Below, in pieces: positions 1-64,000 of a DNA stretch of 64,000 nucleotides. The stretch is from NCBI RefSeq assembly GCF_021401085.1, contig NZ_JACBFP010000002.1:248001-312000 (forward strand). The letters are read 5' to 3'. How positions within the stretch are numbered: position 1 is the first letter of the stretch; each line of letters opens with the position of its first letter. The DNA comes from Chryseobacterium sp. R2A-55 (lineage in GTDB: Bacteria > Bacteroidota > Bacteroidia > Flavobacteriales > Weeksellaceae). The translations under genes were made by a program, and so were the position numbers. The notes beneath the pieces were generated by a model, which ran no database searches, was not told where the DNA came from, and was given only the letters and a program-made list of their open reading frames with translations.

Positions 1-353
1 TCAGCGACCATCCGCATGGAAGGATACCATTCGGTGATGTCATAAATAATGCCGGCTTTTTTTCCTTTCGAATATTTTTTTGCTGCGATGATTGCTAATG
101 GTTCCGAGCCAATGAGACAATCCGGTTGAAACGAATTGATGACTTTTTGAAAAACCTCGATTTTTTTTCCCGAAGATTGATCTAAAACAGAATAGGATTC
201 AATTTCAATCCCATCTATAATGCCTTGAAAATCAGCACAAAGACTGCATATCTTTACCTCATTTCCCTGTTCCATAAGTTCTTTCGCCTGATGATGGAAA
301 ATCCGGTCATCATCATATCGGTGGGAAGTAGTAAGGAAAAGGATTTTGGACAT
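1..353 (-). CDS. Glycosyltransferase, N-terminal part (cut by window edge)
   Basis: The frame opens with ATG at 353 and stays open to base 1, so about 117 N-terminal residues are visible. They begin MSKILFLTTSHRYDDDRIF, the first beta-strand plus the D-D-R-I-F signature common in GT4/GT-B glycosyltransferases. A second Rossmann-like stretch (PDCLIGSEPLAIIAAKKY) follows. The expected role is sugar transfer from a nucleotide sugar in cell-surface polysaccharide assembly, at the cytoplasmic face. The catalytic C-terminal domain lies outside the window, so substrate and exact family cannot be judged. Confidence 0.7.
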   Translation of the reverse strand, partial: MSKILFLTTSHRYDDDRIFHHQAKELMEQGNEVKICSLCADFQGIIDGIEIESYSVLDQSSGKKIEVFQKVINSFQPDCLIGSEPLAIIAAKKYSKGKKAGIIYDITEWYPSMRMVA

Positions 354-453
354 GGTGTTGATTGCTTTACAAAAATAACCTTTTAATTTCCATCAACAAA
401 AAACCCTTTCAACTTTTGGTTCGTTGAAAAGGTTTCAAATATTTTCAGCATAT

Positions 454-945
454 TTAATCCACGTAAATTCCCGCCCAGCTTCTGTTCAAAGGAAGCAGGA
501 AATCGCTTAAAAATGCGACATAGGTATTCTTGGAAAAATCAAAAACCTGGATTTCTTTTGAAATAGTGCCTTCTTTCAGTCCTTTTTTGAAATCCTGCAA
601 TTTCATGGTTTTAATTTCGCCGTTTTCCACAAAACACGCCTTCATTCTGTCAAAAAGACCCAATTCAAATTCCTGGTCGATTTGTTTCATAAATCTGCCC
701 AAAGTATCGATGGAACATCCGGAAGCTTCTTCTTTTTCCTCATCCACGCAGATAATGATGAACTGATTTTTCTCTATTTTAAATGACGAAGACAGCGCTT
801 TGTCATGTGCAGCCCAATCCGCCAGGAAATCGTATAATTTCTCAGAGATCACTTTGGCTTCCTTGGTGGTGAATGGTCTGGATGCGGGAAAAATGATCAC
901 GCGGTAATCGTTGGTTTCTATGATGGTGGATGTTTCTATTTTCAT
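454..945 (-). CDS. Small conserved flavobacterial protein (often labelled 'ABC transporter ATPase')
   Basis: A 163-residue soluble protein when started at MKIETSTII (945). An upstream in-frame start at 966 would add seven residues. From memory, similar flavobacterial proteins carry the database label 'ABC transporter ATPase', but I see no Walker A, Walker B or ABC signature motif, so the label is probably wrong. There is no signal peptide or membrane segment. The gene is monocistronic, between the glycosyltransferase and the Fe-S operon. Function unknown. Confidence 0.7.
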   Translation of the reverse strand: MKIETSTIIETNDYRVIIFPASRPFTTKEAKVISEKLYDFLADWAAHDKALSSSFKIEKNQFIIICVDEEKEEASGCSIDTLGRFMKQIDQEFELGLFDRMKACFVENGEIKTMKLQDFKKGLKEGTISKEIQVFDFSKNTYVAFLSDFLLPLNRSWAGIYVD

Positions 946-1112
946 TTTATCTATTTTAGGGGACAAATTTAGGCAATTTTTTCAGTTACAATTTTTCAGG
1001 ATTTAGCTGGTTGCTTATAAAAGGAACCGTGAATAATAGCATATTCCGTAAAATGATAAGTCGGAAAATGGAAATCCTGTCATTGTTTTTTCATCTCCCT
1101 CACCCGTTCAAA

Positions 1113-1149
1113 TAAAAAACAGAACTGAATCTCGGTGAAAATTCAGTTC
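1113..1149 (-). terminator. Rho-independent terminator of the Fe-S operon
   Basis: A perfect 9-bp inverted repeat (GAACTGAAT at 1122-1130, ATTCAGTTC at 1141-1149) is followed on the minus strand by a T-rich run. It lies about 35 bp past the stop of the CCG-domain gene. Confidence 0.75.
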
Positions 1150-1182
1150 ATTTTTCTTAAATGGGTATTTCTTGAGGTTCGT

Positions 1183-1968
1183 TTACAAATCCCCTGCTTC
1201 TGCCAAAAGTTCCGCAATATCTTTCACCGCTACATTGTCGGTTCGGTTGAAGTGTTTCACTCCATCGGTCATCATGGTCATGCAGAAGGGACATCCGGTG
1301 GCGATGATGTCTGGTTTTTCTTCTAAAGCCTCTTCGGTTCTCTCCACATTGATGTCTTTGTTTCCTTTTTCGGGTTCCTTGAACATCTGAGCTCCGCCTG
1401 CTCCGCAACAAAGTGCGTTGGATTTACAGCGTTTCATTTCCACCAGTTCCGCATCGAGCTTTCTGAGCAGGTCTCTTGGTGCTTCATATTCCCCATTTCC
1501 TCTTCCCAAATAACATGGGTCGTGGAAAGTTATTTTTTTGCCTGTGAAACTTCCACCCTCAATTTTCAGGCGGCCTTCTTCCATTAGTTTTTTTAGGAAT
1601 TGGGTATGGTGCAACACTTCGTAATTTCCACCTAATCCGGGATATTCGTTTGCGATGATATTGAAACAGTGTGGACAAGCGGTTACGATTTTTTTGATTC
1701 CGTAGCCATTCAGGATTTCAATGTTGGTCAATGCCATCATTTGGTAGATGAATTCGTTTCCGGCACGTTTTGCAGGATCTCCGTTGCAGGATTCTTCCTG
1801 ACCCAGCACGGCGAATTCTACTCCTACCTTGTGCAAGATTTTGCATAAAGCTTTGGTGATTTTTTTCGCGCGGTCGTCAAAACTTCCTGCACAGCCCACG
1901 AAAAACAAAACTTCTGGCATTTTTCCTTCGGCAGCAAATTCTGCCATAGTCTTTATTTGGAATTCCAT
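1183..1968 (-). CDS. (Fe-S)-binding protein with two cysteine-rich CCG domains
   Basis: A 261-residue soluble protein with two CCG domains of the heterodisulfide reductase/LutA/GlpC type. The first holds FFVGCAGSFDDR and later EESCNGDPAKR; the second holds HDPCYLGR and ALCCGAGG. A further cysteine pair lies in ATGCPFCMTMM near the C-terminus. Such domains bind Fe-S clusters or handle disulfides in membrane-linked electron transfer. The gene lies 108 bp downstream of a membrane 4Fe-4S subunit on the same strand, so the two probably form one complex passing electrons between the quinone pool and a cytoplasmic partner. The physiological substrate cannot be read from sequence. A terminator follows. 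Confidence 0.85.
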   Translation of the reverse strand: MEFQIKTMAEFAAEGKMPEVLFFVGCAGSFDDRAKKITKALCKILHKVGVEFAVLGQEESCNGDPAKRAGNEFIYQMMALTNIEILNGYGIKKIVTACPHCFNIIANEYPGLGGNYEVLHHTQFLKKLMEEGRLKIEGGSFTGKKITFHDPCYLGRGNGEYEAPRDLLRKLDAELVEMKRCKSNALCCGAGGAQMFKEPEKGNKDINVERTEEALEEKPDIIATGCPFCMTMMTDGVKHFNRTDNVAVKDIAELLAEAGDL

Positions 1969-2076
1969 TTTTTTAAATATATCAATTTAATCATTTACCA
2001 ATGTGCCAATTTGGATAAAAATTACAGGCGGTTCTGCTTTGCAATTATTCCATTTTCACATTGATAAATTGTTCCG

Positions 2077-3405
2077 TTACTCAGTTGCCCAATTTAATCT
2101 ATCCTGCTGATTATACTGCCATGGAGCAGCGTTGTTTTCAATATTGTTGTTCATCAGTTGCCATTCGTGCGGCATTGAGGATTCTTCCATCACCATAAAT
2201 CTGCGCAATTCCACAATGATCGAAAGCGGATCAATCAACACCGGACAAGCTTCAACACAAGCGTTGCAAGTGGTGCATGCCAAAACTTCTTCCCGGGAAA
2301 TGTGGTCGTCCAGCAATTTTTTTCCGTCATCCACAAATTTTCCATTTTTGTTGATGTTTCTTCCCACTTCTTCCAATCTGTCTCGGGTATCCATCATAAT
2401 TTTTCGCGGTGAAAGTTTCTTGCCGGTAATATTCGCGGGGCAAACTGCGGTACACCTTCCGCATTCCGTACAAGAATAAGCATTCAGCAGCTGGACCTGG
2501 TTTAAGTCAAAAATATCATTCGCCCCGAATTTTTCCGGAACCGCATTGGCATCAGCTTCTGGTGCGGCTGCGTATGGATCTGCGTTGGGATCCATCATCA
2601 GTTTGATTTCTTTGGTTACCGAATCCAGATTATTGAATTGTCCTTTCGGTTTCAAGTTCGAAAACCAAGTATTCGGGAATGCTAAAATTATATGTAAATG
2701 TTTGGACCAATAGAGATAGTTCATGAAAAACAGAATCCCTATGATGTGAAACCACCATGCTCCTCGCTCGGTGAAATGTAAAAATCCGTCGCTGAAATTC
2801 TGAAAAATCAGTCCCAAAGTATTGGATGAGATCGGAAAACTTCCGTGTTCGGGTAAAATATTTCTTTGCTGAAGTACCCAATCGGCTGCATTCATTTTGT
2901 AGAATGCCATCATTAAGGCAAATTCGATGACCAGAATCCAGTTCGCATCATGTTTTGGCCAACCGAAAAGTTCCTTCATCGTCAATCGTTTCACGCCGTA
3001 AAAATTTCTTCGGATAAAGAAAATCACTACTGCGATGATGACCAATAAAGCAAGAACCTCCAGAGTAGCGGTGAAAGTTCGATAAATTGAAGCCCCTAAA
3101 ACTTCAGCAAGAAAACGGTGTTTCCCGAAAATTCCATCCACTATAATCTCCAACAATTCCAGATTGATGATCACGAAACCCACATACACAAAGATGTGCA
3201 GAATCCCTGCAATCGGCCGCTTTGTCATTTTGCTTTGGCCGAGTGCTACTTTTCCCATGACTTTCCATCTTTCAGCTGGATGATCGCTGCGGTTGATTTG
3301 TTTGCCGAGTTTGATATTTCGGTGAATTTCCTTTAAGCTTTTAAAGAAAAGCCCAAAACCTACTGCGATTGCGATTAAGAAAATAATATTGTCAATATAT
3401 TGCAT
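2077..3405 (-). CDS. Membrane (Fe-S)-binding oxidoreductase subunit
   Basis: A 442-residue protein with several hydrophobic segments in the N-terminal 260 residues (for example IIFLIAIAVGFGLFF and VLALLVIIAVVIFFI). The C-terminal domain carries two classical 4Fe-4S motifs, CTECGRCTAVCP and CTTCNACVEACP. This resembles HdrE/HdrC-like or DsrM-like fused subunits: a heme- or quinone-interacting membrane part joined to a ferredoxin-like part. It starts 18 bp after the MCE gene stop and is followed by the CCG-domain protein, so an operon MCE - membrane Fe-S - CCG is likely. Probably part of a quinone-linked electron transfer complex. Confidence 0.85.
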   Translation of the reverse strand: MQYIDNIIFLIAIAVGFGLFFKSLKEIHRNIKLGKQINRSDHPAERWKVMGKVALGQSKMTKRPIAGILHIFVYVGFVIINLELLEIIVDGIFGKHRFLAEVLGASIYRTFTATLEVLALLVIIAVVIFFIRRNFYGVKRLTMKELFGWPKHDANWILVIEFALMMAFYKMNAADWVLQQRNILPEHGSFPISSNTLGLIFQNFSDGFLHFTERGAWWFHIIGILFFMNYLYWSKHLHIILAFPNTWFSNLKPKGQFNNLDSVTKEIKLMMDPNADPYAAAPEADANAVPEKFGANDIFDLNQVQLLNAYSCTECGRCTAVCPANITGKKLSPRKIMMDTRDRLEEVGRNINKNGKFVDDGKKLLDDHISREEVLACTTCNACVEACPVLIDPLSIIVELRRFMVMEESSMPHEWQLMNNNIENNAAPWQYNQQDRLNWATE

Positions 3406-3423
3406 ATTGAATGTTTTTAGTCT

Positions 3424-4374
3424 TTAGTTTGAAGAGTTTTTGCCGAAAACGGAAAAGTTTAGGTAGCGTTTCGGGTTTTCCTTCAGGTCGAGAATCAGCT
3501 TATTGAGATTTTGCGATGATTCATTGAGATTTTTGTAAAGTTCCTCATCTTTAGTCAATTTGCCAAGTGAACCCTCGCCATTTTGTATGCCGGAAATAAC
3601 ACTGTTTAGCTTGTCCGAGGTCTGGCTCAGTTTGTCGATGGCATTGTTGAGCTTTTTCACATCCACTTCGTCCGCAACCCTTCCGTATTTGTCGATTGCG
3701 GTTTTCGCACTTATGGTAGCGAGATTCGCATTGTCAAGCACTTTTTGGATTCGTGGATCATTGTTGGCAAGAAGCGCATTGGTTTGTCTGGAGGTTCCTT
3801 CAAATGCGGAAACAGTTTTGTTCAGGTTGATGAGTAGCGCCCTTATTGCTGCTTTGTTATCATCATTCAGCATCTGATTGGCATTATTGGTCAGGGAATC
3901 AATTCTTTTCAGAACCAATTGCAACTGATCTTTTACCGGGCCGATTTGGGACGAAATATTATTCATCAGCGAAAGTTTGAAGGCACCTTCCAATGTGTCG
4001 CCGTCCTTTGCCATCGGTTGTCCATAAGCTAGATTGATCCGCATTTCTTTTCCGGACATTAATCCCGGTTCGAAAATTTCTAAGGTTGATTTTTTTGAAA
4101 ACTCAAAATTATCATCAACCATTACTTTCACCACGAAATGGATTTTCCCATCTTTCTCGGTAATCGGAATGATTCTGTCAACCTGCCCAACTTTCAATCC
4201 GTTGATAGAAACTGGATTGGAGGCAGCAAGACCCTCTACATTGTCAAATTTTGCGTAAAAAATATTGTCTGTGGTAAATAGACTTTTGCCCTTCATGAAC
4301 TGAAACAAAAACACAAAACCAATGATGGCAAAAAGTGCGATGAGACCAGCTTTTATTTCTTTGGTGAATTTCAC
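3424..4374 (-). CDS. MlaD family (MCE) lipid-transport protein
   Basis: I start this at GTG 4374, giving MKFTKEIKAGLIALFAIIG; an upstream TTG at 4398 is less likely. The 316-residue protein has an N-terminal membrane anchor (GLIALFAIIGFVFLFQFM). An MCE domain follows at about residues 30-110 (YAKFDNVEGLAASNPVSING, then LKVGQV). The rest is a long helical region of periplasmic-tube character. MlaD-type proteins form hexameric rings that carry phospholipids across the periplasm with an MlaE permease and MlaF ATPase. Those partners are encoded in this window at 18.6-20.2 kb, not beside this gene. Here it sits with Fe-S oxidoreductase genes, an arrangement I recall from related flavobacteria. Confidence 0.85.
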   Translation of the reverse strand: MKFTKEIKAGLIALFAIIGFVFLFQFMKGKSLFTTDNIFYAKFDNVEGLAASNPVSINGLKVGQVDRIIPITEKDGKIHFVVKVMVDDNFEFSKKSTLEIFEPGLMSGKEMRINLAYGQPMAKDGDTLEGAFKLSLMNNISSQIGPVKDQLQLVLKRIDSLTNNANQMLNDDNKAAIRALLINLNKTVSAFEGTSRQTNALLANNDPRIQKVLDNANLATISAKTAIDKYGRVADEVDVKKLNNAIDKLSQTSDKLNSVISGIQNGEGSLGKLTKDEELYKNLNESSQNLNKLILDLKENPKRYLNFSVFGKNSSN

Positions 4375-4448
4375 TATTTTCTGGATTTTAATGAACAAAT
4401 ATAATACATTTTAAATAAACCAATTAGCGGTCAGCTAGCTTAATTGCA

Positions 4449-4476
4449 CAAAAAAAGCGACTTTTTGAAGGTCGCT
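4449..4476 (-). terminator. Terminator downstream of the isomerase gene
   Basis: AGCGAC (4456-4461) pairs with GTCGCT (4471-4476). On the minus strand the hairpin runs into a T-tract. It lies 25 bp after the isomerase stop and upstream of the mlaD gene. Confidence 0.75.
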
Positions 4477-4500
4477 CTTATATAGAATTTGATCGAAATT

Positions 4501-6648
4501 TTACTGTGCAGCTTGCTGGTTGTAAATCTCAATTCGGTAATCTTTGATTTTTGCGTTATCCTGAAGGCTCTTCAGATACATTTGCCCGAACTGTTGCGCA
4601 TTCTGTCTTTGCATACCATCTGTAATTTCTTTCAAATCTCCCGGTTGTTTGTTGATCGTTTCAGATTTTTTCACCAAGACGTAAACTCCGGTCATGCCTT
4701 CCACAGGATTCGAAAGTTTTCCTTTTGCCACTCCAAATGCGGCACCGCTAACTTTCGGTTCCATTGCGCCGGCGATTTGCGGATTCAATAAATTAACCTG
4801 TGCAGATTGTCTGGTTGCACTGAATTGTTTTGCGACTTGATCCAGGTTGCTCGCTTTTGCAGAATTGATCTTGGCGATGATCTGTTTAGCAATCATTTGG
4901 TTTCTTACTATGGGTTCAATTTGGTTTCTTACTGCTTCTGGATCGGCTGTTCCCGCATCTTGGATTCCGTTCAGGTACACCACGATTCTGTCACCGGTTC
5001 CTTCCACGGTGAAGATATCTGTATCGCCTTTGTTTCTTTTCTTGTTGAAAGCCCACGCGATGACTTCTTCGTCCTTATCGGTTCCCAAACCTTGTATTTG
5101 TCCCTGGAATCTACCTACCTCTGTAGGATTCAGGAATTGGTAGTTGCTTTTCTTGGCTGCATTAGCAAACTCGTTGAAGGATTTCCCCTGAATTTGCTGG
5201 ATGAATTTAGTTGCTTTGGTATAAACATCGTTTTCAGTTTTATCAGAAGCTTTGATCTGCTTTACCAGGTTCGCAACTTTATAGCCCATTGAGCCAGATT
5301 TTTTATCCTCGATGTTGATGATATGGTAACCGAACTGGGTTTCCACTACTCCGGTTGCACCTTTAGTGTTGGTTGCCAGGAAATGAAGAAATTCCGGAAC
5401 AAAAGGAGTTGATGGAGTCGTCCAACCCACACTTCCACCTTGAGCGGCAGAACCCGGATCAGAGGAGTATTTCAGGAACTCTGTAAATTTTGCCGGATCA
5501 GCTTTCACCACTGCACCGATGGAATCTGCCAATTTCTTCGCTTCTTCTTTGGATCTTGTCACATCTGCACCTGCCTGATTACCTTTGTAAGAAATTAAGA
5601 TATGTCTGGAAAGGGTGGAGTCTGAAGGTTTCTTATCAAGTAATTTCGAAACCACATAGAATTCCCCTTCTTTGTATGGGCCGAAAGTACTTCCCACCGA
5701 AGCCGAAGACACTTTGTCCTTGATCTGTGCAGGGAGTTGCTGGGCAGAGAAATATTGTGGATTAAATGGGATATCGGAATTCAGAGCAACATACATGGAA
5801 TCATGGGTAGTATTTTGGAAATTTTCTTTCCCTTCACTCATGTCGCTTCCTTCTGTGTACAGCTTGTTGATTTCTTTTAAAGTGGCTGCGTCATCGGCGG
5901 CACTTGGAACTGCTGGAAAATGAACGATTCCCAAGTTTCTGCTCGCATCTCTTTTGAACATGATCGGGTGTTTTTTCACGTAGGCCGCTAAATCTTCGCG
6001 GGTCACTTTCACTGGATTTTTCTGAGCGTAGGTATCATAATCAATTTTCACGAAATCGATCTCCGCCATTTGGTCACGTTGTCTCATGATTTCCTCGGCT
6101 TCCTTTTTTGCCACAGTTACACCGGCGGAAATATTTGCGAAAACCTGCCTTGCCATCATTCTATATTCAATGGCTTGTCTGGTTTTCAGCCAGTTGTTAT
6201 ACATTTCCGCATTGGTTCCTTTTAATTCTTCGACCTGTTTTTTGATTTCTTGAATTTTGAAGTTTCCTTTTGCGTCAAAATTTTCCTTATTTTGGGCAAA
6301 CATCGGGTCAAACTGTAGCTGGTTCCAGAACATTTCGTCAGTCAGTTTCAATCCCATTTTCTCAAACTGTTGTTTGATTAATTTGGATTGCACGGTCAGT
6401 TGCCATGCCTGTTCTTCCAAACCTTTTGTCGGTCTGCCCTGCTGTTGGGCTTGTTGCTGAAGAATGAATAGCTGGTTGTCGTAATCTTCTCTGGTGATTT
6501 CATCGCCATTTACTTTCCCGTAAACGCCCGGTTTTGCTCCAAATAATTTTTCCAAACTGTCCGGATTTACCACGAATGCTAACATTGCCACTGCGATAAT
6601 CCCCATCAAAAGCCAGGGTCTGTTTCTAATCTCGCCTAAAACTGCCAT
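4501..6648 (-). CDS. Membrane-anchored peptidyl-prolyl isomerase (SurA/PpiD-like)
   Basis: A 715-residue protein from ATG 6648 (MAVLGEIRNRPWLLM); an upstream in-frame start at 6684 adds 12 residues and is less natural. One N-terminal transmembrane segment (LLMGIIAVAMLAFVV) anchors a large periplasmic portion, the PpiD topology. A SurA-like N-domain follows. A parvulin (PPIC) domain lies near residues 340-450, with SRHILISYKG, GGSVGWT and QFGYHIINIEDKK as landmarks. A second, degenerate parvulin-like region is possible further on. Expected role: chaperone/isomerase for secreted and outer-membrane proteins. It is divergent from lon across 237 bp. Confidence 0.85.
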   Translation of the reverse strand: MAVLGEIRNRPWLLMGIIAVAMLAFVVNPDSLEKLFGAKPGVYGKVNGDEITREDYDNQLFILQQQAQQQGRPTKGLEEQAWQLTVQSKLIKQQFEKMGLKLTDEMFWNQLQFDPMFAQNKENFDAKGNFKIQEIKKQVEELKGTNAEMYNNWLKTRQAIEYRMMARQVFANISAGVTVAKKEAEEIMRQRDQMAEIDFVKIDYDTYAQKNPVKVTREDLAAYVKKHPIMFKRDASRNLGIVHFPAVPSAADDAATLKEINKLYTEGSDMSEGKENFQNTTHDSMYVALNSDIPFNPQYFSAQQLPAQIKDKVSSASVGSTFGPYKEGEFYVVSKLLDKKPSDSTLSRHILISYKGNQAGADVTRSKEEAKKLADSIGAVVKADPAKFTEFLKYSSDPGSAAQGGSVGWTTPSTPFVPEFLHFLATNTKGATGVVETQFGYHIINIEDKKSGSMGYKVANLVKQIKASDKTENDVYTKATKFIQQIQGKSFNEFANAAKKSNYQFLNPTEVGRFQGQIQGLGTDKDEEVIAWAFNKKRNKGDTDIFTVEGTGDRIVVYLNGIQDAGTADPEAVRNQIEPIVRNQMIAKQIIAKINSAKASNLDQVAKQFSATRQSAQVNLLNPQIAGAMEPKVSGAAFGVAKGKLSNPVEGMTGVYVLVKKSETINKQPGDLKEITDGMQRQNAQQFGQMYLKSLQDNAKIKDYRIEIYNQQAAQ

Positions 6649-6769
6649 CTTTTTGTATAATTTTATCAGTCTGCGAAAATACACATTTTTAACAGATTAG
6701 AAAAAAAATTAAAAACTTATTTATCAGGTGGGTTTTTGGGAATATGGAAATTTTGTCTAAATTTTCGTG

Positions 6770-6784
6770 TGGCACAATGGTTGT
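6770..6784 (+). promoter_or_regulatory. Candidate sigma-54 -24/-12 element upstream of lon
   Basis: TGGCAC, five bases, then TTGT matches the sigma-54 consensus TGGCAC-N5-TTGC except for the last base. It lies about 100 bp before the lon ATG and points toward it. The window encodes a sigma-54 activator at 52.2 kb. A one-base mismatch at the -12 GC is a real weakness. Confidence 0.35.
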
Positions 6785-6885
6785 GATTTTATTGGCGCCT
6801 TTTTATAGAGAGCATTATCATAGAGATAGCTGAAAAGGTTTAATAAAAACTCAAATTAAAATGACAATTTGTCATTAGGAATATT

Positions 6886-9291
6886 ATGACAGAATTTGAA
6901 GATATGAACTTTGAAGAAATTATGGGCGATGGTTTCAGCATTGTGGCTGAAGAAATTAATCTGAATGATATCTTGGAAACCCCAGAAAATAATGACCAGA
7001 AAGAATTCCCGATTCTCCCTGTGAGAAATATGGTGATGTTTCCCAAAGTGGTGATTCCCATTACCGCAGGTCGGGAAATGTCCATAAAACTTCTGGAGGA
7101 AGCCCAACGAAACAATGAGTTTATCGGGATTTTAAGCCAAAAAAATTCGCAGGTTGATCAGCCTACTTTTACGGATATGCATCAAGTGGGAACATTGGCG
7201 AAAATTGTGAAAATCATCAAACTTCCGGATGGAAATACCACCGCGATTACCAAAGGTTTTCAGAGATTTAAAGTAAAATCTTTCACTTCTTCAACTCCAT
7301 TTTTTAGGGCGGAAATCATTAAACTGAAAGATATTTCTACCAAGAAGACGGAGGAATACGAGGCGCTTTTGGAAAATATTAAAGATTTAGCATTAAAAAT
7401 TATTCAATTGGATCCCAATATTCCAAATGCCGCGAACTTTGCGATTAACAATTTGAACAACAATGAAGATTTGTTGAACTTCATTTGCACCAATGCGAAT
7501 TTTCAGACCGAAGAAAAACAGAAACTGCTGGAAGAAAAAAGTCTGCTGACCCGAGCTGAAAAACTTTACGAATTGATGCACGACGAATTCCGAAAATTGG
7601 AGCTCAGAAACCAGATTCATCTAAAAACCAACAAGGAACTCGATAAGAGTCAAAGGGAATATTTTCTGAATCAGCAAATGAGAACAATCCAGGAAGAATT
7701 GGGGGGTGGTCCGGATTCTGATGTGGAGGAACTTTTAGAAAAGGCTAAAAAAATCAAATGGAATGAGGAGGTTAATGCGCATTTCAAAAAAGAGATCAGC
7801 CGCCTCCAAAGACAAAACCCAAACTCACCCGATTATAATGTCCAAAGAAATTATCTCGATTTTTTTACGGATTTGCCTTGGGAAAATTATTCCAAAGATA
7901 TTTTCGACATCAAAAAAGCTCAAAAGATTCTGGATAAAGCCCACTTCGGACTGGAAGACATAAAGAAAAGGATTTTGGAACACATGGCGGTTCTGAAACT
8001 CAAAAACAACATGAAATCACCGATTCTCTGTTTGGTGGGACCTCCAGGTGTTGGTAAAACCTCACTGGGAAAATCTATTGCCGATTCCTTGGGAAGAAAA
8101 TATGCGCGGGTTTCACTCGGCGGACTTCACGATGAATCCGAAATCCGCGGTCATCGAAAAACCTATATCGGTGCGATGGCGGGAAGAATTTTGCAGTCCA
8201 TCAAAAAAACAGGAACCTCCAATCCGGTGATAGTTTTAGACGAAATCGACAAAATTGGTCAAGGCGTTCATGGCGACCCAAGTTCTGCCCTGCTTGAAGT
8301 TTTGGATCCTGAACAAAACAATTCTTTTTATGACAACTTCCTGGAACTGGGTTACGACCTTTCCAGAGTATTGTTTATTGCGACAGCAAACTCGCTCTCC
8401 ACCATTCAGCGGCCGCTTCTGGACAGGATGGAAATCATCGAAATTGCAGGGTACACTTTAGAAGAAAAGGTAGAAATCGCAAAAAGACATCTCCTTAAAA
8501 AACAAATGGAGGAAAATGGTTTGGATGCCAAATCCTTCAGACTGGGAAATGCTGAGTTGAAGCACATCATCGATGCACATACTTCCGAAAGCGGTGTTCG
8601 CGGACTGGAGAAACAGATTGCGTCGATTGCAAGATGGGTGGCTTTGCAAACCGCAATAGAATCTCAGTATGATCCAAAAATTTCAATCGAAAAAGTGGAT
8701 GAGATTTTGGGTGTGCCACGCCCGAAAAGTATTTCGGAAATTACTGGAACTCCAGGTGTAGTTACCGGTTTGGCGTGGACGCAAGTGGGTGGCGATATTC
8801 TTTTCATCGAAAGTATTTTGAGCGAAGGAAAAGGAAATCTTACGATGACGGGAAATCTCGGAACAGTGATGAAGGAATCTGCCACGATAGCTTTGGAATA
8901 TATTAAAGCAAAATATGACGAACTGGGAATTTCCAACGAAGAAATACAGGAAAAAAACATTCACATCCACGTTCCGGAAGGAGCCACTCCGAAAGACGGA
9001 CCTTCTGCTGGAATTGCGATGCTGACTTCCATGGTTTCAAGTTTTAGGAATAAGAAAGTGAAACCGCACCTGGCAATGACCGGCGAAATTACGCTTCGCG
9101 GAAAAGTACTTCCAGTTGGTGGAATCAAAGAAAAATTACTTGCTGCAGCAAGAGCCGGAATCAAGGAAATCATTCTCTCTGACGCGAACCGAAAAGATGT
9201 GGAAGAAATCAAAAAAGATTACTTGAAAGATTTGAAAATCAATTATGTAAAGCGAATGCGAGAAGTAATTGATTTGGCGATTGAGGAATAA
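6886..9291 (+). CDS. lon: ATP-dependent protease La (Lon)
   Basis: An 801-residue protein, the usual length for a bacterial LonA. The N-terminal substrate-binding domain starts near residue 40 (FPILPVRNMVMFPKVVIP). The AAA+ module has Walker A GPPGVGKTS, Walker B VIVLDEID and the GHRKTYIGAMAGRI loop. The C-terminal protease domain carries the catalytic Ser in PKDGPSAGIAM and the Lys in GGIKEKLLAA. It degrades misfolded and regulatory proteins in the cytoplasm. The gene is monocistronic, with a clear terminator after it and a 237-bp divergent region before it holding a possible sigma-54 element. Confidence 0.97.
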   Translation: MTEFEDMNFEEIMGDGFSIVAEEINLNDILETPENNDQKEFPILPVRNMVMFPKVVIPITAGREMSIKLLEEAQRNNEFIGILSQKNSQVDQPTFTDMHQVGTLAKIVKIIKLPDGNTTAITKGFQRFKVKSFTSSTPFFRAEIIKLKDISTKKTEEYEALLENIKDLALKIIQLDPNIPNAANFAINNLNNNEDLLNFICTNANFQTEEKQKLLEEKSLLTRAEKLYELMHDEFRKLELRNQIHLKTNKELDKSQREYFLNQQMRTIQEELGGGPDSDVEELLEKAKKIKWNEEVNAHFKKEISRLQRQNPNSPDYNVQRNYLDFFTDLPWENYSKDIFDIKKAQKILDKAHFGLEDIKKRILEHMAVLKLKNNMKSPILCLVGPPGVGKTSLGKSIADSLGRKYARVSLGGLHDESEIRGHRKTYIGAMAGRILQSIKKTGTSNPVIVLDEIDKIGQGVHGDPSSALLEVLDPEQNNSFYDNFLELGYDLSRVLFIATANSLSTIQRPLLDRMEIIEIAGYTLEEKVEIAKRHLLKKQMEENGLDAKSFRLGNAELKHIIDAHTSESGVRGLEKQIASIARWVALQTAIESQYDPKISIEKVDEILGVPRPKSISEITGTPGVVTGLAWTQVGGDILFIESILSEGKGNLTMTGNLGTVMKESATIALEYIKAKYDELGISNEEIQEKNIHIHVPEGATPKDGPSAGIAMLTSMVSSFRNKKVKPHLAMTGEITLRGKVLPVGGIKEKLLAAARAGIKEIILSDANRKDVEEIKKDYLKDLKINYVKRMREVIDLAIEE

Positions 9292-9610
9292 CTTTTCGGA
9301 AAAGAAAATTTGCCGCGAATGCAAGAAAAAATTAATCTGCATTCGTGGTATTTTTTTATCTTTGATTTGGCAAACGAAGTGATGTAGGGCGAAAACATCT
9401 GGCTTCATCTTCTTTCAAAATTCCTTTATCACAGTCGTTATATTATTGATGAAGAAAAAAGGCAGCTGATTGTTTCTGCAGTGATTTGTCGGAAAAAGGG
9501 GAAATTGACTTTTCCAGAAGGGAATGATCAAGAATCAAGATTTCATAAAAAAACTAAATCGCAAGAAAAATTTTGTTGTTTCTTTGTTTCGAGAAACCAA
9601 ACACTGACCC
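9292..9610 (+). other. 319-bp gap between lon and the AI-2E permease
   Basis: This interval holds the lon terminator. From about 9388 to 9600 the plus strand has one open frame of roughly 75 codons, without a plausible start codon and ending just inside the next gene. I recognise no protein family in it on either strand. It may be a worn-out gene remnant or a long leader. Confidence 0.4.
9313..9357 (+). terminator. Terminator after lon
   Basis: CCGCGAATGCA (9313-9323) pairs with TGCATTCGTGG (9338-9348) with a single wobble pair, and a T-run follows. It lies about 20 bp past the lon stop. Confidence 0.85.
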
Positions 9611-10720
9611 ATGCAAGAAATTAAACTCCCATTTCTGGTTAGATTAACCTTCGTCTTAATCAGCATTTTGACGGTGGGTTATTTGGCGACGATTGGTAAA
9701 ACCATTTTGGCGCCGTTGTTTTTTTCTTTTTTAATGGCGCTTTTGCTCCTTCCTTTTGCTAAGTTTTTGGAAAGAAGGTTGAAGTTTACCCGGTCGCTTT
9801 CCACGTTTTCCTCAGTACTGGTAATGGGCGTGGTTCTCACAGCGATTCTTTATTTTTTTGCATCGCAGCTCAGTGATTTCACAAAAGATTTTCCCATTTT
9901 GCAGAAACAGGTCAACAAATCACTGCTGGAACTGCAGGTTTGGATTTCGAAAACTTTTCATCTCAATATCAGCAACCAGTGGAAATACATAAACCAGGGA
10001 CTGGAAAAGCTGCTTTCTTCCACGGGCATAATTTTGGGTTTTACGGTTGCCATGTTTTCATCATCCCTGGCTTTCGTGATTTTCAGTATTTTGTTTTTTA
10101 TTTTCATTTTAAATTACAGAAGGCTTCTTTACCAGTTCATCGTTTCGGTTTTCACCGAAAAACATACCCTGAAAGTTCATGATGTGATGGCGGAAATACA
10201 GAGAATCATCAAGTCTTATATCTCCGGTCTTTTTATTCAGATTCTCATTGTGAGTATGCTGACCAGTGGTTTGCTGACGATACTTGGTGTGAAATACGCG
10301 ATTTTACTAGGCGTTTTAACCGGTTTGATGAATCTGATTCCTTATATCGGGATTTTCGTTTCTTGCTTGCTTGCTTGTCTGATTTCATTTGCCACCGGAG
10401 GAACAGCGACTCTTTTCGTGCTTCTTGGCTACGTGGGCATTCACGTGATTGATGGAAATATCATTTTGCCTTTGGTGGTGGGATCCAAAGTGAAGATCAA
10501 TGCTTTGTTTACTTTTATAGGATTATTGGTAGGTGAAGCTCTTTGGGGAATTTCGGGAATGTTTTTGAGTATTCCGTTTTTGGCCATTTTGAAAATTATT
10601 TTTGAAAGGGTAGAAGGTCTTCAACCTTGGGGAAAACTTCTCGGCGAAGAAACCAGAATCAGAAAGCCACGCCGAAAATATAAGATTACCAAGAACATCA
10701 CCTTGCACGAAAAAGAGTGA
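9611..10720 (+). CDS. AI-2E family transporter (YdiK/PerM-type membrane protein)
   Basis: A 369-residue integral membrane protein. It has two N-terminal hydrophobic segments, a more polar central part, and a cluster of hydrophobic helices from about residue 140 on. The pattern LLTILGVKYAILLGVLTGLM with NLIPYIGIF is typical of the AI-2 exporter/PerM family. A highly basic tail (RKPRRKYK) ends the protein. Members have been linked to signal export, Na+/H+ antiport or general efflux, so substrate is not predicted. The gene stands alone between lon and a DUF4349 lipoprotein gene. Confidence 0.85.
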   Translation: MQEIKLPFLVRLTFVLISILTVGYLATIGKTILAPLFFSFLMALLLLPFAKFLERRLKFTRSLSTFSSVLVMGVVLTAILYFFASQLSDFTKDFPILQKQVNKSLLELQVWISKTFHLNISNQWKYINQGLEKLLSSTGIILGFTVAMFSSSLAFVIFSILFFIFILNYRRLLYQFIVSVFTEKHTLKVHDVMAEIQRIIKSYISGLFIQILIVSMLTSGLLTILGVKYAILLGVLTGLMNLIPYIGIFVSCLLACLISFATGGTATLFVLLGYVGIHVIDGNIILPLVVGSKVKINALFTFIGLLVGEALWGISGMFLSIPFLAILKIIFERVEGLQPWGKLLGEETRIRKPRRKYKITKNITLHEKE

Positions 10721-10854
10721 TTATTTACAAAGAGCTCACAGTCAGTCTGTTAAAATTGTAGATTTACTTTACAATTGGTTTAATATCCATTTACAATTTT
10801 CTTCCCGAATTCATACTGAAATTTGGTTTCAACAAATCAAAAAATATTTCCGTT

Positions 10855-11772
10855 ATGAAAAATTCAGCATCAAAAATTCTTTTGGGTTCGCTTATCGTTG
10901 CAACTTTTTTTTCGTGCCATAAAAATGAAATTTCCGGCGAATATGCTGCAGACAGTGCAGTTCCCATTTCAAAAGATTTCGCCGAAGCGGTTTCAGATTC
11001 CGTTTCCTCGGTCGCAACCATGCAGGTGAAAGACAAACAGTTCATCAAAACCGCAGATGTCAATATGGAAGTGAAAGATGTTTATGAAGCCACCATTTCC
11101 ATTGAAAAAAATCTGGAGGATTTGGGAGGATTCGTGACTTCAAGTAATTTAAGTTCGCGGATTGCGTCTGAGGAAAATTTCAATACTTCCGATGAAAACG
11201 CCACTCTGGTCAGAAAATTCCAAACTGAAAATTCAATGCAGGTTAGAGTTCCAACGGAAAAATTGGGAGTTTTTCTCACTTTGATCAATGACAAAAAAGT
11301 ATTTCTGAATTCCCGAGTAATCCTTGCGGAAGATGTCACTTCCAACATTAAACTTGCCGAACTGGAAGCCAAAAGAAATGCGAAAACCGGCGAAAACATT
11401 GATAAACTAAAAGCTGACAAAGACAAAGTGAAATTGAGCGACGAAAACATAGGTGAAGGAAATCACCAAAAAGTGGCTGGTTTTGAAATGACTGATCAGC
11501 TGAAATATTCCACCGTGGATATTTACCTTAAGGAGCCGAAATTGCGCATTGCAGAAATCCCGGTCATCAACTCCAAAAGTATCGACAACAAATACAAATT
11601 CAACTTTCTCTATGATCTGAAAAACGCTTTTGTCGAAGGGTTTTATCTGATTCAAAAACTGACGGTCGGTTTGGTTTCAATTTGGCCATTAATCGCAATG
11701 GGCGGAATTGCTTTTTGGATATTCAAGAAAAGAAAGTCCGCTGTAAAACTTGAAAAACAGGATGTTTCTTGA
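10855..11772 (+). CDS. DUF4349 domain lipoprotein
   Basis: A 305-residue protein with a lipoprotein signal peptide (SLIVATFFSC, predicted lipidated Cys near 22). A DUF4349 region follows (KTADVNMEVKDVYEA; VRVPTEKLGVFL; ILAEDVTSNI). A transmembrane segment near the C-terminus (VSIWPLIAMGGIAFWIF) is followed by a basic tail. The architecture, an extracytoplasmic helical domain with a C-terminal membrane helix, is typical of DUF4349. Function is unknown, although the family is often annotated as an envelope or stress-linked membrane protein. A 7-bp inverted repeat (AATTGTA/TACAATT, 10754-10776) lies upstream. A strong terminator follows. Confidence 0.85.
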   Translation: MKNSASKILLGSLIVATFFSCHKNEISGEYAADSAVPISKDFAEAVSDSVSSVATMQVKDKQFIKTADVNMEVKDVYEATISIEKNLEDLGGFVTSSNLSSRIASEENFNTSDENATLVRKFQTENSMQVRVPTEKLGVFLTLINDKKVFLNSRVILAEDVTSNIKLAELEAKRNAKTGENIDKLKADKDKVKLSDENIGEGNHQKVAGFEMTDQLKYSTVDIYLKEPKLRIAEIPVINSKSIDNKYKFNFLYDLKNAFVEGFYLIQKLTVGLVSIWPLIAMGGIAFWIFKKRKSAVKLEKQDVS

Positions 11773-11795
11773 TCCCTTCCTGTTCAGAATCTTTC

Positions 11796-11824
11796 ACCTC
11801 CGGGAATTTTCCGGAGGTTTTTTG
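11796..11824 (+). terminator. Terminator after the DUF4349 gene
   Basis: CCTCCGG (11797-11803) pairs with CCGGAGG (11811-11817) and is followed by T6. It separates this gene from the convergent DUF3857 gene. Confidence 0.9.
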
Positions 11825-11831
11825 GATGGAC

Positions 11832-13658
11832 TCAGTTTTTTCTAATTATAGCTGCTTTTGAAATAGCCTCATTCACTTTGTTGATAAATCTTTGGTAATC
11901 TGCGAATTCACTTGGATTAAAAATAACTTTGTTAACCAAAAGTGTCCAGGTGAAAACATGTTGATTGGCAACTATTTCACTTCCCTGTACGAACTGTAAA
12001 TTGCCGCCAAACGCCGAAATTTTTTGATCAAAACCATCTGTTTTTGCTGAAAAATTGGGTGGGAGTTTTGTTTTCAGCTGAACGGTTCCCTGAAATGGAA
12101 AATCCAGCATGATGGGATAATCTCGGTTTTTTTCTATGGTCAACTCACGTATGGTTTTTGTAAATGGGTTTTCTATCATTAAAAACGATTCGGCAGGATT
12201 TTCAAAAGAAACTGTGGACTCCCTGATTTTCCATTCTTTATGATGGATCTCTTCTGAATTCTGATTTTTTGTTCCCCGGAAAACATAAAAATCATCAGGG
12301 TTAAAATTGGGTGAATCCAAATAGCCGTTCACACGGTCCTGGATGGATAGTTTTCCCTGCGTATCACTTAATTCCAAGTCCTGAACAGAAATAAACTCCG
12401 ATAGGTTTGGAGAAATGGGCAGAAAAGATTCGGCTGGGTTTTCCAATTCCAGAACAATATTGTTGAAGAAATTTAGTGACGGATATTTCAGGTTTTTAGG
12501 TTCAGAAGTGGCACCGTCAATCAAGAGTTTTTCACCATTGTCCATATCCACTATATTATTCAAAGTCTGCAACCTTGAAAAAATGGGGTACGCCGTAATG
12601 ATCTGACCGGTGCTTCGCAGACTGTTGATGACCAGTTCAGAACGAATTCCTTTCCTGTTCAGAATTCCCTGTAGTAAAATATTGAAATCGGCGGAATTTC
12701 CTTTTTTTGTCCTCAGAAAATCATCCTGCATGTTTCCGGTGTGAAAAGAGACATACCGGTTCCATTCAAAATTCTGTCGAAGATATTCCAGGGTGTTTTT
12801 TAAAGTTTCTAGCTTTGTAGCACCAGTAGGAATTTTCATTGCAATCGCGCCAAAATCCACATTTTTTGTGGTTTTTAACAAATCGGCATTCACCACTTTT
12901 TTAAAACCGCTCCAGGAATTTTCTGAATAGTAAGTTCCGTGGAATTGTTTCTCCGCCGTAAACTGAAAGAAGAGTTTTTCCCGAAAATCCTCAGGATTGT
13001 AAACATGTGTAAAAACCTGTGAACTCGGGAGGTTGAAAAGTTCCCAATTTCTCACGTTTTTTTTGCCGCTGTATTTCTTGGTTAATTTGGCTCCGTTGAG
13101 AATGACACGGTAAGCGAAACGTGTTGCCAGTTCCAGACTGAGTTTTGATGATAAGGTCGGTATCTCATTTTGAAAACTCCAAGGAGATGCAGCTAAGTCA
13201 TAAGGTCTGGAAATCAATACTTTGTATTCGATGACGGAACCTACACGGACATTCGGAAAAGCAATCGCGATTTCTTTAATTCCATTCATGTTGTTCACAA
13301 TAATGTCTTTTTTCTCAACTGGTGAAATCACTTCTTTGCCATCAACAATATTAATTGTTTGTGCACCTTTTAAAACCACATTGTCATTCAATCTTTTAGC
13401 CATGAAGCTCCATTTTCGTTCAGCTTTGCTGAATCCGGAAGGTGCAAGTATTTTTGTTCGGCCATATTCTTCGAGTTCGTAACCGTAATCGGTGATTTTT
13501 AATTTGCCTACTTCTGAAAGTTTCACCGCATTTGCAGTGGGTTCATATGAAACTTCCGTAAGCGCAATCTCTTCCGGAGACAGTTTTCCCCATTTCGTTT
13601 CTTGCGAAGCAGCTGAAAAAATTACAAAACACAAAGCCAAAAATAAAACGGGTTTCAT
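11832..13658 (-). CDS. DUF3857/transglutaminase-like secreted protein
   Basis: A 608-residue protein with a Sec signal peptide (MKPVLFLALCFVIFSAASQ). A DUF3857 beta-sandwich domain covers roughly residues 40-200 (YGRTKILAPSGFSKAERKW; AFPNVRVGSVIEYK). A transglutaminase-core-like region follows at about residues 290-390. The usual catalytic Cys is not evident there: the segment reads TKKGNSADFNILLQ, with Asn-Ser where active enzymes have Cys. It is therefore probably a non-catalytic, exported or outer-membrane-associated protein of the kind common in Bacteroidetes. Role unknown. The gene is monocistronic. Confidence 0.8.
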   Translation of the reverse strand: MKPVLFLALCFVIFSAASQETKWGKLSPEEIALTEVSYEPTANAVKLSEVGKLKITDYGYELEEYGRTKILAPSGFSKAERKWSFMAKRLNDNVVLKGAQTINIVDGKEVISPVEKKDIIVNNMNGIKEIAIAFPNVRVGSVIEYKVLISRPYDLAASPWSFQNEIPTLSSKLSLELATRFAYRVILNGAKLTKKYSGKKNVRNWELFNLPSSQVFTHVYNPEDFREKLFFQFTAEKQFHGTYYSENSWSGFKKVVNADLLKTTKNVDFGAIAMKIPTGATKLETLKNTLEYLRQNFEWNRYVSFHTGNMQDDFLRTKKGNSADFNILLQGILNRKGIRSELVINSLRSTGQIITAYPIFSRLQTLNNIVDMDNGEKLLIDGATSEPKNLKYPSLNFFNNIVLELENPAESFLPISPNLSEFISVQDLELSDTQGKLSIQDRVNGYLDSPNFNPDDFYVFRGTKNQNSEEIHHKEWKIRESTVSFENPAESFLMIENPFTKTIRELTIEKNRDYPIMLDFPFQGTVQLKTKLPPNFSAKTDGFDQKISAFGGNLQFVQGSEIVANQHVFTWTLLVNKVIFNPSEFADYQRFINKVNEAISKAAIIRKN

Positions 13659-13860
13659 CTCCGATCAATATATAATTCTTTCAAATATAAATAATAAATC
13701 ATATTCGGTAATTAAGTACAGTCATCTGAAATCCTTAATTTTGCATTTCTAAAGTTGAAAGCAATACCGCAGAAACGCCGGAACAAAAAAGTAATTAATA
13801 AAGAGCCTTAAAATCTGATTATTCAGAGGAAGGCGCCAATATCAACTGAAACCTAAAAAA

Positions 13861-15501
13861 ATGTTTCCAAAAATAAACCCTACCCAAACCAAAGCATGGC
13901 AGAGTCTCAACGATTATTTTGCCCAAAATGATTTCGAACTGCGATCCCTTTTTCAGGCTCATCCAAAAAGGTTTGACCAGTTTTCGGTGAAAAGGGAAAA
14001 TTATCTTTTTGATTTTTCTAAGAACCTGATTGACGAAAAAACGTTTGAACTTCTTCAAAACTTAGCAGCTGAATGTAAAGTGAAAGAAGCAATCTCCGCG
14101 ATGTTCTCTGGTGAAAAAATCAATGAAACCGAAGGAAGAGCGGTTCTTCACACTGCTTTGAGGGATTTTTCAGATCAGCCGGTTTTGGTAGATGGCGAAA
14201 ACATTAAACCCAAAATCAGGAAGGTTCTTGATCAGATGAAATCGTTTTCAGAAAGCATCATTTCCGGGGAGCACAAAGGGTTTACCGGGAAAGAAGTTAC
14301 CGATGTGGTGAATATCGGAATTGGTGGATCAGATTTGGGTCCGGTGATGGTGGTTTCCGCACTCAAACATTTTAAGACCAGATTAAATGTACATTTCGTA
14401 TCAAACGTAGATGGAAATCAAATTGCGGAAACTTTGAAAACACTTAATCCTGAAACCACCCTTTTTATCATCGCCTCAAAAACATTTACCACACAGGAAA
14501 CGATGACCAATGCAGAATCTGCAAAATCATGGTTCTTAAAGGAGGGAAAACAGGAAGATGTGGCAAAACATTTTGTGGCTTTATCCATTAATATTCAGTC
14601 GGTTAAAGCGTTCGGAATTGCGGAAGCGAATATTTTTGAATTTTGGGATTGGGTCGGTGGAAGATACTCACTCTGGAGTGCGATTGGATTGAGTATTTCA
14701 CTCGCAGTAGGTTATGAAAATTTTGAACTGTTGCTGAAAGGAGCTCATGAAACCGACGTTCATTTTCAAACTGCAGATTTCAAAGAAAATGTTCCGGTTT
14801 TAATGGCATTACTTGGAATTTGGTACCGAAACTTTTTTGATGCACCTACCTATGCGATTTTGCCTTATTCACAATATTTGGATCGTTTCGCGGCCTATCT
14901 TCAGCAAGGCGACATGGAAAGCAACGGAAAATGTGTGGATAGAAATGGCGAATTTGTGCAGTATGAAACCGGACCGATTATTTGGGGAGAACCGGGAACC
15001 AACGGTCAACACGCATTTTATCAGCTGATTCACCAAGGAACCGAATTGATTCCTGCAGATTTTATCGCTTTTGTGAAATCCCCAAATCAGGTTGCAGATC
15101 ATCAGGAAAAATTATTGGCCAACTTCTTCGCGCAAACTGAAGCGTTGGCTTTTGGAAAAACTGAAGAAGAAGCCAGAGCAGAATTAATCAAATCAGGCCA
15201 ATCTGAAGAGCAAGTGGAGTTTTTGGTGAATTTCAAAGTCTTCCATGGAAACACGCCTACTAATTCATTTTTAATCAATGAATTAACTCCTTTTTCATTA
15301 GGTCAGTTGATTGCGCTTTATGAACACAAAATTTTTGTACAGGGAGTGATTTGGAATATTTTCAGTTTTGACCAATTTGGGGTAGAGCTGGGAAAAGTTT
15401 TGGCGGGAAAAATCCTTGCCGAACTTGAAAGCCATGAAAAGGTGGAGTCCCATGATTCGTCAACCAACGGTTTGATGAATTACTTTATGCAAAAAAAGTA
15501 A
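13861..15501 (+). CDS. pgi: Glucose-6-phosphate isomerase
   Basis: A 546-residue protein of standard length. Family signatures are [39 protein letters not shown] and [15 protein letters not shown]. It interconverts glucose-6-phosphate and fructose-6-phosphate in the cytoplasm, in glycolysis and gluconeogenesis. folD begins 28 bp after its stop and may be co-transcribed. Confidence 0.97.
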
Positions 15502-15529
15502 CATTGAAATAAATCTAAAAAAGTAAAAA

Positions 15530-16414
15530 ATGGCACAAATTCTTGACGGACTGAAAGTTTCCAAAGAAATTAAGGAAGAGATCAAAAATGATGTGGAGAA
15601 AATTCTGGCATCTGGAAAAAGAGCGCCTCATTTGGTGGCAATCCTCGTTGGAAACAATGGCGCGAGTGAAACCTATGTTCGAAGCAAAATCAATGACTGC
15701 GCTGAAGTAGGGTTTAAATCCTCCTTGGTGCGTTTTCCAAGTACCGCCTCTGAGGCAGAATTGTTGGAAAAAATCCAGGAACTCAATGTGGATCCTGAAG
15801 TTGATGGTTTCATTGTGCAGCTACCGCTCCCGAAACAGATGGATCAGGAAAAGGTGATTATGGCGATCAATTCGCACAAAGACGTAGATGGTTTTCATCC
15901 TGAAAATTTTGGAAGAATGGCTCTGGAAATGAGTACTTTTCTTCCGGCAACACCATTTGGAATCCTGACCCTTTTAGAAAGATACCATATTGAAACCAAA
16001 GGTAAAAACTGTGTGATTATCGGGAGGAGCAAAATCGTAGGAAGACCAATGAGCATTTTGATGGGAAGGAAAGATTTTCCCGGAAATGCCACAGTTACAG
16101 TAACTCATTCTTACACACCACATATAGAGGATTTCACCAGAAATGCAGATATCGTGATTACTGCGTTGGGTGATCCATTATTTCTAAAAGGAGATATGAT
16201 CAAAGAGGGAGCAGTGGTGGTTGATGTGGGAATTTCCAGAGTGGAGGATGATTCAAAAAAAGGTTATCATTTGGAAGGCGATGTGGATTTCGAGAGTTGC
16301 GCACCCAAAGCAAGCTGGATTACGCCGGTTCCGGGCGGAGTGGGACCAATGACGAGAGCGATGTTGCTGAAAAACACTATTTTGGCTTACAAGCACACTA
16401 TCTATAAAGATTAA
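15530..16414 (+). CDS. folD: Bifunctional methylenetetrahydrofolate dehydrogenase/cyclohydrolase
   Basis: A 294-residue FolD. It shows the catalytic Lys region (SETYVRSKINDCAEVG), the substrate loop DGFIVQLPLPKQ, the Rossmann nucleotide site VIIGRSKIVGRP, and the C-terminal TPVPGGVGPMTRAML signature. It interconverts 5,10-methylene-, 5,10-methenyl- and 10-formyl-THF with NAD(P). It lies 28 bp downstream of pgi and about 100 bp upstream of queE. A shared folate-linked role with queE is not implied by sequence. Confidence 0.97.
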   Translation: MAQILDGLKVSKEIKEEIKNDVEKILASGKRAPHLVAILVGNNGASETYVRSKINDCAEVGFKSSLVRFPSTASEAELLEKIQELNVDPEVDGFIVQLPLPKQMDQEKVIMAINSHKDVDGFHPENFGRMALEMSTFLPATPFGILTLLERYHIETKGKNCVIIGRSKIVGRPMSILMGRKDFPGNATVTVTHSYTPHIEDFTRNADIVITALGDPLFLKGDMIKEGAVVVDVGISRVEDDSKKGYHLEGDVDFESCAPKASWITPVPGGVGPMTRAMLLKNTILAYKHTIYKD

Positions 16415-16517
16415 TTTCTGTTGAAAAAAGGAAACCGAAGACAGAAAATTAAACAGATTTCAAAATTTGTGGAGCGGGTTTGAACGCTTTATCAGAAAAG
16501 ATTTTAGGGGGAAAATT

Positions 16518-17147
16518 ATGACAAAAGAAGAAGAAATATTATTAAAACAAGGTAAAATGCTTCCTGTGATGGAGCATTTTTACACATTGCAGGGTGAAGG
16601 CGCATACACCGGAAACGCTGCGTATTTTATCAGACTGGGAGGCTGTGATGTGGGTTGCCATTGGTGCGACGTGAAAGAAAGTTGGAATCCTGATCTGCAT
16701 CCTTTGATGAACGCGGAAGAAGTTGCGGAAACTGCCGCAAAACACTGTAAAACCATTGTCTTGACCGGTGGTGAACCTTTGATGTATAATCTGGAGGTCT
16801 TGACCAAAAAATTGAAAGAACTCGGCTGCGAAATCCATATCGAAACTTCCGGTGCCTACGAAATGAGCGGCATACTGGACTGGATCACCCTTTCGCCAAA
16901 GAAAACCAAATTACCAACTGAGGACATCTATGCAAAAGCCCATGAACTGAAAATGATTGTGTATAACAATAGCGATTTTAAGTTCGCAGAGGAACAGGCT
17001 TCAAAAGTTTCAGCAAATTGTGAGCTGTACCTGCAAAGCGAATGGAGCAAGCGAAATGAAATGTACCCCAAAATCACCGATTTCATTTTGGCGAATCCGA
17101 AATGGAAAGCATCAGTTCAGACCCACAAATATTTGAATATTCCGTGA
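16518..17147 (+). CDS. queE: 7-carboxy-7-deazaguanine synthase
   Basis: A 209-residue radical SAM enzyme starting at ATG 16518, which has a strong purine-rich ribosome site (AGGGGG, 16506-16511). A longer frame from 16467 lacks support. The cluster-binding motif is GGCDVGCHWCD (C-x3-C-x2-C), preceded by the QueE hallmark FYTLQGEGAYTG. The SAM-binding TGGEPLMY follows. It converts carboxytetrahydropterin to 7-carboxy-7-deazaguanine on the queuosine pathway. No other queuosine genes are nearby. Confidence 0.93.
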   Translation: MTKEEEILLKQGKMLPVMEHFYTLQGEGAYTGNAAYFIRLGGCDVGCHWCDVKESWNPDLHPLMNAEEVAETAAKHCKTIVLTGGEPLMYNLEVLTKKLKELGCEIHIETSGAYEMSGILDWITLSPKKTKLPTEDIYAKAHELKMIVYNNSDFKFAEEQASKVSANCELYLQSEWSKRNEMYPKITDFILANPKWKASVQTHKYLNIP

Positions 17148-17183
17148 TTATTGGTAAATTTACATCTTTGTAAATAAGGATTT

Positions 17184-18560
17184 ATGCAAAAAATTCGATT
17201 TTCTCGATATTTCAAGGTCATTTTCATTTTGCTGGATGTAGCAATTATTGCTGGGGTTTTTCTGTTTTTTTTTCTGCGTAATAATGAATTCAAATATGAT
17301 CGCGATATTTGGGAACAAAACCTGCTTTCCTTAATTCTCCTTACCTTGTTCTGGATTTTGCTCAGCGGCAGAACCCGATTATACTCCATCGCTCGAAACG
17401 TTACCTACACAATTTATTTGGAACGGCTCATTACCCACATCTTTATTTTTATTTTCGGAGTGATTTTGTTGGCGAAGGTCAGTAATAATGATTTTCTCAA
17501 GCAGGATCGATTTCTCATCGCAACGAGTCTGTTTGTTTTTCTTTGCCTCACAAAATCGTTGATATTTTTTGCATTAAAGTACTTCAGAACTTTGGGGATC
17601 AACCACCGAAACGTAATGTTTTTGACCGAAGATGCCTCTGCACAAGTCTTGAGGAACATCCTCGAAGAAAGAAAAGATTATGGTTTCAAAATTTTTGATT
17701 ATCCACAGACAGACAGAAACGATTTTGCTCAATTAACGCATTTTTGGGAGGAGAATGGAATCCATACCATGTACCTTTCTAATGAACCCAAGAACGGTTC
17801 CAGAGAGTTTGAGCGAGAAATATTCAGACTTGCAGATTTACACAAAATCCGCATATCTCTGATTCCCAGTATAATTGAAAATAATTTTTTTCAGTATGAT
17901 CTGGATTATCTTGAAACTCAGCCTATCTTGGTGCGAGCCAAATTTCCTTTGGAATATCTGACCAATGCGATCGTGAAAAGAAGCATTGATATCCTGTTCT
18001 CAGCAATTGTTCTGATAGGAATATGTTCCTGGCTGTTTCCCATTATTGCAGTAGCCATCAGAATCGGCAGCAAAGGCCCCGTGTTTTTTGTTCAGAAAAG
18101 ATATGGTTTTCATGATCAGGTTTTTAACTGTATCAAGTTCAGAACCATGTGCGTGAACGGAGATTCAGCGACAAAGACCACGGAGGAAAACGATAAGAGA
18201 ATCACCAAAATTGGCAGATTCCTAAGGAAAACTAGCCTGGATGAAATGCCACAGTTTCTAAATGTTTTGAAAGGCGACATGTCAGTTGTGGGACCAAGAC
18301 CACATATGCTTTTGGTGGATGATTTCTATAAATTGAAGATCGGAAGATATTCCATTCGAAGCCTCGTGAAGCCTGGCGTAACTGGACTTGCCCAAGTGAA
18401 CGGACTTCGCGGAGATGCCGCCAAAGACATGGAAATTGAAATGCAGAAAAGGATTTTAGCAGACGCCTTTTATGTAAAAAACTGGAGTTTGAGTTTGGAT
18501 TTCGTCATCATCCTGAAAACCATTTTCCTGGTAATCGCCGGAGATAAAAATGCCAATTAA
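17184..18560 (+). CDS. WcaJ-like undecaprenyl-phosphate sugar phosphotransferase
   Basis: A 458-residue polyprenyl glycosylphosphotransferase. About four N-terminal transmembrane helices are followed by a CoA-binding-like Rossmann region (NHRNVMFLTEDASAQV). Another membrane hairpin (DILFSAIVLIGICSWLFPII) precedes the catalytic bacterial sugar transferase domain: CIKFRTM, KIGRFLRKTSLDEMPQ, MSVVGPRPHM and KPGVTGLAQVNG. Expected role: attach the first sugar-phosphate to undecaprenyl phosphate for capsule or exopolysaccharide. It is isolated from other polysaccharide genes, between queE and mlaE. Confidence 0.9.
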   Translation: MQKIRFSRYFKVIFILLDVAIIAGVFLFFFLRNNEFKYDRDIWEQNLLSLILLTLFWILLSGRTRLYSIARNVTYTIYLERLITHIFIFIFGVILLAKVSNNDFLKQDRFLIATSLFVFLCLTKSLIFFALKYFRTLGINHRNVMFLTEDASAQVLRNILEERKDYGFKIFDYPQTDRNDFAQLTHFWEENGIHTMYLSNEPKNGSREFEREIFRLADLHKIRISLIPSIIENNFFQYDLDYLETQPILVRAKFPLEYLTNAIVKRSIDILFSAIVLIGICSWLFPIIAVAIRIGSKGPVFFVQKRYGFHDQVFNCIKFRTMCVNGDSATKTTEENDKRITKIGRFLRKTSLDEMPQFLNVLKGDMSVVGPRPHMLLVDDFYKLKIGRYSIRSLVKPGVTGLAQVNGLRGDAAKDMEIEMQKRILADAFYVKNWSLSLDFVIILKTIFLVIAGDKNAN

Positions 18561-18597
18561 AATCTTCTCAAAAAAATAAAAACACTAATTTAGCGGA

Positions 18598-19350
18598 ATG
18601 TTAAAAAGATTTTTGAGTGAAGTTGGCGCTTATTTTCTTCTTTTATCGAAATCGATCAAAAGACCGCAAAAAATGTCTGTCTTTGGCAAATTATTGTTGC
18701 GCGAAATCAACGATTTGGGAGTGAATTCCTTTGGTTTGGTTTTATTTACCTCAATCTTCGTGGGAGCAGTGGTGGCGATTCAGATGTTCAACAATTTCAG
18801 CGCCTCATCAATCCCGATTCCTAAAGCTTTTATCGGGTATGCTACAAAAGCGGTATTGATTCTGGAATTTGCACCCACCATCATCTCCGTGATTTTGGCG
18901 GGAAAGGTGGGTTCGTATATCGCGTCAAGTATTGGTACAATGAGGGTTACCGAGCAGATCGACGCACTGGATATCATGGGCGTGAACTCGCCGAATTTCT
19001 TGATCATGCCTAAGATTCTGGCCAGCATCATTTTTAATCCGCTGCTCATAGCCATCAGTATTTTCATCGGATTGTGGGGCGGTTATTTGGCTGGACTCGC
19101 CACCGGGAACTGGAGCAGGGCAGATTATATCACCGGTGTTCAAATTTATATGCCCCAACATTTTATCTGGTATGCATTTTTCAAAACGGTGGTTTTCGCA
19201 TTTTTGATTGCAACCATTCCGGCTTATTTCGGATATAATGTGAAAGGCGGTTCGCTGGAGGTAGGCCGTGCAAGTACACAAGCTGTTGTTTGGACCATTG
19301 TGGCGATTATCATCATGAATTTAATTTTAACCCAAATGTTCCTCAGCTGA
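18598..19350 (+). CDS. mlaE: MlaE family ABC transporter permease
   Basis: A 250-residue protein with five or six transmembrane helices and the MlaE hallmark segments VGAVVAIQMFNNF, APTIISVILAGKVGSYIASSIGTM and TEQIDALDIMGVNS. It is the inner-membrane permease of a phospholipid-trafficking Mla-type ABC transporter. Its stop codon overlaps the ATPase start by one base (TGATG at 19348), so the two are translationally coupled. The probable substrate-binding partner (MlaD) is encoded at 3.4-4.4 kb on the other strand. Confidence 0.93.
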   Translation: MLKRFLSEVGAYFLLLSKSIKRPQKMSVFGKLLLREINDLGVNSFGLVLFTSIFVGAVVAIQMFNNFSASSIPIPKAFIGYATKAVLILEFAPTIISVILAGKVGSYIASSIGTMRVTEQIDALDIMGVNSPNFLIMPKILASIIFNPLLIAISIFIGLWGGYLAGLATGNWSRADYITGVQIYMPQHFIWYAFFKTVVFAFLIATIPAYFGYNVKGGSLEVGRASTQAVVWTIVAIIIMNLILTQMFLS

Positions 19351-20168
19351 TGATTGAAGTTAAAGATTTGCAGAAAAACTTTGATGGAGTGGAAGTGCTG
19401 AAAGGAGTCAGTACCACTTTTGAGACAGGAAAAGTCAACCTGATCATCGGGCAGAGCGGTTCGGGGAAAACCGTGTTCCTGAAAAGTCTTTTGAATGTTT
19501 ACCAACCCACATCGGGCGAAATTCTTTTTGATGGCAGAGATATCAATAAAATGTCGCGGGACGAAAAAATGTCGCTGCGATCGGAGATTGGGACTGTTTT
19601 TCAGGGAAGTGCCCTGTTTGACTCCATGACAGTAGAGGAAAACATTATGTTTCCGCTAGATATGTTTACGAATCTGTCGTTTCGCGAAAAAAAACGTCGG
19701 GTTTTTGATGTGGTAGGAAGGGTCCATCTCAATAAGGCCAACAGGAAATACCCATCTGAAATTTCCGGGGGAATGCAGAAAAGAGTTGCCATAGCAAGAG
19801 CAATTGTGAACAATCCGAAATATCTTTTTTGTGACGAGCCTAATTCCGGACTCGATCCTTACACATCCAATATTATTGACGACCTGCTTCTTGAAATTAC
19901 CAAAGAATATAATACCACCACCATCATCAACTCCCACGATATGAATTCTGTGATGACGATTGGTGAAAAGATTGTTTACCTTCGGCATGGAATCAAAGAG
20001 TGGGAAGGAAATAAAGAGATTTTGATCAATGCGGGAAATAAAAACCTGATTGATTTCGTTTATTCATCAGAGTTGTTCAAAGAATTGCGTGAATATTTCT
20101 TAGAAACAAATAAGACATCCATAGAAAATATAATAACTAAACCTAATCCTAATGAAACAGATTTTTAG
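19350..20168 (+). CDS. mlaF: MlaF-type ABC transporter ATPase
   Basis: A 272-residue ATP-binding subunit from ATG 19350 (MIEVKDLQKNF). It has Walker A IIGQSGSGKTVF, signature SEISGGMQKRVAIARA, Walker B YLFCDEPNSGLDP and switch His in INSHDM. ISGGMQKR is the variant typical of MlaF/Ttg2A. It is coupled to mlaE by a 1-base overlap. It runs 17 bases into the next gene, a small beta-barrel protein. It powers lipid movement between the inner membrane and the MCE protein. Confidence 0.93.
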   Translation: MIEVKDLQKNFDGVEVLKGVSTTFETGKVNLIIGQSGSGKTVFLKSLLNVYQPTSGEILFDGRDINKMSRDEKMSLRSEIGTVFQGSALFDSMTVEENIMFPLDMFTNLSFREKKRRVFDVVGRVHLNKANRKYPSEISGGMQKRVAIARAIVNNPKYLFCDEPNSGLDPYTSNIIDDLLLEITKEYNTTTIINSHDMNSVMTIGEKIVYLRHGIKEWEGNKEILINAGNKNLIDFVYSSELFKELREYFLETNKTSIENIITKPNPNETDF

Positions 20169-20778
20169 CCTAGTTTTAATTGCAGCAACTACACTGGTCA
20201 CTGCCCAAATTAAATTAGCTGCCAAAGGAAATTTATTGTTCAAAACCGATAAACCCACTTGGGAAGCGATCTCTAATACGGCAACCAGTGCTTACAAAGA
20301 ATCCGGCAAAAACAATATTGGTTTTAATTTCGGAGTTTCTGCGAAAATTGATTTTCCCGTGACTTCTTTTTTCCTCATGCCCGAAATCTACTACACCACC
20401 TTTAAATCAGAATTTGATGTTCCGGATGAAAATGTAACGCTTGAGATTAAAAGCAATCGCATTGACATTCCCGTGTTATTAGGATATAATCTTTTTGGCG
20501 AAACACTAGGGGTTTTCGCAGGTCCTGTTGCTTCTTATAACTTTGACAAAAACGATCAGTTCAAGGATTTCACGGAAGATACCAAGAATAAATTTTTATT
20601 GGGATACCAATTTGGTGCTCAGGTTCAAATTTCAAAAATGATTTTGAATGCAAGATTTGAAGGCGCATTCAGTCAGGATCAGCGGGATTTTATCAATAAA
20701 ACAAATCCAACGGATTACGTGGTGAGATATGACAGCCGACCAAGTATGGTAATTTTTGGGTTAGGTTATCAGTTCTAA
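20152..20778 (+). CDS. Outer-membrane beta-barrel protein (PorT-like family)
   Basis: A 208-residue protein with a signal peptide (MKQIFSLVLIAATTLVTAQ), alternating beta-strand patterns, and a terminal aromatic (VIFGLGYQF), the usual C-terminal signature for outer-membrane insertion. The family corresponds to the small barrels labelled 'porin family' or PorT in Bacteroidetes. Its start lies inside mlaF (17-base overlap), so it is probably expressed with the lipid transporter. A link to lipid trafficking at the outer membrane is suggested only by this arrangement. Confidence 0.8.
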   Translation: MKQIFSLVLIAATTLVTAQIKLAAKGNLLFKTDKPTWEAISNTATSAYKESGKNNIGFNFGVSAKIDFPVTSFFLMPEIYYTTFKSEFDVPDENVTLEIKSNRIDIPVLLGYNLFGETLGVFAGPVASYNFDKNDQFKDFTEDTKNKFLLGYQFGAQVQISKMILNARFEGAFSQDQRDFINKTNPTDYVVRYDSRPSMVIFGLGYQF

Positions 20779-20794
20779 AGTCATAATCAATTAG

Positions 20795-20835
20795 AAAAAA
20801 AATATCCGCAGATCAGTAATTCTGCGGATTATTAT
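20795..20835. terminator. Bidirectional terminator between convergent genes
   Basis: ATCCGCAGA (20804-20812) pairs perfectly with TCTGCGGAT (20821-20829). An A-run on the left and a T-rich stretch on the right allow it to serve both strands. The stop codon of the minus-strand gene lies in the loop. Confidence 0.8.
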
Positions 20836-21139
20836 TTTGTGTAGGAACAATGGGAGTTTTTGGCGATTGGCTGGCGAGTTCTGCAGCCTGTTTTTCCAGT
20901 TCCTCCTTTTCTTTTTTGAGTTGTTTCAGTTCTCTTCTTTTTTGTTCTTCTCTCAGTGCGGTTCCCTTGCTCACATATCCCACAATTCCTCCTATGATCA
21001 GACCAATTCCGATTCCCGCCAGGATTCCCATCAAACTGATAGGTTCGAAAAGTTTCATAATTGAAAACTGTGGAAGCATATAGTAAAGCAGGAAAGCCAT
21101 GCCCAAAAGCAGAAATCCAATAAAGTGTAAATTTTTCAT
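20813..21139 (-). CDS. Small membrane protein with C-terminal coiled coil
   Basis: A 108-residue protein with two predicted transmembrane helices (FIGFLLLGMAFLLYYML and SLMGILAGIGIGLIIGGIVGYV). A charged coiled-coil segment (ALREEQKRRELKQLKKEKEELEKQ region) and a Pro/Asn-rich tail follow. No family recognised. It is downstream of the M48 protease gene on the same strand, but a terminator separates them. Confidence 0.7.
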   Translation of the reverse strand: MKNLHFIGFLLLGMAFLLYYMLPQFSIMKLFEPISLMGILAGIGIGLIIGGIVGYVSKGTALREEQKRRELKQLKKEKEELEKQAAELASQSPKTPIVPTQNNNPQNY

Positions 21140-21152
21140 GGTGTGGAAATTA

Positions 21153-21190
21153 AAAAAATCCTTCCCAAATTTAATAATTTTTCGGGAAGG
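21153..21190 (-). terminator. Terminator of the M48 peptidase gene
   Basis: CCTTCCC (21160-21166) and GGGAAGG (21184-21190) form the stem. Minus-strand transcripts then meet a T-run. The loop is long (about 17 nt). Confidence 0.65.
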
Positions 21191-21211
21191 TGAAATTTAT
21201 TGCTTCGTGAT

Positions 21212-22021
21212 CTAGATTTTCCCGCCAGCGGTTTTGTAATATTGAAGCGCTTTTGCCATGTGTTTTTCCAGGTCTGCGCGTCTTGTTTCTGGATTCGGGT
21301 GTGTTGAAAGGAATTCCGGTGGTCGGTTTCCGCTACCTGCAGCTTCCATTCTTTGCCAGAAAGGATAAGCTTCTCTGGGGTCATATCCAGCCATTCCCAT
21401 TAAATATAGACCCATTTCATCAGCTTCCAATTCTTGGCTTCTGCCATATTTTAGCAGGGCTACCTGTGCTCCGATTGGGTATGCTTGCTGGAAAATCTGA
21501 GATAACTGAGCGTTCGAGATGGTGCTTCCCAGAATTGCTCCACCGTATTGTGCAACCATCGCCTGAGAAATTCTTTCGTTACCATGTCCTGCAAGTGCAT
21601 GGGAAATTTCGTGCCCCAAAACTACAGCCAGTCCCGTATCGGTTTTGGTAATCGGCAAAATACCGGTATAAACCGCTACTTTTCCTCCCGGCATACACCA
21701 GGCATTGATTTGCTTATCATCCAATAGATTAAACTCCCACTGATAATCCGCAATATCAGCTTCCCGGCCAATGCCTCTGTAATAATTGTTTGCAGCATTC
21801 TTCAGTCGCAGTCCCACATTTTGCACGCTTTTGGAAGCAGTGGTTCCAGAAATCACTTTGGCTGTAGAAAGCGCCTGCTGATATTGTTGCAAAGCTGCAG
21901 CGGCAATCTCTTGATTATTTGCCAGCTGCAATGTTTTTCTGCCGGTAATGGGATTGGTTGTACATGCAATCAGTGCGATGGACAAAATTCCGGCGGATAA
22001 AAATTTATTTACGTTTTTCAT
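21212..22021 (-). CDS. M48 family metallopeptidase lipoprotein
   Basis: A 269-residue protein with a lipoprotein signal (ILSIALIACTTNP, Cys near 20). The zinc site HEISHALAGHGNER contains HExxH, and the third ligand is the Glu of SQELEADEMGLYLM. It resembles BepA/LoiP-type periplasmic proteases, which clear or help fold outer-membrane proteins. TPR repeats like those of BepA are absent. The gene is monocistronic with its own terminator. Confidence 0.9.
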   Translation of the reverse strand: MKNVNKFLSAGILSIALIACTTNPITGRKTLQLANNQEIAAAALQQYQQALSTAKVISGTTASKSVQNVGLRLKNAANNYYRGIGREADIADYQWEFNLLDDKQINAWCMPGGKVAVYTGILPITKTDTGLAVVLGHEISHALAGHGNERISQAMVAQYGGAILGSTISNAQLSQIFQQAYPIGAQVALLKYGRSQELEADEMGLYLMGMAGYDPREAYPFWQRMEAAGSGNRPPEFLSTHPNPETRRADLEKHMAKALQYYKTAGGKI

Positions 22022-22126
22022 AGCGTTGAATTTGAATATCCTTTTTTAAAACAATTATTATTCCAAATAAAAATTTTAACTTTAACCATTACCTTTTTCG
22101 CAAATCAAAAAGTAAAAATTCAAATT

Positions 22127-22669
22127 ATGAAAAATCTGCTTAAGATCATGGTGTTAATTATTCCCATGCTTTTGTTTTCATGTGCCTCAAAATCAGGCGC
22201 TCCAAGTTCCGTGTCGGCTGAGAAATTGGCAACGATTCTTGATTCGCAGGAATTCACCTTTATGGCGAAACGGGCCAATCCAATGGCTGGAGATGTGACC
22301 AATATATTGAACTCATTTCCGAACTCCTCCGCCAGCAGAATCCTGGATCTGGATTATGGATATACTTTGGTGATTAAGAAAAATGAATTGAATGTGAATC
22401 TGCCCTATTTTGGCAGAATGTATCATCCAAGTTACGATACTGCAAAGAACGGCTATCTTTTCGTTTCCAAGGATTTTAAGATAACTGAAACTGCCGGTAG
22501 AAAAGGAAGCACTGTTTTTCAAATCAGCACAAATGACCAGCAATTTCTGAAAAAGATGATTTTGGAAGTTTTCAAAAATGGAAAAGCTTATCTTTCGATT
22601 GATTCTAATGACCGGCAGCCGATTTCTTATGATGGCTATATCATGGAAAATTCAGAAAATAAGAAATAG
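22127..22669 (+). CDS. DUF4251 domain lipoprotein
   Basis: A 180-residue protein with a lipoprotein signal (IPMLLFSCASKSG, Cys near 19). The DUF4251 core is visible (FTFMAKRANPM; LDLDYGYTLVIKKNEL; LPYFGRMYHPSY). The family is a Bacteroidetes-specific extracytoplasmic beta-sheet protein of unknown function. It is divergent from the M48 gene, about 105 bp apart. Confidence 0.85.
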   Translation: MKNLLKIMVLIIPMLLFSCASKSGAPSSVSAEKLATILDSQEFTFMAKRANPMAGDVTNILNSFPNSSASRILDLDYGYTLVIKKNELNVNLPYFGRMYHPSYDTAKNGYLFVSKDFKITETAGRKGSTVFQISTNDQQFLKKMILEVFKNGKAYLSIDSNDRQPISYDGYIMENSENKK

Positions 22670-22684
22670 ACAATATTTTTGTCC

Positions 22685-23011
22685 TTAAATCATCCCCAAT
22701 TCAAAACGGGCTTCCTCACTCATCATGTCGCGGTTCCAGGTTGGTTCGAAGGTGAGTTCCAGGTCCACTTCGGTCACATGTTCCACCAGTGCAATTTTTT
22801 CTTTCACTTCTGCGGGCAAACTTTCCGCAACAGGACAGTTCGGTGAAGTAAGTGTCATGATGACTTTCACCGCCGCTTCATCGGAAATCTGCACATCGTA
22901 AATGAGCCCCAATTCGTAAATGTCAACTGGGATTTCCGGGTCATAAATGGTTTTGAGGACTCTAATGATATTTTCGCCGATATCGGCAATTTGGTCGTCG
23001 GTATATTTCAT
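22685..23011 (-). CDS. DUF59/MIP18 family Fe-S assembly protein (SufT-like)
   Basis: A 108-residue protein starting at ATG 23011 (MKYTDDQIADIGENI). A DUF59 domain spans nearly the whole length, with YDPEIPVDIYELGLIYDV and the reactive Cys in LTSPNCPVAESLP. Family members help mature Fe-S proteins, in flavobacteria usually near suf genes. No suf genes are visible here. It lies 38 bp downstream of an exonuclease gene on the same strand, with a 41-bp repeat filling that gap. Confidence 0.9.
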   Translation of the reverse strand: MKYTDDQIADIGENIIRVLKTIYDPEIPVDIYELGLIYDVQISDEAAVKVIMTLTSPNCPVAESLPAEVKEKIALVEHVTEVDLELTFEPTWNRDMMSEEARFELGMI

Positions 23012-23012
23012 T

Positions 23013-23053
23013 TGGCAATCGGCTTTCAGCAAAAAGCTTCCAGCGGTTTTTAT
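23013..23053 (-). repeat. 41-bp intergenic repeat, copy 1
   Basis: This segment is similar to 33574-33614. Both begin TGGCAATC, continue GCTTT-AGC-AAAA with scattered changes, end TTTTTAT, and have identical length. In both, the minus-strand TAA stop of the upstream gene sits at the same position inside the repeat. Confidence 0.6.
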
Positions 23054-23754
23054 TCTGATTTTTTCAATAAATCTTCCTGCCTCATCCGGCGGAAAATATT
23101 TGCCAAAGTTAAGACATCTTTTTCACAATATTGAACAATTCTAAATAAGTCTTTTTCTATCCAGTACATTGACGCGACCATTGAACCGTCTATGTCGTCC
23201 TTCGGAGTGGGAATTCCGAAGACATGGGCCAATAACTCCAAAGAAACATAAGATTTGTAATCCCCGAATTTCCAAAGTTCCATCGTATCAAGATGGAGGA
23301 TTTCCCAAGGTTTTTTTCCGAATAATTGAAAAGGCTTCGGCGGTTCCATTCCATTGATCAAAAACCTTCTCGCAATCCACGGGAAATCGAATTCCTTCCC
23401 ATTGTGTGCACACAAAATTACATCGTGGAGTTTTGGGCTGTTGAAGATTTCGCCAAATTCTTCCAGAAGTTTCTTCTCGTTATCGCCATAAAAACTTTTG
23501 AGTTTAAGTTTTTCACTTTTATCCAAAATCCCCACCGAAATGCAGATGATTTTTCCAAACTCTGCCATGATTCCGCCACGTTCTTTATAGAATTCCTCAG
23601 CGGTGAAATCGTCTTTTCTCTGATGCAGCGTTTTTTTGTCCCACAGTTTTTGTTCGGATTCCTCCAGTTCATCCCAGTTTCCAAATTGCGGAACCGTTTC
23701 TATGTCCAGAAAGAGTACTTTTTCTAAAGGGATGTTTTTGAGCATGATTGACAT
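23050..23754 (-). CDS. Predicted 3'-5' exonuclease, PolB-like DEDDy fold
   Basis: A 234-residue nuclease. The three exonuclease motifs are visible: Exo I VLFLDIETVP (Asp, Glu), Exo II CAHNGKEFDFPWI (Asp), and Exo III YCEKDVLTL (Tyr-x3-Asp, the DEDDy type). The family is annotated as 'DNA polymerase B elongation subunit-like exonuclease' without a polymerase domain, and probably acts in DNA or RNA processing. The stop codon lies in a short repeat shared with the HerA-DnaQ gap. M1 at 23754 and M4 at 23745 are both possible starts. Confidence 0.85.
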   Translation of the reverse strand: MSIMLKNIPLEKVLFLDIETVPQFGNWDELEESEQKLWDKKTLHQRKDDFTAEEFYKERGGIMAEFGKIICISVGILDKSEKLKLKSFYGDNEKKLLEEFGEIFNSPKLHDVILCAHNGKEFDFPWIARRFLINGMEPPKPFQLFGKKPWEILHLDTMELWKFGDYKSYVSLELLAHVFGIPTPKDDIDGSMVASMYWIEKDLFRIVQYCEKDVLTLANIFRRMRQEDLLKKSE

Positions 23755-23797
23755 TATTATTGACAGGTGAATTTAAGAAATTTTTTCCAGGACCGAA

Positions 23798-24142
23798 TTA
23801 CCCCACCTGAAAACCATTCCCCACTTCAAGCGACAGAGATAAAAGCGTAACCTCCTTATTTTCCCCATAAACACCCAGAACCAAACATTCGCTGAAAAAA
23901 TTGGCGATCTGTTTTCTCGGAAAATTCACCACCGCGATAATCTGTTTTCCGATGAGTTCCTCCTTAGAATACAGTTTTGTGATCTGAGCAGCAGATTTCC
24001 GGATTCCCAATTCCCCAAAATCAATCTCTAAAATGTACGACGGGTTTCTGGCTTTCGGAAAATCTGAAACGGAAATGACGGTTCCGCTCCGCATATCGAT
24101 TTTCTCAAAATCCGACCAGGATATTTCAGGTTTCAGTTCCAC
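23798..24142 (-). CDS. csaA: CsaA-like tRNA-binding domain protein
   Basis: A 114-residue protein of the tRNA-binding/CsaA type (FEKIDMRSGTVISV; KARNPSYILEIDFG; AVVNFPRKQIANFFSECLVLGV). The best start is GTG at 24142; no ATG lies upstream in frame near the previous stop. In other bacteria CsaA is a secretion-related chaperone, and the fold binds tRNA. It is 7 bp downstream of the cytochrome gene. Confidence 0.9.
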   Translation of the reverse strand: MELKPEISWSDFEKIDMRSGTVISVSDFPKARNPSYILEIDFGELGIRKSAAQITKLYSKEELIGKQIIAVVNFPRKQIANFFSECLVLGVYGENKEVTLLSLSLEVGNGFQVG

Positions 24143-24149
24143 GGAATTC

Positions 24150-24431
24150 CTATTTTACCGAAACAACATAGTCGTAAACCATTTGGTGCTGCTCCTCGTT
24201 AAGTTTTGCTTTTGGCGCCATAGAATTCATGATTCCCACCCAAGCTTGTGCAGAATGATCGGTTGGTTGGGGTAAATCGTGGCATTTTTTGCAGGAATTT
24301 TCAAAGATGGTTTTTCCCTGTGAGAGATATTCGGCAGAAATGGTTTTGGTTCCGGCTGCAGCGGGAGTTTTCGGGGTACATGAAACGATGAATGTGGATC
24401 CAAGAATTGCAGCAACGGCTAAAATTTTCAT
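24150..24431 (-). CDS. Small c-type cytochrome lipoprotein
   Basis: A 93-residue protein with a lipoprotein signal (GSTFIVSCTPK). A single heme-attachment motif reads CKKCH, and a distal Met ligand candidate is in NSMAPKAKL. It is probably a periplasmic electron carrier. It lies 7 bp upstream of csaA on the same strand. Confidence 0.9.
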   Translation of the reverse strand: MKILAVAAILGSTFIVSCTPKTPAAAGTKTISAEYLSQGKTIFENSCKKCHDLPQPTDHSAQAWVGIMNSMAPKAKLNEEQHQMVYDYVVSVK

Positions 24432-24510
24432 AATTTTTAATATTTAATGTTCTCAAAAATAAAGAATTTTCTGCTTATTTTTGTTGGAATCTCTTTAAAA
24501 TAAATCGTTG

Positions 24511-25506
24511 ATGGAACTCACCTGGAAAAGAACGAAACTCATTTTGAAAGAAACTTTTTCCATTTCTTATGGAAATTACGATTTTCGGGATGCACTTTTG
24601 ATTTCGCTTTCACACCAAGGCAAAACCGGTTACGGTGAATGTGTCGCCATTAATTATTACGGAATTGATCTCAATGAACTGATCTTAAAGTTAAAGAAAA
24701 TTCAAGGAACCATTGAAAATCAGCAAATAATCCATCCGAAAGATTTCTACCGATTTTTAGTCGGGTTGAATCTTCATTCGTTTCTCACTTCCGCATTAGA
24801 TGGTGCATATTGGGATTTATTTGGAAAACTGGAGGGAAAAACTTTTTCAGAGTTAAACGGTTTCAAAGAGTTAAAACTCCCCGAATCGTCCTACACGATC
24901 AGTATCGCTCCAATCGATAAACAAATCGAGAAGATTAAAGATTCAGATTGGAATCATTTTAAAGTAAAATGCAATGGATTAGACCATGAAAACGTCTTCA
25001 AACTTTTAGAAACCGGAAAAAAAATCGCTTTGGATTCCAACACAAGTTTTTCTGATGCTGACTGCGATTTCCTGCAGAAAAATGAATGGTCCAAGCGCTT
25101 CCTCTATATCGAACAACCGCGACCAATTGGACAATACCAGATTTTAGATAAAAATAAAAACGCAGTTTGGATGGCAGATGAAGACTGCCAAAACGGTTCC
25201 TATCTGGAGAAACTGCTTCCCCATTATTCGGCGATCAACATAAAATTGATGAAATGTGGCGGCATTACGCCTGCGTTGGATTTAATTGGTGAAGCTAAAA
25301 ATCTGGGATATCAAGTGATGATCGGATGTATGACCGAATCTTCGGTCGGGATTTCTGCCGGAATTGCAGTTGCATCCTTATGTGATTTTGCCGATTTGGA
25401 TGGGGCGAATCTCATTTCGAACGATTTTGCGATAGGAAGTTTTGTGGAAAACGGGAAAATTTTCGTTTCCCAGGAACCGGGTTTGGGAATTGAACTGATT
25501 TCCTAA
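24511..25506 (+). CDS. L-Ala-D/L-Glu epimerase (enolase superfamily dipeptide epimerase)
   Basis: A 331-residue protein of the muconate-lactonizing/mandelate racemase group, started at ATG 24511. Catalytic and metal residues are recognisable: the KxK pair in HFKVKCNG, Asp in ALDSNTSF, Glu in YIEQPRP, Asp-Glu in MADEDC, and the second Lys in INIKLMKCGG. Dipeptide epimerases act on murein-derived L-Ala-D-Glu. The exact dipeptide substrate is not predictable here. meaB begins 22 bp downstream. Confidence 0.88.
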   Translation: MELTWKRTKLILKETFSISYGNYDFRDALLISLSHQGKTGYGECVAINYYGIDLNELILKLKKIQGTIENQQIIHPKDFYRFLVGLNLHSFLTSALDGAYWDLFGKLEGKTFSELNGFKELKLPESSYTISIAPIDKQIEKIKDSDWNHFKVKCNGLDHENVFKLLETGKKIALDSNTSFSDADCDFLQKNEWSKRFLYIEQPRPIGQYQILDKNKNAVWMADEDCQNGSYLEKLLPHYSAINIKLMKCGGITPALDLIGEAKNLGYQVMIGCMTESSVGISAGIAVASLCDFADLDGANLISNDFAIGSFVENGKIFVSQEPGLGIELIS

Positions 25507-25528
25507 AAGAATTTGTATTTTTGATTCA

Positions 25529-26521
25529 ATGAATTTTTCCATCAAAGAACTTACAGAAGGTATAAAATCCTCCGACAAACGCCTCCTTGCGAAAGCGATT
25601 ACTTTGGTGGAAAGCAAAAAGCCGGAACACCGAATCCTTGCGGAACAATTGCTGAAAGAAATCCTGCCTTTTACCGGAAAGTCAATCCGGATCGGAATTA
25701 CCGGAACTCCGGGTGCGGGAAAGTCCACTTTCATCGAAAATTTCGGGCGGCTTGCCATTTCCAAAGGGAAAAAAGTGGCCGTATTGGCGATCGATCCGAG
25801 TTCTTCATTGAGTAAAGGTTCCATTTTAGGGGATAAAACCAGAATGGAAGAATTGGCAAAAGAAGAAAATGCTTTCATCCGTCCTTCTCCAAGTTCCGGG
25901 TTTTTGGGCGGAGTGGCGAACACCACTTTTGAGACGATGCTGATTTGCGAGGCGGCAGGTTATGATTTTATTTTGATAGAAACCGTGGGAGTGGGACAAA
26001 GCGAAGTTTTGGTTTCAGACATTACCGACGTTTTTCTGTTCCTGAAAATAATCGGCGGTGGCGATGAATTGCAGGGAATCAAAAGGGGAATCATGGAAAT
26101 GGTTGATCTGATCTTCATCAATAAAGTGGACGAAGAGAATTTGAATAAAGCAAAAAACACCAAGGTTGAACTGATGCGGGCGCTGCATTTTATGCACTCG
26201 AAAGAAAAAGATTGGAAAGTCCCGGTTTTACTTGGTTCCGCACTGAATAATCAAGGATTGGACGAGGTTTTTGCTCAAATTGAGGCTTTGATTTCTTTAA
26301 AAATCAAAAATAAATCCTTTGCCAAAAACCGTGAAAATCAGGCGGAAAAACGTTTTGATTACTGGGTTCAGGAATATATTCTTCAAAAGACGAAAGCGGA
26401 AAAGGACCTGCAAAACTCTTACGGGTTTCATAAAAAAAATGCCTCCGAACTGAAATCTAATCCAAGTTCGGAAGCGAAAGTCTTTGTGGAGAAATTATTT
26501 AAGAATAACCCGAAGAATTAA
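25529..26521 (+). CDS. meaB: Methylmalonyl-CoA mutase-associated GTPase MeaB
   Basis: A 330-residue G3E-family GTPase with Walker A GTPGAGKSTFIENFG, switch region AIDPSSSLSKGSILGDKTRM, IETVGVGQSEV, and the base-specificity motif NKVDEEN. It protects and reactivates the B12-dependent methylmalonyl-CoA mutase. The mutase genes are not in the window. Its stop overlaps the stop of the convergent OsmC gene by 4 bp. Confidence 0.93.
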   Translation: MNFSIKELTEGIKSSDKRLLAKAITLVESKKPEHRILAEQLLKEILPFTGKSIRIGITGTPGAGKSTFIENFGRLAISKGKKVAVLAIDPSSSLSKGSILGDKTRMEELAKEENAFIRPSPSSGFLGGVANTTFETMLICEAAGYDFILIETVGVGQSEVLVSDITDVFLFLKIIGGGDELQGIKRGIMEMVDLIFINKVDEENLNKAKNTKVELMRALHFMHSKEKDWKVPVLLGSALNNQGLDEVFAQIEALISLKIKNKSFAKNRENQAEKRFDYWVQEYILQKTKAEKDLQNSYGFHKKNASELKSNPSSEAKVFVEKLFKNNPKN

Positions 26522-26922
26522 TCAGGATATTCGAAAATTACAGTTTTCTGCACATTTGGATGAATTGATAATGCAACCGGACAATTCAATGCAGTGTTCT
26601 CGATGAATTGTTTGTCATCATCTGAATAATTTTTTGGGAAACGAACGATGCAGAAAATGGTTCCAATTCTTTTTGGATCGGGATGCGTGGATTTTTTTAG
26701 TTCGCATTTGGCACCTGTAATATCGATTCCTCTGGGTTTTCCCAAAACAGCAACTGCCATCAGCATCGATTGACCGTAAGAAATTCCAAAGATATCGGAT
26801 GGTGAAAAGTACTCGGAAGTTCCGCCTTCACGAAGTGGCGCACAGGTTATGATTTCCGCTTTTGATTTGTCATGTTCAGAGACAATTTTGAAGTCTCCCA
26901 AGTAAGTAATTGTTGCCGTCAT
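26518..26922 (-). CDS. OsmC-like protein lacking the peroxidatic cysteine
   Basis: A 134-residue OsmC/Ohr fold protein. It aligns without gaps with the neighbouring paralogue at 27031-27435. The resolving-type Cys114 (ALNCPVALS) is kept, but the first active-site position reads SYGQSML, so Ser52 replaces the Cys expected of a thiol peroxidase. It is unlikely to be an ordinary peroxidase and may bind a small ligand or have another role. It is about 110 bp downstream of the paralogue and convergent with meaB, with a 4-bp overlap of stops. Confidence 0.85.
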   Translation of the reverse strand: MTATITYLGDFKIVSEHDKSKAEIITCAPLREGGTSEYFSPSDIFGISYGQSMLMAVAVLGKPRGIDITGAKCELKKSTHPDPKRIGTIFCIVRFPKNYSDDDKQFIENTALNCPVALSIHPNVQKTVIFEYPD

Positions 26923-27030
26923 AGTTTGAGTTTATTGAATGATAAAGATATAGATTATTGTCAAATATTCAAGTAAATGCGATATGATTTTAATCAAAAA
27001 TTAACAGTTACTCATTTTTTTGGAAAATCC

Positions 27031-27435
27031 TTAATTTCCATAATGAAAACGAACCGTCTTCTTCAAATCCGCGTTCAGTGACAACGCAACCGGACAAGTC
27101 ATCGCGGTTTCCTCAATAAAGGCTTTCTGCTCATCGGAATAGTTTCCCCTGAAATAAAGGTCACAGACAATCTCTGCAATTTTTCTCGGTTTTGGGTTCA
27201 TCACCTTCTGGACTTCCGCATAGGAATCTTCGATCTCTACGCCGTTGTTTTTTCCCAGTATCGCAATCGTGGTCAGCATGCACTGTGCCAAAGAAGTGGC
27301 GCATAAATCGGTGGGTGAAAAGGCGGCACCTTTTCCATGATTGTCAGTTGGAGCATCAGTGATTATTTTTGATCCCGATTGCAGATGTTCGGATTCGCAA
27401 CGCAAATCGCCGGTGTAGATTACTTTTGAAGTCAT
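27031..27435 (-). CDS. OsmC family peroxiredoxin
   Basis: A 134-residue protein starting at ATG 27435 (MTSKVIYTGDL). A longer frame upstream overlaps the previous gene and is not needed. Both family cysteines are present: Cys52 in LAQCMLTT and Cys114 in AMTCPVALS. It would reduce organic peroxides in the cytoplasm. It starts 2 bp after the stop of the TonB_C-like gene, so it is probably in one operon with that gene and HMG-CoA lyase. Confidence 0.92.
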   Translation of the reverse strand: MTSKVIYTGDLRCESEHLQSGSKIITDAPTDNHGKGAAFSPTDLCATSLAQCMLTTIAILGKNNGVEIEDSYAEVQKVMNPKPRKIAEIVCDLYFRGNYSDEQKAFIEETAMTCPVALSLNADLKKTVRFHYGN

Positions 27436-27437
27436 GT

Positions 27438-28046
27438 TTATTTGAAGTTCATTGTTACAGGGAGTCGGAATCGATTCGTCGTGGTAACTCCATTTACGCA
27501 TAATGGAGTCCATTTTTCAATTTTGTACATTGTGATTTCAAGTTCTCGATTAAAATCTTGATGGTCACCGGAAGCTCGTACATTTTTAATTTTACCCGAA
27601 GAATTCACTACAAATATGACCGTGCTTTTTAGCTCTTGTTGGAGTCCAGATTCAGAGGGCACATCAGGTGATCCGGTTGGTTTGTACAGACTCTTATTTG
27701 CTAAAGTTGGGAATTTCATTGAATCTCCGTTGTTATTGCATTTTGTTCCGATTTCTTTAAACGTGGTGTCTTCTTCGCTGGTCTCCCTTTGCTTAATTTT
27801 TTCAAGTAATCCGAACTTAAGTTTCCTGCGATTCATATTGACTTCATTTTCGTGCAGTGCCATTATTCTAAGCCGTTCTTTTCTGGAAATCTTTGCCAGT
27901 GAATCTTTTGCACTTTTTTGATATGCAATCAGCATAGAATCGTATTTTTTGTCAATTCTCCTCATCTCTTCAATTTCAGAATTTTGCCCAGAAAGTGAAA
28001 CAAAGAAAAAAATAGCCGGAAGTAGAACAATTCGGTACATGGACAT
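27438..28046 (-). CDS. Secreted protein with TonB_C-like C-terminal domain
   Basis: A 202-residue protein with a signal peptide (IVLLPAIFFFVSLSGQ). A charged helical region follows (about residues 25-90). A C-terminal TonB_C-like fold includes TVIFVVNSSGKIKNVRAS, EITMYKIEKWTPLCVNG and RLPVTMNF. It lacks the N-terminal anchor and proline-rich linker of real TonB. It sits tightly between HMG-CoA lyase (2 bp) and OsmC (2 bp). Function unknown; other proteins of the type occur at 30.4, 48.6, 49.0 and 49.8 kb. Confidence 0.75.
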   Translation of the reverse strand: MSMYRIVLLPAIFFFVSLSGQNSEIEEMRRIDKKYDSMLIAYQKSAKDSLAKISRKERLRIMALHENEVNMNRRKLKFGLLEKIKQRETSEEDTTFKEIGTKCNNNGDSMKFPTLANKSLYKPTGSPDVPSESGLQQELKSTVIFVVNSSGKIKNVRASGDHQDFNRELEITMYKIEKWTPLCVNGVTTTNRFRLPVTMNFK

Positions 28047-28048
28047 GA

Positions 28049-28897
28049 TTAAAAATGAAATATGTCTTTTGCTTTATTAAAAGCACTTTCGAAGTGGAGC
28101 AAATTCAGTGAATGTTGGATTTTTTCCTTGGCCATAAAGTTGATGACCTGTTCTGTGGGCATATTTCCTACCAGATCATCTTTCGCCATCGGACAACCGC
28201 CGATTCCCTTGATCGCAGAATCAAATCTTCGGCAGCCTTTGTCATAAGCAGCTTTCAGTTTTGGATAAGAGTCTTCATACCGGTTATGGAAATGTGCGCC
28301 AAACTCTATTTCAGTATATTTAACGGGGATTTTCTCAAACAAAAGTTCTATTTGTTCCGGAGTTCCGGTTCCGGTAGTGTCTGAAAGCAGAATGTTTTTA
28401 ATGCCGATTTCATGGAAGCGGTTTGCCCAGAAATCCACATCTTCCCATCTCCATATTTCGCCATAAGGATTTCCGAAAGCCATGGAGAAGTAAACATTTA
28501 AACCCCTTCCGTCAGATTTTAAAAGATCTGCGATTTTCACGATGTCCTCAAATGCCTCTTCCTGGCTTTTATTCGTATTTCGATGTTGGAAAGTCTCGGA
28601 AATAGAGAACGGGAACCCCAAAATATCCACCTGTTGATGTTCCAGAGCTTTCTCGGCACCCCGGTAATTGGCTATAATCACGGAAAGTTTGGTGTTGGAA
28701 ATCCCCTTGTCGATCTCATCAATCACCCTTCCCGAATCTGCCATTTGTGGAATCGCTTTCGGCGAAACAAAACTGCCACAATCCAAAACATCGAAACCAA
28801 CGTCCATCAGCGAGTTGATATATTCAATTTTTTTTTGTGTCGGGATGAATTCACCCCAACCTTGCATCGCATCTCTTGGACATTCGGTAAGAAACAT
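28049..28897 (-). CDS. Hydroxymethylglutaryl-CoA lyase
   Basis: A 282-residue TIM-barrel enzyme of the HMGL-like family. Visible signatures are LTECPRDAMQGW at the start, DCGSFVSPKAIPQM, LLSDTTGTGTPEQ, the metal-binding FGAHFHNRY, and the active-site loop IKGIGGCPMAKDDLVGN. It splits HMG-CoA to acetoacetate and acetyl-CoA in leucine catabolism. It is first in a tight three-gene run with a TonB_C-like protein and OsmC. Confidence 0.92.
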   Translation of the reverse strand: MFLTECPRDAMQGWGEFIPTQKKIEYINSLMDVGFDVLDCGSFVSPKAIPQMADSGRVIDEIDKGISNTKLSVIIANYRGAEKALEHQQVDILGFPFSISETFQHRNTNKSQEEAFEDIVKIADLLKSDGRGLNVYFSMAFGNPYGEIWRWEDVDFWANRFHEIGIKNILLSDTTGTGTPEQIELLFEKIPVKYTEIEFGAHFHNRYEDSYPKLKAAYDKGCRRFDSAIKGIGGCPMAKDDLVGNMPTEQVINFMAKEKIQHSLNLLHFESAFNKAKDIFHF

Positions 28898-29057
28898 TTT
28901 TTCCGTTTAAGATTTTCGTAAAGATAATCATTTTGAGGAAAGCTGGAAATGCAGGACTGAAGTTTTCCAAAAGGAAGCAATATCATGGAATTTGATGCCT
29001 GAAACCTGAAACAAATTCACCGCAAAATCCTTAACTTTGTTGAAAATAATACAGTTT

Positions 29058-30317
29058 ATGACGACGATTGAATTTAACCTCGAATGGAAGCTGAAACTTC
29101 AGAACAGATTCATTAAGTACGCTAAAATTTATTCTACCAGTGATCCGGAAAGCGAAACCACGCCTTCCACAGAAAGACAGTGGAATATCGCCAAATATAT
29201 TTTTGAGGAACTGAAAGACCTTGGATTGGAAGACGTTTCTTTGGATGAGAACGGGTACATTTATGCTTATGTCCCATCCAATTTGGAAAATGACGACGAA
29301 CCGGTGATTGGTTTCATTGCACATTACGACACTTCACCTGATTTTTCCGGTGAAAATGTGAATCCGCAAATCTGGGATGATTACGATGGCGGCGATCTGG
29401 TTTTAAACAGGGAAACTGGGTTTACGTTGTCTCCTTCAAAATTTGAAAGTTTAAAAAATTACGTCGGAAAAACTTTGATCACCACTGATGGAACCACACT
29501 TCTAGGTGCGGATGACAAAGCGGGAGTTGCGGAAATTGTAACTGCTGCAGAATATCTTTTGGCACATCCAGATATTAAGCACGGAAGAATTGCAATCGGT
29601 TTCACGCCGGATGAAGAAATCGGAAGAGGTGCGCATAAATTTGATGTAAAAAAGTTCGGTGCAGAATGGGCATATACGATGGACGGAGGTGAAGTAGGTG
29701 AGTTGGAATATGAAAATTTCAACGCAGCAGGAGCAGTGGTAAAGATCCATGGTTTGAGCGTGCATCCAGGTTATGCGTTTGGAAAAATGGTGAATGCGTC
29801 TTTATTGGCGGCAGAATTCATCAAGATGTTGCCAGAAAATGAAACTCCTTCCACCACCAAAGGTTTTGAAGGATTTTACCATTTGACGGACTTAAAATCT
29901 GATGTTTCCGAAGCAAAAATTCAATACATTATCCGTGACCACGATGCCGGAAAATTTGAAGCAAGAAAGAAATTCATCACCGAAAAAGTGGAAGAATTCA
30001 ATAAGAAATTTGGCGATGGCACTGCGGAAATTGAAATCAAGGAACAGTACCGGAACATGAAGCAACAGTTTGAAGGAAAAATGCACATCATTGAAATTGC
30101 GGAACAGGCGATGAAAGATGCAAACATTGTCCCGAAAATCAAGGCAATTCGCGGCGGAACTGATGGTGCGCAGCTGTCTTACATGGGATTACCTTGTCCG
30201 AATATTTTTGCGGGCGGAATCAATTTCCACGGACCTTATGAATATGTAGCACTGGAATCCATGGAAAAAGCGGTAAAAGTAATTGTGAATATTGCAAAAG
30301 CAGTGAAAAAGAAATAA
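29058..30317 (+). CDS. pepT: Peptidase T (tripeptidase)
   Basis: A 419-residue M20B metallopeptidase from ATG 29058 (MTTIEFNLEWK); a longer TTG frame is not needed. Metal ligands and catalytic residues are seen in IAHYDTSPDFSG, GADDKAG, FTPDEEIGRGAHKF, TMDGGEVGE and IRGGTDGAQL. It removes N-terminal residues from tripeptides in the cytoplasm. A TAACTTTG box (29032-29039) lies 18 bp before the start. A strong terminator follows. Confidence 0.95.
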   Translation: MTTIEFNLEWKLKLQNRFIKYAKIYSTSDPESETTPSTERQWNIAKYIFEELKDLGLEDVSLDENGYIYAYVPSNLENDDEPVIGFIAHYDTSPDFSGENVNPQIWDDYDGGDLVLNRETGFTLSPSKFESLKNYVGKTLITTDGTTLLGADDKAGVAEIVTAAEYLLAHPDIKHGRIAIGFTPDEEIGRGAHKFDVKKFGAEWAYTMDGGEVGELEYENFNAAGAVVKIHGLSVHPGYAFGKMVNASLLAAEFIKMLPENETPSTTKGFEGFYHLTDLKSDVSEAKIQYIIRDHDAGKFEARKKFITEKVEEFNKKFGDGTAEIEIKEQYRNMKQQFEGKMHIIEIAEQAMKDANIVPKIKAIRGGTDGAQLSYMGLPCPNIFAGGINFHGPYEYVALESMEKAVKVIVNIAKAVKKK

Positions 30318-30335
30318 GCAGGAAATTAAATACGG

Positions 30336-30370
30336 AAGCCACCAGTTCTTGCCGGTGGCTTTCTTTTTTT
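30336..30370 (+). terminator. Terminator after pepT
   Basis: AAGCCACC (30336-30343) pairs with GGTGGCTT (30354-30361), followed by a T-rich run. It separates pepT from the convergent TonB_C-like gene. Confidence 0.9.
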
Positions 30371-30388
30371 GAAGTCAGTGATTATAAG

Positions 30389-30880
30389 TTAAGAGTCCCC
30401 ACTCTCCGTCACGAAATTCACCTTGATCCTGATTTTGGAATCCACCGGAGTTCCATCACATTTTGACGGAGTCCAATTCTTTTTTACGCGACTGAATGCA
30501 TATGACAAATCCTTCAAAAACATTTCGCTGTTTTCAACCTTCGGAGTGATGTCTAAATGGGTCACCTTTCCTTTGGCATCAATATCCACATGAAGGAAAA
30601 AATTGCCGTTTACCACATAAATCTGCTTGTCCACATAAGCTGAAATATACTTGAAAAGTTCGCGGGTGAAAGCCGCATCACCACCTTCAAATTGTGCACG
30701 GACAAAATTCTGGTTGTCGCCACATTTTGTGTTCTTGTAGTAATCAAAAGGTTTTTTGATATCTACTCTAAAAAAACTGTTGCTTCCTTCGGCATAAAAG
30801 TAGCCTTCCTGCATTTCCTCGATTTCCTGTGCATGAAAAAACGAAAATGCAAACATGAATAAAAAAATTAATTTTCTCAT
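30389..30880 (-). CDS. Secreted protein with TonB_C-like domain
   Basis: A 163-residue protein with a signal peptide (LIFLFMFAFSFFHAQ). The remainder resembles a TonB_C fold: FFLHVDIDAKGKVTHLDITP, VKKNWTPSKCDGTPV and SKIRIKVNF. It is clearly related to the 48.6-kb protein, whose corresponding region reads IDDSGIARIIDVSPKVKN. No membrane anchor beyond the signal peptide. Function unknown. Confidence 0.78.
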   Translation of the reverse strand: MRKLIFLFMFAFSFFHAQEIEEMQEGYFYAEGSNSFFRVDIKKPFDYYKNTKCGDNQNFVRAQFEGGDAAFTRELFKYISAYVDKQIYVVNGNFFLHVDIDAKGKVTHLDITPKVENSEMFLKDLSYAFSRVKKNWTPSKCDGTPVDSKIRIKVNFVTESGDS

Positions 30881-30917
30881 TGGTAAAAAATTGGAAAGTA
30901 AAGTTACGAAAAACCCT

Positions 30918-30948
30918 TAAAAAAGCGGCCCATTTCTGAACCGCTTTT
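30918..30948 (-). terminator. Terminator after lysA
   Basis: AAAAGCGG (30921-30928) pairs with CCGCTTTT (30941-30948), and the minus-strand transcript ends in a T-run. It lies just past the lysA stop. Confidence 0.85.
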
Positions 30949-30958
30949 GTTTGGAAAA

Positions 30959-32158
30959 TTAAAGTACCTCGATCTGATTTTTTAACAAATCTTCAAACTC
31001 ATCTCTTTTTCGGATGAGGTGGGCTTTTTTATCAAGATACAAAACCTCTGCGGGTTTCAATCTGGAGTTAAAGTTGGAGCTCATTTCAAAACCGTAAGCT
31101 CCTGCGTTTCTGAATACTAAGATGTCACCTTCATGGATTTCGTTGATTTTTCTGTCCCAAGCAAATGTGTCGGTTTCGCAGATGTTTCCCACCACGGTGT
31201 AGATTCTTTCGGAACCTTTTGGATTGGAGAGGTTTTCAATGATATGGTAGGAATCATAAAACATCGGACGGATTAAATGGTTGAAACCGGAATCCACTCC
31301 CGCAAAAGTAGTTGCGGTGGTATGTTTGATGACATTGGTTTTCACCAAAAGATGGCCGCATTTGCTGACCAGAAATTTCCCGGGTTCAAACCAGAGCTGG
31401 AATTTTTTGCCCGACTCTTTTTCATAATCTGAAATAGCTTTTTCCACTTTTTTGCCTAAAGTTTTCACATCAGTTTCCATATCACTCTCTTGATAAGGAA
31501 CCTTGAAACCGCTTCCCATATCCAGATATTTCAAATCCGGAAAATGATCGGCAAGTTCAAACATGATTTCCAGACCTTGCAGAAAAACGTCCGGATCTTT
31601 AATTTCGCTTCCGGTATGCATGTGAAGTCCTTCCACTAAAAGTTGAGTGGACTTCATGATCCGCTCAATATGCCTCAATTGGTGAATGGAAATTCCAAAC
31701 TTGGAATCAATGTGTCCTGTCGAAATTTTGTGGTTTCCACCGGCGTAAATGTGCGGATTGATTCTCACAAAAATCGGATAAGAACCCCCAAACTTATTTC
31801 CAAACTGTTCCAGAATTGAAATATTGTCAATATTGATGTGCACCTTGAAAGACATCGCTTCCTCGATCTCTGACAAATCCACACAATTTGGTGTGAATAA
31901 AATTTTGTCCTTGGAGAATCCTGCTTTCAGTCCGAGTTTCACTTCGTTAATGGAAACACAATCCAATCCAGCTCCCAATTGCTGCACATATTTCAAAATA
32001 TTGATATTGGAAAGCGCTTTGCACGCATAGAAGAACCTCGTTGTCTTGTGGAAAGAGGTGGTGAGTTTCTCATATTGTGTTTTGATGGAATCGGCGTCGT
32101 ACACATAAGTCGGCGTTCCAAACTGCTCGGCGATTTTTAATAATTCTTTGTTGGTCAC
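30959..32158 (-). CDS. lysA: Diaminopimelate decarboxylase
   Basis: A 399-residue PLP enzyme of fold type III. I start it at GTG 32158 (MTNKELLKIAEQF); the alternative TTG at 32239 adds an unconserved 27-residue stretch. The PLP-binding Lys is in FFYACKALSN. Other landmarks are LHMHTGSEI, YLDMGSGFKVPY, FEPGKFLV, and the active-site Cys-Glu pair in GNICETDTFA. It makes L-lysine from meso-diaminopimelate. It appears monocistronic, with its own terminator. Confidence 0.93.
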   Translation of the reverse strand: MTNKELLKIAEQFGTPTYVYDADSIKTQYEKLTTSFHKTTRFFYACKALSNINILKYVQQLGAGLDCVSINEVKLGLKAGFSKDKILFTPNCVDLSEIEEAMSFKVHINIDNISILEQFGNKFGGSYPIFVRINPHIYAGGNHKISTGHIDSKFGISIHQLRHIERIMKSTQLLVEGLHMHTGSEIKDPDVFLQGLEIMFELADHFPDLKYLDMGSGFKVPYQESDMETDVKTLGKKVEKAISDYEKESGKKFQLWFEPGKFLVSKCGHLLVKTNVIKHTTATTFAGVDSGFNHLIRPMFYDSYHIIENLSNPKGSERIYTVVGNICETDTFAWDRKINEIHEGDILVFRNAGAYGFEMSSNFNSRLKPAEVLYLDKKAHLIRKRDEFEDLLKNQIEVL

Positions 32159-32330
32159 TTTATTTATTTGATGTTTAGAGTTTGAAGTAGAGAAATCGAC
32201 CTCTTTTATAAGACGCAAATTTAAATATTTTCCAAACAACAGATTCCAAAATTATGGAAATGATAAGCAGGGCGGTTCAAATTGAAGTAAAAATAGCCAA
32301 AAGCGTAATGAGGTTCCCCAAAATGAGATG

Positions 32331-33554
32331 CTATTTCGGAAGTGGGATGATTTCGAAATCACCTTTCAAAAGTCCCAGTTTCAGATCATTTTGCAGATCG
32401 TGAGCGGAAGTCTTGATTTCGATTTTCAGTTGGTTGATTTGCTTTTTCGATTTGATCTGGGTATGAAATTCATAGAATCCATAGCCGGTTAAGGCACCTT
32501 TTTCCAACAGCAAAAATGATTTTTCACCTAAGGTTCTTCCGGTGGACAGCCAAAGCTCATTGCGCTTTTTCAGGTCGATGAATTTCAGCAGATCTTCCGC
32601 ATCGCTCAAGTTTTCGTTGCTTTTCAAATGTGCCACTGCTTTTAATCCTTGAGTAAAAGATCTGAATTTTATAATGGGTTTTTCCTCTTTTTGCTGCGAT
32701 ATTTTATCGGCAAAATATTTTCCATTCTTATAATAAAGCCCAAAAGACAGCGTTTCCCTCTTATGCAAACCCTTGGTCTTCATCATCAGTTTGGCAAGGA
32801 TATGATTTCCGGTAAGTTCGTAATGAATTTTTTCGGTTTCGGTTTGAAGGATTTCCCAGCGTTTCAATTTGGATGTGAAAATCTTTTTGGCGGATTTGCT
32901 CAAATCATCTACGAAATCCGAGAAAATTATCTTGCCATCCGCATTTTGAAAGTAGAGGATTCCCCTTTCCGAAGGTAAATCCTGGGTTAGATTTCGAACC
33001 TTATTGACATAGGAATTGGAATTCTTGTCTTCAAACTGCTGCTGGATGATCTCCGAGTCTTCATCTTTGATGATCAGCAATTTCAGCAAATCCAAAGTTG
33101 CACGCGCATCTCCACCTGCTCTGTGTTGCTCGCTCAGCGGAATTCCCAGTGATTTCACCAGTTTTCCCAGCGAGTAGCTTTCCGCTTCGGGAATCAATTT
33201 TTTGGCCAGTGGAATGGTGTCTAAAGTGTTGATGGTGAAGTCATAACCCAGTCTCTTAAACTCTTGCCGAAGCATTCGGTAGTCAAAATCTATATTGTGA
33301 CCAACCAGAGTGGAACCTTCGGTGATTTCTATTACTCTTTTCGCGATTTCATGGAATTTTGGTGCGGTTTTCACCATTTTCGGGGTAATCTTGGTCAATT
33401 TTTGCACAAAAGGAGTGATTTCGCTTTGCGGGTTAACCAGTGAAATAAACTGGTCCACGATTTCGTGACCATCATACCTGTAAATTGCGACCTCAATAAT
33501 GCTTTCCTTCCTGAAACCCGCTCCGTTACTTTCTATATCGATTATTGAATACAT
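32331..33554 (-). CDS. DnaQ-like 3'-5' exonuclease fused to a degenerate GIY-YIG domain
   Basis: A 407-residue protein. The N-terminal DEDDh exonuclease (residues 1-165) has YSIIDIESNGAG (Asp6, Glu8), VGHNIDFDYRML, and HRAGGDARATLD. A second region (about 190-275) follows the layout of a UvrC/Cho-type GIY-YIG domain: LPSERGILYF, then GKIIFSD, then HYELTGNHILA. The second catalytic motif reads FSD instead of YIG and the expected Arg is missing, so this half is probably inactive. It lies 56 bp downstream of a HerA-like ATPase gene, across a 41-bp repeat. Likely a DNA-processing nuclease. Confidence 0.85.
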   Translation of the reverse strand: MYSIIDIESNGAGFRKESIIEVAIYRYDGHEIVDQFISLVNPQSEITPFVQKLTKITPKMVKTAPKFHEIAKRVIEITEGSTLVGHNIDFDYRMLRQEFKRLGYDFTINTLDTIPLAKKLIPEAESYSLGKLVKSLGIPLSEQHRAGGDARATLDLLKLLIIKDEDSEIIQQQFEDKNSNSYVNKVRNLTQDLPSERGILYFQNADGKIIFSDFVDDLSKSAKKIFTSKLKRWEILQTETEKIHYELTGNHILAKLMMKTKGLHKRETLSFGLYYKNGKYFADKISQQKEEKPIIKFRSFTQGLKAVAHLKSNENLSDAEDLLKFIDLKKRNELWLSTGRTLGEKSFLLLEKGALTGYGFYEFHTQIKSKKQINQLKIEIKTSAHDLQNDLKLGLLKGDFEIIPLPK

Positions 33555-33573
33555 TGTTTTAACTTATATCGCA

Positions 33574-33614
33574 TGGCAATCAGCTTTTAGCCAAAACCCA
33601 CTCGCAGTTTTTAT
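33574..33614 (-). repeat. 41-bp intergenic repeat, copy 2
   Basis: Partner of 23013-23053. It lies between the HerA-like gene and the DnaQ gene, and again contains the TAA stop of the upstream minus-strand gene at the same offset. Confidence 0.6.
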
Positions 33615-35131
33615 CTCCTTCTTTTCAGCCCGATCATTCCTAAAAATGCGTTGGTCGCCTCCCGGACAATCATGTTGGTCACGGTTCTTCCTGCGCTGGA
33701 TTTCATGACTTGCTCAAACATTCCCGGTTCCTGTTTCGCCGGTTTTACCGCCGGTTGAGCGGGATTCTCTGCGGCCACATTCATCCTTCCCATCAGTATT
33801 TCATAAGCAGATTCTTTGTTCACGGGGGTTTCATATTTTGCAACCAATGCAGACTGAGCTGTAAGATCAAGAACTTCCCCGGGTGTTAGAACATCCATCC
33901 TGGATTCTGGAGAAATCAGATAAGTATGTACCAACGGTGTGGGAATACCTTTTTCGTCAAGAGCGGTAATAAATGCTTCACCAATTCCTAGATTTTGAAT
34001 CAGCTCGCCTGCTTTGTAATATTCGGTAGTGGGATAGTTTTCCACGGCTTTGTCTATTTCTTTTCGGTCTTTCGCCGTAAATCCACGAAGTGCATGCTGA
34101 ATTTTTAAACCTAACTGAGACAAGACGTTTTCAGGAACATCGCCCGGAATCTGAGTGATGAAATAAATCCCGACTCCTTTCGAACGGATGAGTTTCACCA
34201 TGGTTTCAATTTGATTTAATAAGGCTTTTGAGGCTTCATTAAAAATCAAGTGGGCCTCGTCAATAAACAAAACGAGTTTTGGTTTGCCGGAATCCCCTTC
34301 TTCCGGGAAAGTCATATAGATTTCCGCAAAAAGTGAAAGCATAAAAGTGGAAAACAATTGCGGTCTATTCTGAATATCGCCCACTCTCAAAATACTGACA
34401 ACGCCTTTCTCACCCTCTTTTGCGAGCAGATCATATACGTCAAAACTCGGCTCGCCAAAAAACTGTGCCGCTCCCTGTTGTTCCAGCGCAACAATCGAAC
34501 GGAGAATCGCACCAAACGAAGCCGGAGCAATATTTCCGTAATTCTGCGCCAGTTCGGCTTTTCCGCCATTTGCATCGGTAATGTATTGCAGGACTTTCTT
34601 CAAATCTTCGAGGTCAATTAAAGGCAATCCTTTGTCATCACAATATTTAAAGACGATAGATAGGATACTTTGCTGGGTATCATTGAGCTGTAAGATTTTT
34701 CCCAGCAAAACCGGACCGAATTCAGTAACGGTGGAGCGAAGTTTCACGCCTTTCTCACCTGAAATCGACATCAGTTCCACTGGAAAACTCTGTGGCGTAA
34801 AGCTAAAACCAGTTTTTGCGTAGCGGTCTTGAATGATGGCATTTTCAACTCCCGGTTCTGCAATCCCAGAAAAATCTCCCTTGATATCGAGAACCAAAGA
34901 CGGAACACCGGCTTTGGAGAGCTGTTCCACAAAAACCTGCAGCGTTTTGGTTTTCCCTGTTCCTGTGGCACCGGCGATTAATCCGTGTCGGTTTACTGTT
35001 TTCAGGGGAATGGTAACATCCACTTCCTTAACGACTTCGCCATCGAGCATTCCCTTTCCCAGGGTAATGTATTCGCCTTTTGGAGTATATTTTGTGGAAA
35101 GTTCCTGAATGAATTTCGCTTTATCTGCCAT
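33611..35131 (-). CDS. HerA/VirB4-like ATPase (DUF853, YjgR family)
   Basis: A 506-residue P-loop ATPase. A HAS-barrel-like N-terminus (YTPKGEYITLGKGML) precedes Walker A AGATGTGKTKTL, Walker B LVLFIDEAHLIFN, and the sensor segment YFITQIPGDVPENVL. The short C-terminal tail is Pro-rich and basic. The family contains helicase-like DNA translocases with no firmly known role. It is followed by a DnaQ exonuclease gene, so the two may act together on DNA ends, but this is inference from position. Confidence 0.88.
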   Translation of the reverse strand: MADKAKFIQELSTKYTPKGEYITLGKGMLDGEVVKEVDVTIPLKTVNRHGLIAGATGTGKTKTLQVFVEQLSKAGVPSLVLDIKGDFSGIAEPGVENAIIQDRYAKTGFSFTPQSFPVELMSISGEKGVKLRSTVTEFGPVLLGKILQLNDTQQSILSIVFKYCDDKGLPLIDLEDLKKVLQYITDANGGKAELAQNYGNIAPASFGAILRSIVALEQQGAAQFFGEPSFDVYDLLAKEGEKGVVSILRVGDIQNRPQLFSTFMLSLFAEIYMTFPEEGDSGKPKLVLFIDEAHLIFNEASKALLNQIETMVKLIRSKGVGIYFITQIPGDVPENVLSQLGLKIQHALRGFTAKDRKEIDKAVENYPTTEYYKAGELIQNLGIGEAFITALDEKGIPTPLVHTYLISPESRMDVLTPGEVLDLTAQSALVAKYETPVNKESAYEILMGRMNVAAENPAQPAVKPAKQEPGMFEQVMKSSAGRTVTNMIVREATNAFLGMIGLKRRR

Positions 35132-35226
35132 CTTCTAGATTTGTTTGAAAGGATAAAGATAAAAAATAATATGAAAAATTCGCGCTTAAGAGATTAGAGA
35201 TTAAAGGAAAATTTAGTTGCAAATAA

Positions 35227-35257
35227 TTGGTTCGGAATTTCCTTATCTTTAAATTTG
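35227..35257 (+). promoter_or_regulatory. Candidate promoter of the copper module
   Basis: TTGG (35227-35230), a 19-base spacer, then TAAATTTG (35250-35257) fits the Bacteroidetes TTTG/TAnnTTTG promoter. A second TAAATTTG at 35323-35330 lies only 10 bases before the ATG and would give an almost leaderless transcript. Confidence 0.55.
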
Positions 35258-35340
35258 TTAATGTTTAAATTTGGGGTCGGCAAACTGACCAATATCATTT
35301 TAATATTCGGACAAAAAAGTCTTAAATTTGAAACGTCAAA

Positions 35341-35703
35341 ATGAAAATCTTTTTCGTTTCCATATTATCCGCAATTATTTTTTTGGTAAGCTTCCAGAAC
35401 TCATTGCTTTTGGTGGATTATCAGATTAACCGGAATTTCTATGAAATGCATTGTGTGAACAAAGATAAGCCACAGATGGAATGTCATGGAAAATGCGAAA
35501 TGAAAAAGTCGAGCGAAAAAGAAAACTCACCATTTAAAATTCTGAAGAGCAGCTTCGAGTTCAACCTTCTACCCACAAAACCTTTGGAAATAGGTTTTGA
35601 GAAATTGACGGGTTTCAAAAAACCAAAAACCACAAGCAGTTTTACGCCATTTGCCGTAAATAAAGGTTACTTCAATATTCTTCCACACCCGCCACAAATC
35701 TAA
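35341..35703 (+). CDS. Small exported His/Cys/Met-rich protein of a copper module
   Basis: A 120-residue protein with an N-terminal hydrophobic segment (FFVSILSAIIFLVSF) that may be a signal or an anchor. Potential soft-metal ligands cluster at residues 36-54: Met36, His37, Cys38, Met46, Cys48, His49, Cys52, Met54. The C-terminal half is Lys/Phe-rich. No family recognised with confidence. It heads a three-gene run with a Met/His-rich lipoprotein and an OprC-like receptor, so copper handling is plausible but inferred. Confidence 0.7.
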   Translation: MKIFFVSILSAIIFLVSFQNSLLLVDYQINRNFYEMHCVNKDKPQMECHGKCEMKKSSEKENSPFKILKSSFEFNLLPTKPLEIGFEKLTGFKKPKTTSSFTPFAVNKGYFNILPHPPQI

Positions 35704-35812
35704 ATTTTTGATTGACCCGTTCTGTTCGCTTTTTTTGAACGGAACAAATACTGTTTTTAAAGAGGAAACCTCTTTGAAAACGAATATCCTTTAATATCAA
35801 AAATTTAAAAAA

Positions 35813-36670
35813 ATGAAATTTTCAATCAAAATATTCATTGCATTTTTCGCAATGGCACTTTTCCTTTCCTCTTGTAGAACATCTTCTGACGACCCAGTAA
35901 CTCCACCGGTAAATGAGCTGGATGGCTTGACCAAGATTAAGGAAGTGGCGAATGACACCCACATCATCGAATTGTATTCTGCATCCGGAACCACAAAACA
36001 GGGCTACAATAATCTGAAATTCAGAATCAAAAACAAATCTACCAACCAATACGAGAAAAACGCTACTGCGACCTGGAATCCATTGATGCACATGACTTCA
36101 ATGACTCACTCCTGCCCAAAATCTGAGATCAAAAAAGTAACCTCAGACGGAACTTTATATGGAGGATACATCGTTTTTCAAATGGCTGAAAACGCTGCCG
36201 AATACTGGGATTTAAAAATTGACTATACGATCAACGGAACCGCTTATTCCGCAACCACGGGAGTTTCGGTGCCGCAGGAATCCAAGCAAACGGTCAGCTC
36301 ATTTTTGGGGTCAGACAACAGTAGGTATATCGTGGCCTACATTGAACCCAAAACTCCAAAAGTTGCGGTAAATGATTGGACAGTTGGCGTATGGAAAATG
36401 CAGGATATGATGACTTTTCCTGTTGCAGACGGACTTACCGTGAAACTTGACCCAAGAATGCCGGGAATGGGAAACCACTCGTCACCAAATAATGTGGACG
36501 CCAAACAAACACAGGCAGGTGGACTTTATTACGGAAAACTTTCGCTGACCATGACAGGTTACTGGAAACTCAACCTGCAACTTGCAAAAGCTGATGGCAC
36601 TGTTTTAAAGGGAGAACCTGTAACCGATGCCAATCCCGTTAGTTCGCTTTACTTCGAAATCGAATTCTGA
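35813..36670 (+). CDS. Lipoprotein with two YtkA/FixH-like Met/His-rich halves
   Basis: A 285-residue lipoprotein (signal ending FLSSC, Cys21). It appears to hold two beta-sandwich repeats of YtkA/FixH character. The first has MHMTSMTHSC at 92-101 followed by YGGYIVFQM; the second has RMPGMGNHSS at 215-224 followed by YYGKLSLTMTGYWKL. The pattern Met/His cluster, then Y-G, then a final G-Y/W-x-L strand is typical of YtkA-like periplasmic copper proteins. A further Met-rich piece (WKMQDMM) precedes the second cluster. It is likely a surface or periplasmic copper-binding protein feeding the receptor encoded 65 bp downstream. Confidence 0.75.
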   Translation: MKFSIKIFIAFFAMALFLSSCRTSSDDPVTPPVNELDGLTKIKEVANDTHIIELYSASGTTKQGYNNLKFRIKNKSTNQYEKNATATWNPLMHMTSMTHSCPKSEIKKVTSDGTLYGGYIVFQMAENAAEYWDLKIDYTINGTAYSATTGVSVPQESKQTVSSFLGSDNSRYIVAYIEPKTPKVAVNDWTVGVWKMQDMMTFPVADGLTVKLDPRMPGMGNHSSPNNVDAKQTQAGGLYYGKLSLTMTGYWKLNLQLAKADGTVLKGEPVTDANPVSSLYFEIEF

Positions 36671-36735
36671 AAATCATTCTTAGAGGCAATGTCTGCAAAT
36701 CAAGGTGGACATTGCTTTTCACTTAATTCTGAAAA

Positions 36736-38727
36736 ATGAAAAAAACAATAGCGCTGTTTTTTATGACTGCTATTTACCTGAACTTTTCTGCTCAGGGAAC
36801 TCAGCACGACTCCCTAAAACACAGCAATATCCAGGAAGTCATCGTCATTGGAACCAAAGAAATCTCACAGAAGCAGGCGAAACCGCTGAGTTCCGTGGAC
36901 GAATATCTGGAGCAATCCGCAACCATCAACATGCTGAAACGAGGTGCTTATGCTTGGGAGCCGCTCATCAACAATATGCCGACCGAAAGAACCCTGGTCA
37001 CGATTGACGGAATGCGGATTTTCGGTGCGTGTACGGACAAGATGGATCCTGTGACTTCCTATGTGGAGGTTTCTAATCTTGCCAAGGCGGAAATTTCTTC
37101 AGGACAAGGTGGTTCTGCCCATGGAAGCACAATTGGCGGTTCCATCGATCTGGTTCGTGAAAAAAGCAGTTTGGGTGACGAAAGATTTCGCTTCGGGATT
37201 AATTCCGGTTTCGAAAGTGTGAACAACCAGAAGGTTTTTGGGGCGGCGACAAGCTATCGGAATTCCAGATTTTATGCGGATATCAATTTCATGAACCGCG
37301 ATGCGGAAAATTACTGGGCAGGAAACCATCAGGAAATCCCGTTTTCCCAATTTCGAAAGTTTAATATTTCCGGAATTTCAGGGGTGAAAATTGACGAAAA
37401 TAAATTGATTGAAGCCTCCGTGATTTATGACAAAGCCAATGACGTAGGTTATCCTGCGTTGCCAATGGATGTTTCTTTGGCAGAAGCGTTGATCGGTTCT
37501 TTAAAATTTCAGATCCTTCCTGCTGATTTTTTCATCAAAGATTGGGAAACCAAACTTTATTACAACAACATTACGCACAGAATGGACGACACGAAACGTC
37601 CAGCTGTTCCGATTCACATGGATATGCCGGGTTGGAGCAAAACCGCTGGATATTATTCCAAATTCAGAAGTGATTTTGAAAGACACCACATGAGTTTGAA
37701 TTTGAACGGATACTATAATCAATCCCTCGCGGAAATGACGATGTACCCGGCAAATCCAGCCGAAAGTGCCATGTTTATGTACACGTGGCCAGATGTGAAG
37801 ACGCTTTATCAGGGAATTTTCATCGAAGACCATTTTCAGATTGATGATTTCGTGGAGCTGAAATTTACCGCATCTGCAGGTTATCATTCCAACAAAATTG
37901 ACAATGAGTTTGCGCTGAACAGCATGAGGATTTTTTATCCCGATATGACCCAGCAAAAAAGCAGAATCCTGAAAAATTTTTCTGCCAACTTTAGCAGAAA
38001 TCAGTTGGGTTTGGAATATGGAATCGGAGTTGGGTTCGGAGATAGAGCGCCTTCTGTTTCTGAAGGGTACGGGTTTTATTTGTTCAATAGTTTCGAAAAT
38101 TACGATTATATCGGAAATCCATATCTGAAAAATGAAAATTCTTTGGAAGGAAACGCCTACATCAGCTTAAAGAAAACCGATTTTTTTGCAAAAATTTCTT
38201 CCTCTTACTTCCATATTTCGAATTATATCGTGGGGAAAATCAATCCGGAATTTATCCCGATGACCATTGGCGCAAAAGGAGTCAAGGTATATTCCGCACT
38301 TGATTATGCCACCATTTTTAATGTAAGTCTGGATTCCGAAATAAAGGTTTTACCGGAATTGAAATGGACTTCCCAAATTGTTTACAGCCGCGGAAAGGAT
38401 TTTCAGGACGTGAATCTTCCTTTTATCAGTCCGGTTTCTTATTTCACAAAACTCCACTTTGAAAAAGGCAGGTTCAATACGGAATTTTCCGTGAAAGGTA
38501 ATTTCAAGCATCACGATTACAGCGCCGTTTATGGAGAAAAACCCGTTTCGGACTTTATTCTTTTTAATGCTAATTTAGGATATCGTTTTGATTTTGGACA
38601 CAGCAAGATCTTCACGAAAGTAGGCGCCGAAAATATACTGAACAGGAATTATACCACCTATGCCGACTGGAACAATATTCCAAGACCAGGAAGAAATTTC
38701 TTTGTGAATGTGAATTATAGTTTTTAA
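36736..38727 (+). CDS. TonB-dependent copper receptor (OprC/NosA type)
   Basis: A 663-residue outer-membrane receptor with a signal peptide (ALFFMTAIYLNFSAQG). A plug domain spans about residues 30-145 (IQEVIVIGTKE; RTLVTIDGMRIFG; GSAHGSTIGGSIDLV), then a 22-strand-type barrel ends in FFVNVNYSF. The plug has ACTDKMDPVTSYVE, where Cys99 and Met103 form CxxxM, matching the OprC/NosA copper-binding loop. THRMDD supplies His281-x-Met283, the HxM half of the same site. The copper assignment therefore rests on both motifs as well as on the upstream metal-binding lipoprotein. It imports copper with TonB energy. Confidence 0.85.
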   Translation: MKKTIALFFMTAIYLNFSAQGTQHDSLKHSNIQEVIVIGTKEISQKQAKPLSSVDEYLEQSATINMLKRGAYAWEPLINNMPTERTLVTIDGMRIFGACTDKMDPVTSYVEVSNLAKAEISSGQGGSAHGSTIGGSIDLVREKSSLGDERFRFGINSGFESVNNQKVFGAATSYRNSRFYADINFMNRDAENYWAGNHQEIPFSQFRKFNISGISGVKIDENKLIEASVIYDKANDVGYPALPMDVSLAEALIGSLKFQILPADFFIKDWETKLYYNNITHRMDDTKRPAVPIHMDMPGWSKTAGYYSKFRSDFERHHMSLNLNGYYNQSLAEMTMYPANPAESAMFMYTWPDVKTLYQGIFIEDHFQIDDFVELKFTASAGYHSNKIDNEFALNSMRIFYPDMTQQKSRILKNFSANFSRNQLGLEYGIGVGFGDRAPSVSEGYGFYLFNSFENYDYIGNPYLKNENSLEGNAYISLKKTDFFAKISSSYFHISNYIVGKINPEFIPMTIGAKGVKVYSALDYATIFNVSLDSEIKVLPELKWTSQIVYSRGKDFQDVNLPFISPVSYFTKLHFEKGRFNTEFSVKGNFKHHDYSAVYGEKPVSDFILFNANLGYRFDFGHSKIFTKVGAENILNRNYTTYADWNNIPRPGRNFFVNVNYSF

Positions 38728-38887
38728 TGCGGTTATGACTTTTCGCATGACGGTTTTAAGGTGTTCGGAAATTATTTTTCACTAAATTTGTTTAGTGCCA
38801 AAAACATCTATGCAGTGATTAGGATCTCCGCAAGATTCATGTATTTTGGTGTGTTGAAATAGTTTGTAGGACAAAAAATCAACTGAA

Positions 38888-39331
38888 ATGAAAAGGAAAG
38901 CAATCATAGAGCGCATCATCGCCGAACAAAAAAAAACCATTCTGGGTTTGCAGGAAACCACAGATAATTATAGGACCGCAGCTGATATGGATGAGGAAAG
39001 CACCCATGACACCGAAGATTATTCCCATATCAGTCAGGCCAAAGACATGCAGCTCCGCTATGAACAAATGTTGGCAGAAGCGCAGCGAAATCTTGCATTT
39101 TTGCAGGCTGAACTGGAGGCTGTTCATGATGAAATTGAAAATGGAACCATTATAGAAACAGATAAAAACTACCTATTTGTTGGAATTCCGGTCCCCGTTT
39201 TCAAGATGGATGGTAAAGACGTGATTTCTTTTTCTGAGGAGGCGCCGATTTTTAAGAAAATCAAAGGGAAAAAAGTGGAAGATCGGGTGGAAATTGGCAG
39301 CAATTCCTATAAAATACTATCGGTTTCCTAA
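38888..39331 (+). CDS. GreA/GreB-like transcript cleavage factor family protein
   Basis: A 147-residue protein. The N-terminal ~85 residues form a likely antiparallel coiled coil with an acidic connecting tip (DMDEESTHDTED). The C-terminal ~55 residues resemble the FKBP-like GreA domain, ending APIFKKIKGKKVEDRVEIG and YKILSV. It is shorter than GreA and divergent in sequence. It may bind the RNA polymerase secondary channel, but the assignment is tentative. It is monocistronic, between the copper receptor and the sulfur module. Confidence 0.6.
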   Translation: MKRKAIIERIIAEQKKTILGLQETTDNYRTAADMDEESTHDTEDYSHISQAKDMQLRYEQMLAEAQRNLAFLQAELEAVHDEIENGTIIETDKNYLFVGIPVPVFKMDGKDVISFSEEAPIFKKIKGKKVEDRVEIGSNSYKILSVS

Positions 39332-39413
39332 TTTCTGCCTCATTTGAATTTCTTCTGTAACTTTGGTCACGGTGTTTTTAAATAATCAAAACTAACTTTG
39401 CCAAAAATATTTC

Positions 39414-40214
39414 ATGGAAATCATCGGTTATCTTTCAGCAATCATCATCGGTCTCGTCATGGGACTTATCGGCGGTGGCGGAAGTATTTTAAGCGTTCCG
39501 ATTTTCGTGTATGTTTTTGGATTTGATGCGGTTACAGCAACTGCGCTTTCGCTTTTTGTCGTTGGAATTACAAGTATGGTGGGAAGTGTGGGTTTCATCC
39601 GGCAGCAGTTGGTGGATTTCAGGACTGCATTAATTTTCGGGATTCCGTCGATTTTGGGAGTGCTTTTTTCCAGGAGGTTGGTTTTGCCGCATTTGCCGCA
39701 TTACATTATCCACCGATGGGGAATTACGCTGACCAAAGACATGTTCCTGCTGCTTCTGTTTTCCATTTTAATGCTGATTGCGTCTTTCAGAATGATTCGC
39801 AAAATTGAGCGGCCAAAAGTGAGGAACGATGATGACATTAATTATACCATTCTCATTTCACAAGGACTTCTGGTTGGAATTGTCACTGGATTAATCGGCG
39901 CAGGAGGCGGATTCTTAATCGTTCCGGCTTTGGTGATGCTGCTTGGTTTGGAAATGAAAAAGGCGGTGGCAACCTCACTGTTCATCATTGCGATGAATTC
40001 TTCATTGGGTTTTTTGAGTACTATGGGAATGGTGGAGCAGGATTGGAGATTTCTTCTCATTTTTAGCGGATTGGCGATTATCGGGATATTTATCGGAATT
40101 GCCATATCAAAACGGATGGACGGACGAAAATTAAAACCACTTTTCGGCTGGATTGTCCTGGGAATGGGAATTTTTATCATCTTAAAAGAAATATTTTTTC
40201 AACAACATTTTTAG
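39414..40214 (+). CDS. TauE/SafE family sulfite/sulfur-compound exporter
   Basis: A 266-residue membrane protein with about eight hydrophobic segments in two homologous halves. Each half begins with the family glycine motif: GLVMGLIGGGGSILSVPI and GIVTGLIGAGGGFLIVPA. Members move sulfite, sulfoacetate or related compounds. It opens the sulfur module; its stop is 2 bp before the next start. TAACTTTG (39393-39400) upstream is a candidate -7 box. Confidence 0.92.
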   Translation: MEIIGYLSAIIIGLVMGLIGGGGSILSVPIFVYVFGFDAVTATALSLFVVGITSMVGSVGFIRQQLVDFRTALIFGIPSILGVLFSRRLVLPHLPHYIIHRWGITLTKDMFLLLLFSILMLIASFRMIRKIERPKVRNDDDINYTILISQGLLVGIVTGLIGAGGGFLIVPALVMLLGLEMKKAVATSLFIIAMNSSLGFLSTMGMVEQDWRFLLIFSGLAIIGIFIGIAISKRMDGRKLKPLFGWIVLGMGIFIILKEIFFQQHF

Positions 40215-40216
40215 AT

Positions 40217-40573
40217 ATGAAAAAACTTACATTGTTTTTAGTCGCTTTATTTTTTCTGAACGCCTGCAAAAAACAAAGTGAAAACAAACCCATCACGGAT
40301 CGCAATTCCAAAGAAGAAAGCCTCGTTCAGAAAGCGTCCAAGCTTAAGAATGATCAAGGTGAAGAAATCCAAGTCACCTACTTTGCGGAAGGCGGTGTAG
40401 TTGCGGTAAAGATTCAGAAAACCGGAGACAAAGAACTGAAACTATCTGCCAAAACCACCAATGCGAAAGGAAACCCTATCTTCACCAATGAAGAGGTGAT
40501 GTGGGAGATGACGCAAGATGGAAGAGCAGGAAAACTGACCGACAAAGAGGGAAATTCCTCCGATTACCAATAA
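40217..40573 (+). CDS. Small lipoprotein of the sulfur module
   Basis: A 118-residue protein with a lipoprotein signal (LVALFFLNACKKQ, Cys near 17), then a small charged domain (IQVTYFAEGGVVAVKIQ). No family recognised. Its start lies 2 bp after the TauE stop, so the pair is co-transcribed. A gap of about 100 bp follows before the persulfide dioxygenase. Confidence 0.7.
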   Translation: MKKLTLFLVALFFLNACKKQSENKPITDRNSKEESLVQKASKLKNDQGEEIQVTYFAEGGVVAVKIQKTGDKELKLSAKTTNAKGNPIFTNEEVMWEMTQDGRAGKLTDKEGNSSDYQ

Positions 40574-40673
40574 AGAAATCAAGTGATTGATGCCATCAAT
40601 TGACTTTTTGGCTTCATATTCAATTTTGGTATGGTTAATGCCGAAATTGTATTTAATTTAATATCTTATCAAT

Positions 40674-42077
40674 ATGAAAATAGAACAAATATATACCGGC
40701 TGTCTCGCTCAGGGAGCATATTATGTGGTGTCAGAAGACGAGGCATTCATCATCGATCCTTTGCGGGAAACCCAACCCTATCTTGATCGGCTCGCCAAAG
40801 ACGGAGTGCGATTGAAGTATATCTTCGAAACGCATTTTCATGCAGATTTCGTTTCGGGACATGTGGATTTATCAAAAAAAACTGGCGCTCCAATTATTTA
40901 CGGACCAACTGCAAATCCGGAATTTGATGCCATTATTGCAGAAGACAACCAAATTTTCGAAATTGGAAAGGTAAAAATCAAAGTGTTGCATACGCCGGGA
41001 CACACCTTGGAAAGTTCCACTTATCTCCTGATCGATGAAAATGGAAAGGAATCCGCAATTTTCAGCGGTGATACCCTGTTTCTTGGTGATGTTGGAAGAC
41101 CGGATTTAGCACAGAAAGCAACCAACATGACTTCTGAACAACTCGCAGGAATTCTGTACGATAGCCTGCAAAACAAAATCATGCCGCTTCCAGATGAGAT
41201 CATGGTGTATCCAGCTCATGGAGCGGGTTCTGCATGTGGAAAGAATATGCAGAAGGAAACCATGGATACTTTGGGAAACCAGAAAAAAACCAATTATGCC
41301 TTGAACCAACCGGACAAAGAATCCTTCGTAAAAGAGGTTTTAGACGGACTTGCAGCGCCGCTGGAATATTTCGGGATGAATGTGGCTCTGAACAAAGGTG
41401 GGTACGAAAGTTTTGAAAACGTGCTGAAAAAAGGAAGCCATCCCGTTTCAGCAGCTGAGTTCGAAAATGTGGCAGAACAAAGCGGTGCATTGATTTTAGA
41501 TACCAGAAATGCCGCGGATTTTTACCGGGGATATATTCCAAACTCCATCAATATTGGATTGAAGGGGGATTTTGCACCTTGGGTAGGCGCGCTGATTGTG
41601 GATGTGAAACACCCAATTATTTTGGTTACAGATTTGGGAACCGAGCAAGAGGCAATCACGAGATTGGCGAGAGTTGGTTTTGATAACGTCATTGGATATT
41701 TAGACGGCGGGTTTGAATCCTGGAAAAATTTGGGAAAAGAAATTGATTCTGTGAACAGAATTTCTGCAGATGAATTTGCGAAAGAATATCATGAGAATTC
41801 CCAGGTAATTGACGTGAGAAAGGAATCCGAATTTGAAGCCGAACATGTGAGTAATGCACATTTCCATACACTTTCCCAAATCAATGATTGGGCGAAAACT
41901 TTGGACAGAAATGAACATTTCTACATCCATTGCGCAGGAGGTTATAGAAGTATGATTGCGGCAAGTATCCTGAATTCTAGGGGAATCAGAAATTTTTCCG
42001 AGATTGAGGGGGGCTTCAATAAAATCAAGGAAACATCTGTTCCGAGAACGAATTTTGTCTGTCAGAGTAAATCTTAA
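40674..42077 (+). CDS. Persulfide dioxygenase-like MBL protein fused to two rhodanese domains
   Basis: A 467-residue fusion. The N-terminal metallo-beta-lactamase domain is of ETHE1 type, with HFHADFVSGH, HTPGHTLESS, FSGDTLFLGDVGRPDL and YPAHGAGSACG. The first rhodanese (about 255-350) has VTDLGTE where the catalytic Cys loop belongs, so it is inactive. The second (about 365-455) has an intact HCAGGYRS active loop. Expected reaction: oxidise glutathione or other persulfide to sulfite and pass sulfur between thiols in the cytoplasm. It lies between a TauE exporter and further rhodanese genes, consistent with sulfide detoxification and sulfite export. Confidence 0.92.
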   Translation: MKIEQIYTGCLAQGAYYVVSEDEAFIIDPLRETQPYLDRLAKDGVRLKYIFETHFHADFVSGHVDLSKKTGAPIIYGPTANPEFDAIIAEDNQIFEIGKVKIKVLHTPGHTLESSTYLLIDENGKESAIFSGDTLFLGDVGRPDLAQKATNMTSEQLAGILYDSLQNKIMPLPDEIMVYPAHGAGSACGKNMQKETMDTLGNQKKTNYALNQPDKESFVKEVLDGLAAPLEYFGMNVALNKGGYESFENVLKKGSHPVSAAEFENVAEQSGALILDTRNAADFYRGYIPNSINIGLKGDFAPWVGALIVDVKHPIILVTDLGTEQEAITRLARVGFDNVIGYLDGGFESWKNLGKEIDSVNRISADEFAKEYHENSQVIDVRKESEFEAEHVSNAHFHTLSQINDWAKTLDRNEHFYIHCAGGYRSMIAASILNSRGIRNFSEIEGGFNKIKETSVPRTNFVCQSKS

Positions 42078-42089
42078 AGTAAAAAAAAA

Positions 42090-42458
42090 ATGAAATTCTT
42101 AATAAGCATAATGATTGCCGGATTTGCAGCCGTTTCGTGTACAACCGCAGTACACAATGTGGAAGTGCAAAGACCCAATATGGTGGAAATGGTCAACAGT
42201 CCCGAAACCACTTTGGTGGACGTGAGAATCCCGGCAGAATTTGAGCAAAAAACTGCGAAGAATGCGGTAAATATTCCATTGGCAGAAATCGAAAATAACC
42301 TGGAGTTTTTCCGGAAGCAAAAACAGGTGGTGGTGTTTTGCAACCGCGGACTTCAAGCACAATCTGCCTTGGATATTCTAAGGAAACATGGAATAGAAAA
42401 CGTGGTTTCTGCAAAGACTTTGGAAAACGTTTCCGCCATTCAAAACATCAAACCATGA
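42090..42458 (+). CDS. Rhodanese domain lipoprotein
   Basis: A 122-residue protein with a lipoprotein-like signal (MIAGFAAVSCTT, Cys near 17) and one rhodanese domain (TTLVDVRIPAEF; active loop FCNRGLQAQS). A periplasmic or membrane-attached thiosulfate/persulfide sulfurtransferase is likely. It starts 12 bp after the dioxygenase fusion, and its stop overlaps the cupin start (ATGA at 42455). Confidence 0.88.
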   Translation: MKFLISIMIAGFAAVSCTTAVHNVEVQRPNMVEMVNSPETTLVDVRIPAEFEQKTAKNAVNIPLAEIENNLEFFRKQKQVVVFCNRGLQAQSALDILRKHGIENVVSAKTLENVSAIQNIKP

Positions 42459-42751
42459 ATATATTAGAAAACATCACTTTCAGCACCGAAAAACCGAATG
42501 TACTCTACCTTAAGAAAAGCGCAAAACTGAAGTATTTCGCCATCGCACTTGGAAAAAATGCAGTGTTGAAAAAGCATACTGCTCCGGTTCCATCCACTTT
42601 GGTCGTTTTGAAAGGGGAAATTAATTTTATCCTGGATGGGAAAGACCATTTTTTAAAACAGTTTGATGTTTTTGAAATTCCCGTAGAAGTGGAGCACGAA
42701 GCACACGGACTGTCTGATGAAAATATTTTTATGGTAAGTCAAGAATTATAA
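42455..42751 (+). CDS. Small cupin domain protein
   Basis: A 98-residue single-domain cupin (LKKHTAPVPSTLVVLKGEI; FDVFEIPVEVEHEAHGL). One conserved His is seen at each end of the barrel, so metal binding is possible but incomplete compared with classic cupins. It starts inside the rhodanese stop (ATGA), which couples the two. A role in the sulfur module is inferred from position. Confidence 0.8.
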   Translation: MNILENITFSTEKPNVLYLKKSAKLKYFAIALGKNAVLKKHTAPVPSTLVVLKGEINFILDGKDHFLKQFDVFEIPVEVEHEAHGLSDENIFMVSQEL

Positions 42752-42753
42752 TC

Positions 42754-42966
42754 ATGAAAAATCTGATCTTAAAATATAAACTGGGAATCATCGGCATTTT
42801 TGTCGGCGGAATCTTGGGATATGCCTATTATCACTTTATCGGATGCAATTCCGGAAGCTGCGCAATCACTTCAAAACCAATTAATTCTTCTGTTTACGGT
42901 ATGTTCATGGGATTCCTGCTCTTTTCTATGTTTGACAAATCATCAAAAGCAAAGAAAGATGTTTGA
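42754..42966 (+). CDS. Small two-helix membrane protein (DUF6132-like)
   Basis: A 70-residue protein with two transmembrane helices (LGIIGIFVGGILGYAYYHF and VYGMFMGFLLFSMF), separated by a Cys-containing loop (GCNSGSCAITS). It resembles DUF6132 proteins, found beside rhodaneses. Its C-terminus overlaps the next rhodanese by 8 bp. The two loop cysteines could take part in thiol or persulfide chemistry at the membrane. Confidence 0.78.
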   Translation: MKNLILKYKLGIIGIFVGGILGYAYYHFIGCNSGSCAITSKPINSSVYGMFMGFLLFSMFDKSSKAKKDV

Positions 42967-43270
42967 TTTCATTAAAAAATTATTTACTGGAAACACTGTT
43001 GATTACAGGGAATTGGTAAAAAATGGCGCACAAATCATTGATGTGCGAACGGAAGTGGAATTCAGAAACGGACATATTAAAAATTCGAAAAATATTCCGC
43101 TGCAAAAATTAGCATCGGAAATAAAAAAATTAGACTTAAAGAAACCGATTATCACCTGTTGTGCAAGCGGAATGAGAAGCGCTTCAGCAAAAGGAATCCT
43201 TCAGCAAAACGGTTTTGAAGCATATAACGGAGGTGGTTGGAATACCCTTCAAAAGAAATTGAACGAATGA
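42959..43270 (+). CDS. Rhodanese-like sulfurtransferase
   Basis: A 103-residue single-domain rhodanese of PspE/GlpE size, started at ATG 42959 inside the previous gene. The active loop is TCCASGMRSA, with an extra Cys just before the catalytic one. No signal peptide, so it is probably cytoplasmic. Its stop overlaps the next start (ATGA at 43267). Confidence 0.9.
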   Translation: MFDFIKKLFTGNTVDYRELVKNGAQIIDVRTEVEFRNGHIKNSKNIPLQKLASEIKKLDLKKPIITCCASGMRSASAKGILQQNGFEAYNGGGWNTLQKKLNE

Positions 43271-43476
43271 AAAACATATTGGCAAATTGGAACCTGAGAA
43301 GGATCCTCTATTTAGTGGGCGGAATTTTCTTCGCGATGGTCGCATTCAAGGACCAGAACTGGTGGATGATTCCTGTAGGAATTTATTTTATGGCGATGGC
43401 AATTTTCCGGTTTGGTTGTGCATCTGGAAATTGCGAAATTCCCTTGAGCAAAAAAGATACCGAGGCTCAGAACTAA
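43267..43476 (+). CDS. Small two-helix membrane protein of the sulfur module
   Basis: A 69-residue protein with two membrane helices (LYLVGGIFFAMVAF and WMIPVGIYFMAMAIFRFGC) and a Cys-x3-Cys near the end (GCASGNCEIP). It resembles the DUF2892/YgaP-type membrane partner of rhodaneses. It is translationally coupled to the upstream rhodanese by ATGA. Confidence 0.78.
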   Translation: MKNILANWNLRRILYLVGGIFFAMVAFKDQNWWMIPVGIYFMAMAIFRFGCASGNCEIPLSKKDTEAQN

Positions 43477-43525
43477 AAGTTTAGTTTAAAAGATTTAAAA
43501 AATTAACCTAGAACGATTTTAAAAG

Positions 43526-43828
43526 ATGAACGATAAATTCAATGAACTGATCAATTCAGAAAGACCCGTGCTCATCGATTTTTTTGCAACCTGGTGTGGT
43601 CCGTGCAAAGTGCAGTCTTCCGTTTTGAATACGGTGAAGGAAAATGTGGGCGAATTGGCAAGAATCGTAAAAGTGGACGTGGACCAATTTCCATCAATTG
43701 CCGCGCAATACGGAGTTCGGGGAGTTCCCACTTTGGCGGTTTTCAAAAATGGCGATATGCTTTGGAAAGAAAGCGGCGTGCATGATGTGAATACTTTGAC
43801 GGAACTTTTGAAACGCTTTGCGAATTAG
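43526..43828 (+). CDS. Thioredoxin
   Basis: A 100-residue thioredoxin-fold protein with the canonical FFATWCGPCK active site and cis-Pro in VRGVPTLAVF. It has no signal peptide, so it is cytoplasmic. It closes the sulfur module, 49 bp after the membrane protein. It could reduce persulfides or rhodanese intermediates. Its stop overlaps the convergent nitrilase-family stop by 4 bp. Confidence 0.93.
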   Translation: MNDKFNELINSERPVLIDFFATWCGPCKVQSSVLNTVKENVGELARIVKVDVDQFPSIAAQYGVRGVPTLAVFKNGDMLWKESGVHDVNTLTELLKRFAN

Positions 43829-44586
43829 TATTTGATCTCGAATTCATCGCGATCATCCAGAAACCGGAAACGTTTTCTGAATTCCAGAAGTTTTTCGCCG
43901 TCAAATTCTGCGGAAACGATATTTCCCTCAACCTCGGAAACAACGCTTCCATCGGCAAAAAAGCAGTAGGTGCTCGCCGGATAATGGAGACTATTTCCAT
44001 CAGTACCGATTCTATTGACCCCGAAAACATAGCACTGGTTCTCAATCGCTCTGGCTTTCAATAAAGTGTTCCACGCATCGATTCTTGTTTCCGGCCAATT
44101 CGCTACATAGAAAATAGCGTCGTAATCACCATTGTTTCTAACAAAAACAGGAAACCTCAAATCATAGCAAACCTGCAGCAGAATCCTCCAGCCTTTGAAG
44201 TTCACAATCACTCTTTCATTTCCCGGCGAATACACCTGATCCTCGCCAGAATAGGAGAAAAGGTGTCTTTTGTCATAATGAGCAGCCTCACCGCCTGGTG
44301 TTACGAAATAGAGTCGGTTGCGAAAATTCTCGTTTTCGGCAATGGAGGCACTTCCGCAGATTGCCGTATCTTTAGTTTCGGCAAACTTTTTTAGCCAATT
44401 CAGACTCTCATGGTTTCGGTCTGCAATTTCTTCCGGTTCCATGGAAAATCCGGTGGAAAACATTTCCGGCAAAAGAAATAGGTCTGCCGAAATATTTTCT
44501 AATTCTTTTTCTAAAAGATTGAAGTTAGCCATCTTATCTTTCCAGATGATGTCTAGATTGATTGCTGATATTTTTAAACATTGCAT
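43825..44586 (-). CDS. Nitrilase family amidohydrolase (omega-amidase type)
   Basis: A 253-residue carbon-nitrogen hydrolase with the Glu-Lys-Cys triad: LLPEMFSTGFS (Glu), YDKRHLFSYS (Lys), LLQVCYDLRFPVF (Cys). Size and context fit omega-amidase/Nit2-like enzymes, which hydrolyse alpha-ketoglutaramate or similar amides. It is convergent with thioredoxin and apparently monocistronic. Confidence 0.9.
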   Translation of the reverse strand: MQCLKISAINLDIIWKDKMANFNLLEKELENISADLFLLPEMFSTGFSMEPEEIADRNHESLNWLKKFAETKDTAICGSASIAENENFRNRLYFVTPGGEAAHYDKRHLFSYSGEDQVYSPGNERVIVNFKGWRILLQVCYDLRFPVFVRNNGDYDAIFYVANWPETRIDAWNTLLKARAIENQCYVFGVNRIGTDGNSLHYPASTYCFFADGSVVSEVEGNIVSAEFDGEKLLEFRKRFRFLDDRDEFEIKY

Positions 44587-44703
44587 ATTTTGATAGTTAA
44601 AAACATCATTAAATATACAAAAATTCCTATTACTTTCTTAAATAAAGATTAATTTTGGCTTTGTTTTTGCAGACAGCAGAGTATAACATTAAATTATAAC
44701 ATT

Positions 44704-45147
44704 ATGAAAAAGTTAGTATTTGCTTGCGCAATGCTTTTTTTAGGACAGTCTGCGTTTGCACAAGCTTGGAACGGAAAAGGGGATCAGAAAATCCAGGTAG
44801 GATTCAATGGTTGGGGTTATGGAACTGGTATCACCGCGACTTATGATTATGGTTTAGGAAGCATTGTTTCTTTGGGAGCGGGTGCTAATTTCTTTTTTAA
44901 CCATAGCAATGACAAATATGCAAATGATGATTTTGGAGTTTTCGGGCGTGTGAATTTCCACCTGCAAGAACCGCTCGGAATGCCGGAAAGATGGGATATC
45001 TATCCAGGTATTGACTTGGGTTTGCTGGGTAAAAGTGGAACTTATTTTGGAGCTCACTTAGGCGTGAGATATTTCTTCAACAATAATGTAGGTATCTACG
45101 GAGAATTTGGTAACAACGGTTCATTGGGAGTATCATTTAATCTGTAA
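44704..45147 (+). CDS. Small outer-membrane beta-barrel-like protein (DUF6646-like)
   Basis: A 147-residue protein with a signal peptide (LVFACAMLFLGQSAFAQ), a glycine- and aromatic-rich amphipathic strand pattern, and a C-terminal strand (NGSLGVSFNL). It probably forms a small barrel in the outer membrane. No specific function predicted. A terminator follows. Confidence 0.75.
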   Translation: MKKLVFACAMLFLGQSAFAQAWNGKGDQKIQVGFNGWGYGTGITATYDYGLGSIVSLGAGANFFFNHSNDKYANDDFGVFGRVNFHLQEPLGMPERWDIYPGIDLGLLGKSGTYFGAHLGVRYFFNNNVGIYGEFGNNGSLGVSFNL

Positions 45148-45166
45148 TGAAGATTTAAGATAAAAG

Positions 45167-45196
45167 AAAAGGTTCTCAAAATGAGGACCTTTTTTG
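45167..45196 (+). terminator. Terminator after the DUF6646-like gene
   Basis: AAAGGTTCTCA pairs with TGAGGACCTTT with one wobble pair, followed by a T-run (45190-45195). Confidence 0.85.
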
Positions 45197-45227
45197 TTTG
45201 GCATGCTTTTGATAATTCGTATCTTCG
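45197..45227 (+). promoter_or_regulatory. Candidate promoter of rseP
   Basis: TTTG (45197-45200), a 19-base spacer, then TATCTTCG (45220-45227), one mismatch from TAnnTTTG. It is 26 bases upstream of the rseP ATG. Confidence 0.5.
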
Positions 45228-45252
45228 CAAATCGAAATTTTAATACATTTTA

Positions 45253-46734
45253 ATGGAAATTACCCTAAAAATACTCCAATTTATCCTCAGTATATCTATT
45301 CTCGTTTTCCTTCATGAATTAGGACATTTTATACCCGCAAAATGGTTCAAAACCAGAGCTGAGAAGTTTTTCCTATTCTTCGATCCTTGGTTTTCTCTTT
45401 TCGCTATGAAAAAAGTCAACGGGAAATGGCAATATAAGTTCCTTTCTAAGAATTTACCGGATACCCAGATCGTGGAAGTCAATGGAGAGAAAAAAGAGGT
45501 TCCAATAGATTTAGAGAAACTCCCTGAAGATGATTGGAGAAAGCATCCCGAAGAAACCAAATGGGGAATCGGCTGGTTGCCAATGGGAGGTTATGTGAAA
45601 ATTGCCGGAATGGTGGATGAAAGTATGGACACCGAGCAATTGAAGAAACCTGCACAACCATGGGAGTTCAGAAGCAAACCCGCTTGGCAACGGCTGATCA
45701 TTATGTTGGGAGGAGTCACCGTGAATTTCTTTTTGGCCTGGTTTATTTATTCCTGGCTTTCCTATGCGAAAGGTGAAACCGTTTTCGATACTGGGAAATC
45801 TGAAATCACCATGAAGTACGGCGCTCCAGCAAAAAAAATGGGGTTTGAAGACGGAGACAAGATTTTGAAAGTGGATGGAAAGACCCAAACCAATCTTGAC
45901 AAGTTAACGCTTGACGTTTTGCTCAGTGACCATATTACCGTACTTAGAGACGGGAAAGAAGTCACATTCAACACAAGTGATGACGGAAAAGCAATGGTTT
46001 TTCAGGATAATGCAATGAAGAGTTTCCTGTCACCAAGACTTTCGCCAGTTATAGATACTTTGACCTCGAAAACTGCTGTTGACGCCGGTTTAAAAATTGG
46101 CGACCGCATCATAAGTGTGGAAGACCAACCGGTAAAGTATTACGACGAAGTTCCTGTGTTGCTCAATCCATTAGCGGGAAAAGTAGCAAAAATCACAGTG
46201 GACCGAAACGGAAACACTGTTCCGTTGGTGGTTCCGGTGGATGCGGAAGGAAAGATTGGATTTGGATCGTTTAAAGAAATCCAGAAATTCATATCACAAA
46301 AGAATTTTACGTTTGCGGAAGCTGTTGGACGAGGTTTTACCAGATCCATCGAAGTACTTACTTATCAGATCAAACAATTTAAACTGGTTTTCAATAAGAA
46401 AGTTCAAGGCTACAAAAAAGTTTCCGGACCAATTGGAATCATTAACCAAATGCCGATTGCAAAGGATCAGGCAGGAAATGTGTCCATCGATTGGACATTT
46501 TTCTGGGGATTCACTGCGATGTTCTCGGTCTGGCTGGCTTTTCTGAACCTGATTCCGATCCCGGGATTAGACGGTGGACACGTGGTTTTCACGCTTTGGG
46601 AAATGGTTACCGGAAAACCGGTTCCACAAAAAGTCCTGGAAAATGCACAGATGATCGGGGTGGTTTTTCTGCTCGGATTAATGGTTCTGATCTTTGGAAA
46701 CGACATCTTCAAGTGGATTACTGGAAGTTTTTGA
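45253..46734 (+). CDS. rseP: Site-2 intramembrane metalloprotease RseP
   Basis: A 493-residue S2P-class protease. The zinc site HELGH sits in the first transmembrane segment (FLHELGHFIPAKWF). Two PDZ domains lie in the periplasmic part (about 190-330; KKMGFEDGDKILKVDG, AGLKIGDRIISVEDQ). The third ligand motif NLIPIPGLDGGHV and a last membrane helix end the protein. It cleaves anti-sigma factors and remnant signal peptides within the membrane. Confidence 0.95.
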   Translation: MEITLKILQFILSISILVFLHELGHFIPAKWFKTRAEKFFLFFDPWFSLFAMKKVNGKWQYKFLSKNLPDTQIVEVNGEKKEVPIDLEKLPEDDWRKHPEETKWGIGWLPMGGYVKIAGMVDESMDTEQLKKPAQPWEFRSKPAWQRLIIMLGGVTVNFFLAWFIYSWLSYAKGETVFDTGKSEITMKYGAPAKKMGFEDGDKILKVDGKTQTNLDKLTLDVLLSDHITVLRDGKEVTFNTSDDGKAMVFQDNAMKSFLSPRLSPVIDTLTSKTAVDAGLKIGDRIISVEDQPVKYYDEVPVLLNPLAGKVAKITVDRNGNTVPLVVPVDAEGKIGFGSFKEIQKFISQKNFTFAEAVGRGFTRSIEVLTYQIKQFKLVFNKKVQGYKKVSGPIGIINQMPIAKDQAGNVSIDWTFFWGFTAMFSVWLAFLNLIPIPGLDGGHVVFTLWEMVTGKPVPQKVLENAQMIGVVFLLGLMVLIFGNDIFKWITGSF

Positions 46735-46752
46735 TAATTTCCGGGAAAATAT

Positions 46753-46783
46753 TTTGGCAGAAATAAAAAACTTTATATATTTG
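46753..46783 (+). promoter_or_regulatory. Promoter of tRNA-Asn
   Basis: TTTG (46753-46756), a 19-base spacer, then TATATTTG (46776-46783), an exact fit to the Bacteroidetes TTTG/TAnnTTTG promoter. Transcription would begin about 20 bases before the tRNA. Confidence 0.7.
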
Positions 46784-46808
46784 CACACGCTAAAAGCAAA
46801 GGCAATAT

Positions 46809-46882
46809 TCCTCCTTAGCTCAGTCGGTTAGAGCATCTGACTGTTAATCAGAGGGTCCTTGGTTCGAGCCCAAGAGGAGGAG
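46809..46882 (+). tRNA. tRNA-Asn(GTT)
   Basis: A complete cloverleaf. Acceptor stem TCCTCCT/AGGAGGA; D-arm with AGTCGGTTA loop; anticodon stem TCTGA/TCAGA with loop CTGTTAA (anticodon GTT at 46843-46845); T-arm CTTGG/CCAAG with loop TTCGAGC; discriminator G. The CCA end is not encoded. The 3' end (from 46870) is the first copy of the direct repeat that bounds the GIY-YIG units downstream. Confidence 0.97.
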
Positions 46883-46887
46883 CAAAC

Positions 46888-46916
46888 ACCATCAGAGAAA
46901 TCTGGTGGTTTTTTTT
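46888..46916 (+). terminator. tRNA-Asn terminator, repeated in each unit
   Basis: CCATCAGA pairs with TCTGGTGG (one wobble) around a GAAA tetraloop, then T8. The next base is the ATG of GIY-YIG gene 1. The same element recurs at 47272-47301 (T9), 47657-47685 (T8) and 48041-48070 (T9). Confidence 0.85.
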
Positions 46917-47225
46917 ATGATCTTCTATATTTACATATTGTTTTCAGAATCTTCGGGGATTTATTATGTCGGTTACACCACCGATGTTTCAAGGCGTTTT
47001 CTGCAGCACAACGAATTTTCCGAGACTTCATTTACCTCGAAGCACCGTCCGTGGAAATTAATGGCGGCGTTTGAAGTTCCTGGAAACGAATCAGACGCGA
47101 TGAAGATCGAAAGATTTATCAAGAAGCAGAAATCTTCAAAGTTTATCCGGAAAATCATTGACGCGAATACTGAATTGACCGGAGTCTTGGCTCAGTTGGT
47201 TAGAGTCCCGATTGTTCGGGATTAA
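46917..47225 (+). CDS. GIY-YIG nuclease family protein, unit 1
   Basis: A 102-residue single-domain GIY-YIG protein of the small YhbQ/UPF0213-like class. The core is FYIYILFS (residues 3-10), IYYVGYTTDVSRRFLQHN (15-32, with the catalytic Arg), and the Glu of KIERFIKK (65). The start ATG directly follows the terminator T-tract, so there is no normal ribosome site and expression from the tRNA promoter would need read-through. Residues 90-102 (VLAQLVRVPIVRD) are encoded by tRNA-derived sequence. The domain is intact, with no frameshift. Substrate unknown. Confidence 0.85.
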   Translation: MIFYIYILFSESSGIYYVGYTTDVSRRFLQHNEFSETSFTSKHRPWKLMAAFEVPGNESDAMKIERFIKKQKSSKFIRKIIDANTELTGVLAQLVRVPIVRD

Positions 47226-47268
47226 TCAGAGGGTCTCCCGAAGTTTCGGGACGCCAAGAGGAGGAGCA
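47185..47268 (+). other. tRNA-like element, unit 1
   Basis: Its pieces match the upstream tRNA-Asn: GGTTAGAG (D-arm), TTAATCAGAGGGTC, and the 3' end from CCAAG. A new 7-bp closing stem forms (TCTTGGC 47185-47191 with GCCAAGA 47253-47259). The anticodon and T arms are replaced by two hairpins with the same stem, TCCCGA/TCGGGA (47206-47221 and 47236-47251). No usable anticodon loop remains. The first 41 bases are also coding sequence for the nuclease C-terminus. Confidence 0.65.
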
Positions 47269-47301
47269 AACACCATCAGAGAAATCTGGTGGTTTTTTTT
47301 T

Positions 47302-47610
47302 ATGATCTTCTATATTTACATATTGTTTTCAGAATCTTCGGGGATTTATTATGTCGGTTACACCACTGATGTTTCAAGGCGTTTTCAGCAGCACAACGAA
47401 TTTTCCGAGACTTCATTTACCTCGAAGCACCGCCCGTGGAAATTAATGGCGGCGTTTGAAGTTCCTGGAAACGAATCAGACGCGATGAAGATCGAGAGAT
47501 TTATCAAGAAGCAGAAATCTTCAAAGTTTATCCGGAAAATCATTGAAACGAATACTGAATTGACCGGAGTCTTGGCTAAGTTGGTTAGAGTCCCGATTAT
47601 TCGGGATTAA
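47302..47610 (+). CDS. GIY-YIG nuclease family protein, unit 2
   Basis: A 102-residue copy, intact. Differences from unit 1 include Gln29 for Leu (SRRFQQHN), KIIETN for KIIDAN, LAKLV for LAQLV, and ending IIRD. The catalytic motif YYVG and the Arg and Glu are kept. The nine-base T-tract leaves an open in-frame extension of about 30 codons upstream, through the unit-1 tRNA-like element, but ATG 47302 is the sensible start. Confidence 0.85.
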   Translation: MIFYIYILFSESSGIYYVGYTTDVSRRFQQHNEFSETSFTSKHRPWKLMAAFEVPGNESDAMKIERFIKKQKSSKFIRKIIETNTELTGVLAKLVRVPIIRD

Positions 47611-47653
47611 TCAGAGGGTCTCCCGAAGTTTCGGGACGCCAAGAGGAGGAGCA
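47570..47653 (+). other. tRNA-like element, unit 2
   Basis: Same layout as the unit-1 element, with hairpin loop TTAT instead of TTGT. The D-arm reads GGCTAAG instead of GGCTCAG, which breaks the D-stem. Confidence 0.6.
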
Positions 47654-47685
47654 AACACCATCAGAGAAATCTGGTGGTTTTTTTT

Positions 47686-47994
47686 ATGACCTACTATATT
47701 TACATATTGTTTTCAGAATCTTCGGGGATTTATTATATCGGTTACAACACCGATGTTTCAAGGCGTTTTCTGCAGCACAACGAATTTTCCGAGACTTCAT
47801 TTACCTCGAAGCACCGTCCGTGGAAATTAATGGCGGCATTTGAAGTTCTTGGAAACGAATCAGACGCGATGAAGATCGAGAGATTTATCAAGAAGCAGAA
47901 ATCTTCAAAGTTTATCCGGAAAATCATTGACGCGAATACTGAATTGACCGGAGTCTTGGCTCAGTTGGTTAGAGTCCCGATTGTTCGGGATTAA
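47686..47994 (+). CDS. GIY-YIG nuclease family protein, unit 3
   Basis: A 102-residue copy, intact, starting MTYYIYILFS. It carries YYIGYNTDV (closer to the canonical YIG) and EVLGNE, both positions differing from units 1-2. The ending IVRD is as in unit 1. It follows an eight-base T-tract. Confidence 0.85.
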   Translation: MTYYIYILFSESSGIYYIGYNTDVSRRFLQHNEFSETSFTSKHRPWKLMAAFEVLGNESDAMKIERFIKKQKSSKFIRKIIDANTELTGVLAQLVRVPIVRD

Positions 47995-48037
47995 TCAGAG
48001 GGTCTCCCGAAGTTTCGGGACGCCAAGAGGAGGAGCA
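47954..48037 (+). other. tRNA-like element, unit 3
   Basis: Same structure as the unit-1 element, including the TTGT hairpin loop and the 7-bp TCTTGGC/GCCAAGA closing stem. Confidence 0.6.
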
Positions 48038-48070
48038 AACACCATCAGAGAAATCTGGTGGTTTTTTTTT

Positions 48071-48379
48071 ATGATCTTCTATATTTACATATTGTTTTCA
48101 GAATCTTCGGGGATTTATTATATCGGTTACACCACCGATGTTTCAAGGCGTTTTCTGCAGCACAACGAATTTTCCGAGACTTCATTTACCTCGAAGCACC
48201 GTCCGTGGAAATTAATGGCGGCATTTGAAGTTCTTGGAAACGAATCAGACGCGATGAAGATCGAGAGATTTATCAAGAAGCAGAAATCTTCAAAGTTTAT
48301 CCGGAAAATCATTGACACGAATACTGAATTGACCGGAGTCTTGGCTCAGTTGGTTAGAGTCCCGATTATTCGGGATTAA
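48071..48379 (+). CDS. GIY-YIG nuclease family protein, unit 4
   Basis: A 102-residue copy, intact. It shares YYIG and EVLGNE with unit 3 but the ending IIRD and the nine-base T-tract with unit 2, so it is a mosaic of the other copies. All catalytic positions are kept. Confidence 0.85.
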   Translation: MIFYIYILFSESSGIYYIGYTTDVSRRFLQHNEFSETSFTSKHRPWKLMAAFEVLGNESDAMKIERFIKKQKSSKFIRKIIDTNTELTGVLAQLVRVPIIRD

Positions 48380-48422
48380 TCAGAGGGTCTCCCGAAGTTT
48401 CGGGACGCCAAGAGGAGGAGCA
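48339..48422 (+). other. tRNA-like element, unit 4 (array end)
   Basis: Same layout as the others, with loop TTAT as in unit 2. It ends with the fifth CCAAGAGGAGGAGCA; the sequence after 48422 is unrelated to the other units. Confidence 0.6.
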
Positions 48423-48555
48423 GAAAGAATTACAGAAATATAGTTTTTTTGTTGGCTGCGTCATCAGCGATTTCCGGAATATCGGAAAGTGAAAAGAATT
48501 CAAACTAAGCTTTGTGCGTTACACAAAGTTTTTTAATTTTAGGAAAATTTAATTT

Positions 48556-48942
48556 GTGAAAAAATTTATGCTTTTCTTAGTATTAATTATGGGAACCCTG
48601 TTTTTCTCCCAGCAAAAAACCTGGGATAAAGACCCTTATTATAAAGAAGGCGAACAAAGGCTCAAACGCGAATTTAACAGGGCATTAAGCTATGCCGTGG
48701 ACCAAAATTACAATGTTGTGGGGAAGATGATTTTCACGCTCTTCATTGACGATAGCGGGATCGCAAGAATCATCGATGTTTCTCCGAAGGTAAAAAATCA
48801 GCAGTCATTAATTGATGATTTGAACTATGTTTTAAAGAAACCCAATAAAAAATGGGAGCCCGCCAGAAAAGATGATCGCGCAGTGAAATCTTTTTTTTGG
48901 TATACAGTGAATTTTAATACCGAGGTATATGACCATGATTAA
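48556..48942 (+). CDS. Secreted single-domain TonB_C-like protein
   Basis: A 128-residue protein from GTG 48556 (MKKFMLFLVLIMG, signal peptide to about residue 18); ATG 48568 would lose the basic N-terminus. The rest is one TonB_C-like domain (FTLFIDDSGIARIIDVSPKV; KKWEPARKDDRAV; WYTVNFN). It lacks a TonB membrane anchor. Closest in the window is the 30.4-kb protein. First of three such genes in a row after the GIY-YIG array. Confidence 0.72.
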   Translation: MKKFMLFLVLIMGTLFFSQQKTWDKDPYYKEGEQRLKREFNRALSYAVDQNYNVVGKMIFTLFIDDSGIARIIDVSPKVKNQQSLIDDLNYVLKKPNKKWEPARKDDRAVKSFFWYTVNFNTEVYDHD

Positions 48943-49021
48943 TTGACCGGAAGGAATAAAAAAATCTTCGTTAAACATTGTTCTTTAGTTTTATTCATAT
49001 TTAATTTTTTTAACTGATACT

Positions 49022-49750
49022 ATGAAAATTATCCCGATTTTTCTTTTTCTCACCCTTTTCTTCAATGCCCAGGTTTTAGAAAAATACCCGGATTTTCAAG
49101 CACCGTACGTGGGGGGATATCAAGCTTACTATAAAGATTTTCATGATATCATCAAAGAAAAAGATCTTCAGCCCTGTTCCAATCCAAACGAGATTTATCA
49201 GTTCTCAATACTAGTTACGGAAGAGGGATCCATTCAGTTCATCAAGGATCTCAATGAAAAAAATACGAAAAACAACAAGTGCGCATATAATCTCGCAAGA
49301 GAGGTGGCAAAATATCAGAATAAGTGGAATCCCGCCGTGGTTGACGGAGTCAAGCAATCTGCAGTAGCGAGGTTTATTATTTATCCGGCCGATCTTTTCG
49401 AGAATTACAGGGAAGGTTATGTCCCAAATTATACACCGCCAATTTATTACGACAAGAAAACTGGCGAAAGAAGAAACTTTTCCAAAGATTTTGTCATGAA
49501 ATTCGACAAGAAGCGTTTCAACTGGTATGATCTCTTTGTCATCATGGCGGAATTTACTGTGACCACCGATGGAAAGGTGAAAGACATCGTCATCACCAAA
49601 TCTTCCGGAGTGGAGCAGTTTGATAAGGAAATCAAGAACGCAATCAACATCCTTTCAAAAACCTGGAAACCCGCCACAATCAATGGAAGCCCAATTGAAG
49701 ACCGTTTCAGCTTCGCCATTAAGGGGATTACGGAAGTGGAGTATTATTAA
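49022..49750 (+). CDS. Secreted two-domain TonB_C-like protein
   Basis: A 242-residue protein with a signal peptide (IPIFLFLTLFFNAQ). Two repeats of the TonB_C-like fold follow: an N-terminal one with a Cys pair (LQPCSNPNEIYQF and NKCAYNLAREVAKY, possibly disulfide-bonded), and a C-terminal one (EFTVTTDGKVKDIVITKSSG; KTWKPATINGSPI). Same architecture as the next gene, so the two are tandem duplicates. Function unknown. Confidence 0.72.
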   Translation: MKIIPIFLFLTLFFNAQVLEKYPDFQAPYVGGYQAYYKDFHDIIKEKDLQPCSNPNEIYQFSILVTEEGSIQFIKDLNEKNTKNNKCAYNLAREVAKYQNKWNPAVVDGVKQSAVARFIIYPADLFENYREGYVPNYTPPIYYDKKTGERRNFSKDFVMKFDKKRFNWYDLFVIMAEFTVTTDGKVKDIVITKSSGVEQFDKEIKNAINILSKTWKPATINGSPIEDRFSFAIKGITEVEYY

Positions 49751-49775
49751 TGTGATTTAAAAATAAAGTTTTTTA

Positions 49776-50528
49776 ATGGACATCATCCGAAATATGAAAG
49801 TTAGATTATTCCTCACGGTTGCTTTTATGGTGTTTTTCCATCAGAATTTTTTTTCGCAAGAAACGGTGATTTATGACCAATATCCTTACGGACAAGAAGC
49901 ATATCCCGGAGGAAAAAAGCAATTGTATAAAGACATTCACCAAGCAATAATTGACAATAAAATTGAGAAATGTGCGAATCCTATTCAAAAATACAGAGTG
50001 AAGCTGATTGTGCAGAAAGATGCTTCGGTTTTATTCGTGAAGAATCCCGATTCAGCCTATATTGAAAGTAACAAATGCGCGTATGATCTTTCTAAAAATA
50101 TTTTGAAGTACCTCGCGAAATGGAAGCCAGCGGAATACAACAGGGAAAAATTAAATGCCATCTATGAATTCGATATAGTTCCGGCAGATTTGTTCGATGA
50201 ATTTGTTGATGGTTATGTTGGTGTTGGAATCGATCGAAATATCCCGCAATTTCCGGGTGGCCTTGAGGAATTTCGAAATAAGTTTATGAAATTCATTGAG
50301 ATTCCTGAATCTCAGGGTCGAATGAGCTGTGAAGTGTTTTTCAAAATTAATAAAGAAGGTCAGATTGTTGACTTGATTACCAAATCTTCCCCGTATAACG
50401 CAAAGCTGGAGCAAAATATAAAAAATGCGATTGCTAAAATAAAGGATAGATGGATCTTGCCTAAAGATTATGATTCTCGCACCGAGCTGTTTCGTTATCA
50501 ATTACCGCTTAATTTTGAATTTCATTAA
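49776..50528 (+). CDS. Secreted two-domain TonB_C-like protein, tandem paralogue
   Basis: A 250-residue protein. ATG 49794 (MKVRLFLTVAFMVFF) gives the cleanest signal peptide; ATG 49776 adds six residues. The N-terminal repeat keeps the Cys pair (IEKCANPIQKY and NKCAYDLSKNI). The C-terminal repeat begins with the TonB_C lead-in IPQFPGGLEEFRNKF and has INKEGQIVDLITKSS. It lies 25 bp after its paralogue, so the two are probably one transcript. Confidence 0.72.
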   Translation: MDIIRNMKVRLFLTVAFMVFFHQNFFSQETVIYDQYPYGQEAYPGGKKQLYKDIHQAIIDNKIEKCANPIQKYRVKLIVQKDASVLFVKNPDSAYIESNKCAYDLSKNILKYLAKWKPAEYNREKLNAIYEFDIVPADLFDEFVDGYVGVGIDRNIPQFPGGLEEFRNKFMKFIEIPESQGRMSCEVFFKINKEGQIVDLITKSSPYNAKLEQNIKNAIAKIKDRWILPKDYDSRTELFRYQLPLNFEFH

Positions 50529-50530
50529 TC

Positions 50531-50561
50531 TGCCAATTTGGCACAAAAAACCGTATCTTTG
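50531..50561 (+). promoter_or_regulatory. Candidate miaB promoter with a palindrome
   Basis: TATCTTTG (50554-50561) is an exact TAnnTTTG -7 box. Upstream lies the inverted repeat TGCCAATTTGGCA (50531-50543), which contains TTTG at a 13-base spacing, shorter than usual. Confidence 0.5.
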
Positions 50562-50652
50562 CACCCTAACTTTTGGTTTGAACCTGTCGAAGGAAGTTTG
50601 AAAACATTAACAGGTTTCAACTCGCATCAAACCATCTCAAAATTTAGTCAAA

Positions 50653-52086
50653 GTGCAAGAAAAATACATAGACGAAACCAAACAGGGCGAAGCGCTCGCA
50701 ATCGCCGAGAAACCCCAAAATACCAAAAAACTTTTTCTGGAAAGTTATGGTTGCCAAATGAACTTCTCTGATTCAGAGATTGTTGCATCCATTCTGAGCG
50801 ACATTGGATATAACACCACTACCAATCAGGAAGAGGCAGATTTGATTTTGCTCAATACCTGTTCCGTGCGTGAAAAAGCGGAACAGACCGTGAGAATGCG
50901 GCTTTCCCAATTTAAGAATCAAAAGAAAACCAACCCCAATCTTACAGTCGGTGTTCTTGGTTGCATGGCAGAACGGCTGAAAACAAAATTCCTGGAGGAG
51001 GAACACCTGGTGGATTTGGTCGTCGGTCCCGATGCGTACCGGGATTTGCCAAATCTTTTGAAGCAGACAGATGACGGAAGAGATGCGATCAATGTAATCC
51101 TTTCAAAGGAAGAAACCTATGCAGACATCAATCCAGTGCGTCTTGGCGGAAGCGGAGTGACAGCATTTGTCACTATTACGCGCGGTTGCGACAATATGTG
51201 CACCTTCTGCGTGGTTCCATTTACGCGCGGTAGGGAAAGAAGCCGCGATCCGCATTCGATTATCAAGGAATGTAAAGACCTTTGGGACAATGGTTACAAA
51301 GAAATCACCCTTCTCGGTCAAAACGTGGATTCCTATCTTTGGTATGGAGGCGGCCCCAAAAAAGATTTTGCGAAGGCATCTGAAATGCAGCAGCTTACCG
51401 CGGTGAGATTTGCCAAACTTTTGGAAATGGTTGCCGAAGCTGTTCCGGAAATGAGGATCCGTTTCTCTACCTCAAATCCGCATGATATGACGACCGACGT
51501 TTTCGAGGTGATGGCGAAACACGACAACATCTGCAAATACATCCACCTTCCCGTACAAAGCGGAAGCAACAGAATATTGGAGTTGATGAATCGTCAACAC
51601 ACCCGTGAAGATTATTTGGCTCTGATTAAAAAGGCCAAAGAAATTGTTCCGGATATCTCATTTTCGCAAGATATGATTGTGGGATTCTGCACGGAGACTG
51701 AGGAAGACCACCAAATGACTTTAAGCTTGATGCGCGAAGTGGAATACGATTACGGCTATATGTTCGCCTACTCCGAAAGACCCGGAACTCCGGCTCATAA
51801 GAGAATGGAAGACGATATTCCGGCCGAAGTGAAACAAAGGAGATTAACCGAAGTAATCGCATTACAAGGTGAGCTCTCCCGAAAAAGGATGCAAGGCTAT
51901 GTAGGAAGAACCCACGAAATCCTGATCGAAGGAACTTCCAAAAAGAATGAAAACCAATGGAAAGGAAGAAATTCCCAAAACGCAGTTTGTGTCTTTGATA
52001 AATTGGAAGGACAAAAAGTGGGCGACATTGTGTCTGTATTTGTTCATGGAAATACCCAGGGAACACTTTTGGGGAAAACCATCTAA
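50653..52086 (+). CDS. miaB: tRNA-2-methylthio-N6-dimethylallyladenosine synthase
   Basis: A 477-residue radical SAM methylthiotransferase, started at GTG 50653. The N-terminal UPF0004 domain supplies three cluster cysteines ([28 protein letters not shown]). The radical SAM motif is [20 protein letters not shown] (C-x3-C-x2-C). A TRAM domain ends the protein. It adds a methylthio group at A37 of tRNAs reading U-starting codons. A sigma-54 activator gene follows at about 70 bp. Confidence 0.96.
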
Positions 52087-52157
52087 TATCAATATCAACT
52101 GGCTCACTTCCATTAAAAACTTCGAACCTCAAATTTCTAGTTTGAAAGAATAGATTT

Positions 52158-53438
52158 ATGACAGAACTACAATCCATAAAAACCCGGTTCGGAATCATCG
52201 GAAATTTTCCCGCTCTGAACCGTGCTTTGGAAAAATCCATACAAGTTGCTCCCACCGATATTACCGTTTTGGTAATCGGCGAATCCGGAACCGGGAAAGA
52301 GTTTATCCCGAAAATTATTCATGCGGAATCCAGAAGAAAACACCAACCTTACATCGTGGTCAATTGCGGCGCGATACCTGAAGGAACGATAGATTCCGAA
52401 CTTTTCGGCCACGAAAAAGGAGCCTTTACCGGTGCCACTTCTACCAGAAAAGGGTATTTTGAAGTGGCGGATGGTGGAACCATTTTTTTGGATGAAGTCG
52501 GCGAATTGCCGGTTCAGACACAGGTGCGTCTCCTTCGCGTTTTAGAAAGCGGTGAATTTATGAAAGTTGGCTCATCACAGGTTCAGAAAACCAATGTGCG
52601 GATTGTGGCCGCCACCAACGTCAATATGTTGAATGCCATCAATGATGGTAGATTTCGGGAAGATTTGTATTACCGGCTCAACACCGTTCAAATTGATATG
52701 CCGCCTTTAAGGGAAAGAAAAGGAGACATCCACCTTCTTTTTAGAAAATTCGCAATTGATTTTGCAGAAAAATACAGAATGCCTGAATTGGAATTGACTG
52801 AAGATGCAGTGAATTACCTGGAGCAGTACCCGTTCCCGGGAAATGTTCGGCAATTACGAAATTTAGTAGAGCAGATGACCGTGGTGGAACAAAACCGCAG
52901 CATCAATTCCGTGAAATTGGCTGAATATATACCGATGCAGGCGAATCTTCCGGCAGTGGTGAATAAAACTTCCGGCATATCGACTAGCGAGTTTCACAAT
53001 GAAAGAGAAATTATGTACAAGATTCTTTTCGATATGAGGAACGACTTAAATGATTTAAAATCCTTAACTTCGGAATTGATAAAAAACAGAGGGAACAGCG
53101 ATTTTAGCAATCAGGAAAAGAATCTCATCAACAGAGTTTTCACCCCTGAAAACACCGCTCAGAACCCAAACTCGCTGCTGTATTTTGAGAGCAGTCCATC
53201 GAACCAGATCCACCACCCGACTTTTGTCACGGAGAAGGATCAAGACTATGAAGACGTGGAAGAAGTAGAAGTACAAGAAACAAAAAAAGATTCACTTTCC
53301 CTCCAAAACAATGAGCGGGAGTTGATCCTAAAAGCTTTGGAAAAACATCGCGGCAGAAGGAACAAAGCTGCAGATGAACTGGGAATTTCCCAGCGAACAC
53401 TTTACAGAAAGATTAAACAATATAATCTCGAAGATTAA
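52158..53438 (+). CDS. Sigma-54-dependent transcriptional activator without receiver domain
   Basis: A 426-residue bacterial enhancer-binding protein. The AAA+ domain starts almost at the N-terminus ([18 protein letters not shown]), with Walker [10 protein letters not shown], the sigma-54 contact loop GAFTGAT, and Walker [11 protein letters not shown] linker and a C-terminal Fis-type helix-turn-helix ([23 protein letters not shown]) end the protein. There is no response-regulator or GAF sensor domain, so control is likely by expression or a partner. It is followed at once by lptE (1-bp gap). Confidence 0.93.
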
Positions 53439-53439
53439 G

Positions 53440-53994
53440 ATGACCCGAATAGCAAAATATAAGTTCCCAAACATCAATTTTCTAAAAATTTGGTGCATGG
53501 GTTGTTGTTTTTTTTTATTGGGCTCTTGTTATTCCTTCACCGGTTCGTCTCTGAGTCCTGAAACCAAAACAATTCAGATCAACGACTTTTTGAATAATGC
53601 CGCTTTGGTGAACCCAAGTCTGGCACAGCAATTTTCAATCGATATCCAAAACCGTTTTTTGCAGAGAACCACTTTAAAAGGGACAAAAAACAATCCCGAT
53701 ATCCTGATAGAAGGGGAAATAGTAGATTATAATCCTTCTTCTCCGACCACGATTTCCAGTGGAGTCAATGCTCCAGGCGGAATTATTCAGGCGGCACAAA
53801 ACAAGATGACCATCACCGTGAAAGTACATTATGAAAACAAAATCGAACCCGACAAAAGTTTTGATAGAACCTATTCAGACGAGGCTGTTTTCAGCAGTGA
53901 TCTAGATATCAATACGATTGAGGCAACGCAGGTCAAGATTGTGAATGAGAGAATTATCAACAAGATTTTTAATGATATTGTAGCCAACTGGTAA
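53440..53994 (+). CDS. lptE: LPS assembly lipoprotein LptE-like
   Basis: A 184-residue lipoprotein from ATG 53440, with signal CCFFLLGSCYSFTGSSL (Cys near 30). The body has the LptE-like pattern of Bacteroidetes: TKTIQINDFLNNAALVNPSL, LAQQFSIDIQNRFLQRT, ITVKVHYEN and INKIFNDIVANW. With LptD it inserts lipopolysaccharide into the outer membrane. It starts 1 bp after the sigma-54 activator stop and 1 bp before a TPR protein gene. Confidence 0.88.
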   Translation: MTRIAKYKFPNINFLKIWCMGCCFFLLGSCYSFTGSSLSPETKTIQINDFLNNAALVNPSLAQQFSIDIQNRFLQRTTLKGTKNNPDILIEGEIVDYNPSSPTTISSGVNAPGGIIQAAQNKMTITVKVHYENKIEPDKSFDRTYSDEAVFSSDLDINTIEATQVKIVNERIINKIFNDIVANW

Positions 53995-53995
53995 A

Positions 53996-55615
53996 ATGGA
54001 CACAAGAGTTTTAGAGTTAATAAAGAATCCCGAGCAGTTTCAGCCAAAAGATCTTGATCTGCTGAATACGGAAGTGGAAAAATATCCATATCTTCAGAGT
54101 CTTCGGGCGCTGCAGTTATATGGAATCCACCGCTTTAATCCCGAAAATTATCACCAGAAACTTTCCGAAACTGCCGCTTACACCACTGATAAGAAAATTC
54201 TGTATCGCCTGATTAACAAAACTGAAAAAGAAAAGGCAAATGCCGTTCCTGACATTGAAATGGCTAAGTCGAAATCTTCAGAGGAAAAGAAATCCCCTCA
54301 AAGAAAATCTGATTTTCCGATAGCAAGGGAAGCAGAAAGTTTCAGCAAAGAAAAGATGATCGACGGGAAAGCAGTTTCAGAATTGGAAATAGTAAGCGAT
54401 AAACCTGCGCCACTAAACTTCCAGGAAACCCAGGATATTGTGCCGGAAGCAGAAGTGTCTCCAATTGCAGCATCTCAAGAATCAGGGGTTAATCAATTCT
54501 CAAGTTTGGACGATTCGGAAACTTTCAGCAAAGAAATTGAAATTGATGAAAGGGTAATTTCAGTGGAACATGAGATTATCGAGAATCCTGTGCAATTGAG
54601 CTTTTCAGGAACAGATGAATTTTTGTCTTCGGTAAAAATACCGGCTGGGAATCCCACTTTGGAACACTTTGAAAAACCCAAATCCACTCCTAATAAGCAC
54701 GAAATTGAGATGCAGCGATTGATTGCAGAAGTGGAAGCAAAAATGAAATCCGCCCAAAAAGACCGGAAGACTACTGAGCAAAAAGAGGCATCAGAACAGC
54801 AAAATTTCGATGTCAATTTTGCGCAAACGGAAGCTTTCGTCATTGGAAAACAAGCTGAAATAGAAAATCAGAAACCGATCCAGCAAGAAGAAAAGCCTTC
54901 TGAAAAGCATGGGGAAAATGAATATCATAAAGTTGAAAATTCATCGAAAACGGAAGGATTTCAGCCAGAAATAGACGGAATCAAAGGAAAAGCAACCAAA
55001 ATCCATCAAAAACCAATTCCCTCAGAAAGCAAAGAATGGAAACCAATGTCGTTTTCGGGCAATACTCCGGATTCATTAATCCCGAAAACAAGAAATGAGG
55101 AACCACAAAAACTGGAGACGGTGGAATCAAAAACTGATGATTCTAGTATTGAAATTTCATCGGAAAATAATGAACCACCTGTAATTAACGCTTCTTTTTT
55201 TAGCGAAAACGTCTCACCCATTGAGACTGATAAAAATGAAGTTTCAGAGCAAAGCAACATCCCCGTTTTTATCAATACTTGGCAAAATTGGCTGAAAATT
55301 GACAGAAATCAATCAAAAACTGAAGAAAAAACTGCAATTTCTATTACAGAAATCAAAAATAAAGTCATTGATCAATTCATAGAAAATGAGCCTAAAATTT
55401 CCAAACTGAAAGAAGATTCTAGTTTTGTGGTGAAAGAGAAAAGCGATGATATTTCCCATTTGATGACAGAAACCTTAGCAAAACTTTATATTGAACAAAA
55501 GTTGTATTCAAAAGCGGTGAAAGCCTACGAAATTCTCTCTAACAAGTTCCCTGAAAAGAAATCTCATTTTGAAGATAAAATCAAGGAAATCAAGGAACTG
55601 CGACAAAGCAAATAA
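53996..55615 (+). CDS. Large low-complexity protein with C-terminal TPR motif
   Basis: A 539-residue acidic protein. The N-terminal ~70 residues are ordered (KNPEQFQPKDLDLLNTEVEK). A long Glu/Lys/Ser-rich, probably disordered middle follows (about 80-470). A C-terminal TPR-like motif reads MTETLAKLYIEQKLYSKAVK and then AYEILSNKFPEKK. No signal peptide. It is co-transcribed with lptE (1-bp gap) and a half-size TauE protein (1-bp gap). Function unknown; a scaffolding role is only a guess. Confidence 0.75.
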   Translation: MDTRVLELIKNPEQFQPKDLDLLNTEVEKYPYLQSLRALQLYGIHRFNPENYHQKLSETAAYTTDKKILYRLINKTEKEKANAVPDIEMAKSKSSEEKKSPQRKSDFPIAREAESFSKEKMIDGKAVSELEIVSDKPAPLNFQETQDIVPEAEVSPIAASQESGVNQFSSLDDSETFSKEIEIDERVISVEHEIIENPVQLSFSGTDEFLSSVKIPAGNPTLEHFEKPKSTPNKHEIEMQRLIAEVEAKMKSAQKDRKTTEQKEASEQQNFDVNFAQTEAFVIGKQAEIENQKPIQQEEKPSEKHGENEYHKVENSSKTEGFQPEIDGIKGKATKIHQKPIPSESKEWKPMSFSGNTPDSLIPKTRNEEPQKLETVESKTDDSSIEISSENNEPPVINASFFSENVSPIETDKNEVSEQSNIPVFINTWQNWLKIDRNQSKTEEKTAISITEIKNKVIDQFIENEPKISKLKEDSSFVVKEKSDDISHLMTETLAKLYIEQKLYSKAVKAYEILSNKFPEKKSHFEDKIKEIKELRQSK

Positions 55616-55616
55616 A

Positions 55617-55991
55617 ATGAAAATGGACATGACGATCATTTTGGGAATTATTCTCCTGGGTTTATTAGCCGGATATTTAAGCGGTTTGGTAGGAATCGGT
55701 GGCGGAATCATCATGGTTCCGGTTTTGGTTTTGCTCTTCGGATTTACGCAGCACAAAGCGCAGGGAACCACACTTGCTTTGCTGATGATTCCGGTGGGGA
55801 TTTTCGGGGTGATGAATTACTACAAAACCGGAAACGTCGATATAAAAACCGCGCTTCTTCTTTGTTGCGGCTTCGTCCTTGGATCTTATCTCGGCAGTAA
55901 AACGGCCATCACTTTGTCTCAGGAAACATTAAGGAAAGTTTTTGCAATCTTGATGTTTGTGGTGGCGGTGAAGATGTTTTTTCAGAAATGA
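55617..55991 (+). CDS. Half-size TauE/SafE-like membrane protein
   Basis: A 124-residue membrane protein with about four hydrophobic segments and a single copy of the TauE/SafE glycine motif (GYLSGLVGIGGGIIMVPV). It equals one of the two halves of the full-length exporter at 39.4 kb, so it would need to dimerise. It starts 1 bp after the TPR gene stop. Substrate unknown. Confidence 0.83.
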   Translation: MKMDMTIILGIILLGLLAGYLSGLVGIGGGIIMVPVLVLLFGFTQHKAQGTTLALLMIPVGIFGVMNYYKTGNVDIKTALLLCCGFVLGSYLGSKTAITLSQETLRKVFAILMFVVAVKMFFQK

Positions 55992-56053
55992 ATTTTGATC
56001 TGATAGAAAATCCGTTCCAGGGTGAGATTGGCAAAAATTTCATTCAGGTTATT

Positions 56054-56701
56054 TCATTCCAAATGTCGTCTTTTCACCTCTTCCACATCAATGGTTTTTG
56101 AAGTTTTGACCGATTTGATATTCCGGAATTTCCTCCAGATATTTCTGCCTAAAATTAAAACCACAACAATCAGAATCATCGCACAAATAAAGGCAATAAT
56201 CGGAGCAGCCATCGCTAAAAAAGTCATGATTCCGGCTCCCGCAGTTTCGGTAGTCGCTACCACGGAATTTCCTAAACCACCTGTTGTAGCAGTAGATGCG
56301 GCGCGTGTTCCGGCAAATCCCGTACTGATCGCAGCTGCAGTTCCTCCACCGGCAATTAATGCTAAAGCCCACTGTGGAAATGCACCGATGTCCGCAAACT
56401 GACTTGCAAACAATACAGAGCCGGCAATGGTGGCGAGCGGAACAGACATGGTGTCTAAAAGATGATCCACATATGGAATGTAGTAAGCCAATATTTCAAC
56501 CAGGGTTGCAATTCCGGTCGTGACTAAAGTAGACCAACCAGCCAACCAGTGGAAACTCTCGTTCATTGGAATCCAGCCCATATACGAAGCCAAACTCACG
56601 GCAAAGATGGGTAGGAAAACCCGGAAACCGCTTGCCGCAGCTAATCCAACTCCGATAAAAGCACTAAAGAGATATGGCAAGTAAGGAATAGTGTCCAGCA
56701 T
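56054..56701 (-). CDS. DUF4126 family membrane protein
   Basis: A 215-residue integral membrane protein with several helices. DUF4126-type segments are visible: GVGLAAASGFRVFLPIF, PLATIAGSVLFASQFAD, QWALALIAGGGTAAAIS, and a terminal helix (IIAFICAMILIVVVLIL) with a basic tail. Function unknown; the Gly/Ala-rich repeats suggest a small channel or transporter. It is convergent with the half-TauE gene. Confidence 0.82.
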   Translation of the reverse strand: MLDTIPYLPYLFSAFIGVGLAAASGFRVFLPIFAVSLASYMGWIPMNESFHWLAGWSTLVTTGIATLVEILAYYIPYVDHLLDTMSVPLATIAGSVLFASQFADIGAFPQWALALIAGGGTAAAISTGFAGTRAASTATTGGLGNSVVATTETAGAGIMTFLAMAAPIIAFICAMILIVVVLILGRNIWRKFRNIKSVKTSKTIDVEEVKRRHLE

Positions 56702-56765
56702 TTTTTTTGTGTTTTTTCAAGATTAAACTCAAGCAAATTTACAAAAACCAGCACTATTTTGAATT

Positions 56766-57143
56766 TTATTTCTTTGATTCACAAAGATTTAGAAATTCCT
56801 GCTCCAGATCGGAAAAATGAGGCGGAATATTTTTTGAAATCCAAAAGAGCATGGATATAGAATTGGCTCCGAATTTTGAGATGAAAATACTTTTGTTCAA
56901 ACGGTAGGATTCGCGTAAAAGCCGTTTGATTCTGTTTCTGTCCACCGCATTTTTGAAATATTTCTTAGAAACAGAAACCCCCACCTTTTGATTCTTCACC
57001 ACTAAACCTTCCTGTGGTTTTTTTTCCAGATCCAGTGAAATAATCCGCAGGTTTCCACAGGAGTGCCACTTGCCTTTCGCAAAAAGCAAATCGATTTCGC
57101 TCTTTTTTTTGAGCTTTTCTTTTTTTGGATATTTTTGGGTCAA
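56766..57143 (-). CDS. rnpA: Ribonuclease P protein component
   Basis: A 125-residue basic protein from TTG 57143 (MTQKYPKKEKLKKKSEIDLL), with no better start available. It has the RnpA core signature AVDRNRIKRLLRESYRLNK. It supports the RNA subunit in 5'-end maturation of tRNA precursors. It starts 8 bp after the tcdA stop. rpmH is not adjacent, unlike in many bacteria. Confidence 0.9.
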   Translation of the reverse strand: MTQKYPKKEKLKKKSEIDLLFAKGKWHSCGNLRIISLDLEKKPQEGLVVKNQKVGVSVSKKYFKNAVDRNRIKRLLRESYRLNKSIFISKFGANSISMLFWISKNIPPHFSDLEQEFLNLCESKK

Positions 57144-57151
57144 AATAACAT

Positions 57152-57886
57152 CTATTTTTCTTTGGATTTTTGGAGTAAGTAATTCACTGCCTCCGCAGCT
57201 GCATAGAGTCCAAAGATGGCAGGAATAAAGCTGATCGTACCGTAGAAAGATTTCTTGAAATTACTGCCGTCTGTCATTTTTAAACTTTCTTCATTTTGGA
57301 TTTCGTTGGAGAAAACACATCTGAAACCCTTGTTGATTCCTTCTTTTTTCAATCGTTTTCTCACCTGTTTCGCCAGAAAGCAGTTGTGGGTTTTGCTGAT
57401 GTCGCGCACCATCACTTTAGACGGATCGATTTTTCCACCGGCTCCCATGCAGCTCACGATTTTGATTTTTTTTCTCCTGGCAGCTTTGATTAAAGCGATT
57501 TTTGGCGAGACACTATCGATGCAGTCAAGAACATAATTGAATTTTTGCGAATCGAGAATTTCCTCCATATTTTCCGGGTTCAGGAATTCGTCTCGTTTTT
57601 GGAGTTCCAGATCTGGATTAATGTCGCGCAAACGTTCGAACATGATTTCGGTTTTCAGTTTCCCAACCGTGGAATGAAGTGCCGGAAGTTGCCGATTGAT
57701 ATTGGACAAATCTACCGAATCTCCATCAACTATGGTCATTTTTCCAATTCCGGCTCTGGCCAAAAATTCTGCCGCAAATGAGCCCACTCCGCCCAAACCA
57801 ACAACCAAGATATTGGCGTTTTTGAGTTTTTCCAGATTGTTTTCTTTAATCAGCAGTTCGGTTCTTTCAAGCCAGTTTTTCTTCAT
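57152..57886 (-). CDS. tcdA: tRNA threonylcarbamoyladenosine dehydratase (TcdA/CsdL)
   Basis: A 244-residue E1-like enzyme from ATG 57886 (MKKNWLERTELLI). It has the nucleotide-binding VVGLGGVGSFAAEFLARAGIG, the Asp-containing VDGDSVDLSNINRQLP, and YVLDCIDSVSPKIALI. It cyclises t6A to ct6A at position 37 of tRNAs. It overlaps the tatD 3' end by 20 bp and precedes rnpA by 8 bp, so three genes are coupled. Confidence 0.92.
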   Translation of the reverse strand: MKKNWLERTELLIKENNLEKLKNANILVVGLGGVGSFAAEFLARAGIGKMTIVDGDSVDLSNINRQLPALHSTVGKLKTEIMFERLRDINPDLELQKRDEFLNPENMEEILDSQKFNYVLDCIDSVSPKIALIKAARRKKIKIVSCMGAGGKIDPSKVMVRDISKTHNCFLAKQVRKRLKKEGINKGFRCVFSNEIQNEESLKMTDGSNFKKSFYGTISFIPAIFGLYAAAEAVNYLLQKSKEK

Positions 57887-58520
57887 TTGGGGCAATAATA
57901 TTTAAAAATCGGAGATTTTTCGTGATTTTCAGGCCAAATTCTTCTAAATCAAGGTTTTTCAGTTCCGCAACTTTTTCGTACAAATCCCGGAGTTCAAAAT
58001 CAGCCGAATCCGTTTCCAGAAAAATTTTTTCCAATGGGAAATCCTTCACAAAATCCTGCAAATTTACATTATGCAAAACAGATTTTCCAAAACTCAGGAA
58101 AAAATCGTGCTGAAGTAAATCATCGCCTATTGTTTTCCGCTTGTTGAAACCATGCACAATCATCGGTACATTTGCTTTTTTCTTAAAATGCATCAGCTGC
58201 GAAAATCTCTTCACACAATGAATAATCAATGGTTTACGGACTTCATTGGCAATTTCGATTTGCCTTTCAAAAACGGATTCCTGTAATTTTTCTACTACAT
58301 GAATTATTCCATCCAGTCCACATTCTCCGATGGCGACGCAGTTTTTCTCTTTTGAAATTTCCTGAAGCCAAAGAAAATGTTCTTCAATATTTTCTGAAAT
58401 TGAATCGGGATGAATACCTGCGGAAAAAAAATGATTGGGAACCGATTCTCCGAACTTCAGATTGTAGATTCCAAATTTATTTTCAGGGTGATGATGATGA
58501 AAGTCGAAAAATTTCATCAT
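57867..58520 (-). CDS. TatD family hydrolase
   Basis: A 217-residue TIM-barrel metal hydrolase (ATG 58520, or 58517). It has the metal-binding DFHHHH start, Glu in IGECGLDG, His in IIHCVKRF and IVHGFNKR, and the last Asp in LETDSADFEL. It is shorter than the usual ~255 residues, and the middle is compact, so it may be a divergent subfamily. TatD proteins act as DNases or in nucleic-acid and protein quality control. It overlaps tcdA. Confidence 0.85.
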   Translation of the reverse strand: MMKFFDFHHHHPENKFGIYNLKFGESVPNHFFSAGIHPDSISENIEEHFLWLQEISKEKNCVAIGECGLDGIIHVVEKLQESVFERQIEIANEVRKPLIIHCVKRFSQLMHFKKKANVPMIVHGFNKRKTIGDDLLQHDFFLSFGKSVLHNVNLQDFVKDFPLEKIFLETDSADFELRDLYEKVAELKNLDLEEFGLKITKNLRFLNIIAPNEEKLA

Positions 58521-58613
58521 CAAAAATAATTAATTCAAAACTGAAAATAATTAAACATTTGTTTTAAAATTTGTTAATTATTTCTTAACTTTATCAAAAA
58601 AATAAGAGCAGCG

Positions 58614-59240
58614 ATGAAAAGGAAATTTACAGAAAAGCAAATGCATATCTTGGATGTAGCAGAAAAGCTCATTGCCAAGAAGGGTTTTGACGGGACTTCC
58701 GTGCGAGATATTTCCAATCAGGCGAAAATCAACGTTGCCATGATTTCCTATTATTTTGGCTCCAAGGAAAAAATGATGGCGTATCTTTACCGCTACAGGA
58801 TTCAAAAAACGAGGGAGAGTTTTGCCGAATTCGCGGAGATTATTCGCGATGGAAAGCCGGAAATGCAGATGAAAGAATTGGTGAAATATGTGGTCAGCCA
58901 ATTGTTTAAGTTCAATTATTTCCACGGTTTTGTGACCCAGGAAATGCGCCATGACGATAGTTTGAAGCAGGACATGATGGAATTTTACACCACCTTTGCC
59001 ACTAAAATGGAAGAGGTGATTAAAAAGGGAATTTCAAGCGGGGTTTTCACGAACGCGCCAAAGCCGGAGGATCTTTTATCCACCATTATCGGGACTTCTC
59101 TGTTTGCCATTAGAAATAAGAATTTCTTCAGCCTATATGTTCCTGGAAAAGACGAAAACTACCTGGAGGAAGCAGAGAAGAAAGTCCTTACAAATCTTTT
59201 GGTAACGGTTTTCTCTGTGCTTGGGTTTCAGCCTCATTAA
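58614..59240 (+). CDS. TetR/AcrR family transcriptional regulator
   Basis: A 208-residue regulator. The N-terminal helix-turn-helix reads TSVRDISNQAKINVAMISYY and then FGSKEKMM. The C-terminal ligand domain is helical and unassignable. It sits alone between divergent tatD and bamD. It does not obviously control its neighbours, and no operator is evident. Confidence 0.9.
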   Translation: MKRKFTEKQMHILDVAEKLIAKKGFDGTSVRDISNQAKINVAMISYYFGSKEKMMAYLYRYRIQKTRESFAEFAEIIRDGKPEMQMKELVKYVVSQLFKFNYFHGFVTQEMRHDDSLKQDMMEFYTTFATKMEEVIKKGISSGVFTNAPKPEDLLSTIIGTSLFAIRNKNFFSLYVPGKDENYLEEAEKKVLTNLLVTVFSVLGFQPH

Positions 59241-59334
59241 TATTTAGTTAAATAATCATAAATAAAGGCGGATTGGCAAAAAAATCATATTTTTGCAAAC
59301 TGAACCGCAGAGTTTGCTCTGCTTTTAATGATTT

Positions 59335-60267
59335 ATGAAAAAGATACTGTTTGTTATACTGTCTTTCTACCTGTTTTCCAGTTGCCAATCATTGCAAGAC
59401 AAAGCGATGAAGAGTGCTGATAAAGACTTCATCCTGAAGGTGGCAAATGAAAAATTCGAAAAGAAAAAATGGCGGGACGCGATTGCCCTTTACGAGAGAC
59501 TTTCTAACCTTGTAGCCGGAACAGATGATGCTCCAAACGTGGTTTACAATTCTGCATATGCCAATTATTACGACAAAAACTACAAATTGGCTGGACACCA
59601 GTTCAAGAATTTTTCGGTGACTTTTCCGCAAGACAGCCGGGTGGAAGAAGCAGCCTACATGTCTGCACTGTGCTATTATCAAGGATCCATGGACTATAAC
59701 CTGGATCAAACCAGTACAAATTCTGCAATCAATGAACTGCAAAACTTTATCAATACTTACCCCAATTCGGAAAGGAGCAAAAACATTAATGAACTGATTG
59801 AGGAGCTGAGCTACAAATTAGAGTTTAAAGCTTACGAAAATGCTCGTCAATACTATAAAATGGCAGATTACAGGGCAGCGAGCGTGGCCTTAGAAAATGT
59901 ATTGGAAGATTTTCCAAGTACGAAATTGAGACCCAAAATCTACGATTTCATGCTGAAATCCAAATACGAACTCGCGGTGAATTCCGTATATGACCTGAAA
60001 AAAGACCGTATCGAGAGCGCATTGGCTTTCACGAAACAGGTGGAAAGAGAAGTTCCCAATTCTGAAAACGCAAAAACTGCTGCAGATCTGCAGGCAAAAC
60101 TCCAAAAAGAAAAAGAGAACTTCCTGGTTTTGGAAAAAAAGGTGGAGGCCAGAAAGCAGGAGCTTCTGGAAAAACAGAAAGAGGCCGAATTGAAACAGCA
60201 TTACGAGAAAGAAAAGGAAATTGCGGAGAAATTAAAAACCGACAGCCTAAAACTGACTCAGCCCTAA
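59335..60267 (+). CDS. bamD: Outer membrane assembly lipoprotein BamD
   Basis: A 310-residue lipoprotein (SFYLFSSCQSLQD, Cys near 17) with TPR-like repeats: EKFEKKKWRDAIALYERL, NYKLAGHQFKNFSVTFPQDS, ALCYYQGSMDYNLDQT and NELQNFINTYPNSERS. It is an essential partner of BamA in folding outer-membrane barrels. A charged coiled-coil tail ends it. TATTTTTG (59288-59295) upstream is a likely -7 box. Confidence 0.93.
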   Translation: MKKILFVILSFYLFSSCQSLQDKAMKSADKDFILKVANEKFEKKKWRDAIALYERLSNLVAGTDDAPNVVYNSAYANYYDKNYKLAGHQFKNFSVTFPQDSRVEEAAYMSALCYYQGSMDYNLDQTSTNSAINELQNFINTYPNSERSKNINELIEELSYKLEFKAYENARQYYKMADYRAASVALENVLEDFPSTKLRPKIYDFMLKSKYELAVNSVYDLKKDRIESALAFTKQVEREVPNSENAKTAADLQAKLQKEKENFLVLEKKVEARKQELLEKQKEAELKQHYEKEKEIAEKLKTDSLKLTQP

Positions 60268-60272
60268 CTTTC

Positions 60273-60299
60273 TTGCCAAAAAAATAAAGTGTATATTTG
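60273..60299 (+). promoter_or_regulatory. Candidate rpoZ promoter
   Basis: TTG (60273-60275) and TATATTTG (60292-60299) with a 16-base spacer. It is 30 bases upstream of the rpoZ ATG. Confidence 0.55.
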
Positions 60300-60328
60300 C
60301 ACACTCAAAACTTAACAAAGAACTGAAA

Positions 60329-60658
60329 ATGAGCGTAAAAGATTCTAAAGCCGAATTAACGACCATCACTTACGACCGAGACAAGATCGAAGAAAAAGTG
60401 GATTCCATCTATGAAGCCATCGTGATCATGGGGAAAAGAGCAGAGCAAATCAATGCAGAGATCCGTTCTGAGCTTCACAATAAATTGGACGAATTTGCGG
60501 TTCACAATTCTACTTTGGAAGAGGTTTTTGAAAACAGGGAGCAGATCGAGATTTCAAAACATTACGAAAAACTTCCTAAACCAACTTCAATCGCAATTCA
60601 GGAGTGGTTGGATGACGAAATTTATTTCAGAAACACAAGCACTGAATCAGAAAATTAA
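60329..60658 (+). CDS. rpoZ: RNA polymerase omega subunit (Bacteroidetes type)
   Basis: A 109-residue protein matching the Bacteroidetes Rpb6/omega family: DRDKIEEKVDSIYEAIVIM, GKRAEQINAEIRSELHNKL and EEVFENREQIEIS. Its place between bamD and coaBC is the usual one in this phylum. It assists RNA polymerase assembly. A terminator follows, so coaBC has its own promoter. Confidence 0.9.
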   Translation: MSVKDSKAELTTITYDRDKIEEKVDSIYEAIVIMGKRAEQINAEIRSELHNKLDEFAVHNSTLEEVFENREQIEISKHYEKLPKPTSIAIQEWLDDEIYFRNTSTESEN

Positions 60659-60682
60659 TTATTTATTTTCTTAATTATTAAA

Positions 60683-60715
60683 AAAGTCTCAGAAATTTTT
60701 TCTGGGACTTTTTCG
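60683..60715 (+). terminator. Terminator after rpoZ
   Basis: AAAGTCTCAGA (60683-60693) pairs with TCTGGGACTTT (60701-60711) with one wobble, followed by T's. Confidence 0.85.
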
Positions 60716-60778
60716 TATCCATGAACTCGGGCATTTCTAAAATTTTGAGTAAATTCGTTTCGCTTAAATAATTACTCC

Positions 60779-61984
60779 ATGACACTTCAGGGAAAAAGAA
60801 TCATCATTTGCATTTCCGGCGGAATCGCTGCCTACAAAATCAATTTCCTAATCCGGGATTTGGTTAAAAAAGGAGCGGAAGTTCAAGTGCTAATGACGCC
60901 TTCCGCAGCAGATTTCATCTCTCAACTGACACTTTCAACGCTTTCGAAAAAACCGGTTTTTTCAGATTTTTATTCCGAAAACGGAACCTGGAACAATCAT
61001 GTGGAATTGGCACTTTGGGCGGATTTGATGCTCATAGCTCCTTGCACCGCAAATACTTTGGCAAAAATGGTCCACGGACTTTGCGACAATTTGGTGATGG
61101 CAACCTATATGTCTGCAAAATGTCCTGTGTTGATCGCACCGGCGATGGATTTAGATATGTATCGGCATCCCACGACCCAACAGAACTTGGAATTGGCAGA
61201 AGATTTCGGACACTTCATCATTCCAGCAGAAATGGGCGAACTCGCAAGTGGACTGATCGGGCAGGGAAGAATGGCAGAACCGGAAACGATTCTGAAGCAA
61301 ATTGAGTACTGCTTTAGTTCAAACCAAAACCGACAGACTCTGAATGGGAAAACCGTTTTAATCACGGCGGGACCGACTTATGAAGCGATTGACCCCGTTC
61401 GGTTTATCGGGAATCATTCCTCTGGAAAAATGGGATTTGCATTGGCGGAAGAAGCCGCGAATAGGGGAGCGAAAGTAATTCTAATTTCTGGCCCCACTTC
61501 GCAGAAAACCGGGGATCCAAATATTGAAATCCACCAAGTGACCACAGCAAGAGAGATGTTTGATGAGGTGTTTAAGTTCTATGAAATGGCGGATATTGCC
61601 ATTGCAAGTGCAGCTGTTGCCGATTATGCACCGAAAGTAGTGGCCAAAGAAAAAATCAAAAAAAGTGAGGATTCTTTAACCATCGAATTAATCAAAAATC
61701 CGGATATTTTAAAAACAATGGGCGAAAAAAAGACCAAACAATTTTTGGTAGGATTCGCTTTGGAAACCCAGAATGAGGAGGAAAACGCAAAATCAAAGCT
61801 GGAAAAGAAAAATTTGGATATGATCGTTTTGAATTCGCTTCGCGATGAAGGAGCGGGTTTTAAGAATGACACCAATAAAATTAAAATTCTTACCAAAAAC
61901 GAACTTTCAGAATTCCCGTTAAAGTCCAAAAATGAAGTGGCAAAAGATATTTTAAATTTCGTGGAAGCCCAGATTCTGAAATAA
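60779..61984 (+). CDS. coaBC: Bifunctional phosphopantothenoylcysteine decarboxylase/phosphopantothenate-cysteine ligase
   Basis: A 401-residue CoaBC. The N-terminal flavin-dependent decarboxylase has ICISGGIAAYK, the active-site His in GTWNNHVEL, and APAMDLDMYRHP. The C-terminal ligase has ITAGPTYEAIDPVRFIGNHS, KMGFALAEEA and AAVADYAPK. It makes 4'-phosphopantetheine for coenzyme A. It lies 28 bp before the DUF4835 gene. Confidence 0.96.
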   Translation: MTLQGKRIIICISGGIAAYKINFLIRDLVKKGAEVQVLMTPSAADFISQLTLSTLSKKPVFSDFYSENGTWNNHVELALWADLMLIAPCTANTLAKMVHGLCDNLVMATYMSAKCPVLIAPAMDLDMYRHPTTQQNLELAEDFGHFIIPAEMGELASGLIGQGRMAEPETILKQIEYCFSSNQNRQTLNGKTVLITAGPTYEAIDPVRFIGNHSSGKMGFALAEEAANRGAKVILISGPTSQKTGDPNIEIHQVTTAREMFDEVFKFYEMADIAIASAAVADYAPKVVAKEKIKKSEDSLTIELIKNPDILKTMGEKKTKQFLVGFALETQNEEENAKSKLEKKNLDMIVLNSLRDEGAGFKNDTNKIKILTKNELSEFPLKSKNEVAKDILNFVEAQILK

Positions 61985-62012
61985 TATTGCTAAATTTCCG
62001 TTCTCAAACTTT

Positions 62013-62927
62013 ATGTCAAAAATGAAGAAAATTCTCACCATATTCATGCTGATTTTCTGCGTGAACGCCAGTTTTTCGCAGGAACTTTTGGCCACCGTGC
62101 AAATCAACGCGCAACAAATTGCCGGAAGCAATACCCAGGTGTATAAAACACTCGAAAAAAGTCTGCGCGATTTCATCAACAACACAAGTTGGACCGGAAA
62201 GCGACTTCAGAATTTCGAAAAGATCAAATGCAATTTTGCAATTGTGATCAATGAAAGAAGCGGGAACAGTGGTTTCAAGGGAAGCATAGTGGTGCAGGCG
62301 GTTCGTCCGGTTTTCGGCTCTACTTATGAAAGTCCCTTAATCAATATCAATGACACCAATTTTTCCTTTGAATACACTGAAAATGAAAATCTGGTTTTTA
62401 ATGAAAGACAATTTTCCGGGAAGAACTTGATTGATGTCATTAGCTTTTATGTGTACACCATTTTGGGTTATGACGGCGACAGTTTTAAAGTTCGTGGCGG
62501 ACAGGAATATTTTGAAAAAGCACTGAAAATCTCCAACAATTCCCAAAACCAAAATTTTGCCGGTTGGTCTGTGATGGAAGGAACCAGAACACGAGGCGCA
62601 TTGATCGATAACCTCATGAAACCTGAACAGTCAACATTGCGAAACCTCTATTACACCTATCACCGAGCTGGATTGGATAACCTAGCAAAGCAAGATCAGT
62701 CATCCGCAAAGCGAATTATTTTCGATGCCTTGATGCAGCTGAAAACCTATGAAAACAGCTTCCAGATGAACTACCCGATCAATCTTTTCATTGATACCAA
62801 AAAACAGGAAATCTTCGATATTTTCAATAACGGAAATAATGCCGGGGTGAACATGTCTGATCTGAAGGCATTGTTCGTGACCTTTGCCCCTAAAGATATC
62901 GACAGTAAATGGAATAAATGGAAATAG
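62013..62927 (+). CDS. DUF4835 family secreted protein
   Basis: A 304-residue protein with a signal peptide (LTIFMLIFCVNASFSQ). Its typical start is ELLATVQINAQQIAGSNTQV; further on are NFAIVINERSGN and YDGDSFKVRGGQEYFEKALK. The family lies between coaBC and recN across Bacteroidetes. It has been linked to gliding/type IX secretion-related functions only loosely, so role is unassigned. Confidence 0.88.
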   Translation: MSKMKKILTIFMLIFCVNASFSQELLATVQINAQQIAGSNTQVYKTLEKSLRDFINNTSWTGKRLQNFEKIKCNFAIVINERSGNSGFKGSIVVQAVRPVFGSTYESPLININDTNFSFEYTENENLVFNERQFSGKNLIDVISFYVYTILGYDGDSFKVRGGQEYFEKALKISNNSQNQNFAGWSVMEGTRTRGALIDNLMKPEQSTLRNLYYTYHRAGLDNLAKQDQSSAKRIIFDALMQLKTYENSFQMNYPINLFIDTKKQEIFDIFNNGNNAGVNMSDLKALFVTFAPKDIDSKWNKWK

Positions 62928-63037
62928 CGGCTGTTTTGTAGGGAGGTCTTGTGACTTACCCGGAACAGAAAGTCTTTTTTTATGATGCAGATTTTCATTC
63001 TTAATTTGCGACGAAGCCTCATTTTGCTGCATTATTA

Positions 63038-63099
63038 TCGTAATTCTAATTTCGTATTTCGTATTTTTACAGCATTAATTTCGTAATTCTAATTTCGTA
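63038..63099 (+). repeat. Short direct repeats before recN
   Basis: TCGTAATTCTAATTTCGTA occurs twice (63038-63056 and 63081-63099), 43 bp apart, within an AT-rich leader containing further TTTCGTA pieces. Confidence 0.6.
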
Positions 63100-63116
63100 A
63101 TTCGTACTTCAAAAAA

Positions 63117-64000
63117 ATGCTTTCCAGGATTTTCATTCAAAATTTTGCCCTGATCGATTCGCTTGAAATTACATTAAACAAAGGTTTACAGGTAATTACA
63201 GGAGAAACCGGTGCGGGAAAATCCATTATCCTGGGTGCGCTGCGTTTGATTTTGGGGGAAAGAGCCGATACAAAATCCATCCAGAATTCTGAAACTAAAA
63301 GTATCGTTGAAGCTGAATTTCAGCTCAATGAAAACTTTAGAAACTTTTTTGAAGAAAACGATCTGGATTTTGAAAAGCATACCGTCATAAGAAGGGAAAT
63401 TCTGCCGACCGGGAAATCCAGAGCGTTTATAAATGATGTTCCAACCACACTGGAAACGCTGAAAAGCCTGTCATCTCAGTTAATTGATATTCATTCGCAA
63501 TTTGAATCCTCCAATTTATTTGAAGAGGAATATCAATTCAAAATTATTGATGGACTTTCAGCCAATAAGAAGTTGATTGTCAATTACCAAAACGAATTCT
63601 ACCACTTTAAAAAACTTGAGAAAGATTTACGGGATTTAAAAACCCGGCTTTCCGAAGGAAATAAAGAGAGCGATTATAAGACTTTTTTGCTGAATGAGCT
63701 GCTCGAAGCGAATTTGGATGAAGTGGATTTAGACGATTTGCAAAATGCCATCAGCAAAAATGAAAATGCCGAGGCGATTGCCGAAAATCTTTCGCAGATT
63801 TTTGCAAAACTTGATTTGGAGGAAATCGGACTGCTCGATTCTTTCAACGAAATCAAGAATAAGCTGTCGAAAGTGGCTTCGCTTTCACATGAGTTTTCAT
63901 TGCTGAATCAAAGATTGGAAGAAAATTTCCTGGAGTTTAAAGACATTATTTTCGAGCTTCAAAACGAGTCCGAAAAAATCGAAACCAACCCCGAAGTTTT
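63117..64000 (+). CDS. recN: DNA repair protein RecN, N-terminal part (cut by window edge)
   Basis: The visible 294 residues start MLSRIFIQNFALIDSLEITL with Walker A ITGETGAGKSIILGAL, then ILGERADTKSI and IDIHSQFESSNLF (the RecN QHE-type segment in variant form). A coiled coil begins at about residue 160. The C-terminal ATPase half lies outside the window. RecN is an SMC-like protein in double-strand-break repair. The start ATG is at 63117. Confidence 0.95.
   Translation, partial: MLSRIFIQNFALIDSLEITLNKGLQVITGETGAGKSIILGALRLILGERADTKSIQNSETKSIVEAEFQLNENFRNFFEENDLDFEKHTVIRREILPTGKSRAFINDVPTTLETLKSLSSQLIDIHSQFESSNLFEEEYQFKIIDGLSANKKLIVNYQNEFYHFKKLEKDLRDLKTRLSEGNKESDYKTFLLNELLEANLDEVDLDDLQNAISKNENAEAIAENLSQIFAKLDLEEIGLLDSFNEIKNKLSKVASLSHEFSLLNQRLEENFLEFKDIIFELQNESEKIETNPEV

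Follow-up and report, generated by a model that had tools for sequence, protein, structure and literature searches.

The window, meaning the whole 64-kb stretch of Chryseobacterium sp. R2A-55 DNA analysed here, contains a single tRNA gene, tRNA-Asn(GTT), which is followed on the same strand by four tandem units of 384 or 385 bp (Table 1). This arrangement had been predicted from the sequence and is borne out by tRNA calling, by the unit spacing of 385/384/385, and by TRF, which reports one array in the window (period 385, 4.0 copies, 97% match). The count of four is that of the draft assembly, and statements on the whole genome, including that of a single tRNA-Asn, are based on searches of its 35 contigs.

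Each unit (hereafter also cassette) is composed, in this order, of the tRNA terminator, a GIY-YIG ORF, and a degenerate tRNA-Asn (psi-tRNA). The terminator hairpin that opens the units is that of the tRNA-Asn itself (dG -12.8, z -4.7), and it is present at cassette-free sites too. A scan for the promoter pattern TTG-N-TATATTTG found no match inside the four units. As predicted, an intact GIY-YIG gene is present in each unit: all four ORFs are open and encode proteins of 102 aa, those of ORFs 2–4 being 95–96% identical to that of ORF 1, and all match the Pfam GIY-YIG family (E 1e-14 to 2e-16).

The 3' end of the tRNA-Asn, CCAAGAGGAGGAGCA, occurs five times (at 46870, 47254, 47639, 48023, and 48408) and thus forms direct repeats at both ends of the units. 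The original prediction took these repeats as the unit boundaries, which holds for the five copies; the 15 bp are, however, the best-kept part of a tRNA copy of about 83 nt. The further claim that the sequence diverges exactly after the fifth copy is not correct, because the sequence found there, GAAAGAATTACAGAAATATAGTTTTTTTG, is a diverged tRNA-Asn terminator, whose alignment score was reached by none of 500 shuffles.

The psi-tRNA-Asn corresponds to tRNA positions 6–75 with two palindromes substituted. It retains the D-arm and the 3' end, and the 5' acceptor strand is gone. The anticodon arm and, here, also the T-arm are replaced by 16-bp palindromes: in the former, CATCTGACTG has become TCCCGATTRTTCGGGA, and the latter is now TCCCGAAGTTTCGGGA. 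The last 12 or so codons of the GIY gene lie in the psi-tRNA and encode the tail LAQLVRVPI(V/I)RD (LAKLVRVPIIRD in unit 2). The psi-tRNA was rejected as a working tRNA, ARAGORN and Rfam calling the intact gene only.

Two successive TonB-C-like proteins of similar size are encoded 3' of the array (49022–50525; Pfam match on the first only) and are likely tandem paralogues. Two database matches were set aside: an Rfam Plastid-ycf2 match on the antisense strand, which is under the gathering score, and Padloc defence-system matches, which are weak only (E > 0.01).

Table 1. Positions of the features of the tRNA-Asn array in the window
Feature	Position	Strand	Remarks
Promoter of tRNA-Asn, Bacteroidetes-type	46754–46783	+	TTG-N-TATATTTG; pattern scan
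tRNA-Asn (GTT), intact	46809–46883	+	Only tRNA-Asn found in the 35-contig draft genome
Unit 1, 384 bp	46885–47268	+	Terminator 46888–46909 and T run, GIY ORF, psi-tRNA
GIY-YIG ORF 1, 102 aa	46917–47225	+	ATG immediately 3' of the terminator T run
psi-tRNA-Asn 1	47186–47268	+	Palindromes 47206–47221, 47236–47251
Unit 2, 385 bp	47269–47653	+	
GIY-YIG ORF 2	47302–47610	+	
psi-tRNA-Asn 2	47571–47653	+	Palindromes 47591–47606, 47621–47636
Unit 3, 384 bp	47654–48037	+	
GIY-YIG ORF 3	47686–47994	+	
psi-tRNA-Asn 3	47955–48037	+	Palindromes 47975–47990, 48005–48020
Unit 4, 385 bp	48038–48422	+	
GIY-YIG ORF 4	48071–48379	+	
psi-tRNA-Asn 4	48340–48422	+	Palindromes 48360–48375, 48390–48405
Right end of array: diverged tRNA-Asn terminator copy	48423–48450	+	GAAAGAATTACAGAAATATAGTTTTTTTG; alignment

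Distribution in Bacteroidota

About 1,220 genome scans of Bacteroidota, in overlapping sets and with the array protein and a Met-type relative as queries, yielded 125 unique loci, not counting one GIY clade that is clearly separate; detection is biased toward relatives of the two queries. At 100 of the 125 loci the GIY gene lies within 700 nt 3' of a tRNA on the same strand, and at 71 within 70 nt, where the chance expectation is well under one (a rough estimate, with roughly 50 tRNAs in 3.5 Mb). None of the seven loci of the separate, related clade is tRNA-linked. A search beside other tRNAs had been proposed, and the same architecture does recur beside many. The host tRNAs are of 14 types: Asn, initiator Met, two other CAT tRNAs, Asp, Ala, Gly, Val, Ser, Arg, Gln, His, Phe, and Pro. 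A partial copy of the same tRNA is found 3' of the GIY gene at 84 of the 100 tRNA-adjacent loci, and more than one GIY gene at 31.

The longest array (L231; G403:C9:904500-913500) has ten near-identical 457-bp GIY units at an initiator tRNA-Met. Other long arrays have eight (L232), seven (L239), or five units (L240 and L241). Among the 25 non-adjacent loci, eight have too little flank, and others are long arrays or have a tRNA 3' fragment only. At L232–L236, for example, the 3' fragment stands alone 5' of the cassette, the intact tRNA being absent within several kb; an island appears to have inserted itself at the tRNA 3' end and so displaced the tRNA from the cassette.

Units also occur in altered form. 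At two tRNA-Ala loci, L006 in the genome of the window (G000:C29) and L022, the GIY gene is accompanied by additional psi-tRNA units, about 145 bp long and without a GIY gene, that carry the palindrome TCCCGAAAG..TTCGGGA; these are apparent non-autonomous units. In the arrays L077 and L078, GIY genes contain in-frame stops (in several copies in L077), and dead units are therefore amplified too. At one further locus (L083), ARAGORN calls the psi-tRNA 3' of the GIY gene a tRNA-Gln, though it is derived from a CAT tRNA, and annotation pipelines may miscall such copies.

Alterations of the psi-tRNAs

In the 84 psi-tRNA regions, the 3'-terminal 14 nt are kept (at least 88% identity to the host tRNA) in 65%. 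At the same threshold the anticodon arm is kept in 7% and the 5' acceptor strand in 6%, and some of these few are adjacent intact tRNAs. Because it is the anticodon arm, and not the 3' end, that is most consistently altered, the target of the nuclease may lie inside the tRNA gene. Psi-tRNAs were also found 5' of an intact tRNA (L009:3797-3892 in Chryseobacterium koreense, and L097). In these the 5' end is retained together with the anticodon palindrome and the 3' end is lost, which makes them the mirror image of the downstream copies. The intact tRNA therefore lies midway in the disturbed region, as expected from events inside the tRNA gene. Loss of the T-arm is not general, because many psi-tRNAs of other tRNA families have an intact T-loop, and T-loop loss was accordingly rejected as a universal mark of self-protection.

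The outer letters of the palindromes vary by tRNA type: TCCCG..CGGGA in Asn, Ala, Val, and Arg, TCCGYC..GRCGGA in the Met types, and TCTCG..CGAGA in Asp within this genus. In the Asn palindromes (TCCCG-N6-CGGGA) the inner six bases vary freely yet symmetrically. Among 26 distinct versions, pair 1–6 is complementary in 26 and pair 2–5 in 21 (each reached by 0 of 10000 shuffles), and the central pair in eight, as by chance; the arms are therefore 7 bp long around a 2-nt centre. Because such a centre is tighter than an RNA hairpin loop (at least 3 nt), the symmetry leans toward selection at the DNA level, of which it is only suggestive, the 26 versions being partly dependent on each other.

Similar palindromes occur elsewhere. 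TCCCG-N2-9-CGGGA has 39 sites in the genome, of which eight are in the Asn array and 11 in the Asn and Ala arrays together. A dispersed, REP-like family was rejected here, since most of the remaining sites that were inspected are imperfect and do not lie near tRNAs. At L070, L013, and L091, the hairpin of the tRNA terminator has a TCCCGAA..TTCGGGA palindrome in its loop.

These alterations may also be read at the RNA level. The GIY protein would then target the matching tRNA or the precursor of this tRNA, and the psi-tRNA would be transcribed and, its anticodon hairpin being uncleavable, serve as decoy, antidote, or regulator. Such a role would agree with the strict match in tRNA type between gene and psi-tRNA, with the consistent replacement of the anticodon arm by a hairpin, and with purifying selection on the nuclease (see below); co-transcription from the tRNA promoter is also likely, because the units have no promoter match. 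It is nevertheless unlikely, considering that the units are placed 3' of a terminator, that the 3' end of the psi-tRNA is kept despite a broken acceptor stem, that the palindromes are symmetric down to a centre too small for an RNA loop, and that the nearest solved relatives of the protein are UPF0213 and SLX1-type DNA branch nucleases.

The GIY-YIG protein

The protein belongs to the GIY-YIG superfamily (PF01541, 57.8 bits against a cut-off of 22.6). The domain occupies residues 3–74 of the 102 aa found here; at other tRNA types the protein has about 80–90 aa. The best match by both sequence and fold is the UPF0213 (YhbQ/YazA type) protein BH0048 (1zg2), with Slx1-type nucleases next. The sequence matches are 1zg2 and 7wme, and the AF2 model (pLDDT 85.6) is matched by Foldseek to 1zg2 and Slx1 structures, the catalytic domain of I-TevI being a weaker match. 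The array nuclease is without the separate DNA-recognition domain of homing enzymes, and it resembles UPF0213/SLX1 more than it does a classical two-domain homing enzyme. Because of this match and the lack of an added DNA-binding domain, a structure-sensing nuclease, which would act on hairpins of the tRNA gene or of the palindromes, is more plausible than a classical homing enzyme with a long site. SLX1 requires a partner, and no link to tRNA genes is known for the deposited UPF0213 and SLX1 proteins.

Empty sites, copy number and selection

The association with tRNA type is reflected in the phylogeny of the nuclease. On a tree of 76 proteins from many taxonomic families (psi-encoded tail excluded), the tRNA type changes 18 times, compared with 45.2 changes when the labels are shuffled (0 of 200 shuffles as low), and the GIY clade not linked to tRNAs is separate.

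The syntenic rseP-tRNA-Asn site was compared in 30 congeners, one genome per species. It is empty in 27, without any psi-tRNA remnant, and filled in three, namely the window genome, C. koreense, and G021. Empty and occupied alleles thus exist at one site, as for a free-standing homing endonuclease gene. Four copies in all relatives with no empty site, which the original prediction had named as evidence against mobility, is not the pattern observed. A difference in copy number was also found between sister species, with four GIY units in the window and two, together with one 5' psi-tRNA, in C. koreense.

One of the 27 genomes with an empty site (G006) has cassettes farther downstream, next to a second tRNA-Asn. 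The cassettes of G021 and G006 are about 50% identical in protein sequence and their rseP proteins 80%, a divergence that may reflect separate acquisition, which it fits without proving. The Asn cassettes of the genus are scattered in the tree, and a single clade for them is not rejected by the AU test (p 0.13).

Between the window genome and C. koreense the nuclease has a dS of 0.6–0.9 and a dN/dS of 0.12–0.19, and is under purifying selection. Between the units within each of the two arrays dS is below 0.07. Low dS within arrays together with high dS between species indicates that amplification or homogenisation took place separately in each array. The view of the locus as a compact, tRNA-bound element with an intact nuclease under selection is supported.

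Comparison with known systems

No phage record matched the nuclease at E 1e-5, nor did any PHROGs family. In plasmids just two distant matches were found, both in Legionella. Nine GIY relatives are located on viral contigs with no tRNA near any of them, and the psi pattern was found in none of the viral contigs searched. A phage or plasmid origin of the cassette was rejected on the phage and plasmid searches, and the lack of any PHROGs or phage match leaves the nuclease outside the SegB family.

The absence of an integrase, as predicted, extends to the seven neighbouring genes (43.8–52.1 kb), so that the integrase in cis of an integrase-mobilised element or CIME is missing. CIMEs and att-flanked mini-elements at tRNA genes may likewise form tandem units with tRNA 3' copies between them. 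The array could therefore consist of att-flanked mini-elements accreted through tyrosine integrases acting in trans, with the GIY gene as cargo or as a guard against further integration. The tRNA 3' copies at the unit borders and the island-like loci L232–L236, with only a tRNA 3' fragment before the GIY gene, would be consistent with this, as would the fact that integrases cross over in the anticodon and T-loops, whose arms are altered in the psi-tRNA. With an altered anticodon arm, however, the attachment core would be destroyed; a duplicated attachment site is absent from ordinary empty sites, no integrase adjoins the array, and cargo would not be expected to consist of one nuclease family, conserved in every unit and matched clade by clade to tRNA type. 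Accretion of this kind is regarded as distinctly unlikely.

The tyrT/tyrV repeats of E. coli (rttR/tpr) resemble the array in that every one of their tandem units closes with the 3' end of the tRNA itself; in tyrV, three 19-nt copies of the tRNA-Tyr 3' end with a spacing of 178 bp were re-verified. They differ in the absence of a nuclease gene, in having a 3' fragment only, and in their restriction to one tRNA type. The existence of such nuclease-free repeats would be compatible with a passive tandem duplication of the tRNA locus, in which the GIY gene hitch-hikes and the psi-tRNAs are decay products. This explanation is already disfavoured and is considered very unlikely, because it does not account for a single nuclease family across 14 tRNA types or for purifying selection, and because replacement of the same arm by self-complementary palindromes across taxonomic families is not expected of simple decay.

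SegB, a free-standing GIY-YIG homing endonuclease of T-even phages, cuts within tRNA genes, and in phage T6 it causes tandem amplification of tRNA-segB by recombination (PMC13096335). Like segB, the array nuclease gene adjoins a tRNA gene. In contrast to SegB, which is phage-borne and amplifies a functional tRNA with no palindromic psi-tRNA reported, the array is chromosomal and encodes a bare UPF0213/SLX1-like domain. Neither SegB nor tyrV has a nuclease matched to tRNA type together with a palindromic psi-tRNA in each unit.

The SegB-driven tRNA amplification in phage T6 is protective (PMC13096335), and the genome searches found no tRNA-Asn other than the one that carries the cassette. It may thus be proposed that the array benefits the host, for example by guarding a tRNA gene that is essential and single-copy against integrating elements or tRNA-targeting attack, with array size setting the dosage. 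The copies amplified here are non-functional tRNAs, however, and the distribution is patchy (in the genus, cassettes at 3 of the 30 rseP-tRNA-Asn sites; Asn psi pattern in 20 of 395 genomes of the class), which makes a host benefit quite improbable.

Proposed mechanism

The favoured explanation, to which we give about an even chance, is that the array is a chromosomal, homing-like selfish cassette specific to a tRNA type, in which the tRNA is kept whole by duplication of its 3' half. The array belongs to a Bacteroidota-wide family of tRNA-bound elements that are probably selfish.

Each cassette is a small single-domain GIY-YIG gene right behind the tRNA terminator, with a psi-tRNA derived from that tRNA after it, and would work like a homing endonuclease gene. 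The nuclease would break the cassette-free tRNA gene of a recipient, most likely in the region of the anticodon and T-arms, and might recognize its target through the hairpin or dyad structure of the tRNA gene. Repair of the break through homologous recombination would draw on a copy that bears the cassette, with the intact tRNA as the left arm and the 3' half of the psi-tRNA plus the terminator as the right arm. Such repair would install the cassette and leave one complete tRNA. The palindromes of the psi-tRNA could either replace the arm used by the nuclease, as self-protection, or constitute its symmetric site of action. Tandem growth to 2–10 units would follow when units break and exchange unequally with each other. 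Against homing stand the protein, which is essentially a bare GIY-YIG domain without the DNA-binding domain of known homing enzymes, the AU test, which does not reject one clade for the Asn cassettes of the genus, the lack of matches in phage records with only two distant ones in plasmids, and the T-loops left intact in many psi-tRNAs.

More tentatively, and with less than an even chance, the cassettes may represent a new class of element, distributed across Bacteroidota. Its structure-specific, single-domain GIY-YIG nucleases would be specialised clade by clade for individual tRNA genes and, with the palindromic psi-tRNA as homology arm and as self-protection or symmetric cleavage site, would rebuild and amplify the invaded locus. 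No description of chromosomal tRNA-GIY-YIG cassettes was found in the openly licensed PMC literature, although subscription journals may hold one, and nothing relevant was found there on tyrT/rtT or on UPF0213/YhbQ.

Implications

If the favoured explanation is true, tRNA genes of a major phylum would harbour widespread and overlooked minimal parasites, each consisting of one gene of about 80–100 codons and a rewritten tRNA. It would account for many of the small 'GIY-YIG nuclease family protein' annotations beside tRNAs, and would allow tandem amplification driven by a nuclease to be studied in a natural chromosomal setting, parallel to the recent result on SegB in phage. The target specificity is open to direct test through the nuclease clades matched to tRNA type. 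The cassettes would also show that an essential, sometimes single-copy, tRNA gene can be exploited without death of the host.

Follow-up and report, generated by a model that had tools for sequence, protein, structure and literature searches.

Tandem GIY-YIG nuclease genes joined to hairpin-bearing pseudo-tRNA-Asn copies in a Chryseobacterium genome: a possible isotype-specific homing-type element of Bacteroidota

The SegB protein of phage T6 is a GIY-YIG homing endonuclease whose cuts fall within tRNA genes and lead to tandem amplification (PMC13096335). The authors of that study propose that the 5' region of the tRNA gene recombines with the segB 3' region, and evidence cited there indicates that donor alleles are cut inefficiently (PMC13096335). 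In this study, we analysed a locus with similar features in a 64,000-nucleotide stretch of DNA (the window, C22:248001-312000 of its own genome, G000). Like SegB, the locus combines single-domain GIY-YIG ORFs adjoining a tRNA gene, tandem amplification of the tRNA locus, and a nuclease gene whose 3' end is homologous to the tRNA. The tRNA-linked nuclease ORF stands alone, and it is present or absent at an otherwise identical site. No description of a module consisting of a tRNA, a GIY-YIG gene and a hairpin-bearing pseudo-tRNA was found in the open-access literature searched, where absence is no proof; the SegB paper came closest.

The window repeats showed four tandem units of 384 or 385 bp, 3' of an intact tRNA-Asn gene, with the following features:

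46776..46783, + strand: -7 element TATATTTG of the Bacteroidota type (TAnnTTTG), 5' of tRNA-Asn (sequence)
46809..46883, + strand: intact tRNA-Asn(GTT) (ARAGORN; Rfam RF00005, 69 bits)
46884..46916, + strand: terminator hairpin and T-run touching the ATG of ORF 1, with a copy before every unit (sequence, repeats)
46917..47225, + strand: GIY-YIG nuclease ORF 1, 102 aa, final 13 codons tRNA-derived (PF01541, E 1.4e-15; fold model pLDDT 91.6)
47184..47268, + strand: pseudo-tRNA-Asn (Psi) 1 (sequence)
47206..47221, + strand: anticodon-arm hairpin TCCCGATTGTTCGGGA, replacing the 5' strand of the anticodon stem and half of the loop; the part conserved phylum-wide
47236..47251, + strand: second hairpin TCCCGAAGTTTCGGGA, at the T-arm position; in some lineages only
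47302..47610, + strand: GIY-YIG ORF 2 (PF01541, E 1.8e-16)
47569..47653, + strand: pseudo-tRNA-Asn 2, hairpins at 47591-47606 and 47621-47636
47686..47994, + strand: GIY-YIG ORF 3 (PF01541, E 1.7e-14)
47953..48037, + strand: pseudo-tRNA-Asn 3, hairpins at 47975-47990 and 48005-48020
48071..48379, + strand: GIY-YIG ORF 4 (PF01541, E 4.6e-16)
48338..48422, + strand: pseudo-tRNA-Asn 4, hairpins at 48360-48375 and 48390-48405
48423..48452, + strand: degenerate terminator AAGAATTACAGAAATATAGTTTTTTT 3' of the last Psi, unlike the internal terminators (sequence; repeat family D2, 76%)

The gene preceding tRNA-Asn is presumably rseP, a name read from the sequence. TAnnTTTG is the Bacteroidota -7 promoter consensus, and inspection of the 33 nt preceding unit 1 revealed no promoter comparable to TATATTTG for the ORFs. 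Each unit has the same order: a terminator hairpin with a T-run abutting the start codon, the 102-codon GIY-YIG ORF, and Psi. Pairwise, the four units differed at 6-14 of 385 positions, indicating that the array is a recent tandem amplification. ORF codons 90-102 (VLAQLVRVPIVRD) lie inside Psi, encoded by 47184-47222 in unit 1, and the ORF takes its stop codon, TAA, from the anticodon loop of the tRNA. Comparison with the intact gene (46809-46883) identified the tRNA-Asn-derived stretch in Psi as TCTTGGCTCAGTTGGTTAGAG...TTAATCAGAGGGTC...CCAAGAGGAGGAGCA. The tRNA segment CATCTGACTG, which comprises the end of the D-stem, the 5' strand of the anticodon stem and the first loop bases, has become TCCCGATTGTTCGGGA or TCCCGATTATTCGGGA in Psi, and TCCCGAAGTTTCGGGA stands in place of most of the T arm. 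The original prediction, made on this DNA from its letters and open reading frames, was that residues 90-102 of each nuclease are translated from tRNA-derived DNA and that a D-arm remnant is kept; both statements held in all four units. It also described two hairpins with the same TCCCGA/TCGGGA stem, and both are present in every window unit, but the T-arm hairpin was found in only some homologues. The motif TCCCGA-N3-8-TCGGGA occurs 24 times in the genome, compared with 1 copy of the reversed control.

A further proposal was that Psi folds as a pseudo-cloverleaf in which a 7-bp stem, TCTTGGC/GCCAAGA, replaces the lost acceptor pairing. For one unit the pseudo-cloverleaf was the fold of minimum energy, for the other three it was the centroid, and Psi RNA of the window units folded more stably than dinucleotide shuffles (z -3.1 to -3.4). 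The 7-bp stem exists in the four window units but is absent from homologous loci elsewhere: among 38 homologous loci, only the window reached at least 6 of 7 pairs, and the mean of 3.61/7 pairs was close to the 3.54 obtained by random cross-locus pairing, which does not support a replacement of the acceptor stem. We regard the pseudo-cloverleaf of the window, whose 7-bp stem is genome-specific, as a local coincidence. A tRNA mimic recognised by RNase P/Z, also suggested at the outset, is unlikely, because acceptor pairing is lost (mean 2.89/7 in Psi vs 7.00/7 in intact tRNAs), the T arm is intact in a minority of Psi only, and the Rfam tRNA model matched the intact gene alone in the window, scoring no Psi. 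Near-identity between the Psi 3' half and the tRNA was limited to 19 of 50 loci. Exceptions were seen at L148 and L143, where ARAGORN called hairpin-bearing Psi tRNA-Gln and tRNA-Stop; automatic tRNA annotation can be misled by hairpin-bearing pseudo-tRNAs.

The broader idea that structure matters in Psi was borne out by compensatory changes in the anticodon-arm hairpin, which takes the form TCCCGxNNNNyCGGGA where the tRNA has the 5' strand of its anticodon stem. In a set of 34 distinct hairpins, pairing held in 95.0% of cells (84.2% in shuffles), double-sided changes occurred at 5 of 7 hairpin pairs, and 23 cells had changed on both sides against a shuffled mean of 6.7, a count that 0 of 500 shuffles reached. 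The covariation score was 0.283 compared with 0.082 for shuffled data, again with 0 of 500 shuffles as high, and sliding the pairing partners abolished the signal. At pair 6/11, which occurred as C-G, A-T, T-A and G-C, pairing was retained despite changes on both sides in 17 of the 34 sequences. The place of the hairpin, its flanks and its TCCCG/CGGGA ends were common to homologous loci; at L099 the stem is kept with a quite different sequence (TCATGGAATTCCATGA). Since the 7-bp stem has no counterpart and acceptor pairing has disappeared, whereas this hairpin covaries, it is the anticodon-arm hairpin that is constrained. A perfect DNA palindrome acting as a dimer site was disfavoured relative to a hairpin, because the two central positions vary freely and the stem length varies in other lineages; a hairpin with a 2-nt centre may nevertheless serve as a dyad-binding site. 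At three loci (L021 in G144, L017 in G176, and L043), the palindrome TCCCGAA..TTCGGGA also is, or lies within, the terminator after a tRNA or Psi.

To describe the nuclease, we searched domain models, compared homologues and built a fold model. The window ORFs matched PF01541 with 54.3-60.6 bits against a curated cut-off of 22.6 (E 1e-14 to 1e-16), and the array contained GIY-YIG and the related T5orf172 domain, with no other domains. In 49 proteins from across the phylum, the catalytic-type positions Y6, Y17, G19 and R27 were invariant and E65 was conserved in at least 90%; in the tail, R96 was invariant and L94, V95, V97, P98, R101 and D102 were each conserved in at least 90%. These results indicate that the tRNA-encoded tail is conserved as strongly as the catalytic residues. 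In the fold model, which is confident (pLDDT 91.6), the tail formed a helix at 89-93 and a strand at 95-97 with loose final residues. The best structural matches, HIGLE and SLX1, aligned over residues 1-102, and alignments with I-TevI and UvrC stopped at about residue 80; by sequence, the nearest solved relatives were UPF0213 proteins (1zg2, E 6e-9) and SLX1. The tail is a genuine part of the protein. The dN/dS of the core was 0.147 in comparison with C. koreense and 0.085 between two Zeaxanthinibacter, pointing to purifying selection on the nuclease core, an indirect sign of the predicted DNA cleavage by the GIY-YIG protein. In most comparisons, the tail showed less synonymous divergence than the core (pS 0.18-0.41 vs 0.47-1.0 in four of them), so selection, conversion with the tRNA, or both also constrain the tail DNA at the nucleotide level.

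The 85-nt element, used as a query, matched 8 of 197 family genomes in 5 genera. A wider search of public genomes with a nine-sequence nuclease alignment, based on protein patterns only, yielded 80 loci across Bacteroidota, among them Chryseobacterium, Epilithonimonas, Pedobacter, Mucilaginibacter, Algoriphagus, Psychroflexus, Prolixibacter and MAGs of Bacteroidales and Chitinophagaceae. At 65 of the 72 Asn-type loci with enough upstream sequence to be testable, a same-strand tRNA-Asn lay no more than 600 nt upstream, with a median gap of 49 nt. A simple pattern for the Psi layout (GTTAGAG, a 16-nt hairpin, TTAATC) was present at 60 loci, the window counted. The Asn-type module was also observed in a Chlorobiota MAG (L107) and a Thioalkalivibrio MAG (L047), both binned outside Bacteroidota and possibly mis-binned. 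The site formed by rseP, tRNA-Asn and pepT was empty in several close relatives and filled in G105, where a unit with a frameshifted ORF sits between tRNA-Asn and pepT; in element-free relatives, the tRNA-Asn is directly followed by its terminator and pepT. ORF-less Psi copies resembling non-autonomous derivatives also occur. In Chryseobacterium koreense (G172), an additional ORF-less pseudo-tRNA-Asn was seen 5' of an intact tRNA-Asn (L025, ~1500-1580).

Several other origins were considered and rejected. Phage origin or carriage was set aside, as there was only one distant viral contig and phage tblastn matches reached at most 42% identity over the core; close relatives were essentially absent from the viral contigs and phage records searched, and plasmid matches were at 33-39%. 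PADLOC models matched 0 families, speaking against an anti-phage defence protein, and a group I intron endonuclease was disfavoured by the TIGR01453 score (18.6 bits vs a cut-off of 56.05) and by Rfam, which reported no intron family in the array. The Asn-type tree clusters by order (15 changes vs 32.4 in shuffles) with few supported branches, and a single Weeksellaceae clade was not rejected (p-AU 0.61); on tree incongruence, horizontal spread beyond host descent is no more than possible.

We compared Psi with the tRNA of the same locus. The acceptor 8-mer of the local tRNA followed the hairpin at 37 of 50 loci, compared with 0.9% for 8-mers of other species, and at the D-loop T/C site 47 of 50 loci had the same base in Psi and in the local tRNA (Fisher p 7e-10, with related species not independent). 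Together, these agreements indicate that homology to the neighbouring tRNA is maintained to the left and right of the hairpin while the hairpin and ORF persist. The terminator after the intact tRNA was unlike that after Psi at about half of 38 loci. In Leaf404, the terminator on the Psi side equals that of a second tRNA-Asn copy, and the terminator on the tRNA side is fused to the start of the ORF. Both patterns fit an insertion into a tRNA gene that would have displaced the 3' half of the host gene; identical terminators at the other half or so of the loci are explained equally well by local duplication.

Other tRNA isotypes carry paralogous nuclease genes. Of 102 further GIY-YIG matches in the family, 48 were preceded by a tRNA at a distance of up to 400 nt (Arg-TCT 20, Met 15, Asp 7, Ala 2, Val 2, Phe, and Arg-TCG), and at 41 of these 48 a partial copy of the same tRNA lay near the ORF, a few of the copies being complete tRNAs repeated in an array. 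On a tree of 122 nucleases, the tRNA label had to change 26 times vs a shuffled mean of 80.9, indicating that GIY-YIG clades track tRNA isotype; near relatives contribute to this clustering. In every isotype inspected, at loci with an alignable Psi, the hairpin lies where Psi rejoins the 3' part of the tRNA: in the anticodon arm for Asn, Ala, Arg and Val, in the 3' half of the anticodon arm for initiator-type Met and Asp, and in the T-loop for another Met group and Phe. Psi lacks most of its 5' part at the Ala, Met, Asp and Phe loci. As judged from these comparisons, the isotype-specific link, the tracking of the local tRNA by Psi on either side of the hairpin, and the match between the tail and its own tRNA go beyond the original prediction.

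Individual loci added variants. In the window's own genome, several pseudo-tRNA-Ala lie 3' of a tRNA-Ala(GGC), and TCCCGAAAGCCTTCGGGA or a close variant has taken the place of their anticodon arm (L006, C29:22.3-23.1 kb); only one GIY-YIG gene stands among these copies and the remaining copies are ORF-less. In the same genome, a GIY-YIG gene lies ~30 nt after tRNA-Ser(GGA) without a recognisable pseudo-tRNA (L009, C11:577.4 kb). At two Arg-TCG-type loci (L001 and L204), the pseudo-tRNA-Arg after the GIY-YIG gene carries CCTGCCTGCCGGCAGGCAGG, a palindrome inserted into its anticodon arm, and in L204 both sides of the palindrome are otherwise intact. In a tRNA-less sister clade of small GIY-YIG genes from family genomes (L187, L199, L203, L205, L207-L229), dispersed REP-like palindromes flank the genes, often on either side and inverted (for example TGTCACCCTGAGCTTGTCGAAGGG ... 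GGCTTCGACAAGCTCAGCCTGACA; GTCATTGCGAG...GAAGCAATC; TTCTTCACT...TTCAGAATGAC). Strict copies of one such palindrome numbered 0-19 per genome, with 0 for the control. This clade may represent a RAYT-like system that employs a GIY-YIG enzyme.

With chances that we consider evenly balanced, the unit is a selfish, free-standing homing-type element that is specific to one tRNA isotype and has a SegB-like lifestyle, its activity and mobility being predicted from sequence. The analysis establishes the anatomy of the loci, their tRNA linkage, patchiness, selection, isotype specificity, two-sided homology and tandem amplification. We base the proposal on the tRNA linkage, the empty and filled sites, the tracking of the tRNA by Psi, the differing terminators, the isotype clades, the hairpin position, purifying selection, invariant or almost invariant catalytic residues, ORF-less Psi, the tandem array and the SegB precedent; counted against it are the order-wise clustering of the tree, the same terminators at about half of the loci, and a hairpin position that varies with isotype. 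The nuclease would cut the cognate tRNA gene in element-free alleles near the hairpin position, which is the anticodon arm for Asn. Repair from the donor would use the tRNA 5' half as left homology and the tRNA 3' half after the hairpin as right homology. It would copy the ORF in, restore a whole upstream tRNA, and displace the host's terminator and tRNA 3' half to a downstream position, where they would form Psi. The hairpin would ruin the anticodon arm of Psi, leaving Psi neither a tRNA nor a cut site; alternatively, it could itself be the structure recognised by the nuclease. The suggestion that Psi or its hairpin may be the binding or target site of the nuclease fits this explanation. The ORF would be expressed through read-through from the tRNA promoter, and tandem amplification of the locus would be possible because the ORF 3' end doubles as tRNA homology, as for T6 SegB. 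Since the intact tRNA, the presumed target, remains in the element-bearing chromosome, self-cutting must be avoided; inefficient cutting of donor alleles, for which evidence is cited in PMC13096335, would meet this objection.

The main competing explanation, which we consider unlikely, is a mobile system centred on the hairpin, with RAYT/REP-like logic and a GIY-YIG enzyme. The nuclease would cut at the hairpin, its putative substrate as a cruciform or single strand, and would move or maintain the hairpin and its own gene; tRNA genes would be used because tRNA arms are natural inverted repeats. This would agree with the position of the hairpin closely 3' of the GIY-YIG stop in nearly all inspected tRNA-associated loci, the covariation at 7 pairs around a centre of merely 2 nt, the existence of ORF-less Psi, the inverted copies of dispersed REP-like palindromes flanking the tRNA-less sister clade, and the resemblance to UPF0213, HIGLE and SLX1, the last a branched-DNA-specific nuclease. 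However, a search for dispersed copies of the Asn hairpin with its flanks found none, and it was confined to element loci, in 6 of 197 family genomes. The REP-like copies are also few, and nuclease clades that track isotype would be needless for an enzyme acting on the hairpin only.

Quite improbable, in our assessment, is a function at the RNA level, in which the Psi transcript would be a stable RNA or an mRNA 3' end protecting the message, or binding or regulating the nuclease. Compensatory changes in a hairpin that overlaps the stop-codon region, the lower synonymous divergence of the tail, and folding energies below those of shuffles are in its favour, but the acceptor and T arm of Psi are not conserved, the Psi 5' part is mostly missing at Ala, Met, Asp and Phe loci, and gene conversion with the local tRNA likewise reduces synonymous divergence. 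No more probable is a passive by-product, in which downstream GIY-YIG genes would have been caught in tandem tRNA duplications, with the ORF reading into a decayed copy and the palindromes as random insertions. Tandem duplication of tRNA genes is frequent, and roughly half of the loci have a terminator and a tRNA 3' half that are simply duplicated. Hard to reconcile with such an origin are the conservation of the tail (R96 and the six further residues in 49 proteins) and a covarying hairpin with constant place, flanks and ends; the isotype-specific nuclease clades and the helix and strand of the modelled tail also argue against it.

If the homing-type element is real, Bacteroidota tRNA genes harbour a large family of isotype-specific elements that form a chromosomal counterpart of SegB-driven tRNA amplification, and annotated GIY-YIG proteins with C-termini of translated tRNA sequence are explained. 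The hairpin position would then predict the cut site for each isotype, and each nuclease should favour its own tRNA gene. One DNA stretch would also clearly serve simultaneously as protein tail, structured hairpin and recombination homology. A more doubtful, tentative reading is that these tRNA-embedded mobile elements form a class of their own, phylum-wide and previously undescribed. Nuclease clade, isotype and the structurally conserved hairpin would co-evolve, the nuclease would act, in the manner of SLX1, on structured DNA formed by the hairpin or the anticodon arm, and its C-terminus would be encoded by the tRNA-derived recombination end.

Among known systems, SLX1 and HIGLE gave the best whole-chain match to the modelled nuclease, tail included (VIA-align Z 8.0-9.5, 97-99 residues aligned), but they are eukaryotic repair nucleases, SLX1 with its SLX4 partner, with no link to tRNA genes and 18-26% identity to the window nuclease. 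The UPF0213 (YhbQ-like) proteins are the nearest by sequence among solved structures; to our knowledge, they have no tRNA association or pseudo-tRNA tail. RAYT/REP systems likewise consist of a small enzyme gene flanked by conserved hairpins, together with ORF-less hairpin derivatives. RAYTs are Y1 (HUH) enzymes, whereas the window enzyme is a GIY-YIG protein with no Y1 (HUH) transposase domain, and the Asn hairpins are not dispersed. Integrase islands at tRNA attachment sites share the intact tRNA on one side and the duplicated tRNA 3' part on the other, but the unit described here measures ~385 bp, has no recombinase and is marked by a hairpin at its junction. SegB belongs to a phage, whereas these loci lie in bacterial chromosomes, have isotype-specific clades and carry a hairpin-bearing pseudo-tRNA fused to the ORF 3' end; unlike in the SegB case, the tandem units of the window repeat the ORF and Psi with no intact tRNA. 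We place the module with the tRNA-linked free-standing homing endonucleases, and there is a real chance that it is a new class.
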